Shown here piece after piece: positions 1 to 64,000 of a DNA stretch of 64,000 nt; positions within the stretch are counted from its first letter, which is position 1, and every line of letters begins with the position of its first letter. Source of the stretch: Herpomyces periplanetae (Eukaryota; Ascomycota; Laboulbeniomycetes; Herpomycetales; Herpomycetaceae); contig WMKJ01000004.1 in NCBI GenBank assembly GCA_009733715.1, positions 182,093-246,092 of the forward strand, given 5' to 3'. Position numbers and translations under genes: made by a program. The notes beneath the pieces are model-generated. The model ran no database searches. It saw nothing but the letters and a program-made list of their open reading frames with translations, and was not told the DNA's origin.

Positions 1-1225
1 AAAAGAGTTTCGCATCTTCCGAAGGGTTTGAGCCACGTAAAAAGGTGGGAACAATGCACACCGAAAGGTTTGCAGCGCTCATTAGATTTGAACTTTCATG
101 CTTCACAATTTCGGACAATAAAGGTAACAGGTGCTGAGACAAAATTTTCCGAGAGATTAAGGGAAGGGGAGAGTTTGACGAATTTGGAGAAAAAATTTCC
201 ACTAAATTATTCAAGCTAAAGGTGCTCTGGTCCTCACGGGAGAGTAGTTTTGTTAAAAGATCAAAGTATGAGGATGAGGGAATAATGGGCTGACGAAGAT
301 CCGAATACCATAATTTAATGAGGGACGCTGCCATATGGACATCGTAACAATCCCGGGGATCTAGATTTTGGATCAGTGGTTCCAAATCATCCAAACCGTA
401 GTATTGCCACAAGGGGAGTATTTTGGAGCTGTCTTTCCAAATGATGAATTTTTGTCCGCGATTGTAAGCATCCTTTAAGATATCACGTAGTTTGTTGTGG
501 GCAGGGATGCGAAAAATGCCTTCAATTTTGTAATTATCTTGGAATAAGAGAAAAGAGGTAGTTTCGCGCAAGATGCGAGGTAGTCGGGTAATACCCTCGG
601 AATTAAATGGTAAAGGATATCTTGCGCCAAACGCACGCTTTTCAAGATAGCCGATTGAAGTGCAGGAAGGATCATAGTTTTGAGTTACGAGGGAAGAATC
701 AAGTAAGTGAATTGAGGGCGGTATTAGCAAATTTTCAACAGGGATGTGTGTAGAGAGTGATGCGAGATTCGGGAAGAAGAGTAGTTTTCGCTTGAACTTT
801 CGACGAACGATTGAGCTGAAAAGGTCCAATAGATCATGAAACCATGAAGCATCATGAACGAAGTAAACTCTTTGTAGATTGCTCTTTAAAGCATGTGATA
901 ATGATTGGTAAAGTTGAAAGAGCCAAGTTTGAATTGATGGATTTGAGAAAGATTTTCGAAAAGTATGATCAGAAGAAGTAGCTTGACCAGACAATACGAT
1001 GAGTATGTAACGGGAATCTTGGGGTAAGAGAGGGATGATTTTGGGGAATAGTTCGAGAAAGGCAGAGTAATCAGCATCAGATTGGATTAGTATAGAAATA
1101 TTTAAAATGTAAATTGGAAGGTTATCAGGGGAGGGAAGAGGGGAGAGGTAGAAGAATCTTGAAATGAATTGGGGAAAAGATGAAGTGAAAGAGAGGTTAG
1201 AGCTAGACATGGAAGGGGAGGGCAT
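1..1225 (-). CDS. CRAL-TRIO + RhoGAP domain protein, C-terminus beyond the left edge
   Basis: Reading the minus strand from the ATG at 1225 gives an uninterrupted frame of about 408 codons that runs off the window, so no stop codon is visible. Residues about 35-165 resemble the divergent CRAL-TRIO fold (hydrophobic YILNISIL strand, later RVYFVHDASWF). From about residue 212 a RhoGAP domain follows, with the arginine finger in EGIFRI (Arg239) and the late conserved block NLSVCIVPTFLRG. Proteins of this architecture (p50RhoGAP/ARHGAP1, yeast Ecm25) stimulate GTP hydrolysis by Rho-family GTPases, and the lipid-binding-like N-terminus is thought to place them at membranes or in autoinhibition. 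An in-frame TAA lies further upstream with no other ATG after it, which supports this start, but a short upstream exon cannot be excluded. No intron was seen in the visible part. Domain identity is confident; orthology to a named gene is not. Confidence 0.85.
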   Translation of the reverse strand, partial: MPSPSMSSSNLSFTSSFPQFISRFFYLSPLPSPDNLPIYILNISILIQSDADYSAFLELFPKIIPLLPQDSRYILIVLSGQATSSDHTFRKSFSNPSIQTWLFQLYQSLSHALKSNLQRVYFVHDASWFHDLLDLFSSIVRRKFKRKLLFFPNLASLSTHIPVENLLIPPSIHLLDSSLVTQNYDPSCTSIGYLEKRAFGARYPLPFNSEGITRLPRILRETTSFLLFQDNYKIEGIFRIPAHNKLRDILKDAYNRGQKFIIWKDSSKILPLWQYYGLDDLEPLIQNLDPRDCYDVHMAASLIKLWYSDLRQPIIPSSSYFDLLTKLLSREDQSTFSLNNLVEIFSPNSSNSPLPLISRKILSQHLLPLLSEIVKHESSNLMSAANLSVCIVPTFLRGSNPSEDAKLF

Positions 1226-1805
1226 TTTCGCGATAAAGATGGTGATGAGAAAGGTAACTAAAGTATGGATAATGGCAAAAAGATGATGACGAAGAAGATG
1301 ATAATGATGATATAAGATATAAATGAGGGTGAAAGATGTGAAAGCAAGTTAACGAGGATAGAAATGAGAGATGAGCAACATTATACGAAGAGGTGGTAAA
1401 AGAATAAAAAAAAGGGAAAAAAAAACCGATAGAAGAGAATGAAAGAAGGAATAATACGAAAAAGGGAAAATAAAGGTTAAAAAAAAAAACCTAGCTAGAA
1501 ATGATTTAAACGAGAGAAAATTTATCGTGTAGAAGAAAAATGTGAAAATGAAGAGAAGTGAAGCGAACAAATAAATGACAGGCCACGAATAGCGTACTAA
1601 AAATAGTACAGTTAGGGAGGGGAACTGGAGTAAATAAACACGAGGAAGGAGCGAGCGGGAAGCCCAGGGCGACGGTGGTGAACAGCTGACGATGCCGTAA
1701 GAGGTAGGCGCAAGGGGGCTTAAAAGAGCGTTTGCGAGGAAAGAGCGGAAGCGAGAGGTTCAGGGTGATGGGGAGAGGGATAAGTGGTGTCGGGGAGATG
1801 GAGAT

Positions 1806-1827
1806 GGGGATTGGGATTGGGATTGGG
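1806..1827 (+). other. G-quadruplex motif (four G-runs with ATT loops)
   Basis: The plus strand has one G4 run and three G3 runs separated by identical three-base ATT loops, followed by further GGGAAA/GGGAAT runs. This meets the usual G3+N1-7 definition. It lies about 600 bp upstream of the minus-strand RhoGAP start, on that gene's template strand. Whether it folds or regulates is inference. Confidence 0.6.
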
Positions 1828-2654
1828 AATGAGAAAGGGAAAGGGAATGGGAATGGAAGAGGAGATTGGGTTTAGGGAAGAGTTGGAAGGTTAAAGTATT
1901 AGCAGAGGAAATAGGCCGGGTATACAAGTGGGTAGGTGGGAGAGTAGGTAGGCAGGAAGAGGTGTGAAGTAGCGCGTGAGAAGGTGGATAAGCATGTGAG
2001 GGTGGATTTTCCAGGGAATTTAAAGGTTTGTTTGTACAGGGAGACAAAGTGGAATTTTGATTGGGTTTTTCATGTTAACTTTGGATTTTCCAGTGGTCAA
2101 ACGATGCATCCTACGATAACAGTCATCTCCTATTAGATGAACCAACGAACAGCATGACATTATGACGCTGGTGCAGGTGCTGGTGCTGATGCTGATATCA
2201 ATTTTAACACACTTATAAATACACATACATACACACATATACCTACATCTACCCATTCGCATTATCCTTAAAATAAAAGAGACGAGACCATGTCAAGTAA
2301 TCCCTTCAATTACGCGAATTTGATTCGACCATCTGTTCCTTCCTAGATAAAATCTCAGTAACATTACTTCAACGGAAGGAGTAGCTTACTCAAAGCTTCT
2401 CATTTCTACTATAGAAGAAATTGTCGATCTGTTTGGCCCATTGGTTAGTATGTACTCTGTGTATTAGCTTATCTTGAAATGAAAGGAGATGATCCAAGTA
2501 TACTATAAAATTACTAGTTAGCGTGCCGGATATGGTCGCCGAATTAAACTCGAACTTTTGTTTACTCGCACTCATTGTGAACAACCTCTTTCAGAGTACA
2601 CGACCACGCGCGCGCTCGGGCTCACGTATACACACACTTGTGCATGTATGTATT

Positions 2655-2670
2655 CATGCATGCATGCATG
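2655..2670. repeat. CATG microsatellite (four units)
   Basis: Four perfect tandem CATG units followed by TGTGTATG-type sequence, in intergenic DNA. Each unit is palindromic, so the tract reads the same on both strands. No function is implied. Confidence 0.8.
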
Positions 2671-4018
2671 TGTGTATGTGCGTATTCTCATTTCCTATTC
2701 GTCACTAGTTTCTTCTCACCATAATCTTCCTTCTACCCCCCCGTTCTCCCCTGATTCTTTCCCTATTCAGTAACATATCTACGTTGCATACATAATATTG
2801 TAGCCCCTTGTCCCCCTGTTCATTCACGCGCTCGTTCATTTATTCATCATCTCATCTCATATCACTCAATCCAATCCCTTTCATCCCAACCCAACAAAAC
2901 CCAATTCACTACAGCACAAACCAATCCAATTCATTCTAATCCAATATTATTCACCTAAACCATCCCGTCCCTTCCTACCCAATAAAATCCAATCTACCTT
3001 CCTTTTTCCATACACCTCTTAAAGTCATACATTCAACTTCAACCAATCATTCATCTCCTTTCACAGCCCAACCCATCTTATTGAGTTCTTACCTTCCTAT
3101 TCAAGTAATCATTCCTTACGTGCTCTTACTCACCATTTTTTTACAATTTAACCCGCATTCACATGGGTTTCTTCTGACATCAAGTATTTTCTTTCCTCGG
3201 TAAATTGTACATCCGGGTCAGTTCTTTACAATACTATTTCGTTTCACCAACTTATTCTAGTTGATTAACCTTCGGATTTTTTTTTCGGCTTCAAAATGTT
3301 GTTCTAATCAATTTATACCATTGTAATACTTAACTGTAATTGTGTACCGCGTGTACCTTTTTTTTCTTTCTCCGACACTTTTACTTTTCCCTTAATATCT
3401 ATTTTCGTCGATATACCCTTTCCCTTTACTTTATCCTTCTATTTCACACTATGCTTTAACGTAATACCTATCTAGAATTTCTTGTACTATTTGGGAATAT
3501 TTCCATTTCTTGCCAATCGAGAAATTTACCCGTCTTCGTTAAACCTGGTTAAACATTTCCAATTTTTACCCTATCCTTCTACCACTATTTTCTCTTTGAT
3601 TGGATCTCCTCCCTCATTACCTTTCCTCGCTACACCTCATACTGAAACATCTACACTAACTCACGCGTCCCACCTCCACTCGGCCTATTCCCGTTAATTT
3701 TATCACGTGCTAATTCAAGTATTTTAACGCGAAATTCCCTTTGCTCGATTACTGTTCGCGACTCCTTTTTTCCCCTAAGCTAGTTCAGGATATATTTGGC
3801 TTGATGCTTCTTAGTCTTTCCAAATTTCTCCTTAACCTCCAATTTACCCCTCGTTCGGATCCGCTTTACAATTTCTTCCATCGAATCCCTCACTATACTC
3901 ATATCCCCACCATTCCCGTCTTCTACCCTTACTCTCCTTCTACCTAATTCTTTGGCATTCGAAAATATTATACCGTTTATCCATCCTTCCATGACTGTCG
4001 CTTTATTCTCCCTCAATC

Positions 4019-5417
4019 ATGGAAAATCATTAGTGAGTGTCCCTCTTACGTTTAAGTTTACAAAGTCTTATTGGTAAATACTTTGCCCTTTCGTACTTCA
4101 CTATTACCACCACTACCACCACCTTCACCATCCCCATCACTATTATCATCAACATTATGCCCTTATGGTTTTATTCGAATGCATAGGCTTAAGTCATCTC
4201 TCTTACTCTCATCAGCATCCTAATTAATTTTACCACCTTTTATATGTATAAATACTTTATGCCTTATCAATACTTTGCTGATCTTATCGTTTCATGATAT
4301 CTCTAGTTTCATTACGGCTCTACTTTTTCTCTTGCCATTATCATATGCCCCATTAAAACGACTTTTACGCCGCACGTTTTTCCCAAGCGTCACCAATAAT
4401 TCTCATCAAACATCCTCATCGTCGTCGCACTCCGTACTAATTCAGGCGCATAAGTTAGCCTATTCATTCTCCGTAACTAATCCTCGAGCAACATGGTCCT
4501 ATCATATTCTCTTTTCTTTAGCCATTATATGCTTCCTCAGTTCTCTGCCTTACTTCGCACCCTCTAACCTACTGGAATTAACCAAGAGTGATGCCGATAC
4601 CCCTGTCGACGAAATTTTCGCGCGTTTAATCAATTTGAGATCCTCTCGTCTTTCTTCCTCTACCCCTAACTGGTCGCCCGGTTCTCCGGTCAAAACACAT
4701 GAAGATTTTTCACTTAACCCAACCCGCGACCCAGATTCCTCCCACCTTACACCACTTGAGCAAGTTTTACGCTCAAGACTAACCGACTCATATCATCTAA
4801 AGCTTTACCTGAAGCATGGACCCAACGCTATAGCTGATTGTCATTATTGTTTTATAAACTCCAGATTTGATTTCCTCGATTTATACTCAATAGTGAAAAT
4901 ATTAAAATTTCATTTTGTTCACTTCATTTTACTCGGATTAGCAACATCAACATTCTTGTCGTTCGACTACGCAGCTCGTTGGCGCTCATGGGTTGTTCTA
5001 CTCAGTACTTTGTTTCTTTTATTTGATCTGTTTATCTTCTTAATTGATTCCACTTGGGCTCTTAGCAACGGAGTGACGACGGATTTCGTTAAGTTAACAT
5101 TTTGGCAACTCCGAAATGCTAGGTATCTGTTTGCTGCATGTATGGATATATTTTTTGGTTGGGCAATATGGGGCTCTATACATGGTCATTGGCCGTGGCA
5201 AGTAAACTTGACGGTGACAGATTTTGCGTTAAATGTTGTATCAGGAACAAAGCGTATTGAAGGGTTAAGGACAAAATTACAAGCATTAGACACAATACAC
5301 TCTGTGATTCGAAGTCAAGGTGCATTGCGTACGAAAATGGCGGATTTTGCTTTGAATAAGTCTGAGTGTGAGCCTACTAATGATCAAACGACCATCCCAA
5401 ACAATGTACCAACATGA
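4019..5417 (+). CDS. Fungal multi-pass membrane protein of unknown function
   Basis: The main exon is open from an upstream stop at 4221 to the TGA at 5417 but has no ATG near its beginning, so an upstream exon is needed. A 14-nt first exon at 4019-4032 (ATG GAA AAT CAT TA, then GTGAGT) joined to an acceptor ending CTCTAG at 4306 restores phase and gives a 374-residue protein starting MENHYFITALLFLLPLSYAP. The 274-nt intron is long for this region but comparable to a 260-nt intron in RSP5. The protein has a hydrophobic N-terminal segment, another near residue 75 and a cluster around 225-305. A motif GPN-x4-DC-x2-C resembles the GPD-x-L-x-x-C-x-F-C block remembered from an uncharacterised ascomycete membrane family sometimes mislabelled as chorismate synthase. 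I do not assign a function. Exon 2 is confident; exon 1 is provisional. Confidence 0.7.
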
Positions 5418-7682
5418 GTCAACCTATAATTAATAGAAGAGTAATTTAGAAACAGCGTGCACGCTTGTAAGTTTTTGGGTATAGTAGATAATATGAATTA
5501 GCACCTCCTTGATTTGTGTCAAGGTATGCACCATGCGCAAATTTTGTCGTCATGAACAACTATTTTGTACAGATGCAGTACGGATAATTTATTGGTTGAT
5601 ACATAAGTTTACAATTCAATTGATTTAGTAGTATACACCTTGATTTTATATATTTACAAACATGGAATTGAACGCGTGCTCGCAAATGGATGTACACGCA
5701 TCCATGTGTACATGCATGTATAAGAGAATCTGCCGTATATAATAACTGTAGAGTTTCCTAATCTGAATCTCACATGCTGTCTCAAGGTCAAAATTTTAGA
5801 AAAGGTTTATAATTAAAATTGGCCCGGCCTAATTTTAAGGGTTATAAGATAAGAGGAGCAGACGAGGTGAATGTAGCAATGAAACTTGATATAATTGGAA
5901 AGCTTTTACACGCGCAGCTCTATAAAATAGTAGTCTGAACAATGATTGGTTGCGTTAAAATTTTCGGGTAGGGGACAAGAATAATTATTAATTTATGCTT
6001 GAACACGTTATGTACGTGTAAGTGCACGGGCGTATAAATGTACCACGGGTTTAACGAGTCGGTGAAGAAGCGGGCGCTCAATTTACGTAGAAATAATTGT
6101 AACTCGATATATAAAAGTGAAAGGGAGCACGGTGAAACTAATCGTATGAGTGTGTACAATAAAGTAGAGTCGCAATGACCAGTAACTGAAAACCGTAAAA
6201 AGATTCTCCGTTAGTTTAAATTGTGGTCGGTAAACCGCAGGGAGTAAATGCCAGGTAAAAATACACATATTTTTAAAAAATTGATTACCGCAAGATAAGT
6301 GTAATGCACAACCTCAGCGTGTGTTAACGCCATGTATTGTACAAAATGTCACCTACAGTTACCCAGCCGGTCTATTGAAGGAAAGTGATAAATCAAAATG
6401 ATGAATTCACTGACCGGAATAAGAAAAACCCAAAAGTAAATATATACGCATTAACAAGTATACTGAAACGTGAAACTTTTACCGAATGTAAATATCATGG
6501 TTAAGCATAATCATTCTATTCCATTGTATGCCTAAAATCTTCAACATGCAACCTTATACATACACCCACTTGCCATTCTATTAATTCAATTAAACATTAG
6601 AAAATAAACTATGTCCAAGCCTATGCATCCCCCTACAGTCGCATATCTAAATTCCATTACAATCTCACGATAATCCCCAAACACCCCCCCGCAATTGACT
6701 CGCCAATACTATCTATCCCGTTCATGGATAGTCACGTGGCTATCGTAGTGTGCTGCGGATGCGGACATGGTTTAAAGGGAACAAGTTGTGTGAGCGTATG
6801 GGTTTGTCTGTGGTGAGAAGGTGGTGTAAGTTGTATTCACTAGCCAAATAAAATCCCCGTTTCTCCCATTGTCGCATTATTATTCCTCACCCTCTCCCCA
6901 CTTTCGGTCAATTCAGCCTATCCCATCCCCCATTCATCCTGCACGCAAACAAATCCCTCCAACCCTAACCTAGAATCACGTGCTCATCGATTCTGCTTAG
7001 CGAAGCTCTGGCACGTGACCTCTTGGGGGAGCGGGCACAGTAATTTTGGAACGCGCCAACTTCGCAGTTCGGGGAGTTTGAACTTGATTTTACTTCAAAC
7101 TTGAGATTTTTACCTCAATTGACCCTTATTATATTGAGTATTGTACACTCAAGCTTAAATAAATCCTACCTTAACAGATAATTGTTTTTCCTCTACTCAC
7201 CCCGTTTTTTAACTCTACACTCAGCCAATCCTTATTGTAAGCACCAAGTTTACTTGACCAATCCAACTGAGCATGCTGAAGTGTGTATGTACCATAATTT
7301 TATCTTTAACCGACCAGCATGTTAAAGGCCTCAATATTTTTATTCTCCAACAGCTTAACTCGTTTGCTTCGTTTAATTTAGGGCTGCGTGTTGCAACAAT
7401 TTATGCCCGTATACCTCTGTTCATATTTTTCATCAAGTGACACTCTGGTGAGTCGTTTATATCGTTATAAATACAATAAGCCTATGACAACACACATTGA
7501 CTAGTCCGTACCTTATACCAGACAATTAACACACCGGAGCTAGCCCCTACGAAGAAAGTGTCCCCCCTTTACTCTCACCCAAGAGTTTTATTCGTTAACC
7601 GTACCCTGCTAAGCGTAATCTCGCCGTCCGTGCGCATTATACTATCAAATTCACCTTGCTCGCAAGTAAACTAGCTTACAAC
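5418..7682. other. Intergenic region upstream of NAA10
   Basis: About 2.3 kb without a supported gene. ORFs at 5920-6268 (minus) are short, hydrophobic and unlike any family I recognise. Three CACGTG E-boxes (6733, 6977, 7012) sit within about 950 bp of the NAA10 start. Confidence 0.6.
6977..7017. promoter_or_regulatory. Paired E-boxes upstream of NAA10
   Basis: Two CACGTG palindromes, at 6977-6982 (ATCACGTGC) and 7012-7017 (GCACGTGAC), lie 35 bp apart and about 670-700 bp before the NAA10 ATG. A third is at 6733-6738. Such sites are bound by bHLH factors, for example the Cbf1 class. The factor and the target gene here are inference. Confidence 0.45.
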
Positions 7683-8449
7683 ATGGAAATCCGGCAACTT
7701 CGTTTATCCGACATACCAAACGTTCAACATTGCAATATTACCAATTTACCCGAAAACTACTTTGAAAAATACTACATGTATCATGCTCAATCATGGCCGC
7801 AATTGTCCTACGTCGCTGTGGATGTAAGTTGACATACTGGTTTTAGTTGCCCGTGCCCGCGCACATGCACGCCCTCAAAATAAGTCTGTTGGTGATGATA
7901 TACGACTAACATAACGTGAATGCACACGTTGACTTCTACGTGCAAGCTGTTCGAATAATACTTAAGGTTAACCATACTGTTTCAACCGGTAAGCCCGGAA
8001 AAAGTGCCCCGAAGATCGTGGGCTATGTACTTGCCAAAATGGAAGACGATACGGATGATTCGGTTCCACACGGCCACATAACTAGCTTGAGCGTTATGCG
8101 AACACATCGTCGTCTAGGCTTGGGGGAAAAGTTAATGCGGCAAAGTCAACGTGCTATGGCCGAATCTTACAATGCTCAATATGTATTGTTACACGTTCGA
8201 GTTAGCAACGAAGCAGCCCTATCGTTGTATCGCGATACCCTCGGATTTAATGTCGACAAACGTGAACCGATGTATTACGCTGACGGCGAAGATGCCTTTA
8301 GTATGCGATTAAATTTTGGCGAGGCAACATCGACTAAGCCGTGCTCAAATGAAACTCTTACCACCGCTAAACTGACCGCCCTCCGTTTGGATGATGGTCA
8401 AAATCACGATCAAACCTGTGATAATGCGGCAAATTCTGCCCTAGATTAA
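7683..8449 (+). CDS. NAA10: N-alpha-acetyltransferase catalytic subunit Naa10 (NatA)
   Basis: Two exons, 7683-7823 and 7967-8449, encode 207 residues. Exon 1 ends GAT|GTAAGT and exon 2 begins after CTTAAG, both phase 0. Naa10 (Ard1) is the catalytic subunit of cytosolic, ribosome-associated NatA. It acetylates Ser, Ala, Thr, Gly, Val or Cys N-termini after Met removal, with Naa15 as scaffold. The N-terminus [10 protein letters not shown] and NLPENY, the segment [10 protein letters not shown], the acetyl-CoA loop [13 protein letters not shown]-type strand [16 protein letters not shown] and [11 protein letters not shown] match the GNAT fold of this family closely. Between the first strand and [10 protein letters not shown] there is a loop longer than in human Naa10, as in yeast Ard1. 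A polar tail of about 35 residues follows the catalytic domain. It is convergent with the AHC1-like gene, 228 bp apart. Confidence 0.95.
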
Positions 8450-8677
8450 CACTTAATGGGATATGACTAGGTGAGAATAAAGAATTAAACTTGATTGACT
8501 GGTTAACATAACCATGAGATGCGAAAATTTACATTTAATCGTAACACAATCTTTATGTATTCGGTGCACGATAAACGAACATTGAAATTACATGCACAGC
8601 TTTGGAACCGCTGTACTTGTATCTGACTCTTGACTTGAAAGCATAAATGCAAGATTGGTATTGGCGTCACTGCGCTG

Positions 8678-10921
8678 TCACCAATCTCTTCGTGCAGATG
8701 TCCTACTTAAGTTTGATGGTGGCGATGTAAAATTTTCTTCAGGCGTCACCTCATCATCTTCACTCATTTCTAAACGAACTCTGGCGTTGTCAACACACTC
8801 AGATAGATTCCCGCGAAATCCTCTTCGTTCCAATAACGAGCTAAGGTGCGGGGTTCTTGCGCAATGTTTGAAATCTGTGTCTCGCAAACTAGTCAAAACG
8901 CTTAACTTTGACCTCGCATTGACCTCTGATTTATCTCGTGGGTCATTTGCGTTGATTTCCTTCCTACTTCTACTCGTTGGCAACTTTAATCGTATCATGA
9001 TATCTTCGACACCCGTTGACACTGTTTCACGATGTCTTGAATGAAGTGCGGATTCTTTAACGAATGGATGAACTAAATACGCTTTGAGTGATGATGATGA
9101 ATTAATAACTCTATCACGCTCCAATCCTGTTGTCCATGATTTGCGCTTTGATGTTGCGAGATCTGTCCTTTTTGATCTGGATTGCTTTGTTAAAGCAATT
9201 AACTCTGCCTCACTCAGCTCTCGCCCGCATTCTATGGCCGCTGCTTCATGTGTCCTAAACGCGTAATGATGTTGAATCCGGTAGTGATTGATAAATCCTT
9301 GAACATTTGCAAATTGATTCTTGTCACACATATTACACACAAGGCGAACCATCTTTCCGTCCCTTAACCGGCTTAGCACTAGTGGATCCCCCGTAAACGA
9401 ACTTGATTCATTCATTTCCGTGACCCCTAGTGATCTCGAACTACTCGACGTTTTGCGGTACGGTCGAGCGTAAATGTTCGATGCGTACAATTCACCCAAT
9501 AATCGCCCATTTTTGTGTTTATTTCTTCGCCTTTCCATCTTACTCATTATTGCGCTTTCCCTTGCGCATTTTGATGGATTTGATCTCATTACCCTTTTCG
9601 AACCCTCTTTTACCCCGCCATTCTCATTGTTTTCACTGTCCTGATTGGACCTTGGATATACCCACGTTCCACAATATGTCGAACATAACCCGTTCGTTAT
9701 ACCCGATGTTGAATTGAACATTTTATCACGTTGTGAAGGCCCATTATCCTTTAAGGTTGGTTCCAATTCCCTGATAGCCTCATTTTGGATTTTCTGAGTC
9801 CCAGAAAATGATTTAACGTGCCAAGCTCGTATTTTATCAATTGCCATTTGGCATTTGGATAATTCTTGTTCAATTCGTTGTAGTTCTTGATGTTTTAAAA
9901 GAATTTCCAGGTCAATGTGAAACACCAGTACTTCTTTGATACGTTCATGATCAATCGAAGATCGCGTTAATCGAAGTCCTTTTTCCCGAGTTTCTGGTTC
10001 GTCCAAATAGTCTATGACTTCTTCCGCTGGCCGACTACGAATGCTACCTTCCGTAGCATTGTTCGTTCTCGAATTGAGACATTCATCTCTTGATATTGAG
10101 TTGATTTCAAGAGAATCTCTCATTTTTGTTGTCGACAAATTGCACAATTTGACCAATTTTTGCGTGGGTGCTAATCCAGCGATATCCTCGGTAATTCTAG
10201 ACGTATCCGGACAATTAATTCTAAGCGACTGAGACTTCGATTGCGATTTCAACCGTAACTGTGATGGGGTTACAGGCGATGGTTGTGACGCAGTGGTTTC
10301 ACATTGTTGCATCGTTTGATCCAATGCAGTGGTCGATAAGTGTCCAGTAGAACAGTTTTCTTCACTTGAAAAGGCCAGCCGCGGTGATCTATATACCGAG
10401 TTAATCTTCGGGTCTTGCACATCGGTAAACACGTTAGTCGGCTCAACTCGCGACGCAACGGTATGTGATTCCGTAAGGGCAACTGTATGTGATTCTGGCA
10501 GTCCATTCAGCGTACTCTCAGACAGATCAGAAAAGGAATCTATCGGTGGACGTGAATTACCGCTAAATAACTTAATGTTAACAGATATCGAACGTTTCGT
10601 TTGTGATTCAGCATAATCGCACTTTGGGATGTTTGCAGTGCATGATGATTGTTGTTTGGATTTATTAAGTAAACGAAGAATTATCTTTGGTTCGGAGGAC
10701 GAAGACTTTGAAGATCTAGCATTAACCGATGCCAATGAATCGGTACAGTTCAAAGATGATGTTGATGAGCCAGAGGATGTTCTAGTACGCTTATTCTTCG
10801 TTTGGGACGAATTAATTGCAGTTTGCGTGAGGTTGCTAACCGTAGTAACTGGATGTGTGCCTTGACAAGTTAACGTAGACGATGAATTAGACAATAATGG
10901 AATACGGCAAACAGAGTTCAT
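8678..10921 (-). CDS. AHC1-like C2H2 zinc-finger protein
   Basis: A single open frame of 747 residues from a true ATG at 10921. The N-terminal 300 residues are Ser/Thr/Asn-rich and probably disordered. A helical, coiled-coil-prone segment lies around 320-375 (IDLEILLKHQELQRIEQEL). An atypical C2H2 zinc finger lies around 527-566 (LVCNMCDKNQFANVQGFINH, then HHYAFRTHEAAAIECG). This helix-plus-finger combination matches the ascomycete AHC1-like family. Yeast Ahc1 is a subunit of the ADA histone acetyltransferase complex, so a nuclear chromatin role is likely. The basic, Ser-rich tail carries no motif I recognise. Assignment rests on remembered conservation of the two blocks; a related C2H2 family without an ADA role is possible. 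Confidence 0.7.
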   Translation of the reverse strand: MNSVCRIPLLSNSSSTLTCQGTHPVTTVSNLTQTAINSSQTKNKRTRTSSGSSTSSLNCTDSLASVNARSSKSSSSEPKIILRLLNKSKQQSSCTANIPKCDYAESQTKRSISVNIKLFSGNSRPPIDSFSDLSESTLNGLPESHTVALTESHTVASRVEPTNVFTDVQDPKINSVYRSPRLAFSSEENCSTGHLSTTALDQTMQQCETTASQPSPVTPSQLRLKSQSKSQSLRINCPDTSRITEDIAGLAPTQKLVKLCNLSTTKMRDSLEINSISRDECLNSRTNNATEGSIRSRPAEEVIDYLDEPETREKGLRLTRSSIDHERIKEVLVFHIDLEILLKHQELQRIEQELSKCQMAIDKIRAWHVKSFSGTQKIQNEAIRELEPTLKDNGPSQRDKMFNSTSGITNGLCSTYCGTWVYPRSNQDSENNENGGVKEGSKRVMRSNPSKCARESAIMSKMERRRNKHKNGRLLGELYASNIYARPYRKTSSSSRSLGVTEMNESSSFTGDPLVLSRLRDGKMVRLVCNMCDKNQFANVQGFINHYRIQHHYAFRTHEAAAIECGRELSEAELIALTKQSRSKRTDLATSKRKSWTTGLERDRVINSSSSLKAYLVHPFVKESALHSRHRETVSTGVEDIMIRLKLPTSRSRKEINANDPRDKSEVNARSKLSVLTSLRDTDFKHCARTPHLSSLLERRGFRGNLSECVDNARVRLEMSEDDEVTPEENFTSPPSNLSRTSARRDW

Positions 10922-12535
10922 CCTTGCAAGTTCGATTAGCAGCCGGATGGGCTAACATAATAATCAGACGAAGAATTTTGAGTGTGTAGGCGAAGCGAGG
11001 CCACTGATAGAAGGAACAAATTAACTGGAAACGATATTTCTGTCAAAGTTAGACTGAATTATGAAGCTTTAAGTTCTAAAGACCAGGAAAATTTTACTTT
11101 AAAGGTAGTTATCCCTGATCAAAATGTGGAGTAATATGCAGAAATCCGGTGGTTTATGTGAAATAATTTATTTTTCATGAAAATGGTAAAATTTGTGCAA
11201 AAAGGCAGCATGGAAATCCCGTTACGTAATATACTCTTGTGCCGGCATGCCGAAACGGTCTTTTGGGGGCATGTTTGACGGCAAGGTTATCGGGTTTCAT
11301 GGGCCGTTTCGACCCGATAGGGAACGTGAGGCGGAAAGTGTATGTTCGGCATTTCTTGTGGTTTGAAAATTGGCGGAGTGGACGAGTTGGGTTTTACGAT
11401 TTATATAAGGTATAATATGCGAATGCACTTGGATATGATGCATGATGGTTTTTTGACAACTCGTGTCGTGTTTTAACGGGGGAGTATTTATGGATGCATC
11501 ACAAATCAAGTAATATTGATACCTATGATCAACCAAATGGGTATGCCGGATTAGTCGTACATCAGCGAACAAGAAAGGCGATACATATACGTATAAAATG
11601 ATAAACTTACTGCCATGAATAAACAACACATCGCAACATAAGGACTTAGACGTTCGCCTATTCGAGCACACTTCCAAAAAAATCCCACTAGGACACTAAT
11701 TGAAGTAAAGTTGTGAGGTCAATCACATTCATGTATGCATGAGCTCATTTACATAAAAGATTTCACTGTAATGGCAAAAGTATATTCGCTTACTGGTGCT
11801 TATTTCGGTCCATAATCCCCGGAAAATGAAAGTGTACATATGTACTAGTGCACGTTGTTAAAAGTATTACCAGTAGAAGAGATTTAAAGTTAAATATTGC
11901 CGTCTAATTTTGTTAGTTAAAGTGAAATATGTAGGTATAGGAAAAATATAAATTGAAAACAAGGCAACATCTAGATTAAGTAAAAAGGGAAAAATATATT
12001 AACGTATTGCTGAACACTAACCATTTTAATCCAATATATGTGGCATATAAAAAGATTCTGCAACAAGTAGATAATTAACACAAAAAAATTTCTGTCAACG
12101 AAACTTTCACTTCACGAAGTGCTCTCGGTACGCTAATTTTTCCAACTTTCACGTCCAAATCACGTGTTCCGGAAAATTGTTATTCCGATCGATTGGGATC
12201 GTGGGCTTCGGGCCAAGTTGGGTATTGGGATGGTGATGGAGAAGAGGATGTTGGATTAAAAATATTCGACAGGTTTTGTCGGAAGAACGTGAATTATTTA
12301 TTCGCGTTTTGATTTTTGGAGTTATACACGTCGTTTTATGCTTTGTTCCATAGAATTTTATCCGTTGGCGCAGAAAACTTCATAGTCGAGCAATTTTCCT
12401 GGTCATGTTGTTACTACTTATTCAATTTGAATAACCTTCCCTGACGAAATCGATCGAGCTGTTGCTTATTGTTTTGTCAAAAAAGAACTTCACTTTCTCT
12501 ACGCTAAGTGTAGCTCGATTATATCCAACTTCATC
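10922..12535. other. Divergent promoter region, AHC1-like / MCP2
   Basis: About 1.6 kb between two outward-facing genes. It is AT-rich with no supported ORF; the 126-codon minus ORF at 11297-11677 has no recognisable content. An E-box CACGTG lies at 12161-12166, about 370 bp before the MCP2 start. Confidence 0.6.
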
Positions 12536-14423
12536 ATGTGCTCAATTTCAAAATTTGCATTGACTAATGGTCGAGTGCTTAATCCGCATATTCGACTATT
12601 TTCCCATTCCCCATCGCGGCGAGCAGTTAACTTAATATACTTAAAATTGGGCACAATAGTGCATCCAAAATTCCCACGCATTCATGGGTCGTATATGCGA
12701 CAGTTTAGGTTTACGTTAAATCGAAATTCTCATCGGTTAACATTTACTTCTGCACCCCAACGATCTAGCAAACGTTATACTAAATGGATTATCGTTATTG
12801 CATTATCAATAGTTACTCTGACTTATTACTGGAAAGAGATTAAGCATACGTTCATTGCTTCCCAAAGGTCATTTCGCGTACTCAAAACCTTAACAATATG
12901 CATTATCGAGTTAGTTTACCCTCACACTGTCACTTGTTGCATTTTTAGAGATTTCTGAACCAAACTACTAATTTTGAACTTACCCTAGTTATCGTAAAAC
13001 ACTCGAAAAAAAAGTCAACCTACCTCCAGCTGAGTATAATGCCCTTCTTAAACAATGCCATAAACGTTGTGCCGAACGGACGCTCATTACACTGGAACAG
13101 AATGGATCGGTTTTCATTAAATTAGGTCAACATTTGAGTAGTTTGAAGTACCTTTTGCCCAATGAATGGTGTGATACGTTTATTCCACTCCAGGATAACT
13201 GTCCAGTGTCCTCTTTTGAGTCAATTGAAACAATGATTTTGAATGATACGGGTAAGCCATGGACTGAATTCTTTTCGGAAATTGAACAAGTGCCGATCGG
13301 GGCAGCATCATTAGCCCAAGTTCACCGAGCTTCACTTAAGGATACGGGGGAGAAAGTGGCCGTTAAATTGCAACATCCAGCACTGGATGAATGGATCCCA
13401 TTAGACTTGTGCCTCACACGATTTATATTCAACTCCATTAAAAAATGGTTTCCCGAGTACGACCTTATGTGGCTATCGGATGAAATGGAAGTTTCATTAC
13501 CTCAGGAGTTGAATTTTACAATTGAGGCGTCTAACGCAGAGCGTATGCGTGCACATTTTGCTCAGATCCCCGATATACCCATTATAATACCCAAAGTTTG
13601 CTGGGCCAAACGGCGTATACTGGTAATGGAATACATTGCGGGACACCGACCGGATGATATAAAATACTTAGATGGGAATGGCATTAATCGTGAGGAGTTG
13701 TCGGCAGTATTGGCTCGAGTATTTGATGAAATGATTTTTGGATTTGATGCGCCACTTCACTGCGATCCTCATGGTGGAAATTTAGCTACGCGGTATAATC
13801 CCAGTCGTAAAGCAAGATGGTTCGGGCGAAATGGCTATAATTTTGATATTATTCTTTATGATCATGGTTTATATCGTGATATTCCACGATCTTTGCGCGT
13901 AAGTTATGCGGGACTATGGTTAAGTTTACTTTCGGCAGATGAAGATGGGATGCGAAAGTGGGCGGAGAAAGTTTCGGGTATACGAGATGAACAATTCCCA
14001 GTATTTATGAGCGCTATTACGGGACGTGAGTTTGGGGCAGTTCGACGTGGTGTTAAATATTCTGTTCACTCAAATGCTGAACGAGAAGCTATCACGGAGG
14101 CTTTGGGAGATGGATTATTACCGGTATTGGTTCAAATGCTGGGACGAGTACCTCGTGTACTGTTGTTAATTCTCAAGACGAATGATTTGATTCGATCATT
14201 GGATTTATCATTACAAACATCACGCGGGTATATTCGAAATTTTCTCATTTTACGTATGTATGCATCTCGAACGATATTTCTTGACGAATTAGAAGCATTT
14301 CGTCAACAGCCATGGTGGTCAAAGCACTGCTTCACTATGATCTTATCATGGCTAAGACTTGTTCATACACGTTTAATACTCCGGGCATACGAATGGCACT
14401 TAATACCTGTATGGTTAGTTTAG
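12536..14423 (+). CDS. MCP2: Mitochondrial UbiB/ABC1 kinase-like protein (Mcp2/Cqd2, ADCK1 type)
   Basis: Exons 12536-12909 and 12989-14423 encode 602 residues. The 79-nt intron starts GTTAGT, has a TACTAAT-type branch and ends CCCTAG; splicing creates IIDYRKTL, the expected family block. A basic N-terminus (mitochondrial-targeting-like) precedes a membrane segment near 83-99 (KWIIVIALSIVTLTYYW). UbiB-family hallmarks follow: the KxGQ motif in FIKLGQ (169-172), the Ala-rich loop GAASLAQVHRA, VAVKLQHP, the QELNFTIEASNAERM block, and a catalytic-loop motif HCDPHGGN. The metal-binding motif reads DHG (LYDHGLY), which is typical of the ADCK1/Mcp2 branch rather than DFG. Yeast Mcp2 (Cqd2) resides in the mitochondrial inner membrane and affects coenzyme Q distribution and lipid homeostasis. 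Whether it phosphorylates anything is not known from sequence. Confidence 0.9.
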
Positions 14424-15572
14424 CTAGATGAAAGAATTGCGGTTTGCGATTTAATTATTTGATAAATTTTACACATTTACACGGTATAATAAAGATTTTT
14501 TAGCGACGGTAGCAATGATGTTCAAGCATTTTAAATGTATGATAACATGGATTGTGAATACCAAGAGAGGTTTAGTATACCTAGGAAGTCACCTATTGCC
14601 TGGTTCAAATCATACAGTGTGCAGTACAACTTGAAACGAAGTTAATTGATAGATCAGCATTATAAAGATTAAACAGATAATATTTAATATTAAAGTCCGT
14701 GTAAATGATTCTGCATATTCAACTAAAACATAAAATCCCATCACGAAATATTACCAAAATAGGAAAGTCATGTGATATGTTGGACGGGGAGGAAAGATAG
14801 TTTAGTACAAAATGATTTTCAAGGATAATTCAAGGTAAAGAGAATTAACTGAAGGATCAAAGATTGATGAGACTTTAGTAACTAAAGTAAATAACATAGA
14901 AACCTTATGCCATAACATTTCTTCCCTAGTTTTCCCTTTACTTTCTTTCCCTCTACCTTCCCCTCACCTCGTCTGTCCTGGCCCGGCCCGACCTCGCATG
15001 GGTCACGTGACCACAGCGAACCGGTGTGCACAGCCACATTTCCGCCACAGTTGCGGGAGCAACAACGAAGCGCCGAAGAAGACGACCGATCATGTGACAA
15101 TCCCTGGAGTTGAGGAAGTAAGTTAATCCGGTCCGTCACGCAAGGATTTCGAGCCAAAAGCGGCAAATTTTGGCAATGGAGAAACTTGCAAGATACAACT
15201 CTTTTATTTTATCTTTATTCAACCTTTTTGTAAGGGCATTTTGTAAGGGAGCAGGCTAGTTATCGCGGCGGTATTGTTCCCTTCAAATTTAACAGTTCAC
15301 CTTGGAAAAATAGCACTTTTCTACTTCTGTTTGTACGTGGGTATTTAACAAATTGTATGGAGGAAGTGTGGCAACATCTATTTTATCTACTTTCAAGCTA
15401 AAAGTAGCTTGAGATATATCCATTAATATTATTTCACATCGTATTCACAGTTTCTTCATTTCAAAAGGTTTTACATCACTATACTTGCCCGCAAAATTAC
15501 GCTTTGGTTCCATTACCTGACTTAGTGCTTCGGTTACTGTAAAACTCGCCTTTGTTGCGCGTTTTCAGCACC
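14424..15572. other. Intergenic region upstream of RSP5
   Basis: About 1.15 kb of AT-rich DNA. The 94-codon minus ORF at 14882-15166 has no recognisable content. A short GC-richer patch (about 14940-15130) contains the palindrome GGTCACGTGACC at 15001-15012. Confidence 0.6.
15001..15012. promoter_or_regulatory. 12-bp palindromic E-box upstream of RSP5
   Basis: GGTCACGTGACC is a perfect 12-bp palindrome around a CACGTG core, about 560 bp before the RSP5 ATG. It resembles the strongest class of Cbf1/USF-type bHLH sites (RTCACGTGAY). Binding is inferred. Confidence 0.5.
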
Positions 15573-19175
<3,603 letters not shown>

Positions 19176-19631
19176 TTCCATTGAAATGGTATACACCGAT
19201 TCATGGGTGTACGGTCTTGTGGTCTTGGTCGTCATCATTTTTATCGCCAATTCAATACTCTGAGATAATTTACCGTCGTTATACAAAGATTGAAGCCCAT
19301 GATTGACGGTCAATCAATTGGCCAGGTTTATCTTGGAATCTCAATGATCATGTTTTCAGCGATTACTTCTACCGTCAATTTTATTCATGTCATTGTAGAA
19401 TTTTCCAACAACTTTTCTCAGGTTCATTATCGTCATCAGGTCAATTCATTTTGTCAAGCATCCTTAATCCCGGCCTCCAATAAAAAGCCGAGCTTGCCAA
19501 TACAATATATACATGGAATTGAATATTTGATGAATTGTCATTATAATCATCAAGGCCTGTGCATGATGGTCAAAGCTTGAAAAGGAAAAAAACCGTTATA
19601 AAACGACTTATCTCCTATACTTATTTCACTA
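19176..19631. other. Convergent intergenic region, RSP5 / F-box-like A
   Basis: 456 bp of AT-rich DNA between two converging genes. The short ORFs across it have no recognisable content. Confidence 0.6.
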
Positions 19632-21368
19632 CTACAAACATTTGGACTTGTCCTTCCACAATGTTAAATATGAACCAGGAGCAAAAATTACACGTTGCTC
19701 AGCTTTTCCATGATTTGTATAACAATTGTTTATTTCTGCTCGTTTCCTCTTGCATTTTCCTCGAGCTAATTTATCGCATACTACGGATACTGAAGGCCGT
19801 TGCTTCTGTTGATTTAACTGTTGCATTGATTCATCAAGACAAAAATGTTCACCGTCAACCACGGAAAAAAAGTTTTCCAAATGAGTGAAATACTGAAAAA
19901 AATCGTCAACTGAATGAGTCCATGAGATAACACGCCTTCCCCATAGTCCATCAAAATCAACCACGCCAATCCAGAATAAAGATTCATCGCTTTCCAGTCG
20001 CATATGCAAAAGAAATTCATTATTCTCGTATGATACAGGATACGATCTTGTTTTGTTCCTTATTGGAGAATTATCCTGATCATCTCTTATAAATAGTGTA
20101 CCGGAGAATTTGGAACGATAACTTGGATTTCGAAAAGTTGAACCATCAGAAACATGAATATCCCATATCGATGTAGTTAACTCGTAGGGATCCGACTGAG
20201 TAGTAAATGATCCAACGGGCTTTGCAAATTTTTCAATGAATCCTTGACACTGATAAAATTTTCCTCGACTGTTCAAAACTGGTGAAACCTGTTTTTTACA
20301 TTGGAGGGTTAATGATCGAAAGCAAAAACTGTTAACCTCATCAAGAATAGTTCGATCTACACGACTCAAGTTAAAAATTCGTTTAGCATTAAATGGCGTA
20401 TCGGGAAACGCAGCTTCAAGGCCAAGTGGTGTTGGTATAGTTAAGGGTACTTGCTGCTCATCAGCTACGAAAAATGTTCTATTCTGTTCGACTCCCATCC
20501 ATGATCCCGTAACAATATAATCTTCACTTTTAACACGATTCATCACACTCGTCAAAATCTCACGATACACTTCGATAGCTGGAGAAAACGGCTGTGGAAT
20601 GCATAACCATTGAAATGGATTGGAGAACATATAAGGGAAAGGTGGTGGAAAGTGAACCATCATATCTTCATCGAACAACTTCCAACAATGTGGGCTGCGA
20701 ATATATGTGCTAATGGAAACTGAGTCTGGGAAATCCTTACCGGCGCTTTCGTTATGGTGATCAACAAATGTTTTTTCCAAACGAGCTAAAGCTAAATAAT
20801 GTCCGGCCTTGACAATTTCTCGTGGTTCCATCCAACTAAGTCTCATTATCATAGCTTGCAACCACGCTAGACGAACATCATTTGTCGGTTGCTCAAGAAT
20901 CAGTGTTACAGCCCTTGAATTGCGATTCATTATTGCAGGATGTCGTAAAAGCGCACATTGAGGAAACCATGTCATAGCATCTTCAATTTCGCCATCTTTA
21001 AGCTGGCGAGGTGTTCGTTCCGTTGACCATTGTTCCAGTATTCCATCTGCTACAAGATAGGCTCCTAATTCCCGTGCATCATTGCATGATACAAGTGGTG
21101 CTGGCAGATCTTGCCAATTAAATAAACAGTTCCTTGGTCTTCCGTTACCGTTGCGAAATAGCGCTTTCATCACAGATGTCGTCCAAAATATCCTTTCGAT
21201 ACTTTTACTCATAGAGCTTAATAACAATCCGTCTTCAATCCGACACAGCGTTAATGTCTCCTGCATTATCTCTGCGGGGAGGATTCCCAAGTATCCTAAG
21301 TTTTGCTTTGCTTGACCCATTCGTGCCTTGCCGTAATATTTTTTCGTACCCATGTGATAATTTATCAT
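19632..21368 (-). CDS. F-box-like protein A, paralogue of the gene at 22766-24178
   Basis: Taking the first in-frame ATG at 21368 gives 578 residues; the open frame extends 18 codons upstream but only to a GTG. An F-box-like helix-rich segment near the N-terminus (GILPAEIMQETLTLCRIEDG, then RIFW) is followed by blocks shared with the paralogue: NGNGRP, W-F/L-PQCALL-x-HPA, a WLQ-x-MI-x-RLS segment, then a C-terminal block WIGVVDFDGLWGRRVISW and a closing PGSYLTLWK. F-box proteins usually bind Skp1 and select substrates for SCF ubiquitin ligases; the C-terminal FDGLW region is the likely recognition module, but its ligand is unknown. Compared with the paralogue it carries about 65 extra residues between the FDGLW block and the final LWK, rich in Lys, Arg and Gln. 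The F-box call is moderate; the kinship with the neighbour is strong. Confidence 0.7.
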   Translation of the reverse strand: MINYHMGTKKYYGKARMGQAKQNLGYLGILPAEIMQETLTLCRIEDGLLLSSMSKSIERIFWTTSVMKALFRNGNGRPRNCLFNWQDLPAPLVSCNDARELGAYLVADGILEQWSTERTPRQLKDGEIEDAMTWFPQCALLRHPAIMNRNSRAVTLILEQPTNDVRLAWLQAMIMRLSWMEPREIVKAGHYLALARLEKTFVDHHNESAGKDFPDSVSISTYIRSPHCWKLFDEDMMVHFPPPFPYMFSNPFQWLCIPQPFSPAIEVYREILTSVMNRVKSEDYIVTGSWMGVEQNRTFFVADEQQVPLTIPTPLGLEAAFPDTPFNAKRIFNLSRVDRTILDEVNSFCFRSLTLQCKKQVSPVLNSRGKFYQCQGFIEKFAKPVGSFTTQSDPYELTTSIWDIHVSDGSTFRNPSYRSKFSGTLFIRDDQDNSPIRNKTRSYPVSYENNEFLLHMRLESDESLFWIGVVDFDGLWGRRVISWTHSVDDFFQYFTHLENFFSVVDGEHFCLDESMQQLNQQKQRPSVSVVCDKLARGKCKRKRAEINNCYTNHGKAEQRVIFAPGSYLTLWKDKSKCL

Positions 21369-21829
21369 ATTTTCTTTAGTCGCTGTCCTCTTTGAATATG
21401 ATTCTTGACTTGGATTATCCACTTTTGCGTAAATCCAAGTATAATTTCATTTATCTACGTTCTCATCCGTGTTAGGAAGTTTTGGCAGGACTTTCTTTAG
21501 ATGTTCGCTTAACAGTTGTAATCCCGAGTGGTGCCTTTACCAAATTGACGAGCGGGGGAAATGTCTGTAGGTCAATGTACCCCTCCCCTCCTCATTAGTA
21601 TAGTGCATCGTGAGACTATTGTTTGTAAACGAACAACCAAGTTAGTTCGGCCCGGACTACTCAATGCAACCGAGGTAATTTTGCAAGCTTCAAGAGAGCA
21701 GAGTACAGTAAAAAATTAAGTGGATATGTATATATGATTATCCCAGTCATTGACTGGTATTTTATGTATACAAGTTAAAGTGCAGGCAAAAATGTGTGGA
21801 TGTTTATATTGGAATAATTAATGGCAAGA
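21369..21829. other. Intergenic region between GRX5 and F-box-like A
   Basis: 461 bp; GRX5's 3' end faces the start of F-box-like A (both minus strand). No ORF or motif of note. Confidence 0.6.
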
Positions 21830-22237
21830 TCATTGACGAGGTGAGTTTGGAATAATGTGTTTATCGCGAAACAATTTTGCGAGAGAACCATCTTTAAACA
21901 TAGTATACACGATATCACAACCACCAATGAATTCCCCATCGACGTAGAGTTGAGGTATAGTTTGCCAGTCTGCGTATTCCTTGATACCCGAGCGTAGCGC
22001 GGGGTCGGTAAGAACGTTAACCGTCGTTAAGCATGTGGAATCGACACCTTGGGCGTGCAACAGCTGTACGACGGCTCGTGAGAATCCACAAGCGGGTTCC
22101 CCCGGTGTACCTTTCATAAATAAAACAATACGTCCACTCGCGAGGGTACGTTCAATATTCGCTCGAACCTCCTGACTCAAGCTCCGCCATTGTAAATTTC
22201 CTCCTCTCCCCTTTACCTTGCTCCACGCTCCTCGCAT
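21830..22237 (-). CDS. GRX5: Mitochondrial monothiol glutaredoxin Grx5
   Basis: A single exon of 135 residues from the ATG at 22237. The monothiol active site CGFS is at residues 50-53 within MKGTPGEPACGFSRAVV. The glutathione-binding elements WQTIPQLYVDGEFIGGCDIV follow, and the fold ends after LAKLFRDKHII. Grx5 binds a glutathione-ligated 2Fe-2S cluster and passes it from the mitochondrial ISC scaffold to acceptor proteins. The first 20 residues are basic and lack acids, fitting a mitochondrial presequence, although it is short. A GTAAAG directly after codon 7 could be a splice donor, but the frame stays open and unspliced reading gives a normal length. It sits between two paralogous F-box-like genes on the same strand. 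Confidence 0.93.
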   Translation of the reverse strand: MRGAWSKVKGRGGNLQWRSLSQEVRANIERTLASGRIVLFMKGTPGEPACGFSRAVVQLLHAQGVDSTCLTTVNVLTDPALRSGIKEYADWQTIPQLYVDGEFIGGCDIVYTMFKDGSLAKLFRDKHIIPNSPRQ

Positions 22238-22765
22238 CCGGTACAGATTTATCCTTGCCTATCGTAATGGCTCACACGTTTAAACGTTAGCTTTGCACTG
22301 GCCTGTGCCATCCCCTCTTCCCTCTTACTTACGCCTAACATGGTTTGTTTAACTTGAATTTTCAATTTCCCCAAATTTTTATGCCGTTATTCCGCCGTAT
22401 CACGCAAACTGAAGTATCGTCAACAACTATCCCCGCGCTGCTTCATTCTCCCTTGCACGCTTCAGCCGGCAAAATTCACTTCGCAAGCCAAACTCCATTC
22501 AGCGTCACGTGTTCAGCCTCGGGGTTGTTTTAAACAGAAGGGGAAGAGTGGTTCGTGGCATCGTTAATTGTACACGATGGTTAAACGTTTGAATTATTTA
22601 ATGAACGTAAAATATTCTACAATACTAGACTAAATGAATATACATGACCGCGTGCACGTTGGCTTATTCGAGCTTACCTGGGTGGATGCTGGACAAGAGG
22701 GTCGAGGAGGGGAAAACTTTGTGAACTGTCCTATCTGTCCACGGACAAGCCCATTCTTTATAGTG
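22238..22765. other. GRX5 upstream region
   Basis: 528 bp between the GRX5 start and the stop of F-box-like B. It contains an E-box CACGTG at 22506-22511 (GTCACGTGT), 269 bp before the GRX5 ATG. The ORFs at 22630-22948 are overlapping frames without homology that I recognise. Confidence 0.6.
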
Positions 22766-24178
22766 TTATACACGACCGTTCTCCCACGACTTCTTCCAAA
22801 GAATGAGAAATGTACCAGGACAAAAATTAGGCGTAAAACCAACGTGCAAAACATCATCAAATTCACCGGTCCATACGACTTTTCTTGCCCAGAGTCCGTC
22901 AAATTCACATACTCCTGCCCATACCCCGACATTAGCGCCGTATGTTAAGTGGGTAAAAAATTTATTCGAAGAATTAAAGATGTGCATTCGCCCGTTAACA
23001 CTTCGCTCGTTTTGCCATCCGTGTAATGTGTACATGGTTCCTTGGTCATGCTTATCTTCTACTGTTAAATCCAACGTTATACGCGTTAGTGCATCATTGC
23101 GTAAATTTCTTGCACCAATTAACGCCGGGCTATCGTACCCCCGTCCGTCCATGCGTACAGTTGGTCCCACGGGTGGGCATGTTGCCAGATCAAATGGTTC
23201 GTCGAAACCGCCTACAAGGTTATCGTCAATGGAAGCAAAGAATCCACGCTCTTGTATATATCCTGTCCATTCCCCTTGTGTTACATAGTCTGTATGCTTT
23301 ATAAACTGAATTAATGGTTCGTAAACTTTTTCACAGACATCATTGCTAAATGGTACAGGAATATCTACCATTTTGCAAAAAGGTGTTGTTTTAGGAGGCC
23401 CACAAAATTTTAGCATACCGGCTGAGTGGAAATCAACGGATAATTCTGCCGATACTAAAGCTTTAAATGATTCGGTATACGGCGGATCAATTTGTAATTC
23501 ATCATCCTTAAAGTCTATGCAATTGTTAGACTTTAATTTTCCCTTGTAGTTCCATAACTCAACGGGTAAATCCTCACTGCGTAAAGAGTGCCTACGTTGA
23601 AAGGCTAAACGCCGTCCGATACATAACACGCGATAGTCTGTCATATGTGATAGTCTAAGTATTAGCATTTGAAGCCAGCCTTTTTGGGGTGTATCAGCTG
23701 GACTAATAGTAGCAATACACACAGCTTTGGAATCCTCACGTGTAACAGCAGGATGTTGAAGTAATGCACACTGGGGTAACCAAGTTATAAATTTGTTGAG
23801 TTCAGTGACGCTTAAACTTTCACGACCGTATGCTAAACTTGCCGCTTTACTATCCATTAGCGCATAACGTGCCCAAACGTCAACGTTGACACAATCATGT
23901 AGAGGGGGAGGTATGCAGCGAAATACAAACTTTTCCCAGCTTGGTCGTCCATTTCCGTTCTCCAAGACAGCTTTGAAAACTGTTTTACTCCAACAGATAC
24001 GTCGAAATGTTCGATTAACCAAGCAAAGTGCTAGCACATCTTCACATCGGCAAAATCCTACCGTCATGGTTATCAATTCCAGCGGCATCCCTGTAAATCT
24101 TCCTAGATAATTGGTCCTGTCGTGTAAAAGTTGACTATGACTTGTATGATTGTCTTCGACGGATATTAAGTTTGCCAT
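22766..24178 (-). CDS. F-box-like protein B, paralogue of the gene at 19632-21368
   Basis: A single exon of 470 residues from the ATG at 24178. The F-box-like segment is near residues 25-65 (FTGMPLELITMTVGFCRCED, then LCLVNRTFRRICW). Shared landmarks with the paralogue are NGNGRP, WLPQCALLQHPAV, WLQMLILRLS, GEWTGYIQERGFF, WAGVCEFDGLWARKV and the closing PGTFLILWK. Its compact C-terminus lacks the 65-residue insertion of the other copy. A substrate-receptor role in an SCF ligase is the family expectation for F-box proteins; the substrate is unknown. Divergence between the copies is high, so the duplication is old. Confidence 0.72.
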   Translation of the reverse strand: MANLISVEDNHTSHSQLLHDRTNYLGRFTGMPLELITMTVGFCRCEDVLALCLVNRTFRRICWSKTVFKAVLENGNGRPSWEKFVFRCIPPPLHDCVNVDVWARYALMDSKAASLAYGRESLSVTELNKFITWLPQCALLQHPAVTREDSKAVCIATISPADTPQKGWLQMLILRLSHMTDYRVLCIGRRLAFQRRHSLRSEDLPVELWNYKGKLKSNNCIDFKDDELQIDPPYTESFKALVSAELSVDFHSAGMLKFCGPPKTTPFCKMVDIPVPFSNDVCEKVYEPLIQFIKHTDYVTQGEWTGYIQERGFFASIDDNLVGGFDEPFDLATCPPVGPTVRMDGRGYDSPALIGARNLRNDALTRITLDLTVEDKHDQGTMYTLHGWQNERSVNGRMHIFNSSNKFFTHLTYGANVGVWAGVCEFDGLWARKVVWTGEFDDVLHVGFTPNFCPGTFLILWKKSWENGRV

Positions 24179-25073
24179 GTTACATAGTGTAATAATTTGG
24201 TATGCGATTGTGTACCTGGTAGGTCAAGGGGGAGAGATGATGAACTCAACCTTTGAACTAGCGATTAAACTGATGATGATAATAATGCCTTGCTACATAG
24301 GTGAATACGTTGATGCTTTAGGTGCGCCAGCACACTCTTAATTACTTAATGTGTGATATTCAACATACATCCAACCTTTAATCAGTTGTTCTGCACGCAT
24401 GCACACTCTGCGGATGAAGTAAATATATTGCACAGCTAATTTAATAAGTGATTAACTTTGCTCATTTGACTATATAACGATATCAGCATTGTCAATAAGT
24501 CCAAACTGATGGGGAGAGAGAGATGTGACGTGAATCAGAATAAAGCTATACATATGTCTCTTGTATCATGCCCTTAACCAAAACATATTTCACACTTAAA
24601 TAAACATCAATTCTTACCCTTAAAATTTTCTTGCGTATGAATTGTCGCGTCCATTATACCTACACACAAAGTATCTTCAAGTTACCTTTCACCTTAATTA
24701 CACATAAAAAGTTCGCCCTTTCCTGATACTTGATCATGTGACATGGAGGTGGGGTGTGCGCGGGGGAGGAACGTGGTTCGAGTGGAAAGGGAAGGGGAAA
24801 GAAAATGATTAAGTTTATTGGCAGCAGAAAAAAGGGATAAATGAAGAGTTTAACATAAATGTGCCGGAGTAGCTTATTGCAAAAAAAAAGGAAAAAATAA
24901 CCTGTGAACAAGAATTCAGACAAAAAAACGCCCTCTAACAAAATGTAGCAAATAATGAACAACTTCAAATATAAAAAATTTATCTCGCTAAAACACGCCT
25001 GATTGTTCCTACAAAAATAGGGATTCTGACTAATCTGGTTTAATGCAACCGAAAGAAATACCACTTTCCCGAT
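24179..25073. other. Intergenic region between F-box-like B and CRZ1
   Basis: 895 bp, AT-rich. The 134-codon minus ORF at 24660-25064 is hydrophobic, just downstream of the CRZ1 stop, and probably chance sequence in the 3' region. No supported gene. Confidence 0.55.
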
Positions 25074-28000
25074 CTAGTAATAACCCGAGTCACTTGCCCA
25101 TCCGCTTGGCTGAAAAGTACTCGGAGAACCAGTTGTTCCTTCCTTTATTACACCGGTACCTGTTGAGGAAATTTGTTTTCTCGACCGGTTTCCTCTTCCA
25201 GTAATGTTAACCTGATCACCTAAATTTCCATCATCATCAAAACCGTTTCCGGCATCAAAACTACTTCTTCCACTAAAAGTTCCAATTGCATCATCATAAT
25301 CTTCAGTTGAAAGTAATAAATTATCCCATACTGCTCCAAGCATTGGATATTGTGCTAGAAGTGCAGCAGGAAGATGATATGGTGTACATAAGACATCTTG
25401 TGATTCGTATGAAGGCCCATCAACCTTCCCAGATACATTGCAATTTCTAATCCCATTATCAGTAGAGTTTGCTGTGCTTGAAATCGCTGTATCAGATGAT
25501 AATGTAACTGCTGCATTAATGTTGGTATTTGTGCTAGTATTAACATTCGTAGATGCTGATGTCATTGTTGAAGGTAATGGGGATGAACTTTCATAAAAGT
25601 TACATGACGAAGCTGGTCTAACTTGACTTCCAAAAGCCCCTGACCCTGTTAACCCTATGGTTGAATTTGTTGCAGATGGTACTGCTGCCTTACTATAGAT
25701 AGTTGATAACGAATCGTATGATCTAGCCGTTTGAATTGTAGCGTTTCTCTCGGTCGACGATACACTTGCAGCTGGCGTTACTCCTGGAAACGTTTTCAGT
25801 AAATCACTGTCAAACGACTTGGAACTTGTTGATGTTGTTAAAACATTTCCTTCCATTCTACCCTCGTTATCAGCTTTTCCTCCTCCTTTGTTTGCTTGAT
25901 TACTGGCATAAAGTTCAGCTTCCATTGCTTCCTCTTCTAATAATGGTCGTATGCACGCTCTTCCTGCTTCACTTCTAAAGTGTCGTCCTAGTGCATCAGC
26001 TCGTGCAAAATGTCTTCCACATCCCCATTCCTCATTATTTTTTAACTTTCCACGACATGTGAACTTTTTCTCTCCAGTATGCAATCCCTCATGTCTTTTG
26101 CGATCATGTTGTCGAGCAAACGCTTTCCCACACGCTGTACAAACAAACGGTCGTTCATCCGTATGAGTACGCAAATGTGATCGTAAATTATATGCCCGAG
26201 TAAATTTTTTGGGACATAATGCACACTGAAAAGTTGCTGGGTGTTTCCGCGTTTTTTTATGTCCTACCGGTGAGTTAGCATCTCCTGATAGGCTGGAACT
26301 AGGTCTAGATGGATCCGCTAATCCCAAAACATAATCTCGATTTCGATTCAATAAGTTGGATGTAGAAGATCTCCTACTTTTAGACATTGATGGTGGTAAT
26401 GATGGCACTCCTCTAGCGGCATTCGGTGATAATCTATCTGTTGTGTTAGCACCAACCAATCCTCGCGCATTTCCAAAATTCGGATCCGATTTGGCCCTTG
26501 ATCGATTTTTTCCTCGAACTAATCATCCGTTCAATAGTTTGTTAGCATGTTCATCTTAATTCAATCAATATCAACTTCAATACACTACTTACGTCCATCA
26601 GGTGGGCATAGCGCCTCCTTCGCAAACTCTACTGGAGCAGGCTCCATACTCGATTGCCTAGATGGAGGTGCAAATTGAATTTTGATATCTGGTGTTGGTA
26701 ATACCTTGTTGTAGCTTCCCGTCTCTTGTCCATCATTATTTCTGACACTAGGAAATGGTTCCTGACCAGATGAAGACAACTTTGTGCCTTTAGTGTCCGT
26801 TGATAACGCTTGGGTTAAGGCTTGCGCAAATTTATAATCTCCCGTTGATGCTTGCACATTTCCATATACTGATACGGCAGAACTAGGTAGTAAGTGGGGA
26901 CTATGTAAGGGGGAAATGTGTGTTGAAAGTAATTGATTGGATGTTGTCCCAGTCAAATGTCCCGATTGACCTTCCGGTGACGAAACCGTTGGTGAAAATA
27001 TATTCACATAGCTAGAAGATTGTGCCCTTAATGCATGGGCAGTGTAGCCTTGTAGTTGACAAACAGCCGAAAGGCTAGGAGAAACGAGCGGTGTATGTGC
27101 TGAAGATATAATAGAAGTTCGATTAGATCCTGCTAAATATGTAGAAACCGGTGTCGTTGACGAGCATGATGGTACACGAGAGTTTAGCGCTGGTGAGATT
27201 TGTGACGACGTTGTCGGTGTAGCATGTTGTAACGATGTTGCACTGGCTGATATATTGGGTGAAATGTGTGGACTATGAGCTGGTGAAATGAGAGTAGAAT
27301 GAGGAATTGAAGGAAATTGAATATGATGAGTATTAATCGCCTGACTGATTGGTGATATCTGAGGTGTATGAATTGGTGATATTCCACTAGCGTAAGGGGA
27401 GTTATTGAGTGGTATGCCTGGTCCCAAATGAGTAGAATAGCCAGGATCATAAGTTGTTTCACTTTTCCCCAATAAAAATGGGGAAGCGTTACCCGCTTGA
27501 GCTGCAATTTCTGCACCTGATAAAAATGGTGAGGGTAGAGCGGATGGCACTTCATTACAATGATCAGAATGGGTTCTTTTATGTGCTGAATATTGGGATG
27601 CCCAATTTTCATTATGAGCACTAAGATATTCTGCACTTGAGGGATCCAGGGAGCTGCGCCTAGATCGGGTTGTCTCGTCGGCAGGTCCTTCCACAACCAA
27701 GTGGGGAGAAAGTAAACCACCGGAAGAAATTTTTGGTTCAGATATCATGGTTGATGGGGCTGAGGCAGGGTTAACATTAATAACTTCTGTGGAAGCTTGA
27801 GGTAAGTTTTCAACACCAGCATTATTATTATTCATGAACATTGCGTCGATAGAATAATCGTTAATGGAAACCGGTTCCATAAAATAAGGAATTCCAAAGT
27901 CTGTGCCGCTTCTAATATTTATGCCGGCCGGATCAATGGTATGCTCATTTGAGCTTACTTCCACGGTTATCTTTGGAAACGTGTTAACATCACTAGATTG

Positions 28001-28612
28001 GTACACATCATCAACATTCATAGTAGGAGTATTGATGAAATCAGTGCTAAAAAAGTCCGTTGTTTCCGGCAACATGAACGGGGAAGCTGGTTCAATTAAA
28101 GAGCTAGCACCGTGGTTAGATATTTCTAGAGATTCAGCAGTTGTGCTGATGGGTAAATGACTTCCCGGATTAGTTGTTAAGAAGGGAGATGGTATTTGAA
28201 AACTGTGCAAATCATCGTTGGTCGAGTAATCGAAGTTTTGATTGTTTGAAAAATTTGTTAAATGATTTCCGGGCAACTTTGCTTCCATGAAAGGAGTATA
28301 AGAGTTTTGATTAGAAGAGTGATGATTTTCGACGGTAACGGATGGGTCGTGTGAAGTGGTATTTACGTTATTAGCCGCTGAACCGGCAGCATCACCTATA
28401 CCGTAATTTCCTGAATCTACAAGACCGGTGGCCTCGTTGGGCGTTAAAATTTTATCTTTAAGAGTGTCACTATTTGAAGCAGTGAGAAGATCACTTGAAG
28501 AGGTAAGGGAGCCGGGAGAGACTTTAGATGTCGAGTAGGAGGGGGGATTTTCGATGTCATGATGAAGGCATCTCTTCTCGACAGAACCACTTTTTGCCCC
28601 GACACGCGGCAT
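25074..28612 (-). CDS. CRZ1: Calcineurin-responsive C2H2 transcription factor Crz1
   Basis: Exon 1 runs 28612-26593 and exon 2 26518-25074, giving 1154 residues; the 74-nt intron has GTAAGT, TGCTAAC and ATTAG. The open frame starts nine bases upstream at a GTG, so the first ATG at 28612 was chosen. The long N-terminus is Ser/Thr/Asn/Pro-rich with repeated SP motifs. A PDIKIQ segment near 641 fits the calcineurin-docking PxIxIT consensus. After the splice come NRSRAKSDP and three fingers: FQCALCPKKFTRAYNLRSH (about 770), FVCTACGKAFARQHDRKRHE (about 798) and an irregular third ending WGCGRHFARADALGRHF. This is the Crz1 DNA-binding domain. In fungi, calcineurin dephosphorylates Crz1 under calcium or cell-wall stress, driving it to the nucleus. 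A long Asn/Ser-rich tail follows the fingers. Confidence 0.94.
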
Positions 28613-31600
28613 CTTCCACACACAAGTTGTGGATTAAAACGAGACTTTACAGACTCGCACCTTGTCCAAATAATCGCTTGTCTTTAGGAGACAATAAGTC
28701 TAAGCACATAAGCAAGCGCATGTAAAAATAAGATATCATACGGTGAGGATAGGGTAATAAAAAATTGATAATAGGATGTATAACAGGTACAGCGACGGCT
28801 GAGATAGCAACGATAGGACACGAAGCGAAGTCCAACCAGAGGTGAGGCGAGGCATTTAACGAATGATGTGGGTTTTTAAAGAATACATGAATTGAAAAAA
28901 TGTGAGTGTGTGCGAGAGTGGGAGTGTATAAGAGTAGTAGGATGTGCTCGTGTGTGTGAGAATAGGTGAGTGTAAGGGTGAGCGTAAGAGAATAAAAGGG
29001 TAAAAGTGGTGTAAGTTGAATTAAAATAGTAGAGTATGCACAAAAAACATATTGTAAATGATCAGAGTAGAAGTATATTTCCGGAGAAAAAAGAAGACAC
29101 GATGGAGCGAACACGCCGTTTAAAAACTAGTTTATACGCAAAATTTCGGTGGGAAAGAGAATGATTATATAATAGAAAGAAGTCGAATTGAGAAAGAGCA
29201 AATCTCTGGAAGGGTTGTTCTTTCCGATAACGAGTAGATAACTAGAATGAAAGAATCTAACAGCCGAAAATGACAGGTGCGACTTTAAGCAATACCGTAT
29301 TAGGAAATACCGTAAACCAAAATGATTGATTATATAACCTAAGAAGGAGATGGGACGAGACGGCGAGAGTGGAGAAGACCGGTGGCGAGAGTGGGACTGG
29401 TGGGACGAGACGAGACGAGGGGAAGGAAAGGATAAAATTTTTGAGATAAGCGGAACTGTTGAGAGAATTGACCTATAGAACTAGACAACTATACTATGCA
29501 AGCTAATAATGGATAGTCCAAATCAGGAAGGACACCAGATTAGACGATTACATATACGGGAAAGAGAAAGGAAAGCCGACTGCCGGAAAAGGAAAGAGAA
29601 GGAGTACGTTATGTAGAAAGGGGAAAGTGTTAACAAGAGTTTAATTTTTGGTGTCGATGAAGCAGTTATGATTAAAAACGGAAAAAATGTTAATGGAATG
29701 AAATATCTTCTTAGTGTAAAGATAGGAAGAAAGTCGGTGTTATATGAGGCAATGAGGAGCTAGCCTGGTCAGTACATTCTGGAGTTTTAATATAGTAGAT
29801 TTTGCATAAGTAATCGTAGGTACATGGTTGAATGGATGAGTGAATAAATGGTAACATTGACCATGTTTAACCTGTGTTGAGGTATGACGATATTTTGAAG
29901 GATGAATGTAAGGTTGTTTGGAGGGTTAAAGGGCTAAATGCTCGCAATGAAAAATCTCGGCATGTTAATGTATACTGGAAATGAGAGGTTTGGTAAGCTC
30001 ATTTCAGCATCTTCCTATAATGATGGGGTAGCCTTAAAAGTTAGTTAGGATTTATTGGAGAAGATGTTTTGGAGGCTGTTCAACGCGAGAAATCCTAATT
30101 GGATCAGCTAAATTTTGATGGGTAACCATGATAAACAGCAAACGAGTAGGGATCCGATAAATATACAGAGTGTGGTAAAGAATTCGGATTGCTTTGTTTA
30201 CTCATTAAATAGTAAATTATACAGTAAGATTTTGAATTTTGCGCGATACTTATGGTGTAGAATATGCTTCTTAATAGACTTATGACTGTCTTAGACAAGC
30301 AAGTAGATATACGACTTTTAGAAAGATACTTTAAACCTTTCCTCAAGGAAAATACTGCAACGGTTAAGACGACGAAGACAGTGTCCAAATTTAAACTTGT
30401 ATTTAGCAGCTAAGCTATCACTTTTAACTTTTAGCTTTATAGTAAGGGATTAACGTCACTTGAAGTGTATCTAACGGGATGTTTAATCAATCCTTAAAAT
30501 TCGGAAATTAACAAACGCAAGTTAGTCAAACATGAATGATATTAGGATGGATGGACCGACTATTCTACAATCGTGATATCAGGGACTCGAGATTTGCAAT
30601 GTGCATTATCGGGTGTGGAAGGGTAAACGAGAAATCTCAAACAACATCCGCTGAGCAACATGTCTCGAATAACGAAGGCTATGCTTTTTATGCTACCAAC
30701 TATTTTACACAGATAATAATTCAATGTATACTAATGTATGCATGTATGTGTGAATGAGATAGAAGGGGAAGTGTATACATACATATTTGCCTACTTTGAT
30801 GATGTATCAACCCAGGTTATAATTCCGATAGTAAAGGGTCCATTTCTAACAAGGAGAAATTAAAGGTATCCTACCCAATAAAGGGTTTCAACATTTATTC
30901 ATCGCACATAAACAGTGATAAGCCAGTATCGTTATAACTATTTGCAAAGTTTACAAAGTATTTACCAGGTCAATACCAAATTAAAGAGAGTTATACGTGC
31001 AAGATGTTATACGAGAAAGTTTTTGCTTTCTCGGCTTTTAGTAGATGGATAGTCATTTAGTCTGTGAGAATGTCTCGAAAGGTTCTACACAGCAATAATT
31101 CAGTTAAATATTAGGATTGAGTATATCATCATCTCTTCATCACTTATAGTATGGTGTATATACCTGCGCGCATGCCAGTTCGCTTGTCGTGTTTTTGATG
31201 GTCAATTCCAGGGTGAATTAAGTGAGTTGATTAATCTTCATCTGGTCTATTTTATCATGTGTATATCTGACAAAGGTATATTAAATTGGATTGCACAGTG
31301 GGGTGAAAGTTGGTGAGTGTATCCTAAGATAGAAATATCTTCCGCCGGTTAAATTAGTGGTTGCAACGATATAAATTGATGCATGGATCCAAGGTGAAAA
31401 GTATGCGAATGGAGTTTCGGGGAATGATAGATAAGGTAAAGCGTGAGTGGTTAAGGGAAAAGTGACAAAGTAACTTGGAAATTTCCCGAAAGAATGATGG
31501 ACCAGGTCGGTTATTTTAGGTGTATACATGAAAAGATTTAAGGGTATACGGATATACATCCTGGTATATGAATAGATGGTAAGCATGCATGCAAGCATAT

Positions 31601-32909
31601 ATAGTATTCAGTAAACAGATTAGGATTGATTGATTCATGAACAATGTGAATCGTAGACTTGAACATAATTGGAGATATGGCCTGGAATTAAAAAGTGTGG
31701 AAACAAGGGGGATGAAGGTTAGCACGTAAGACAATGGATGAGTGAACGTTTTGCTTCATGATTTTGTACGCCGTCAATTTCATCATGGAGTTAGTGAGTT
31801 AAATTTAAACAAACCATTGATTGATGATATCGGGGGGAAGTTTGGTAGCCGTTAAGCTGGCAAGCAAGCAAGCAGCCAGGAAATTCGGCACTAAACTTAA
31901 GTGTATACCAATGGACGTTCTGGATAAAATCAAATGATTGGGGGTTGTTAAATGATTAGTAGGCTGGTCAGCGGGGTAGGATTGACATTCTAAATTGATA
32001 AACTTTATCATTTCATTATTGTTAACAGGTCAATTATATCAAGTTTAAGCGAATCTTTTAACCCTAGGTGAACCGGGTTCGGGACGTAAGGTTATGTCAA
32101 GCTGTAAATTAACGAATTAGCTTTGATATTTAAAAAATGGCAAACATTTTTATAGATGGTATTAGATCGAGGCAAAATCTAAAGCTAGAAGAAAGTAGGA
32201 AATGAAATTTTAACGTTGATCTTAGAGTATGGGAAAACTTTGAATAATCTTCACCAATAAAGCATGAAGTATTACCATCATAGCAAAAGTAGTTTATATA
32301 CGATGGATATTAGGTGAATTGGAATAGCAAATTCTGCAGTTAGCCGAACACTTGGGGGGGTACTTGAATTCATTGAAAGAATACGGATGCCTGATTTAGC
32401 ACAATAAATTTGTTCAAATCCAGGCAAATCATATCAAAATTGCCCAAAAAACTTGTACATGAGAATGCATATGCATGCACACATACCAATGCATGATAAC
32501 CTATACAAATACAGTCTAGCGGACATGCATTGTAATAGGCCTTGCCATGGAAGCATTAATCATAGTAGGAGTAAGCACCACTAAAGGAAAGAAGATAATA
32601 TATGAGAAAATTATTTAATTAGCTGGAAATGTAGACTTGTAACCGCAACAAAAACCACAACTGCACCGATCACCATCACCAACTGTGAACATTTTCCAGA
32701 ACCGGATCACGTGACAGCCTAGCAGAGTATGCCAGGGTGGTTATTACTCAGCAAGACATGACGCACGCTTAGTAAAGAGCTGTGGGGAAAGGTTTAAAAT
32801 CATGAAGTTCACGATGGTGACGGAAGAAGGAACCGAAATTGATTCAATCAAGCTCATATTATTGGAGTGAGGCGAATAAGTTGAAAAGTTTAATTCAGGC
32901 TTCAAAAGA
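28613..32909. other. Long gene-free divergent region, CRZ1 / MGR3
   Basis: About 4.3 kb, the largest stretch without a supported gene. The first 700 bp or so are purine-rich on the plus strand (pyrimidine-rich toward CRZ1), with short GAGA/GTGAGTG and CGAGAC tracts near 28900-29440. The rest is AT-rich with scattered short ORFs that lack recognisable content. A TCACGTGA E-box lies at 32707-32714. Long regulatory DNA, a long 5' leader or an unannotated non-coding RNA are possible. Confidence 0.55.
32707..32714. promoter_or_regulatory. TCACGTGA E-box upstream of MGR3
   Basis: A perfect 8-bp palindrome, 196 bp before the MGR3 ATG. It matches the CDEI-type core (RTCACRTG). The assignment to Cbf1-like factors is inference. 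Confidence 0.5.
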
Positions 32910-34482
32910 ATGATTAAAAATCTAGTATTTCAAGAGTTTATTAAGTTAAACAATCATTGGTTGAAATGGCGCGTCAGTGGTGTATTAAATACGTGTTGGA
33001 GGAAAAATGAACGATTATTTTCCACGACAGTACAGCACGGTAAAATCTTCACGCGGGAAAATTGGAAACGCTCAAAACGGGAGCATAAGGGTTACCTATA
33101 CTTAGGAGGCGTTTGGTAAAGGGTTTTTTTGTTTTTATACTTTTATTCTCAATGGCCACTGTATACTCGTGAGCATGTATAAGCCAGGCCAACGGGTAAG
33201 CTAGCAAGCAAGCCAGCATTTTCGGGCGCTTAGGGTGAATTGTCTTTATTGATAATACTCACTTTGTATTAAATTAACGTAAATGGTTTGCACAGCTTAT
33301 TAGGTTCATTAGGTGCGCTAGGCTATGCATTATACGTGTACAAGACGTACGCCGTGGATAAATTTTCACGGTATCCGGAAAGTGTTGCGATGCCACTGCG
33401 ACGTGCACTATATTTTACGAACCTGGCACCGAACCAAGCGAAAGCGCATAAATATTACCGACAAGCTTTAGAAACAGCTAAGGAAGCGGGTTTAGCGCAA
33501 TTTTCCGATGAAGTAATCGGAATAAAACTAGCCGTAGCGGATATGCTAGAAAAAACACAGAATTATCCTTCGGCCATTAAAACATTAGAAATCGTGAAGG
33601 CGGATTGTTTGAACTGGATTGAAAAGGAGCTCAGTGGAAAAACAGTCGAATCGAACGAGGAGACCGCCCAAAGACTAAGGCAGCGATGGCGAATATTAGC
33701 CAAAACCATTGGAATAAGTGTAAAAATTGGTGAATTGTATGCTAGCTCGTGGATTGATGATGTGAACTCTGCGCATGAAGCATTAATCTGGGCCGTGGAA
33801 ACTTTGTTTCGGGAAAAACGACACCGCGAGAAATTAGGCTTGTCAGGAAATAGTAATGACGAGTGGATGAGTGATGAACAAGTTGGTGCTACGTTAGAGT
33901 GTAAGTAATCGTGTTAACATGTGTACCACTAGTCAGAGCCGCACGCGTACGTGTATAGCTAACGGAAGAAATTGTTTAGCTTTAGCGGAATCATATCGAA
34001 GGAAAGGTTTGCCGAGTTTAGCTGTTCCGCTATACTTAGAAGCGCTCAAAGGATGTCCCGCACAATCTTGCCATTCTGTGGTAATTATGGTTAACATTGC
34101 GTCCAACTTGGCTGCCCAGTCAGAAGGGCTAACTAGGAACGAGCTGGCAAAACAAAGAATAAAATTTGACGAAATGAAGTTTCCACAACCATATGATCAG
34201 GCTAGATTATGGGTTGAAACGGCTATGAAGCGAGCCGATAATATACAAGATGAAGCAGATGATGCAAGAGAGTGTGTACAGGGTAGAGTTGCAGGATTGC
34301 ATCAGTTGGGCGAGTTGGCTAAATGTGAGGACCAGTTTGAGAAGGCAAAGGAATACTTCCAGGAAGCACTGAAAATTGCGAAATCAGTTAATTACACAGA
34401 GGGGATTGAAGAAGTTAACTATTCAATTAGAGAACTGACCAGGCTGTCACATTCACGGAATAGTTTAAGTAAAACTACCTGA
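32910..34482 (+). CDS. MGR3: Mgr3-like mitochondrial TPR protein (i-AAA protease adaptor)
   Basis: Exons 32910-33115, 33296-33900 and 33980-34482 encode 437 residues with phases that fit at both junctions (donors GTAAAG and GTAAGT). The basic N-terminus (KLNNHWLKWRVSG, RLFSTTV) looks like a mitochondrial presequence. A membrane segment near 70-84 (LLGSLGALGYALYVY) would anchor it in the inner membrane. TPR-like helical repeats follow: AKAHKYYRQALETAKEAG, YPSAIKTLEIVKADC, LAVPLYLEALKGCP and a final FEKAKEYFQEALKIAK. Splicing creates GATLESLAESY, as in filamentous-ascomycete relatives. Yeast Mgr3, with Mgr1, delivers substrates to the Yme1 i-AAA protease. Its stop codon is only three bases from that of HIS5 on the other strand. 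Confidence 0.87.
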
Positions 34483-34485
34483 TGT

Positions 34486-35883
34486 TTAGGTGTAGACGTC
34501 ACGAAGACATTGAGTGAGAGCGTCTATCAAACGTTGATTTTGCTTTTCGGTTCCGACCGTAATCCTTATGCAACCTTGACAGTTCAATTCATTCCCACGG
34601 AAGCGAACTATAACGTTGTACTTAGTGGCCAAACGGTGATAAACTTGGTGGGCAATTTTGTTGGAAGGTCTAGCGTTAGATGATGAGGGGGAATCAAGAA
34701 TTTCAACAAGGATGAAATTAGCGTCAAGTGCACTGCGAAGACGACCGACTCCAGGAATATCTAGAACCTTTTGGGCAAGGGAAGAACGTTCAGTGATGAT
34801 ATCATCCCTTGTTTGGAAGACCATTTGAAGGTTTTCTCTGGATAAGGCGAAACAAGCAAGGTTGATTGTAGGAGATGGAAGGTTGTAGGCAGCTTTTAAA
34901 TTATTCATAAGTCGGGCGACCGGAGGAGGGCAAAAAGCTGAGCCAACGCGTAAGCCAGCTAGGCCAAACGCCTTGGATAAAGTTTGTAAGACGACTAGGT
35001 TTGGAAATTGATGAATTAATGGTAAAATTGATGCAGCGGGAGGTGAAAAGTCAATGTAGGCTTCATCAACAACGACAACACCATTCCACGATGATTGTTC
35101 TAGAATAGATAAAATGGCAGAATGGTCGATTAATTTACCAGTAGGATTTCCCGGAGAACAGATAAAAAGTAGTTTAATGGTAGGGGATTGGGAAAGTTTG
35201 GCAAGTATTGCGGGTAGATCGAGGTTGAAATGATCATTTGGATTTAACGGGACTGATTCAACGTGAACATCATTAGCACGAGCAAAGACTGAATAAACTC
35301 CGTAAGTGGGAGGACATATGAGTATTGCATCGCGACCTGGAACGCAGAAGCAGCGAATCAAATTGTCAATGGCTTCGTCGGAACCCAGGCCCACGAATAG
35401 ATGATTTGGAGTTAAACAGGTCGAAGTAGAGTTGGGCGATGAGTTTCGAAGTTGGCACAATAATTGTTTAACTTTGGTGTGATGACTGGTGAAGTGAGTT
35501 AACTAGGGAATAAAACGATTTAGAGTGTGTTTGGAGGGTGTCAGGAAGGCAATTTCTTGGGTAAAAAATAGTGATTCGGAGATACTTCAAGGGGGAACTT
35601 ACGGATCAGGATACCGGTTAAGAGACGCAAAGTTAATTGGGGAACTGGATGATTTGAGATGAGCTAGGGGGGACCCAAAGGAATTTTCGTTGGCATCGAG
35701 TAAAATGTTTATGCCGTCATCTTCAAAATCACTAAAAGCAGAAAACGGCAAACGTAAGTATGAGCTGAAAAGGCAAGGAGTTATTTATGTATTTCCATTA
35801 AGCGGTGTTACTCACTCGCGGGCGCAACGATAAGGTTCTAAAGAGAGGACGTTTGGTCGAGCACACGTTTGTAGGTCGAACAT
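34486..35883 (-). CDS. HIS5: Histidinol-phosphate aminotransferase
   Basis: Exons 35883-35816, 35731-35603 and 35485-34486 encode 398 residues. Junctions restore the family blocks EPYRCARDDFEDDGINILLD and RYPDPHHTK. It is a PLP-dependent class II-type aminotransferase converting imidazole-acetol phosphate plus glutamate to L-histidinol phosphate in histidine biosynthesis. Visible motifs are LDANENSFG, GLGSDEAIDNL, PPTYGVYSV, VVDEAYIDF, the PLP lysine in TLSKAFGLAGLRVG (about Lys237) and RFRGNELNCQGCIRITVGT near the C-terminus. Length and order match yeast His5 (about 385 residues). It is tail to tail with MGR3, so the two 3' UTRs must overlap. Confidence 0.95.
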
Positions 35884-36243
35884 GGTGCGAATGAAGCCGA
35901 TACAGATGGAGTGGGAGAGGCTAGATGGACAAGGTGTGATTGGAGATCAGAAGACGGGTAGTCGGAGGGAATTCCAGGTTCACGAGCAGAAAAATTAGAA
36001 GGAATATTTCCATCTACATGCGGTTTATCACAGCTTTCTAAAGAAAAAGAAGCAAGGTTAAGCAGGCAACACGAAGATGAAGAGTGGTGATAAAGAGAAT
36101 GATTCAGATTAAGGAAAAAGGATGCGCAAATTTGTATATGTACAAAGGCAAACGTCGATCGCAAGTTAATCAGGACGATGGTAGCGGGAGAAAAGAATCA
36201 TGAAAAGTTCAGCTTCAGGTATCTATTATTTGAGTGGGAAGAA
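35884..36243. other. Intergenic region between PMT2 and HIS5
   Basis: 360 bp between the PMT2 stop and the HIS5 start, both on the minus strand. The minus ORF at 35838-36164 overlaps HIS5 exon 1 in another frame and has no recognisable content. Confidence 0.55.
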
Positions 36244-39013
36244 TCATTGGCCGGGAAGAAGGTTTCCATGCTTATCGATAAGACGGGTTCGTACCTCGCT
36301 TCTCGTTTCAAAGGAAACTTTGCCACTTAAAGCCTTAACTTGTTCTTCATTTAACAGATTCCCGTGTTGATCCCTGTAGAAGGTGTAAGTGAAGGCAAGG
36401 AAAGGAAAAACTCGTGGGCAAATTATGGACAAAGTTTAAAGGCTATTCACTTACCGATATTCAACTCGTCTTTCCGATTTAACAAGCACACCGGAACTTT
36501 TCCTTTTCACAGCAGCGGCAACAGGAGGTGGTAATAACGAATCAACTTGTTCATTTCGTAGAGACGGATTAACCTTAACGGGCGTCGAAGGCGCGGATGG
36601 AAGAGATGGATTGGACAAGAAACTAGTCTTGTAACTATCGTACTGTAGATGGAGTTGAGTTAGAGCGTAAAAGGGAAACGCGAATAATATGGTCATCACT
36701 CACGCTTTCAGGGAATATGTTACAGTCCCAATCCCAAGTATCGAAGAGTTTAGCGGCTTTGCATTGAGATTTTGTCCAAGCATTGCCGTAGGCGAGAGGA
36801 GCGTAAATTGTGTAGGTAAAGATTGCAGAAGACATGAGAAGAACGACGATGGCACGGCTGATGAAGGGAAAGCGATTGATGCGAAAAATGGAAAAGCGTG
36901 AAGTAATATAGTCAAAGAGTAGACAAAATGTCAAAAGGGAAAAGTAAAGAGCGGGAAAGTAGTGATGAAGAAAAAGTTGCCGCCGCATAAGGAAAAAAGG
37001 AAAATAATGAAGCGCCCAACCTAGAACACTTATTCCAACTTCATGATCGAATTGAGAGAATGCTGGACTAATATAATCCAGATATCCACGCTGCCAACGG
37101 AGTATTGCGATGATTTTGAAGATAGTATAGGCCAGGACAGACGATGAACTTAACCACCAAGTAAATGGGTTACCGATCAGATAGATTTGACGGTGGTTTT
37201 TACTCCAGAAGTTAATCCCACGCTTTAAAATGGGCCAAATATAAGGTCGCGAATCCCAAGCATGGGACTCAACAAGACCTGCATTGGTCGTCCACATAAC
37301 CCGCTGAAGTTCAAGAAACTTTTGAAGAAAGTTAGGCCGTAAATAATTGACTTTTTCTATGTTAGGATCCGATGACAGAAGCGGATGAGAATTACTTTCA
37401 ATGTACCAAACACTGTTGGGTAGAGTGCTACCAATTGCACAACTGACTTCTTGTTGCTCAAAACCCCAAGGCGGTAACTTCACACGACGAGAGAATAAAA
37501 CACATCCGGACAAAACATGAGTTAACTTAAACTTGGATTGAATGGTACGTAGCCTTTTTCTCGCCGTTCCATTATTCGACGGCGAAGACATCTGAGGAAT
37601 TATGCTAACACGGAATAAATCATTAGCATCGCCAGGAAATCCTTCGAATCCATACGCCGACACTTCTTTAAGCCAATCAACATCGGAAACCGGGGGACGA
37701 TGGTCATGAGAATGAAGTCGACGATGGGTGGTCGTGTGATACAATCGAATTACGGATCCATCATAAACGTAGTTGGGCGTTTCAAGGTTATCCCAAGCTA
37801 ACGGACCGGAAATCGTGTTGTTCTTCTCGTCCACAGGTTGAGAAGAATTTTCCACAATCCACACATTATTTTCATCTTTGTGAGGATAAAGAGTAATTTG
37901 TTGCTGTTTGCTGCCCGTCGGGTACATATGATTATGAGAATGAAGATAACCGCCCTGACTGTTGAAATGCCGAATGGTAACTCTACTCCCGAAGATAACA
38001 TCAGCTGGAGAATCTTGTATTTGCTTCGAGTTCAATGTAGATTGGAATTCTGACGACATGAACCCATCACCATCCCCTGGATTAACAAGGCATTTAAAAT
38101 GTACTTTAAACATTAGCGTATAGAAGGCCAAGGGTATCATGAGCAAACACAAAAATCTCGCTGAGAAATGTTTACACCACAAACGAGGTGTAACATTGTT
38201 AACGTCCCCCAACAAGTGCCAGAGTTGCAAGATTGTAAGAATTCCTACCCACGCTATCGTGAATAAACCAACCCATTTAACACTAACTGTAGCTCCCAGT
38301 CCCAGACCAGTCAAACTCAACCACATCCACCATGATGTAGTAAAAGACACAGCTGGACCTTGATCGTGAAGTACGGTGAAACAAGTCCAGAAAAGAATAG
38401 TAAGAGCTGTGCATAGAAGCAAGGGTGAATCCAACAGGATAAATCGGGACTGAGTAATGAGTCCGTTTTCAAATGTTAACAAAACGGCAGCGAGAGTTGC
38501 AGTAGAAATTCGACAACTATTGGCCCGTAAGGTAAGGTATATCGTGATAATAGTAAGTACTCCACATAATGCCGGAAACAATCGCATTGCTACGTACGGT
38601 ACTCCGCTAGCCTCACTATACTCTTTACCAATAGATTTAAAGTCAAAGTTGCCCGTAAATCCTGCTAGCCAGCCAAATAGCGTAATAAGTAACTTTGCTA
38701 AAGGTGGATGTACATCCATGAAAAATTTTCCCTTGATATACTTTGACGCGAAGCCGCCAAAATGAACTTCATCAAAAACCACACTTGTAGGTTGATAAAC
38801 GCGAAAAATTCGCACAACTAAACCCACTAAAGTGAGGATCCCAAGAATCTGCCAGTCTTGACTTGTTAGCGGTAGTGCTGCACGATGCTTGACTGAGCGC
38901 ACCCGAGTCTGCGATCGCGTTTGTGCCAACACTGTCTTGTCCATTTCCCACTTCTCGTTGCCTCCTGGCCCTTTAAACATGCTAACGTTTTCTCCCGAAT
39001 GATGCATTTTCAT
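36244..39013 (-). CDS. PMT2: Dolichyl-phosphate-mannose protein O-mannosyltransferase, PMT2 subfamily
   Basis: Exons 39013-36704, 36642-36455 and 36373-36244 encode 875 residues. Pmt enzymes transfer mannose from dolichol-phosphate-mannose to Ser/Thr of secretory proteins in the ER membrane. The luminal catalytic motif DEVHFGGF is at 81-88, after the first membrane segment, with KYIKGKFFMDVHPPLAKLL following. The MIR-domain region (about 330-520) contains GSRVTIRHFNSQGGYLHSH, the HMYPTGSKQQQ-type block and WGFEQQEVSC. The C-terminal membrane bundle includes VLGWALHYFPFFLMRRQLF and HHYFPALYFSLL. These blocks match the Pmt2 subfamily (Aspergillus PmtA) rather than Pmt1 or Pmt4. It ends with a polar tail of about 105 residues encoded by two small exons, longer than in the usual roughly 740-residue relatives. 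Pmt2 proteins normally act as heterodimers with Pmt1-type partners, not found here. Confidence 0.94.
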
Positions 39014-40194
39014 CCCCTGTACCCGAGTAAGTAGCGGTAACTTTTGATGTTTTCAAATGTTCAACTTGTATCCGCACTTCAAGCGCGTACACGTAACCTT
39101 CAAACATGTACAATTTGCTTGAAAAACTCTTCAGTCTGCTGCGCGACTATTTGCCTTGAATTTCAATTCTCAATTTATAGAGCACTCGACCGCGCACTCA
39201 CTTTCATGCACTCGAGTGCGCGTTCGGTTTGATCTAAATGGCCTCCTCGGCTCCTCACGGTTTCCCCCAGGCTAATTCCAAGTCACCAATCACACCAATT
39301 ACCCCTACGCTAGCCAACAAATCGATCGATTGATCGACCAATCCCTTGCAATACTTTTAAGCTCTGTTGCCCAAACTGTTTTAGCTAAACCAAACTTTTT
39401 CCTTTTCAACGAATGCACGTTTGCTAATTCGTTCGTAGTTATGAACCGATATATATTCCTTAATTTCACTTAACCTAAGCTCCGGTGCATTCTAACGCGA
39501 GCCCAATCATTACACCGCCCCTATTTCTTCGTAAATTAGTATTGACACTAGCAAAATTCCATCAATTTCTCTGCCCGTACAAGAATCCTAAATTCTTACG
39601 CGTAAATCTGCCAAACTAAAGCATCCAGCAACCCGTTCAAGCCCTTTTGGCTTTTTTCCCTTTCAGCCGCACAAGCCACATTAGGTTATCCATCACGTGA
39701 CACACACGCCACAACAGCCTCAGGTAGGCAGTCACGTGCCTCATACTAACTTGCGTGGAATTTTTCCTTCTCTTGACAAAATTTTCAATTTCGCGAACAT
39801 TTTTGCCAAATTAATTCTAATGTCCTTCCATTCTTCCAAGCGTTCTCTGAATTTATTTTACTGGAAATCTTATCTGCTCTTCTTTATTTCCTACAAATGT
39901 AAAAGTTCGCTTTGAATTTTCTTTATCCCCTTTCAATCCTTGTCTGCTATCACGTACGCACTAATTCGCTACTCGTCGCGCATATTCACGATACTTTATA
40001 TTTCACTCCTCCTCCTAGAGTGTTATCTCACTCCAGATTTCATCGCTCGTGCTTGCGCATACGGGTGTATGTGTGTGTATGTGCACTAATCTTCGCCCTT
40101 ATCTTTCTTTATATAAACATCTTTACAAAGTGTTTAATCTGTCCTCATTTTCACCCACCAATTGTCTAATACTTAATTCCCCAAAATTTTACAC
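39014..40194. other. Divergent promoter region, PMT2 / SF3A1
   Basis: About 1.2 kb with no supported gene. The last 400 bp before SF3A1 are pyrimidine-rich on the plus strand. Two E-boxes lie at 39694 and 39733. Confidence 0.6.
39694..39738. promoter_or_regulatory. Paired E-boxes upstream of SF3A1
   Basis: CACGTG cores at 39694-39699 (ATCACGTGAC) and 39733-39738 (GTCACGTGCC), 39 bp apart, about 460-500 bp before the SF3A1 ATG. The pair spacing is close to that of the NAA10 pair (35 bp). Confidence 0.45.
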
Positions 40195-41922
40195 ATGGCT
40201 GCCGACGTTCAGGATCCCCCTAAATCTACTGATGATATTGAATCCGTTGGCAAAATACCTCCAGACTTGGTTCAACCTCCAAAAGATATACGTGCGGTAG
40301 TCGAGAAAACGGCCGGCTACGTCGCTCGCAATGGACCTGTTTTCGAGGACCGTATTCGTCAAAAAGAATTAAATAACCCTAAATTTTCTTTCCTCAATTC
40401 CCTCGATGCCTATAATCCTTTCTATTTGTGGAGACTCAATGAGATAAAAGAAGGTCGTGGCACCCTCGTGTCAGCAGGTCATTCGGCCGATTTCACCACA
40501 GCATCTGCCAAACTTCCCTCAAAACCCCAGGGTCCCGAACCTCCTCCCGAATATCAATTCAGTGCTCGTCTCCCCAATATTAGTGCTCTTGATCTTGCAG
40601 TCGTTAAACTTACCGCTGCCTTTGCTGCCAAACGCGGGAAAGTTTGGTTAAACTCCCTTTTCCAAAAAGAAGCCGGCAGTCACCAGTTCGACTTTCTGCG
40701 CCCTCAACATGGTTTACATCAATTTTTTTGTCGTATGCAAGATCAGTACTCAGATCTTTTAACTAGTTCTACTTCTAATGATGGATCTCGTCAAAAACAA
40801 CGTATTAATCAATTAACTCAAAATGTTAAAAATCACACTCAAATTCTTGAACGGGCCCGAAAACGTGCTGAATGGTCCAAGTTTCAGGAGGCTCAAAAAC
40901 AAAAGAAAGAGGCCGAAGAGGAAGCTGAACGGCTAGCATATGCTCAGATCGATTGGCATGATTTTATCGTCGTTGAAACTGTTCTCTTTACTCCCGCTGA
41001 TAATGATATTGAACTACCTCCACCTACCGTGCTGTCCGATTTACAAACTGCATCTCTAGAACAGAAAGCCATGCTATCTTTGGCTCCCGCCAATATGCGT
41101 ATTGAAGAAACAGCTCCAAATGACGATATCTACGAAGCTAATCGCCCTGTCAATGAGCCTACTTCTCTAGTTCCTGAAGTTCATACAAAGACTACCCCTC
41201 AAGATTCCGCTGTCGCATCACGAACTTCAGATTCCAATGTACCTATTCGTGTTAAAACAAAGAATGATGACGTTGATGACTTTGAAGAGCTTCAGATCCG
41301 TGAGAGAATGGAGAATAAGGAACGCGCCCAAAAAGCTCAAGCTGCTGCGAAGGGCCCTAGTGGTCCCATTAAAGTTCGTAATGATTATATTCCTCGTGCT
41401 CAACTCAGGCGCCCTGCTACTGCCACTGCTCTTTGCCCAAATTGCAAGCAACACATTCCACTTGATGAGTGGGAGGCGCATATGCGAGGTAAGTTAATTA
41501 AATTAGAATTTGGTACATTTAACCGTCCACTGTCCACTGCTATGGTCAATAGTACTAACATTTTATTCGCAGTTGAATTGTTGGATCCAAATTGGCGTGC
41601 CCAAAAGGCTTTATCGGATCAGCGTCAAAGCACCACTAACCTTTCAACGGCTGATGTTGCCAATAATCTTAAGCGTTTAGCTTCCCAACGTTCAGATGTG
41701 TTCGACCCGATTACCGGTCAAAATCTTTCCGACATTACGGAGGAGCAAAAGCGCAAAATAATCAAGGTGGGACAAAATGAACCCAATAATCCAGCCGGTT
41801 CTGATTCTACGGATAACACATCGTATGAAAATCGAAAGCTTCAGGGTCTACCTATCGAGGAGCAGATCCGTCAGTTACACCGGCGTTTTAGTGCCAACAA
41901 TAACAATGGTCAGGCCCCTTAA
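40195..41922 (+). CDS. PRP21: Splicing factor 3A subunit 1 (Prp21/Sap114)
   Basis: Two exons, 40195-41488 and 41573-41922, give 547 residues. SF3a is part of the U2 snRNP and helps it engage the branch site. Two SURP modules are clear: about 34-82 (VVEKTAGYVARNGPVFEDRI, NPKFSFLNSLDAYNPFYLWRL) and about 136-185 (VVKLTAAFAAKRGKVWLNSLF, HQFDFLRPQHGLHQFF). A charged helical stretch and the segment IDWHDFIVVETVLF follow. Removing the intron produces EAHMRVELLDPNWRAQK, the conserved SF3A1 block; leaving it in inserts 28 residues in frame. FDPITGQN and LPIEEQIRQLHRR mark the C-terminal region. The C-terminal ubiquitin-like domain of animal SF3A1 is absent, as in other fungi. Confidence 0.95.
   Translation: MAADVQDPPKSTDDIESVGKIPPDLVQPPKDIRAVVEKTAGYVARNGPVFEDRIRQKELNNPKFSFLNSLDAYNPFYLWRLNEIKEGRGTLVSAGHSADFTTASAKLPSKPQGPEPPPEYQFSARLPNISALDLAVVKLTAAFAAKRGKVWLNSLFQKEAGSHQFDFLRPQHGLHQFFCRMQDQYSDLLTSSTSNDGSRQKQRINQLTQNVKNHTQILERARKRAEWSKFQEAQKQKKEAEEEAERLAYAQIDWHDFIVVETVLFTPADNDIELPPPTVLSDLQTASLEQKAMLSLAPANMRIEETAPNDDIYEANRPVNEPTSLVPEVHTKTTPQDSAVASRTSDSNVPIRVKTKNDDVDDFEELQIRERMENKERAQKAQAAAKGPSGPIKVRNDYIPRAQLRRPATATALCPNCKQHIPLDEWEAHMRGKLIKLEFGTFNRPLSTAMVNSTNILFAVELLDPNWRAQKALSDQRQSTTNLSTADVANNLKRLASQRSDVFDPITGQNLSDITEEQKRKIIKVGQNEPNNPAGSDSTDNTSYENRKLQGLPIEEQIRQLHRRFSANNNNGQAP
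41489..41572 (+). other. 84-nt stop-free intron in SF3A1
   Basis: GTAAGT donor, TACTAAC branch and CGCAG acceptor. Its length is a multiple of three and it has no in-frame stop, so the open frame runs straight through it. The conserved residues joined by splicing show that it is an intron. Confidence 0.9.
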
Positions 41923-42314
41923 GTCTGAATGCTGCACTATGTCTGTGCGTAGCTTTTGAACGCTCATCCATCCGTATTCGAGCGTAAATGCACCGTTTCT
42001 TAGATTACTGAGGAGCTGGTTCGGGTTCGGCTTGTAAAAATGTCTGTTGATACCGGTTAAAGTTGAGGACAAAAATTGGGTTGTGCGAAGCCTTTGATTT
42101 ATATTCATTGAATTTACGGTTTACCAGTTAAGTGAAGTGAAGTGAGCATATTACAGGCATGGTTTTAAAGTCAACCCGGGTATGGCCCCATTTCAAGGCC
42201 AACCTGACGGCTTAACCTCATTATAGAGCGCACACATTGCCACTATTACATGTTTAATGGATCAATGGAATCCAACGGTAACGCATTTCCGCAATTTGCC
42301 ACTCTCTGGGGGGA
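41923..42314. other. Convergent intergenic region, SF3A1 / 146-aa protein gene
   Basis: 392 bp between two stop codons, AT-rich, with no ORF of note apart from a short minus reading frame at 41875-42108 that overlaps the SF3A1 end. Confidence 0.55.
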
Positions 42315-43008
42315 TTACCATTCCGACTCGGGTTTACCGTATTTATTCCATTTTTGGTGTAACTCCTAAGAGCATGCAACACAGGAATCATGATTAATAT
42401 GTATATGACTACCGTTGTGATAAACAACTCACCTCGGGTAACTTAACACCAGGGATGATGGTTTCTTGGAGTGCAGAAGGTGCATCGGGATCCGTAATGG
42501 ATACAGCTGAACGGGAAGAGCTCTTAATTTTGCGAGCTTTATCCAAAGCAGAACCATGGGACGATACTGTAAGTTGGTCCTCACTTGCACGCTCGAATGG
42601 CGCCATTAAATCTTCCGATTGAGCTAAAGCGAATAATAACGGTGAGAAGCATGATACTAAATATTTGTTTACAGAAGTGTTCTCCGTTTAATATATTTTT
42701 TACTTACTATTCAATAGCCAAATAGCTAAAGAGGTACCACTAATAATCGTAAAACCCATCATCTAGAGTTCAAGTTTGGGTTAGTTATATTTTCTAATAC
42801 ACCCACAAACATCGAACAACAGTATAATTTGTGATGTACATCAAAGGTACATGGTCGTGCATACATAACGATCAAAGCGAGCATTAGCATTAACTGGTGG
42901 TGGTGAAGATATGGCACGTCGATTTAAAGCCGAAACACCAGATCTAGCGGCGAGTCGATTTCGCATCGACAGCGCGCGAAGATCGGCCACCCATCCACGA
43001 AACAACAT
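42315..43008 (-). CDS. Small single-pass mitochondrial-type protein, unknown function
   Basis: Four exons (43008-42865, 42762-42708, 42623-42433, 42365-42315) splice in phase to 146 residues. Donors are GTATGC, GTAAGT and GTGAGT; acceptors are CTAG, TTAG and TTAG. The N-terminal 47 residues are Arg/Ala/Ser-rich and almost without acids (MRNRLAARSG, LNRRAISSP), which fits a mitochondrial presequence. One membrane segment follows at about 49-66 (MMGFTIISGTSLAIWLLN). The rest is a hydrophilic region ending ELHQKWNKYGKPESEW. This suggests an inner-membrane protein with a short anchor, such as a small respiratory-chain, ATP-synthase or MICOS-associated subunit, but I recognise no family. Consistent phase across three introns and a sensible protein argue that it is real. 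Confidence 0.68.
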
Positions 43009-44238
43009 AACTGTTGATTATAAGACGCTCAAAGGCACTAGTCAAACATGAACCGTGGAAATACTCCTTGTAAAGATAACGGCAAAATAAGTTAACCAGC
43101 AATTCTAAAGCAAGATCGTCGTCGCGAGAATTAAATTCTCGTTCGCTTTACGTCGAACGCGAGCGCCGCGTGTTGTGTCACCTGACTTCGGCTGCAACAT
43201 TGTTCCTCCGTCCGTGGCTGCGCTGTGGCGCGGAATGGAGACGCTGGAAGAAATCGAGAAATTTTGGGTTGAAGAGGTGAGAATTAACAAGTTCGTGGAA
43301 CGAGGTTCGTGTTAATATTGATTGTGGTGTTATAATATGGTATGGATGAATGGATAATTTCATCGGCCGCTATTTATACTAATTGTACTCTTGAGGGAAC
43401 GCATTTTTCTGAATTATGCGCAATAAGTAGAAACAAGAAGCGTGGTGGAAAAGTGAGTTTTTGGATAAAAATAGGGTAAATGAATAAAATGTTAAGTCAA
43501 TGAACGACTTGATAAACTCGGAATTCTGCTGGTTTAGCGAACAGTGTAAACAGAGTACCACTTACTACGCTGGTTAATTATTTCTTGTCAGGTTTATTCA
43601 TTCTAAAGTTTGCATATCTTGGACTTGAATGTGCTTGCACGCTGGAATAATTTTGCTCGCGAGAATTGCAGTGTTGCTTATATATAAAAAAAGCCTATTT
43701 TTATCAGGTTACAAGTTAAATGGTTACTCTGATAGGCTATCAAAGTTAAACTCGTCATTCTACCGGGTAAGTGAATTATTCATTCGGTGGACATGAAAAG
43801 AAATCTGAATTTTACGAGTTATCGTACCTCTCTGAATTCATTGTGATCGCGAATATCTCATCCAGCAGAAAAACGCTGAACTTTAGCCCCTGAACGTTAA
43901 ATCATTACCGCAGATCTTGCATCGCGTGTACACCTGTTAACAAACTAATTAAAAGACTAAATTGTTTCGTGTTAACGCGTGCCCTATGACATGTCACCAG
44001 TTAGCTTATTGTTTTAACTATTATGACGAGAACGCTGGCGGTTAGTATACGAGATTTTATTCAAACTGCTATTCCACTTAATAACTTTTCTATATACTAA
44101 TGCATTCGCTTTAATCCAGTTTATACTGACCATGCGTATACGAGTCTGAATTCAACATAGTGATACTAACACAACTTTCAGATAAAAATCACGTTACAAC
44201 TGTGCAGACTACACTGTGTATACCTTGTAGCACCGGGT
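43009..44238. other. Divergent promoter region, 146-aa protein gene / ASH1
   Basis: About 1.2 kb, AT-rich, with short ORFs only. No recognised motif. Confidence 0.55.
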
Positions 44239-46283
44239 ATGGATTCCCACGATTCTCACTCCAGCGTCAAACCGACGGATGGAGATATATCGAACTCTTT
44301 AGCAATATCAAAATCTTCAAGCTTCGTCAGGAATTCTTCCCAGGCTAACTCTACACTGCCCATACAAGATAATGATCCCCGTATCGAAATAACAGTTAAT
44401 GACTCTCACAATAAGTTGAAATGGAGCGGAGTAGGCACAGTATTTTCCGAATTGTCAAATGATTCTTACCAAGTGAAATCTAGAAGATTTTCAAGCTGTA
44501 TAGCCGCATTAAATGTTGAATCGAAAGGACCAAATAATACAAAGTTGTTAATGAGTAGTAATGTGGAGGTTTACAAAACTAAACAACAGGAATTACACAT
44601 TGATAACCAAGTAACACCCCCCCAAGCTATTTTGAAAAGCGGCAAATTATCAAGGAAACCGAATAATTCAACTGGATTTGATCGGACTACAAGTCAGTGT
44701 AAAATAGTCTCACGGTACTCTTTACCCAATACACGCTTAGGGAAGTTAAACTCAGAATGTACAGTAAGACAATCCCTAGGAAAACAGCACCGTCAATCAT
44801 TGCCTTGTGAGAGGTCAAAAGTTCAAGGAAAGCATGACAGTGATATAAAAGAGTCGACGACAAACCGGATGCCGGATGGAATATGCTTTGAAGCAAAAGA
44901 TGGTAAAAAGGTCTGGCATGAACAAGGATTATATTGTGGACAAGAGAGATTATTTGCACCATGCTTTGACACAGTAACGAACCCGAAGGCTAAGTATTCG
45001 GAAATATTGGCGAATAAGGATACAATTGAAAGACGATATCTGCCATTACCCATGTTCCTCGGGGAACTTATAATTTTCGTTGGACGAAATTATCAATTAC
45101 CGTTCAACATTATGAATCTACTTCCCCATGATGTAAAGCCCAAAGACGGGCTCAATGCTCCAGACCGTTTTCCCAAATGTGAGTTTACGACGGGAAATTT
45201 TTTCAAACAAAGAACCAAAGTTATTGGTTAATTTGTTAATACGTTTATTAAATTCGCTAGCAAGATTTATCGGTGACGCAGGTAAGGATCGGTATAAGGT
45301 TACGTTGGGGCGATCATGTTGTAACTGCAGCGAAGACCAAGGATGTGGCGAGAGATGCTTGAACGTTTGCATGAAGATTGAATGTGATAGCACAAATTGC
45401 AATATTGTATCGCGAAACTGTGGGAATCGAAAATTTTCAAAATTTGTCACGAATAAGAGGGTTAAATTATTCGATATCGGTTTGGAATTAATGGAAACGG
45501 AAAATCGGGGCTACGGAATACGAGCTGTGCGAAGATTTGAGCCGGACGCATTAATACTGGAATATACGGGAGACGTAATTACCATGGATGAAGCAAAACG
45601 AAGACAGTGTGACGATTATACGAGTATTAAGGTACGTCCGATTGGCCAAAGTGAGGGTATACCACCAAAGTGGAACTAACAAGTGGAGTGATAAGAATTT
45701 TTACATGTTAGCTCTGGGTAATGGCTTGGTGATTGATGCAACGAGACATAGTTCTTTAGCACGATATGTGAATCATTCTTGTGCACCGAACTGTAAGATG
45801 GAGGGGAGGGTAGTAAAAGGTGTTGAAAGGATTGTCTTGATAGCCGGGGATAGAGGTGTTGACGTGGGTGAGGAGATTACGTATGATTACGACTTCATGC
45901 TCTTTGATGGAGCGGGAGACTCCCAAGAGTGTCTGTGTGGGGCGCTGAATTGTCGAGGTTATATGGGGAAGAAACGGTCGAATAAACAGGTTAGTCAAAT
46001 TAATCAAAGGACAAAAGTGAAACATGAGAAGTTGAAAGGGCGTACACCGACGAAGCCGTTACCGACAACAAAGTCAGCCGCGGTTACGAAGGAACGGGAT
46101 CAGGGTGGAAATGCCATTGATAATGAGCATGTTACCACGAGTACCAATTGCATGGAGAAAAAAAAGGGGAGTAATAAGCGAAAAATATACAGTTTGAAGG
46201 ACAGTTTACAAGGTGAAAAAGCAACAAAGGGCGAAGGAGAAATTAAACCTCCAGTTCGTAGCAGAAGAGCTCGAATACGTTGA
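44239..46283 (+). CDS. ASH1: ASH1-type SET-domain histone methyltransferase (probable H3K36)
   Basis: Exons 44239-45178, 45261-45631 and 45696-46283 encode 632 residues; both introns (82 and 64 nt) are phase-consistent. The first 310 residues are Ser/Asn/Lys-rich and poorly conserved. A Cys-rich AWS region starts near 333 (CCNCSEDQGCGERCLNVCM, then CDSTNCNIVSRNCGN). The SET domain follows: ENRGYGIRAVRRFEPDALIL, EYTGDVIT, RYVNHSCAPNC (NHSC at 463-466) and EEITYDYDF. A post-SET C-x-C-x4-C (ECLCGALNCRG) binds the third zinc. The AWS-SET-postSET order marks the SET2/ASH1/NSD class. The lack of a WW/SRI tail and the position of AWS favour ASH1, which in fungi methylates H3K36. The basic C-terminal tail is probably nuclear-targeting. 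SET2 is the main alternative. Confidence 0.85.
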
Positions 46284-48577
46284 TAATCCCTGGGAAATCA
46301 CTTTTTTGCCATTTGTTTCTACGTGTGCGCATTGATATGTATGAATTACTCAAAGTATTGAAGGGCGCAAGCGTATGTTGGACCTAACTGCACGAGCCAA
46401 TACACTTTAATGGTAAAAGTGGTAGTATATTGACAATTTTTGGGCGAACAATTAATTCAGAGTGGTGGGGACGGAGCAAGTGAACGGAGTAACGATGATG
46501 AGAGCAGAAGCGGGGGGAAAACTTGCGAATAAAATTGGACGGGTGTTGGTGGAAGTATCTGGATTCGGAGTAGTGTGAGAATGAATATCTGTATCTATAC
46601 CTGAACATTTACATTTACAATTGCATTTTAATGTATACACGAACAGCCGTTTTCACGAAGTTTACAGCAACCCTCCGCCCCCCGTTGGCAGAGTAACTCA
46701 GGGGTACCAGGACTCTCAACAAAAAGCGTGAATGTCGCGCTTTCCCAGATATGGATCCTCTCACAAATCAGGCAAGCACGTCATCCCAAACGAGAAAAGA
46801 CGAGACGAGTAGTTAGTAAGCACTGGGCTTGTAAGGCTGAGTGTTGAGGTTGCTGGGGAAACTGTGTTCAGGTGCACCTTCCGGTTGGGGGACGCCATGT
46901 TTGGGGTGTAAACAGTCTTGGGTTTAATGGTGAGGTGCGAGGGTGAAGTTCACAGTGTGGGTGTGGTGACTGCTGGTGGATGTTGGAGTAATTGATTGAA
47001 GAGTTTGGCTGAGGCATGAAACTTGGGTAGAGTGTGAGAAATATGGGTTAGGTTGACTTGCCGGGTGCGATTATTCATAAATGTCAGTGCACTCGTCTTG
47101 ATGTTTAGTTTGATTCAGTTTGACGTGTGTAGGCATGTGGATTAGTGTAGGATGGAATATCGCTTTTTGGCTGAGGCGTTACTCCTGGTGTGTGTACATG
47201 CTTTGCTTTAGGAAAAAGAAAGTACAAGCTGAGTAGCCAATGTTAATTGTGTACCTGTTTCGGTACGATGGTGAAATGTACATACTTCATTACTACATGC
47301 ACATTACCCGTGAATATAGGCAAATCTAAATTCACCAGGGGGATGAACACCCGAACAAGCGAATTTTCTAGTAAAATTATGAATACTAATGTTAACGTAA
47401 AAAATTGGTAATTTAGTATAGCGTTAATTCATACATTGAAATATTTATCCATGCGCCCAAAATAATAACCCATTTCCCAGCACCTCCTCATCCTTATCAT
47501 TCGGCAGAGCTTCGTCTTTAAGTAAAAAGCCTGGAAAGGTTTCCCCGACACTGGTTATACTAACATTCCTGCTGACATGTGGCTCTACCAGTCAGTAAGC
47601 CTGTCATCATTGACACCGATACTACCCAACGTGGCGTTACCGGAGGTGGTGCGTGTACGGAGAAGTGGATGAAAAAAACCTCCCTCGTACAACTTTGAAG
47701 TCATTTTATTAGACGCAAACAAAACAGTGTAAACCGTAACCTAGGGAAATCAAAACACGAATTGTATTGCTGTACCCAACCCACTTTACATTCCCTCAAC
47801 CACGCCTAGTTGTCCATGCAAGCATTTAAAGGCTTAGTCGCGAGGCTCACATTTCCGTCGACCAAGCTCTTCCCATCTGCTATATATCAGTGTCACCACT
47901 CTCCCACGCCCAATCCATCCTATCCCACTTTATGTGTGCTACTCCTTTGGCCATTCATAAAACCAAAACCAAAGCCCAAAGCCTGCTTCATTCCCAACTT
48001 TCCTCTTCTCTCTCCTGCTCGCTCCGCGCTTCCCGGTCCTTCCTGTTTCGCCCTTCGCCGGCCCTGCATCGCCGCTTCCTATTTCGCTGCTCGCGCGTCC
48101 AATCCTCGGCGTCCTTCCTTCCACGGCTGCGCGGCCTTTCCCAATCGGTTCTGCCGGAATTTTGCACATTCCTTTGCTCGCGCACTTTTGGTCGGCCCGT
48201 GATTGGCGGGATTTGTTTATAATTGGCTCGCCCTGTTATCGTGCGTGCATCTTGTCCACGTGTGTTCTTGAGGTCAATTGTGTGTTCGTCCTGCTAAAAT
48301 TCTTTCCTTTAAATATCACACATTTTTTCATTCTTTTATTGTCTCCTCTTCCTATGGTTTTTTGTTTATTTGTTCCTATCATCTCCCGCTCTACCTAATT
48401 CTTTGTCTTCTGCGGTGTTCACTTCCCTCGGTTCCCTACTCACTTCCCATTAACAATTTCTCCCATCCGTCATATTCGATCCTCCTCTCTCGCGCTTGCG
48501 CGTGCGTGTGCGCCATTATCATTCCCCATATCTACTCCTCAATCTCTCAGTGAAAAGTTTGAACATTCTAGTGTACA
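46284..48577. other. Intergenic region upstream of the TPX2-motif gene
   Basis: About 2.3 kb with no supported gene. The last 600 bp are strongly pyrimidine-rich on the plus strand, and overlapping ORFs there (47810-48222, 48162-48553) are Ser/Pro/Leu/Phe-rich and uninformative. A CACGTG core is at 48257-48262. Confidence 0.55.
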
Positions 48578-51198
48578 ATGAACTCGGAAAATATTTCACC
48601 TGTGCTAACGCGTAGTTCATCAATCGACCGACCGGCTACCCTAACGTTGCTCGCGTGTGATCCATCGGTAAAACAAGCTGCCACTGCTGCCTCTTCAACG
48701 CCAGATCTAATAAAACGTGACGCGTCGCTCTCTCCTGTCATTGTTGCTCGGACTCCCCTTTCCGAAGTTAAATCAAACGTCGCCGTATCCGCGACAAGTT
48801 TACACAATTCTGCACCGAATGACCAAGACATAATGTACTATGCTCCATCTACATCTGAAAATATGAAGAAGCTACTATCCATCGCCAGCGGACTTAAAGA
48901 GTCCGCTTGGTCTTCATCCTCCCCAACTTCCCGTTCCAATCGCTCTTCCTTGTCAAACTCTCCTGTTGCTCATACCAGATCTTCCGCGGAAGTAACTGTC
49001 GTCTCTCGTTTAGCGCTTTTCAATTGTCGTGCTCCCCTTGATTGTCCATCTCTACCCACTCCTTCATTTAAAAACCCGTGCGACGTGGACACACCGTCAG
49101 ATGTATCCCAGGCCGTGCTTAATGCAAACCAAGTCTCATCTTCGCCCTCTGAGAACCCTTACGCAGCCGTTGACACGACTTTCAATAATTCAGGTATGCG
49201 CATAAACCACATCACTTAAAACTTCCTACGCTACTCCGTTATTTTCTAACCCTTGTCCTTTGATTATCGTTTACAGATCATCCAGCGTTAAAGCAGTCCT
49301 CTTTCGGTCATCGTGTTCCAATTCATAACACTAAAATCCCAAATCATTTCGAACTTCCCGTCTCTCCATTGACGCCTTATGCGTCTCTCAATGGTATACG
49401 AGTCTGTTTATCGCCTTCGCCTGGTCGTTCAATCGTCATTAAATCCCAAGTCACACCCGACGCTTCTGTCGGCGAACTTTCTAAAGTCGAAGATATTTCT
49501 TCCACCAGCATCGACACCGTTGAGATTCCTGTCTCCCGTTCCGAACTTTCACACCTTACTCCAACCGTACAGCCTACCATGGATGTGATTCCTCACTGCG
49601 AAAGTGATGCAACCGTCACTGTCTGTGCAGAGTCTGTTTGTCCCGATGGGATTTTGCCTGCTGAATCAAGTTTCGATACAAATTACGCCGCAGATGTTTC
49701 GTCCGATTGTGTTAATGATCTACCGTCACATGAATCGAATGATGCCTCTATTAGTTTAGAGTCCTTTGAGAGTGATAATAACGTGTTGCTTGATGCTCGT
49801 GAACCCCGTCAAGATAGTCTCGAACCCACGAACGATGTCTCCTTTGAGGAGGAGACTCTGATAAACCGTGTATCTTGTGTTCATCTAAACGAACCTACGG
49901 ACCAACCCGCTGCTCCTGAAGATGAGAAAAATGATCCCGTCGCTGCTCCTCATCTGAATGTTGATACAGAGCTTAATTCCCACTCCGGTGTTGCTCCTGT
50001 CCCTGAGGTTCATACAACTTCACGAGACGAATCACAGGAAACTTCGTCAGAATCTTTCGCAGAGAGTCCTAAGCATTTAGACAGCTCTGTTGCTACTTCG
50101 GTTTCGGATGAGATTGTGCAGTCTACAGGAAGGCCTAGTGTACCGATGCTTTTAATTCCAGATTCAACTGGCACTTTGGCCGGCAGAACCAAATCAAGCG
50201 TTCACGAGTCTGGTGCTCGATCTGCTGCGCAAAGCGTTAGGAATACATCGGCATCTTCTATTGGCAAACATTCCGTGACCAGAAATATAAGGTCGTCACA
50301 GAGTACTACCCAAAGTGTTTCTGCAAAGAGTAGGAGTAATGAGCCTAGCCTTCCACCCTCCTTATTACGTCCAATGAGCATTGTTTTACCCGGGGATCGT
50401 ATATCTGTGCGCATGCGTGAGGCTCATCGTCAAAAGTTGTTGCGTGAACAAGAGGAAGAGCGCCGACGGAGAGCATTTAAAGCAAGGCCAATTCCCAAAA
50501 GTGTTATCGCTGGTCCGTCACCTAATTTGGCCGTCCGGAAAACTCTTACAAGTCGCGCCCGTGAGGACAATGCTACAAGTTCGCCTCGGGCTACTTCGGC
50601 AACAAGTTTTACTAGCGGTACATCGAGGGGCGAGTTATTCCAAAATGTGCCAGGCAATCGAGCAAGTATGGGAGGTACTGCTGTCAGAAAAGTTTCAAAT
50701 CGAATGTCTATGATGGCATCGTCCCGAAAACCAGCTACTGCATTGGCTACACCACGACGCAATTCACTAGTGAGTCGTAAAGAGAATGTTAGTGGTGACC
50801 GGTCCGCGAGGGATTCCAAGTTGATATCTGGAAAGCCATTAGCCCGCGTGGGCTTACGAGAGAAACGCACAAATTTACTAGACTTAAAGACGCCCTCGAA
50901 AGAGGGCTCAAAGGTTGTGACTTCGGCAGCAGCCCGTGAGCCGGTTCGACGGATGTCTGATATGTCCGCGGTGTCTGCCTCATCTAAGAGTAGTGGAACG
51001 TCGTCGCTTCGAAAGCGGGGTGCAACTATCAATGAGAGAAAAAATCTAGGTAGACTTGAAGATCGGGCTAAGGTAGCCAACCAAGCTAGGCTGGAAGCGG
51101 CTCTGCGCGATCGTAAAGCCAGTCAAGAGTGGGCAAAGAGGCAGCAGCAACGAAGGCGAACGAGCGGGAGAACTGGTGAAACAGCTTGTGCTCATTAA
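48578..51198 (+). CDS. Ser-rich protein with TPX2-like FKARP motif
   Basis: Exons 48578-49193 and 49277-51198 encode 845 residues; donor GTATGC, acceptor TTTACAG, phase consistent. Most of the protein is Ser/Thr/Pro-rich and probably disordered. Around 590-625 a charged helix, HRQKLLREQEEERRRRAFKA, runs into FKARPIPKS (about 606), the signature of TPX2-family microtubule/Aurora-associated domains. The C-terminus has a second helical block (NQARLEAALRDRKASQEWAK) that matches the xxRxASREWAxxQ ending remembered from uncharacterised filamentous-ascomycete proteins with the same FKARP motif. A microtubule or spindle association is plausible for the family; it is not shown here. No enzymatic domain was seen. 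Confidence 0.72.
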
Positions 51199-51496
51199 GA
51201 TTGTTAAGCTAGTCGTCGATAGTTTGTTTCTTATCTTTGAAGAGCTGCCATACCCTCGATGACAGGTCTCGATTCGAGTGTAGCATCATTGACCGGGGCA
51301 GCAGGCCGGCTGTAGCGCTGATGTGGTGTAGCCTGGCAGAGCAGAAAAGTATATCAAGTTTCCCTGGAGCTTGTCGAACCATTGTTTAATTTTGCTTATC
51401 GGTAGCATAGCGCGTGCGTATTTGAGTAATATATATTAATTTCGACTTTGCAACTATTTTTTAAGTTTGGGTTTTATACACCAAGTGAATATCATC

Positions 51497-52830
51497 ATGT
51501 TAGTCGATCCAGCTACGAGTAGCTGCGGCGGTGGCAGTGGTGGTGATGACCGTAGGGATGAAGGCGTCGCCCTGATGATACCTGGGCCCGTAGAACTGGA
51601 TCTACGTGTTCAGCATGCATTATCCAGTGAAAGGTAAATTAATGTAGCAGCGACGGGCTGCCAGTCAGAGTTTGTCTTAACGAGTTATTTTCTAGTGAGT
51701 CTCATATGAGCGCATCGTTTGCAAAGTGTTATCAGAATGTGCTCAAGAATGTGAAGCGTATAGTCGGAACCGATCCCGAGGGTGAAGCAGAGGCATTTGT
51801 TATAAGTGGATCCGGCACGCTTGGGTGGGATCAGGTAGCCGTAAACTTGATAAATCCCGGCAATCAATCGAGTGGCGACACGGCATTGGTTATACAAACG
51901 GGATACTTTGGTGCAGGGTTCGCGGATTGTCTACGTGCATACGGGGCCGCAGTTCGTATAGTCAGCGCGGATCGACCAGGCGAACAAGTTAACATAGAAA
52001 GGCTAAAGACCATTTTAACAGAGCGATCGTGGAAACTTGTTACCGTTACGCACGTTGACACGTCGACTGGTGTGCGAAACAATGTACAACGTATTGCGCA
52101 GCTTGTACACAGCATTAGCCCAAACACGTTGATTGTCGTGGATGGTGTGTGTAGCATTGGTTGTGAAGAATTTCATTTTGATGAATGGGGCATTGATTGT
52201 GTGTTAACGGCTAGTCAAAAAGCTCTGGGATGCGCTGCTGGTTTGAGTATAGTTGTAGCGTCAAAGCGTGCATTAGAAGCCTTTGAACGTCGTCAATTAA
52301 ATCCACTTCCGCCTGCTGCTTATTTTGCTTCATGGAACAAATGGAGACCTATTTTGAAGAAGTACGCCACTGGACAAGCCGCCTATTTTGCTACACCTGC
52401 TACTCAATTAATTCGTGCATTCGATGTAGCCTTACAATTACTCGTAGAAGATGGCGTTGAACGAAGAATTTCCGAGCATGCTAAAGCTGCCGCTACATTA
52501 AGGCAGGGCCTTGATTCAACTTTATCAATCGGTCTTATACCTGGTAAAACAATTGACGATTCCATGGCCAACGGTTTAACAGCAATTAGATTGCCCCAAG
52601 GTTTGCAAGCGAGTGATCTGGTTTTTGCAATGGCAAAGCATGGTGTCGTGGTAGCCGGAGGTTTATCACTTGATTGTTTCCGGGAAATGTTGCCCGATGG
52701 TGTCAACATACCATCTCCCAGTGATTTTATTCGAATTGGACATATGGGTGGAGGAAGAAAGGTTGAGCGTATCCAACAAACTTTACGGGTGGTCAAAGTT
52801 GCCTTGAATGAATTACTCGCCAAAAATTAA
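51497..52830 (+). CDS. AGX1: Alanine-glyoxylate aminotransferase
   Basis: Exons 51497-51633 and 51696-52830 encode 423 residues; the 62-nt intron starts GTAAAT and ends TTCTAG. This class V aminotransferase uses PLP to convert alanine plus glyoxylate to pyruvate plus glycine. Visible landmarks are LMIPGPVEL, SGSGTLGWD, YGAAVRIV, VTHVDTSTGVRNN, VVDGVCSIGCEEF-type block, the PLP lysine in TASQKALG (about Lys221), AYFATPATQLI and FIRIGHMG near the end. The first 24 residues are Gly/Asp-rich and have no counterpart in yeast Agx1. No clear peroxisomal (SKL) signal is present: the C-terminus is LLAKN. Its start is 298 bp after the upstream gene on the same strand, and its end is 200 bp from the CHK1 stop. 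Confidence 0.94.
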
Positions 52831-53030
52831 TCTATTGCATTCCATGTAAACCAGTTACCCAATCGAGAAATCTTTTGATAATTTGCTTGATTTGTTTGTC
52901 TTGGTAAACGTACGGGTTAAAACGATGCAATAGCGAAGAGATTGGTTACCATTAATTAATGTATAATTCCCAAACTATCTTGAAATCGTAGAGTAGCAAT
53001 CGAGGTTTTTAGGAAGCATAGATTTTTCAA

Positions 53031-54988
53031 TCAAGCGGCAGGAGGTGTAAGAACGGCATCACGACACAGAAGGACGACTCTCTTGAAGACCCGGCGCCAC
53101 TCTACTGGATCGCCCTTGGATTTAACGAAACGAATTTCGCGCAGACCATCGTAATTTGAGCCGGATGGTTTAAATGATGATTTCAAGGTTTCAATGAGTA
53201 TAATACCGTGTAGACGTTGCTTTCGGGAATCTAATCCGCGAAATTGAAGAAAGAGAGGCTCATCTTTATCATTTTGGAAATTTGCTTCATTGGATGCTGT
53301 TACCGCGTTAGTCTGATGAACTAAGGATGGTTCGGGTAATGTAGAACTTGCGATAGGCGGAAACCCCATACGACACAGAGCTTCGTGAATTAGGCCCAAA
53401 AGTAGGCGTGATGATAACCTGGAAAAAAATCGTGCCATAGAGTGTGCGGGAAGTACATCACGAAAGCGACGAGCTTGTTGAGTTAATGATAGGGGAACTC
53501 CGGGAGACGAAGCAAATTGTGTAAGGGAGGGCTCTGTATTGGAGAGATGATCTACCATATCACGGTCATGCGCGGAACCGTTTGAAGAGTGAGTACCCGT
53601 AAAATTCCGTATATGGATATCATCGACACTGGCTGGAACGGGTTGACTTAAACTCGTTAAATCTAGTCCCCCGTGGGTAGGTCTGCCCATCCAAGATCGG
53701 GGGACATGTTCCGCAGGTTGTGAAGCAGCGAACTGGGGGCCGGAATCATCATCTTTAAGTAATTCATTGCGCACTAAGCGATCTTGTTCCTCGAATAGCC
53801 ATTTTTCCGGTTGTAAAGCCGTTCCATTGGTCTTTTGCGATAACACCTCACCACCTAAATCTATACGTAGCGCTTCGAGCATTTGAGTTGCGAGCATAAC
53901 GGGATTTACCACTCGACCGGATGGACTCAAGTGTGGATTAGCCCGAGCAAACCAGGGATGACGGCGAATTTCTTCGAGAGAAAAACGTTCTTCCGGGGCA
54001 ACTTTGAGCACACCACGTAATAGAGACCGGATTCCCGGCGGTATCTTATCCCATAACTCATCCTTAGTATGTCCGTCTGATGCAACATATTCGGCAAATT
54101 CATAGCTTCGGGTCATGGATGGTTCATCCCACGGTGTATTGCCCACTAGCAGGACGAATAGGACGATACCAGATGACCAAATATCGGCGCGGGCGGCGTC
54201 GTAGCTCCCGCTGCCGTGCTTGGAATCGCCTCTTCGATCTAGTATTTCAGGTGCCATGTAAGGAGGACTTCCACAGATAGTGTTACACAATCTTCGTTGA
54301 CCGTTCCGTTGAAACAGCGTGGCTAAACCAAAATCAGCTAGTTTCAAGTCACCTTCGCCCGATAATAGTATGTTTTCCGGTTTAATATCCCTATGTGCTA
54401 CACCTTTATCATGCATATAGCTTACAGCACTTATCAACTGACTAAAGTAAAAATGTGCGACGTCCTCGCCAACTCCTTGATCAGCTTCAATTTTGTCAAA
54501 GAGATCTCCGCCGTCGGCCAATTCCATGGCAATCCACAACCAGTCCACATCCTCACCATGGTTAATAAACTGGATGATATTCTGATGCTTCTCCAAGTGA
54601 CGATGCAGGATAATTTCCGTATTAAGTTGTTTAGCGCGCAAACGCCCGACCTGAAAAACGTGGGATTTATTAATGAATTTAACGGCTATTACCGGTTGAC
54701 TTCGCTGTAGAGGACAAGCCTTGCGTATACTAAATTTGTGATAAAATACCGTTGGGGATAATTAGTTTGTGTTTATGACAACATTTAAGCCATGGTTTTG
54801 GCCACGGAGCGTTTTTCATGACGAGTATCACACTCTGCGATGGTCATGTCTATGCTCGCTCTTGCGTCTACTACTAACAATGCATATGCACCTTGACCAA
54901 TCGTGCCCGATACTAAGCGAAACGGTAAATTTGTCGGCAACGGTGCGACATTTTGCGACTGGGCAACTTGATTAAACCATGTTCCCAT
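53031..54988 (-). CDS. CHK1: DNA-damage checkpoint kinase Chk1
   Basis: Exons 54988-54879 and 54729-53031 encode 602 residues. The 149-nt intron (GTTAGT...TTTAG) splits the glycine loop and joins GTIGQGAYAFIRKACPL. Kinase elements are Lys54 in AVKFINK, the hinge AMELADGGDLFDKIEAD, the catalytic HRDIKPEN (Asp151), DFG (169) and CGSPPYMAPEIL; GDLFDKIEADQGVGEDVAH is diagnostic of Chk1. After the kinase domain is a regulatory linker with SQ/TQ sites (LSQKT, LSQPV, LTQFA, LTQQA), expected targets of ATR/ATM-type kinases. The C-terminal block FRDVLPAHSMARFFSRLSS and KGDPVEWRRVFKRVVLLC is the conserved fungal tail. Chk1 halts the cell cycle by phosphorylating Cdc25-type targets. It is convergent with AGX1. 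Confidence 0.95.
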
Positions 54989-56056
54989 TTAATTTGTGCA
55001 CGCATACAAACACAGAGATACGCACGAGTAACATAGAATGTTTAACAATGATTAAAATACTGTAAAAATATACGCGCACTCACACTCACGTTCATATCAA
55101 TTTGTCTGTCCATGCATGTAACCAGCGGCTTTTATAAATGATAATTGTTTCTTGTATAATTCTCATACATATGCACACACATGTAAGTTCTGTTTCGTAT
55201 ATTTTTTCTGTATATTTACTTCAAAAAAAAACAATCTTCCATTGCAGTGATAAATCACGATCCACACAATTTGATCGTCTTAAAAGTTCACGATGCCCAA
55301 AAATTCCTCACGCCACATGCACCGCCACCAACTTCGCTTAGTTATACACAAGCTATGACGTATATGTTTTTCAGCAGTTTGTTCACGTAGAATGACGTAG
55401 AGGCCTGACCACGGTATATGTTATGTAATAATGACGTAAAAGGCAATTTAAATGTGGTTTTGCGCGTGGGCGCGTTTAAGTGATACGATGGATGAAGTTA
55501 GACAGATGAAAGGTTTCACTTTAAGATTGGAGTATGTGTGAAATAATGGTAAATATTGTTGTTTAGGTTAAAAGGAAGAAGAGGGAATTGGTAATTATAA
55601 TGTATGTGTCAATAGGTAAAAGTGAAGGATAGAATTGTTATCGACATATTTCCTAGGGTAAAGGATATAGCACCGAGGAGTAATTAAAAAATATTACACT
55701 AATAAATGAAGTTGACACGGATATTTTTATATAGGAATGAGTATAGGGCGAGGAATTGAAGGGAAAAGTTAATGATGGAGGAGTAAATAGGTTGGAGAAG
55801 GGGGGCCGGACTAATTTTACCGGAAGATCTTGCAGGGATGGCGTAATGTCACAATGGGTGGATTTATCGTCAACTATGAAGGTTAACTGTGTGCAATCAG
55901 GTATGTATGATCTATCCTCATTACATGCCTAAAGCGGGGAGGAGATGTGCGCGCAAAATGATCATCTGAATACATAAATGTTTCCGGATAAAATTCAACG
56001 CATACCAAACCCGATTTCAGCCGTAATTAGCAAAGCTAACTTGTACGTGCCTATAT
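54989..56056. other. Intergenic region upstream of CHK1
   Basis: About 1.07 kb, AT-rich, no supported gene and no strong motif. The first 350 bp hold short CA/TG-rich tracts. Confidence 0.55.
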
Positions 56057-57275
56057 TTACATTCGCGAATGAAGTGAATCGAGGCGCTCACAACTCTTTA
56101 ATTTCATTTTACGAGCAGCGTTTATCTTTTTCTGATCGGTAAAAAGCCAGCCATGGGCTTCATGATATAGTCTATCGCGCTTCTGTCGTTCCAGCTGACA
56201 CTGATCATTCAACTCTTTCATGAATTGGACTTCCGCTTTGCGGTCTAACATGTCCCATTGCTGCTGCGTATAACTTTCGACTTCACTTGGATTTGTCCAG
56301 TATTGTATATGAAGCTGATTCGTATGACGTGATAGAGTGTAGGGAGGATGGGGGGAAGAAAATATCATGGTAGGAGAACTCGGGATGAATAAATCTTGGA
56401 GAATATTCAAAAAGAACGGTAACAAGATTATGAGTAAAGGTAAAAAGGCCATGAGCGAAATTTGTTCGGATTGATTGGAATTAGCATCATCGGTCGCTCG
56501 GGTAGCCCGCCGGCGCGGATTGTTCCAACCAAACTGTTGCATTCGAATATTCTGATTGCCAAAATTGAAAATGAAACCTGGACCTCCATCGAATAATCTA
56601 CCACCGCCTAATTTAGTTAATTAGTACAAAGTTTAAATAAATTAAATGGGTTGGTGTTTAATTAAACTTACTCATTGAACCGCCAAATATACCTGCACCA
56701 CCGAAGAATTGTCGGAATAAATCTTCAGGGGAAATTTCAGGCTCGAAAATATTGCTAGCATTAGGCTGGCTATTGGCTGTTCGGGAAAATCGCGTAAATG
56801 GGGAAGCTGAAGGAGTACTTGAAGCGAACCGACTATCTGGATCACCGCCAAATTTATCATATTTTGAGCGTTTAGTCGGATCCGATAATACTTGGAAGGC
56901 TCGTGATACAACTAAGTATTTTGAAGAATGTGTTAGCTAGTGTACATTGGGATGATAATGGGTATACTTACGCTTGAATGCTTCATCTGCTCCGGTATGG
57001 CCATTTTTATCAGGGTGAGTGAGCAAACTTAATCGTCTATAGGCCTTTTTGATATCAGAATCCGAACATGTTCGTCTTACGGATTCCAGATCAAGGATAT
57101 CGTAAAACGAGGTAGGCGAACATTTTAGTATTCGTATTACGGTTTGCTTTTGTTCGATTGTGTAAGATCGATTCGCACTACCATCATGATGCGTTCGATT
57201 TTTCATACCGGAATCTCCATCCCGTTTAGAATTGGCATTGAAGCCGCTGCTACTTGCGTTTGAACCGAATGGCAT
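56057..57275 (-). CDS. HLJ1: ER-membrane J-domain protein Hlj1/DNAJB12-like
   Basis: Exons 57275-56972, 56911-56672 and 56607-56057 encode 364 residues with consistent phase (both donors GTAAGT). The J domain spans about 56-125: FYDILDLE, the HPD triad at 87-89 in LLTHPDKNG, then AFQVLSDPTKRSKYDKFGGD. A Gly/Phe-rich region (FRQFFGGAGIFGGS, GFIFNFGNQN) follows. One membrane segment is at about 232-256 (ISLMAFLPLLIILLPFFLN), and the tail resembles the DUF1977 region of DNAJB12/14 and Hlj1. These tail-anchored-like Hsp40s sit on the cytosolic face of the ER and recruit Hsp70 for ERAD and membrane-protein quality control. It is divergent from AIM19. A 52-bp sequence upstream of its start recurs inverted at the window's right end. 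Confidence 0.92.
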
Positions 57276-57455
57276 GAATAATTTGTGTTATAAAATTGAT
57301 TCCCACACATTCACGATTTAGCGTTAATAACTTCCAGTACACCCACACACCTGCACACGCGCTCCTGCAATCTCGCTATACCTTAACTACACTGAATTTT
57401 CCCCGACTGTCCTACGAGATCTCTTTCAACATGCATCCATTTGGAAGCTTTGATG

Positions 57456-57507
57456 AACTCGAATGAGTAGAACAACCTTTTATCTAATGGTGAACTGATT
57501 AAAATGG
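57456..57507 (+). repeat. 52-bp sequence repeated inverted at 63949-64000
   Basis: Read 5'-3' it matches the reverse complement of the last 52 bases of the window at 51 of 52 positions; the mismatch is C at 57460. It lies 181 bp upstream of the HLJ1 ATG. The match stops at 57508 on one side and is cut by the window edge on the other. Confidence 0.95.
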
Positions 57508-57572
57508 TATACTAAAATGACGATATTATTACGAATGAACGGAACACTTCAGGTGAAATCCCTTTGCTACGA

Positions 57573-57592
57573 ATGTATGTATGTATGTATGT
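57573..57592. repeat. ATGT microsatellite (five units)
   Basis: Five perfect tandem ATGT units in the HLJ1/AIM19 intergenic region. No function implied. Confidence 0.9.
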
Positions 57593-57979
57593 AAGGCAAC
57601 GTGCAGTTAACGAACGAACGACCGAGCGTAATTTCAATCTGCAATGACACCACCAACCCCAAAAGATCACTTTTGACGCTAAAGAAACATCCACGTATAG
57701 GTCGAAATAATATAAATAATAGAAGTGGTTTTCCCTGGACCGGTCGCGCAAATCAAGCTATTTTCAACTCTGAACCAAGTCTCGGAATTTCTACTTCACC
57801 GAACCGGCACTAGCCACAACTACGATTTGTAATAGGTGTGGCGAGTGGGGTCGGAATCCGGATAAACAAAAGTGCGGTGGGGGGAGTTCGGGAGACGCGT
57901 TTTGGTGATGCAAATTTAAAAAAGTTACTCGGTTGTCATTGTTAATTTTTAAGAGGGGAATATCTGACGGGGGGGCTTA

Positions 57980-58550
57980 ATGATGTCCAATTTATCTTCA
58001 AATGAATCACCTGTTAATTCTACCGTTAAATTTTTACGAAGCTGGGGGGGTAAGTTGATGTATTGTGTTGGCCGAAAATATTTTGATTTGGAATTTACCT
58101 ACTAATTTTTACGTAGACAGTCCTGTTCCGCCCACTATTTTGGCCGCTCTTGTTACATCACTACATATACGACCAATTCAACCGCTTCCTTTATTATTTC
58201 CACCAGCCTTACTCTTCGCATCCTACATCAATGTTGTCGGTGGTTTTAAGCGAGAGGCTGCGGGAATTAATGCTTCCTTTAGTTTTATATACCTTGGCTT
58301 AGCATTAAGAAGAAAGCAGGTGGGCAGCTTTGGTTTGATTCGCACTCACATTAACATTTATGTTAATATATTATTACGTATTAATGGCAAGGCATTCCGC
58401 TCGAAATTCTCTGCTCCCGGCATTATACGAGGGGCAGCTCTCGTACTCAGTGCGGCCAATGTAGTTGGGGGTGGTTTGGCGTACATTGTTGATAGCTCTC
58501 CATCAGATTATTCCAATGGTGATGAGAATAATGAGCGCTATACGCAGTAA
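57980..58550 (+). CDS. AIM19: Aim19-family small mitochondrial membrane protein
   Basis: Exon 1 is 57980-58049 (ATG ATG TCC...) and exon 2 starts at 58117 after ACGTAG, creating SWGDSPVPPTILAALVTSL. Reading straight on to 58550 gives 167 residues. A possible second intron, 58320-58391 (CAG|GTGGGC...CAAG|GC), is a multiple of three without stops; removing it joins RRKQ to AFRSKFSAPG and gives 143 residues, closer to the family core. Aim19 hallmarks are IRPIQPLPLLFPPALLFASY, GFKREAAGINASFSFIYL and GIIRGAALVLSAANVVGGGL, with several hydrophobic segments. Yeast Aim19 is a mitochondrial protein of unknown molecular function, named for a mitochondrial-inheritance phenotype. It is divergent from HLJ1. 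Confidence 0.85.
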
Positions 58551-58827
58551 TTCAATCGTTTGCAAGAAAATTAAACCTTAGTGTAGGTTGAAGATTTCAA
58601 CTTTTATCTTTAGAACAGGTTGATTAACAGCTACGGTTGTACTGGGCAAGGTACATGACGACTATTAATAGGTATTTAATAGAATAACTGTAACATGTTA
58701 CAAACAAAGTTGACGCTAATTAGCATGTCGGAATCCTGTAACTCGGTGTTAAAGAAGTTGTCTTTTGACTAGGTTGATAATGGGAAGGGACCATTGTGAA
58801 CCTTCAACTAAGGCAATCGAGCCTTGT

Positions 58828-59362
58828 TCATTGTGTAGGTAGGCCGCCTGACGGAATGTCACGCCAAAACTGGTACATCGAACTTATGAGTATCGTGGAA
58901 TTATTGTCTTGTCTTGTCAGAATGTCTCATGATTTGGGAATTGAATACCGGCAAGCGAATGTAGTCAACCATAACTTTTCGCATTTCCGAGACGCTTGCC
59001 GCAGCAGGTTCATCAACTTTGGCCGTGTGCGACTGTATTAATGGAGTATCTGAGATGTCACAGAGTGGAGGTTTTGTGGAATGATGATTTGACGATTTAA
59101 TGTCGTACGTGCGGCTTTCTGTAGTGGTAAAGTTTTGTGAAGATTGAACTGGCTTCATTTGAGGTCTGGTATGATGAAGGTTATGAGAAGATACTGAATG
59201 AGGTAGTTGGTTTGTACATAGGGGTATGTTAAGACGTTTGGTGTCATGAAATCGGCGTACACGCAGTGAGGAAGGTTGTGTGGAATTCGGTACAAATGAT
59301 CCGAGATGTCTGGTCTGCTGCACCAACAGTGCCTGCGGAACGATAAGATTGAGCTTAGGCAT
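58828..59362 (-). CDS. Tentative small gene with mitochondrial-type N-terminus
   Basis: An ATG at 59362 follows a pyrimidine-rich coding-strand tract, as at other starts here. The frame begins MPKLNLIVPQALLVQQTRHL and continues through SSLRVRRFHDTKRLN, which is basic and presequence-like, then an unremarkable Ser/Thr/His-rich middle to SVSEMRKVMVDYIRLP. It stays open to 58901. A better-looking end appears if the transcript splices from 58949 (CCG|GTATTC) or 58976 (AAA|GTTATG) to 58869 after CCAG: both give a final peptide FWRDIPSGGLPTQ and a stop at 58828, about 140-151 residues in all. Neither donor is a good consensus. I recognise no family, and the middle region is low in complexity, so this could be chance. 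Confidence 0.35.
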
Positions 59363-60253
59363 GAATAAAAATAGCTGCGGAAAGGAGAGGGTACGAATAC
59401 CAAAAGAAAGAAATTTTGATGATGGGTAAAGTAGGGGAACTTGGGGGAAGATTTTCCAGGCAGCAGGAATGATGAAAGGGAGTGGACAGTACATTTATAC
59501 TGGTGAATTATGGATACACTGGATAAGTGCGGACATGGAATATCAGTCGAAAGAAACCATCGTTCACCCAACCACCTTCGAGTATGGAAGTATGATTGTC
59601 TAAGCGGGTCGTTGGACGATCTTTCACTATGACACATGATTAAATCCGGATGCGTCAAGGATGGCAACTTGATTAATGTTAATCGGTGGAAAGAATGGCA
59701 CTAGTTTGGCCGAAATCGCAAGGCGAGTTGAACTGTGGAAAATGGGAATCTATGCTTAAAGCACGGACTTATACTACCCAATAAATCAGACATCGTGTGT
59801 AGCCTTAACTGTGCATGTTAAAGGGCATATTTGACGTTCGTGTGGAATAAGGTTTCATTCTAAGACCGAAGTGTACAAATAGGATGATTGATGGTATATA
59901 GACATTGTAAAGCTTAGGCTGAATTAAGATCCAAATTTGGTGCATCATTGAAGGAATAGGACAAATGGAAAATTAGGTGTTATTTTCCAGGATGGAGTTG
60001 GTGGGAATGATTAATCTGGCAAATTAACTGCAAACGCTATTGGATTAGGAAATGACTATATATTTAGGGACGAACGAGATTAACGTTGAAGGTTATAGCT
60101 TTAAGGGAAAAATTTGCGCACGGATGTATGTGATGAAAAGGCTAAATGGACTAGAGTGTTGAACGCAGATGATTGGTTGTTGGAAGTGGAAGCAGGTTAA
60201 TTAAAGGAAGTTAAGAAATATCAGAGTGTATAAACGGGAGTAGTTTGAGAGAT
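59363..60253. other. Intergenic region downstream of the ketopantoate-reductase gene
   Basis: About 890 bp of AT-rich DNA. The 170-codon minus ORF at 59155-59667 begins at a TTG, overlaps the candidate above in another frame and has no recognisable content. Confidence 0.5.
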
Positions 60254-61498
60254 TTAAAGGTTAGTCTTTGCGGATTCGGAAAATTTGGAGAGTCGAGATT
60301 TTTGTGCTAACCGTAATAGAGCATATAAGGATTGTAATCGCGGGGAATCTATATTATGTTCACGGGCTAAGCGTAAGGGATTCCCCAGTAAAACTTCTAT
60401 CTCGAGGGGTCTTGAACGTTCCCAATCGATAAGCATACTGGTGCGGATGTTACTGGAATTACCGGATGAAGGATGCCAGCTCTGTAAAACTTGATCCATG
60501 GTTGGCCAATAATCAGGGAAATTACGGTGATAAATCTGTTCGGCGACATTTTTAACTTCTTGCATGGTAGCTGCCATGTGTTGACGAACTTCGGGATCGG
60601 TGACAAGATCGACATTTTTAACACCGCCGGCTAATACGCTGTTCGGGTTAGCAGCGACGTTAATGGCCAGTTTATGCCAGCGAACGAGTTGCATAGTTAC
60701 GGGATCGTAGACTTTAGTATCTTCCAATCCACCGATATGTATAAGTAAATTGGCAAAGTATTGGGCGGCTTTAGTGCCTTGGGAGATTAGAAATTGGTTG
60801 AGGGGATCATCGTGTAGGGTGGAATTTTGGGTAGAGGCATCTTTGGAAAAGGAGGAGATTATGCCAACAGGACCGAGTAAAGTACGCGTCCAAAAATTTT
60901 GTCGGACAAGATTTGGGCCGAGTTGTTCAGCATTTACCAGAGTAACGGCGGATAATAGAAGAGAGCGAGGAAATCGAGTGCGGTAAGGTTCTTCAATACC
61001 GATGCCATTTTGGATGAGGGTTATACAAGGATATTGGTCCTCGGGAGTGTCTTGAAATAGAGGAATTAAAAGTTTGGAATCATCGGTTATATCAGGTAAA
61101 GCTTTGGTAGTAATTACAACGTAATGCCAATGTTTTTCAAGTTCGGGTAAATTTGATGATTTCATGGCATTTTGAGCGTCGGTAACGGAACTGTAGACAC
61201 CAAAAGGTTTACAATTATAATTACCGAAATTTTCGGTTTGAAGATCGATACCATTTTCACGAATAGGCGTATAATTCGAACGACAAACAAGGGAAACTCT
61301 GACGCGGGGAATGTGAAAATTCGACGAAGATTGAACCGAACTAGTCGTGGTAGAAGATGATGATCTTTTAAAATTTGGAGCAGGCTTGCCGTTAAGCGAT
61401 TGCAAACGTGCGGCGTAAAAACAGCCGATGGCACCAGCCCCTATTACTAAGATGTTGATCTGGCGGAGGTGTGGCGAAGGGGATGTGGCGGTGGACAT
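60254..61498 (-). CDS. Ketopantoate reductase (PanE/ApbA)-family protein
   Basis: A single exon of 414 residues from the ATG at 61498. The N-terminal Rossmann motif INILVIGAGAIGCFYAARL binds NADP(H). TTKALPD and a TLIQNGIGIEE block follow, and the C-terminal helical domain has the conserved lysine in WHKLAINVAANPNSVL and the substrate-side SMLIDWERSRPLEIEVLLGN. These are all standard for 2-dehydropantoate 2-reductases, which reduce ketopantoate to pantoate for pantothenate/CoA synthesis. Fungi also have several divergent members (yeast Pan5, fission-yeast Mug72) of uncertain substrate. A 30-residue Ser/Thr-rich insertion (SSSSTTTSSVQSSS) interrupts the Rossmann domain after the first helix, so a specialised member is possible. 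No neighbour clarifies the pathway. Confidence 0.85.
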   Translation of the reverse strand: MSTATSPSPHLRQINILVIGAGAIGCFYAARLQSLNGKPAPNFKRSSSSTTTSSVQSSSNFHIPRVRVSLVCRSNYTPIRENGIDLQTENFGNYNCKPFGVYSSVTDAQNAMKSSNLPELEKHWHYVVITTKALPDITDDSKLLIPLFQDTPEDQYPCITLIQNGIGIEEPYRTRFPRSLLLSAVTLVNAEQLGPNLVRQNFWTRTLLGPVGIISSFSKDASTQNSTLHDDPLNQFLISQGTKAAQYFANLLIHIGGLEDTKVYDPVTMQLVRWHKLAINVAANPNSVLAGGVKNVDLVTDPEVRQHMAATMQEVKNVAEQIYHRNFPDYWPTMDQVLQSWHPSSGNSSNIRTSMLIDWERSRPLEIEVLLGNPLRLAREHNIDSPRLQSLYALLRLAQKSRLSKFSESAKTNL

Positions 61499-62949
61499 GA
61501 TGAAGGCGGTGAGTGGAGATGGGAAGGGAAGACGAGGACGAAGATGGGGATGAGGATGAGAAAGAAGAAGAGAATAGTGGATTAACCAGAGATGACAAGG
61601 TTAAATATACCAGTTAAAAGCATGCTTGGGGAGTTTAGGTGTGGTGGTGTTTACTTAGGATTAGGGGAGTTTGGGCAAAGTTTTTATCGGTTATAGTGAG
61701 TTAGGTGTATAGGGTAAGAAAATGTGGGAGGAATAAGGGAGCGAGTGAGCAAGTAAACCAACGAATAGATGGAAGGATGAGAGGATGGATGGACGAGTGA
61801 GTGAGCAGAATGAAGGCTTGTTTAACCCTTGGTCCGGTTATACGAAGCAAATATCGGTAAATAGCGCAACGCAGATGGATGACGAAAGTGAAATGGTAAG
61901 CAAGAACGTATAAAGAGATTGCGTACATATTTGATATAGTGTAGAATTGTAATATGAGTACGATTGGCTTAAACTGTACGGACGGTTATTTTAACATTGG
62001 CGGCTAGCTGGGCAGTGGATGCACATAGGCGCATGTATGGGTATGAGGATGGATGGGTGGATGCGTAGATTTTATGCATATTATGGCGTAGTATAATGTG
62101 ATAGTAGATAGACAAATCAATTATATGATGGAGTGTTTGGTGAAGATATGCTACGCTAGTGTATAAGTAAAATTGACGGGAGTAGTGAACTAATATTTTT
62201 CGGATGGAGAGGAAAGGTTTTTCTTTTGAATCATGAGTGGTACAATAACGTAGAGGGGGAATAGGAAGGTAATTGAAATAATAGTCAACTGATAGGATTG
62301 TCAAGCGTTGGACCATTGCGAAAAAGGGAAAGTAAACGTATAGTTTTGGGGGTAAGAATGAAAGGTTTATGGAAGGGTGAATAGATGAACGGTGTAGATA
62401 GGGGAATGGATTGGCATGAGAAAAATCAGAGTTAACATGGTTAATGTTGTCAGGGTAGGCATATGGACGGATGGGTTTGGTGGTGATACGGTTAATGTAA
62501 GTTTCACACAAAGCCCGATGAAGAGACTGTAGTTCGCTTAGCGGCAGTAGGTTTAAGTCAAGCTAACGCAAGTTAAATCAAACCAAATTGAAGGTAGATT
62601 AAAGATTAGGCAGTAAGTGGCATGAAGGGCATAAAAACTTGTGAAAGGGATAAGGTTTTATGGATGGTAAGATTTACAGATGGAGTAGGTTAGATGGTAC
62701 GGAGAGAGAGTAAGTTATAAACGTGGGGTAATTATCAGAGTGAAGAAGTGTATAATAGAGGAATTGAGGAATGAGTAAAGTAACATTTGATTTTGAGTAA
62801 CAATAAGGTAGATAAGTATGGAAGGGCAAAAGTAATCCGGAACATTAGGCAAGTCGTAGAAGTACATAGTCAGGGAGAAGGTGAAGATGACAGCAAAAGT
62901 GGTGATAGCAATGAAGAAAGCGTACAAAAGTTGCCACAAATGCAAGCAG
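61499..62949. other. Upstream region of the ketopantoate-reductase gene
   Basis: About 1.45 kb, purine-rich on the plus strand near the gene (61500-61800), i.e. pyrimidine-rich in its coding sense. Minus ORFs at 61701-61928 and 61969-62511 are His/Ser/Tyr-rich and not recognisable. Confidence 0.5.
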
Positions 62950-63160
62950 TGGCGCAGACATACCAGCAAAAGAGCCGGTGGCGGTGGCGCAGGCCGAACG
63001 GCTCGGGCACAGCCAATGCCGATGGCATGACCCAAACCCGGCACAAGCACACCTTCCCCACACCGACCCGGGCCGTGCGGCATTCCCTGTGGCGCAAACC
63101 CGGGCAGCACGGCATCCGAGTCCCGGAATATCCCTCGGCCCGCTGTGCTGTACAAGGACG

Positions 63161-63224
63161 CCCGCCCCCGCACCGCCACCCGCGTGCAAGGCGTTACTCA
63201 GCAGTGTGGCGGTGCGGGGGCGGG
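63161..63224. repeat. Perfect 19-bp inverted repeat (hairpin, 26-nt loop)
   Basis: The left arm 63161-63179 and right arm 63206-63224 are exact reverse complements over 19 bp, almost all G/C. Such a stem would form a very stable hairpin in RNA or single-stranded DNA. It lies inside the GC island and overlaps the G-quadruplex motif. Confidence 0.95.
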
Positions 63225-63243
63225 GGTGGGGCGGGAGCAGGGG
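63216..63243 (+). other. Strong G-quadruplex motif
   Basis: Runs of 5, 5, 4, 3 and 4 guanines separated by loops of 1, 1, 1 and 4 bases. This is well within the G4 definition, and single-base loops favour a stable parallel fold. It begins inside the right arm of the hairpin, so the two structures would compete. Confidence 0.85.
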
Positions 63244-63521
63244 TAGTGCGGGTAGTGGTTGCAGGTGAATTTAAGCCTTTTCGCACAATTCCCCATACAT
63301 TCTTCCACTACGTCAGGGCTGTGCGTATATCCAGAGCGCTGACTAAGCAACTGGGTGGATGCGGCAAGCCGTACGTATTCACGGGTCGAGTGAATGTTCG
63401 CGTGAGTGGTGGGTTTATAAACTTGAAGAATCTTTCGTTTTACTTTTAAATCGTCTTCGCTAAGAAATTCTCATCGTCTTTAATTTTTCTCTACTTCCAT
63501 TTAAGCGTACAATCTTCCTTT

Positions 63522-63618
63522 TTCCCCTCTCCCCCGTAAGTTACTCCTTATCGATTCCTTTTGCCCTTTTATCTTACTACTCCTTCATCTATCATCAAAT
63601 CTATACTTTTCCCATTTT
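63522..63618 (+). repeat. 97-bp direct repeat, copy 1
   Basis: Identical base for base to 63859-63955, with copies offset by 337 bp. The unit is pyrimidine-rich and contains GTAAGTTACTCC near its start. Sequence before and after the copies differs. Confidence 0.97.
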
Positions 63619-63858
63619 CTTCGTGTTTCTATCTTTTCTTCCCCTTACTTATCCATTTATCACCTTCTATTCCCCCATTTCTCCCGCGTTTGCTTCATTC
63701 GTTTTATTATATTCTTTCCTTTTCCATCCCTTCCCATCTTTTTCCCCTTCTCTTACTCACTTCTCGTCCCTCTCACTCTCTCTTCCATTTTGCTTTTCTA
63801 CCCTCACCCTCACGCTTACACTTCACTTCCACTCACTTTCTCCTCCACTGTTCCTCCC

Positions 63859-63955
63859 TTCCCCTCTCCCCCGTAAGTTACTCCTTATCGATTCCTTTTG
63901 CCCTTTTATCTTACTACTCCTTCATCTATCATCAAATCTATACTTTTCCCATTTT
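63859..63955 (+). repeat. 97-bp direct repeat, copy 2
   Basis: An exact copy of 63522-63618. Its last 7 bases (CCATTTT) are also the first 7 bases of the inverted repeat that follows, so the two repeats overlap by a microhomology. Confidence 0.97.
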
Positions 63956-64000
63956 AATCAGTTCACCATTAGATAAAAGGTTGTTCTACTCATTCTAGTT
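63949..64000 (-). repeat. Inverted copy of 57456-57507 at the window edge
   Basis: The reverse complement matches the HLJ1 upstream sequence at 51 of 52 positions and is still matching at the window edge, so the true repeat may be longer. Confidence 0.95.

Follow-up and report, generated by a model that had tools for sequence, protein, structure and literature searches.

The window, by which we mean the whole stretch of 64,000 nucleotides of Herpomyces periplanetae DNA analysed here, closes with a short sequence that also occurs, in the opposite orientation, upstream of a DnaJ-domain gene. This raises the question of whether the fungus carries a rearranged or duplicated gene at this place or whether the copy arose during sequencing or assembly. 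The inverted copy is very probably a sequencing or assembly artefact, and it is read in this way because several other contig ends have a fold-back tail of the same kind. For the last 52 bases of the contig, designated C165, and perhaps for the whole 142-base tail from position 63859, an artefactual origin at a short-read contig end is given a probability of about 0.9.

Structure of the contig end

The elements of the locus are as follows; all except the first were defined by repeat search and alignment or, for the last two, by alignment.

56972-57275, minus strand: exon-like stretch that opens the DnaJ-domain gene, which an earlier note on this DNA calls HLJ1 (Pfam DnaJ, E = 2.8e-12)
57456-57507, minus strand: original of the inverted piece, lying 181-232 nt upstream of the ATG of the minus-strand DnaJ-domain gene
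63522-63618, plus strand: copy 1 of a 97-nt direct repeat, inside a pyrimidine-rich tract
63859-63955, plus strand: exact 97-nt direct copy of 63522-63618, forming with the inverted piece a second-hand tail of 142 nt
63949-64000, plus strand: inverted copy, 52 nt long, of 57456-57507, reaching the last base of contig C165 and read as the tail of a chimeric read
63949-63955, plus strand: CCATTTT, a 7-nt microhomology in which the end of the direct copy is the start of the inverted copy
63996, plus strand: the one base at which the inverted copy departs from its source

Base-by-base comparison bore out the inverted copy described in the earlier note, with 63949-64000 equal to the reverse complement of 57456-57507 at 51 of 52 positions. 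The repeat search in the window returned the same pair of arms (52 nt, 98% complementary), which are separated by 6441 nt, and the lone mismatch falls on the fifth base from the contig end. The link through CCATTTT to the direct repeat was likewise found as described, the 7 nt being common to both pieces. The direct repeat is exact over its 97 nt; its second copy agrees with the first up to 63955 and diverges thereafter, and together with the inverted piece it makes up the final 142 nt (63859-64000). For a 40-nt core of the arm, two occurrences in the window stand against an expectation of 0.00, and two copies were present in none of 100 shuffled sequences.

Among the best candidates scored in genome searches, neither the arm nor the 97-nt repeat had a third copy, and the region 57400-57600 was matched a second time only by the 52-nt tail. 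A dispersed repeat was rejected: among the best candidates scored, neither the arm, nor the 97-nt repeat, nor a GC-rich block at 62950-63300 had genome copies beyond those described here.

The window corresponds to positions 182093-246092 of contig C165, which is 246,092 bases long. Window base 64000 is thus the final base of the contig, and the assembly holds no sequence beyond the window edge. A telomere at this end, considered as a candidate, is not marked by (TTAGGG)3, the nearest match to which lies 5.9 kb from a contig end. In the assembly this motif has six matches spread over five places, each of them over 5 kb inward from a contig end, so that telomeres cannot be recognised by it here.

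The protein starting in the minus-strand stretch 56972-57275 carries the DnaJ domain at its beginning. The gene is putatively HLJ1, the name given to it in the earlier note, and may instead encode another J-protein. That note had suggested that, should the copy continue, a second HLJ1 promoter, perhaps a second HLJ1 gene, would start about 180 bp past the window edge. The arithmetic is correct, with the ATG at 57275 and the arm ending at 57456: the contig stops 181 nt short of the start codon in the proposed inverted copy. The second promoter or gene itself found no support, as the assembly has no sequence past the edge and 57400-57600 is matched again only by the 52-nt tail.

Fold-back tails and adapter remnants at other contig ends

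Besides the end of C165, 58 contig ends were fetched (20 starts, 19 ends and 19 out of a further 20 stretches). Five were dropped, four for low complexity (the starts of C2 and C70 and the ends of C6 and C168) and one reading N, and the genome was searched with the terminal 70-75-nt pieces of the remaining 53 (17 ends, 18 starts and 18 of a mixed batch). An inverted copy of the terminal bases within the same contig was detected at five of these 53 ends: one among the 17 ends (C169), none among the 18 starts and four in the mixed batch (the starts of C60, C150 and C200 and the end of C170). As aligned, the tails measure 81 nt in C169, 89 in C60, 77 in C200, 72 in C150 and 69 in C170, against 52 in C165. 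All five extend to the contig end, and the distance from tail to source is about 0.8-5 kb, compared with 6.4 kb in C165. For none of the 53 ends did the search report a direct copy within the contig itself. In both C60 and C150, the start of the aligned arm, next to the junction, holds two differences or gaps; the true copies in these two tails may be shorter than aligned, and the differences may only mark where the copy starts. A mismatch near the contig end, like that at 63996, was present in none of the other five tails. The sample of ends is not random, since C21, C137, C150, C170 and C200 entered it through the telomere-motif search and C62 and C179 through adapter matches. Three of the five fold-back ends (C150, C170 and C200) belong to the telomere-motif group, and without those five contigs the count is 2/43.

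The interiors of contigs were assessed in a set of 263 kb, comprising the window plus the first 10 kb of 20 contigs; each piece was compared with itself, with the low-complexity filter on. The sole inverted repeat and the sole direct repeat of at least 40 nt and at least 95% identity found in this set are those that make up the final 142 nt of C165. An initial local comparison of the 20 contig starts with their own 10 kb likewise gave no fold-back except for a G-rich low-complexity match in C2. The defect thus recurs at unrelated contig ends and not inside contigs: it was seen at 5/53 ends, whereas a genome search with internal 70-mers gave a second copy for 0/18, and the 263 kb contain no second pair. 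With the C165 pair left out, a Fisher test of 5/53 ends against 0/3659 internal windows gave p = 5e-10, a value that serves only as a guide because ends were assessed by whole-genome search and interiors by local self-comparison, with different programs.

Some contig ends have copies in other contigs. Strong matches were obtained for four: the end of C163 in C205, the start of C5 with the start of C67, the start of C6 in C44 and the end of C21 in C217. Weak matches link the end of C162 with C167 (88%) and the start of C170 with C32 (82%). The match of C163 covers its terminal 116 nt at 98%. The counterpart in C205 lies 90 nt in from the end of that contig, and the sequence on the inner side is unrelated; this match is either another chimeric tip or a missed join.

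Adapter remnants were also found at contig tips. The Illumina adapter 13-mer AGATCGGAAGAGC has nine exact matches in 13.8 Mb, and the reversed control pattern has none. Eight of the nine lie at most 17 nt from a contig end; the ninth, in C215, was not placed relative to the end. In the eight, one to four more bases stand between the motif and the contig end, and where readable these are of adapter type. Uncut adapter was observed at the ends of C29, C58, C62, C108, C164, C179 and C212, in the last of these at both ends. Such remains imply that raw read tails form the tips of some contigs at least. The exact motif was present at the fold-back end of none of the six tailed contigs. A further peculiarity is that several contigs terminate in long G or C runs, among them C2 and C70 at their starts and C168 at its end; at such places the assembly probably failed.

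Origin of the tail

Joins of this form are known from amplified DNA. Among the MDA chimeras from a single E. coli cell reported by Lasken and Stockwell (2007, PMC1855051), 406 of 475 were inverted, mostly with segments less than 10 kb apart. According to the figures given in that paper, 93.5% of the inverted joins below 10 kb had a complementarity of at least two bases, reaching up to 21, and direct joins below 10 kb numbered 11 of 475 (PMC1855051). At the end of C165, as at the five other ends, the second segment is inverted; the segments lie 6441 nt apart here and about 0.8-5 kb apart at the others, and the 7 nt of CCATTTT, at the C165 junction only, fall within the 2-21 complementary bases of MDA junctions. 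The C165 tail thus resembles the MDA inverted chimeras of PMC1855051 in joining inverted stretches less than 10 kb apart through a short complementary overlap. It differs from them, as far as that paper describes them, in being seen at the end of an assembly contig instead of in reads from a single E. coli cell, and in adjoining a direct copy. A further parallel, as fold-backs made by amplification, is offered by the palindromic or inverted reads described after whole-genome amplification (PMC13265396, PMC4060946); these papers deal with reads, whereas the H. periplanetae assembly shows only tails of 52-89 nt, as aligned, at contig ends. From these likenesses we infer an MDA origin of the C165 tail, and the library type itself is inferred in the same way.

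The tail could have formed as follows. A displaced 3′ end finishing in CCATTTT would have annealed in vitro to its complement on the opposite strand, near 57507 and at a distance of some 6 kb, and its extension would have produced a chimeric molecule with a copy of 63522-63618 followed by inverted 57507-57456. A read of this molecule, presumably a single one carrying the tail, would then form the tip at which contig C165 stops. The step that gave rise to the molecule would be whole-genome amplification (phi29 MDA), not PCR or library preparation. The 97-nt direct copy could be part of the same chimera or a true entry into a tandem duplication with a 337-nt unit, and the latter would explain why the assembly stops at 64000. 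The established steps are the structure, the 7-nt overlap, its place at a contig end, the recurrence at five ends and the adapter remnants. The earlier note had left template switching and a chimeric join side by side. The chimeric join is strongly supported by the location at a contig end, the 5/53 other ends that fold back and the adapter remains; a template switch probably did take place, in vitro during amplification or library making as far as can be judged, and not in the organism.

Microhomology-mediated template switching in cells leaves a short microhomology at an inverted junction, and its product is chromosomal and inherited. The C165 junction shares the short microhomology but, unlike such products, stands where a contig stops and has counterparts at further contig ends. 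A genuine inverted rearrangement or dispersed duplication made in this way in the living cell, at which the contig stops because short reads cannot pass the repeat, is in our estimation very improbable. The 7-nt microhomology at the inverted join would suit it, the 97-nt direct repeat close by could be the trace of a complex event, and contigs end at genuine repeats too, a point that equally weighs against the artefact. On the other hand, the same structure stands at 5/53 other ends, with tails of 69-89 nt, and no other such repeat occurs in 263 kb; moreover, the source at 57456-57507 lies in an unbroken contig, and a long true repeat would be expected to trouble the assembler at both of its copies. 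Its fuller form, in which a two-step switch in the organism (first 337 nt backward, then about 6 kb into inverted orientation by way of CCATTTT) would have created a second copy of the region upstream of the DnaJ gene, with similar fold-back junctions at other chromosome breakpoints, is more improbable still.

The chimeric read tail, which we prefer, admits two variants. A real tandem duplication with the 337-nt unit 63522-63858, of which the 97-nt copy would be the start of the second unit and which would leave only the last 45-52 nt as chimeric, is a tentative possibility below even odds. In its favour, the 97-nt copy has no mismatch and breaks off at the start of the inverted piece, and an array would explain the stop of the assembly. 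Short-distance direct joins are, in addition, rare among MDA chimeras (11/475, PMC1855051), so that the direct 97-nt copy is atypical for a tail made wholly by MDA. Against this variant, a second direct repeat of 40 nt or more and at least 95% identity was not found in the 263 kb, and a tail of 142 nt approximates one short-read length, so that a single chimeric read could hold both pieces. An origin of the chimera in PCR, end repair or ligation within an ordinary library, with no whole-genome amplification, is rather unlikely. Adapter remains at contig ends indicate that reads were incompletely cleaned, and nothing in the sequence names the library type; yet in all six cases the terminal copy within the same contig is inverted and 0.8-6.4 kb distant, a pattern better accounted for by phi29 strand switching inside one molecule than by random ligation. 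Two further observations count against the artefact as such, namely that none of the six tailed ends has an adapter motif and none of the other five tails a mismatch like that at 63996, and that the fold-back count falls to 2/43 when the telomere-motif group of contigs is set aside.

Curation and other features of the region

The consequence is a matter of curation only: chimeric tails and adapter remnants at contig ends can be mistaken for rearrangements, duplicated promoters or dispersed repeats. The cases observed would be removed if about 150 nt were trimmed from each contig end or if the ends were screened for inverted copies lying no more than 10 kb away.

The GC-rich block at 62950-63300 reaches 69% G+C against a regional value of about 40%. 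It contains a GC-rich inverted repeat with a stem near 63160-63225 (z-score -3.9 as single-stranded DNA) and lies where the composition of the strand turns from purine-rich at 59-62.9 kb to strongly pyrimidine-rich at 63.5-63.95 kb (about 80% C+T). No second copy of the block was found in the genome, and a plasmid origin was rejected, as it had no match in a plasmid collection. The genes have a fungal look, and among solved structures the best match of one protein is the alanine-glyoxylate aminotransferase 2bkw, a chain from yeast.
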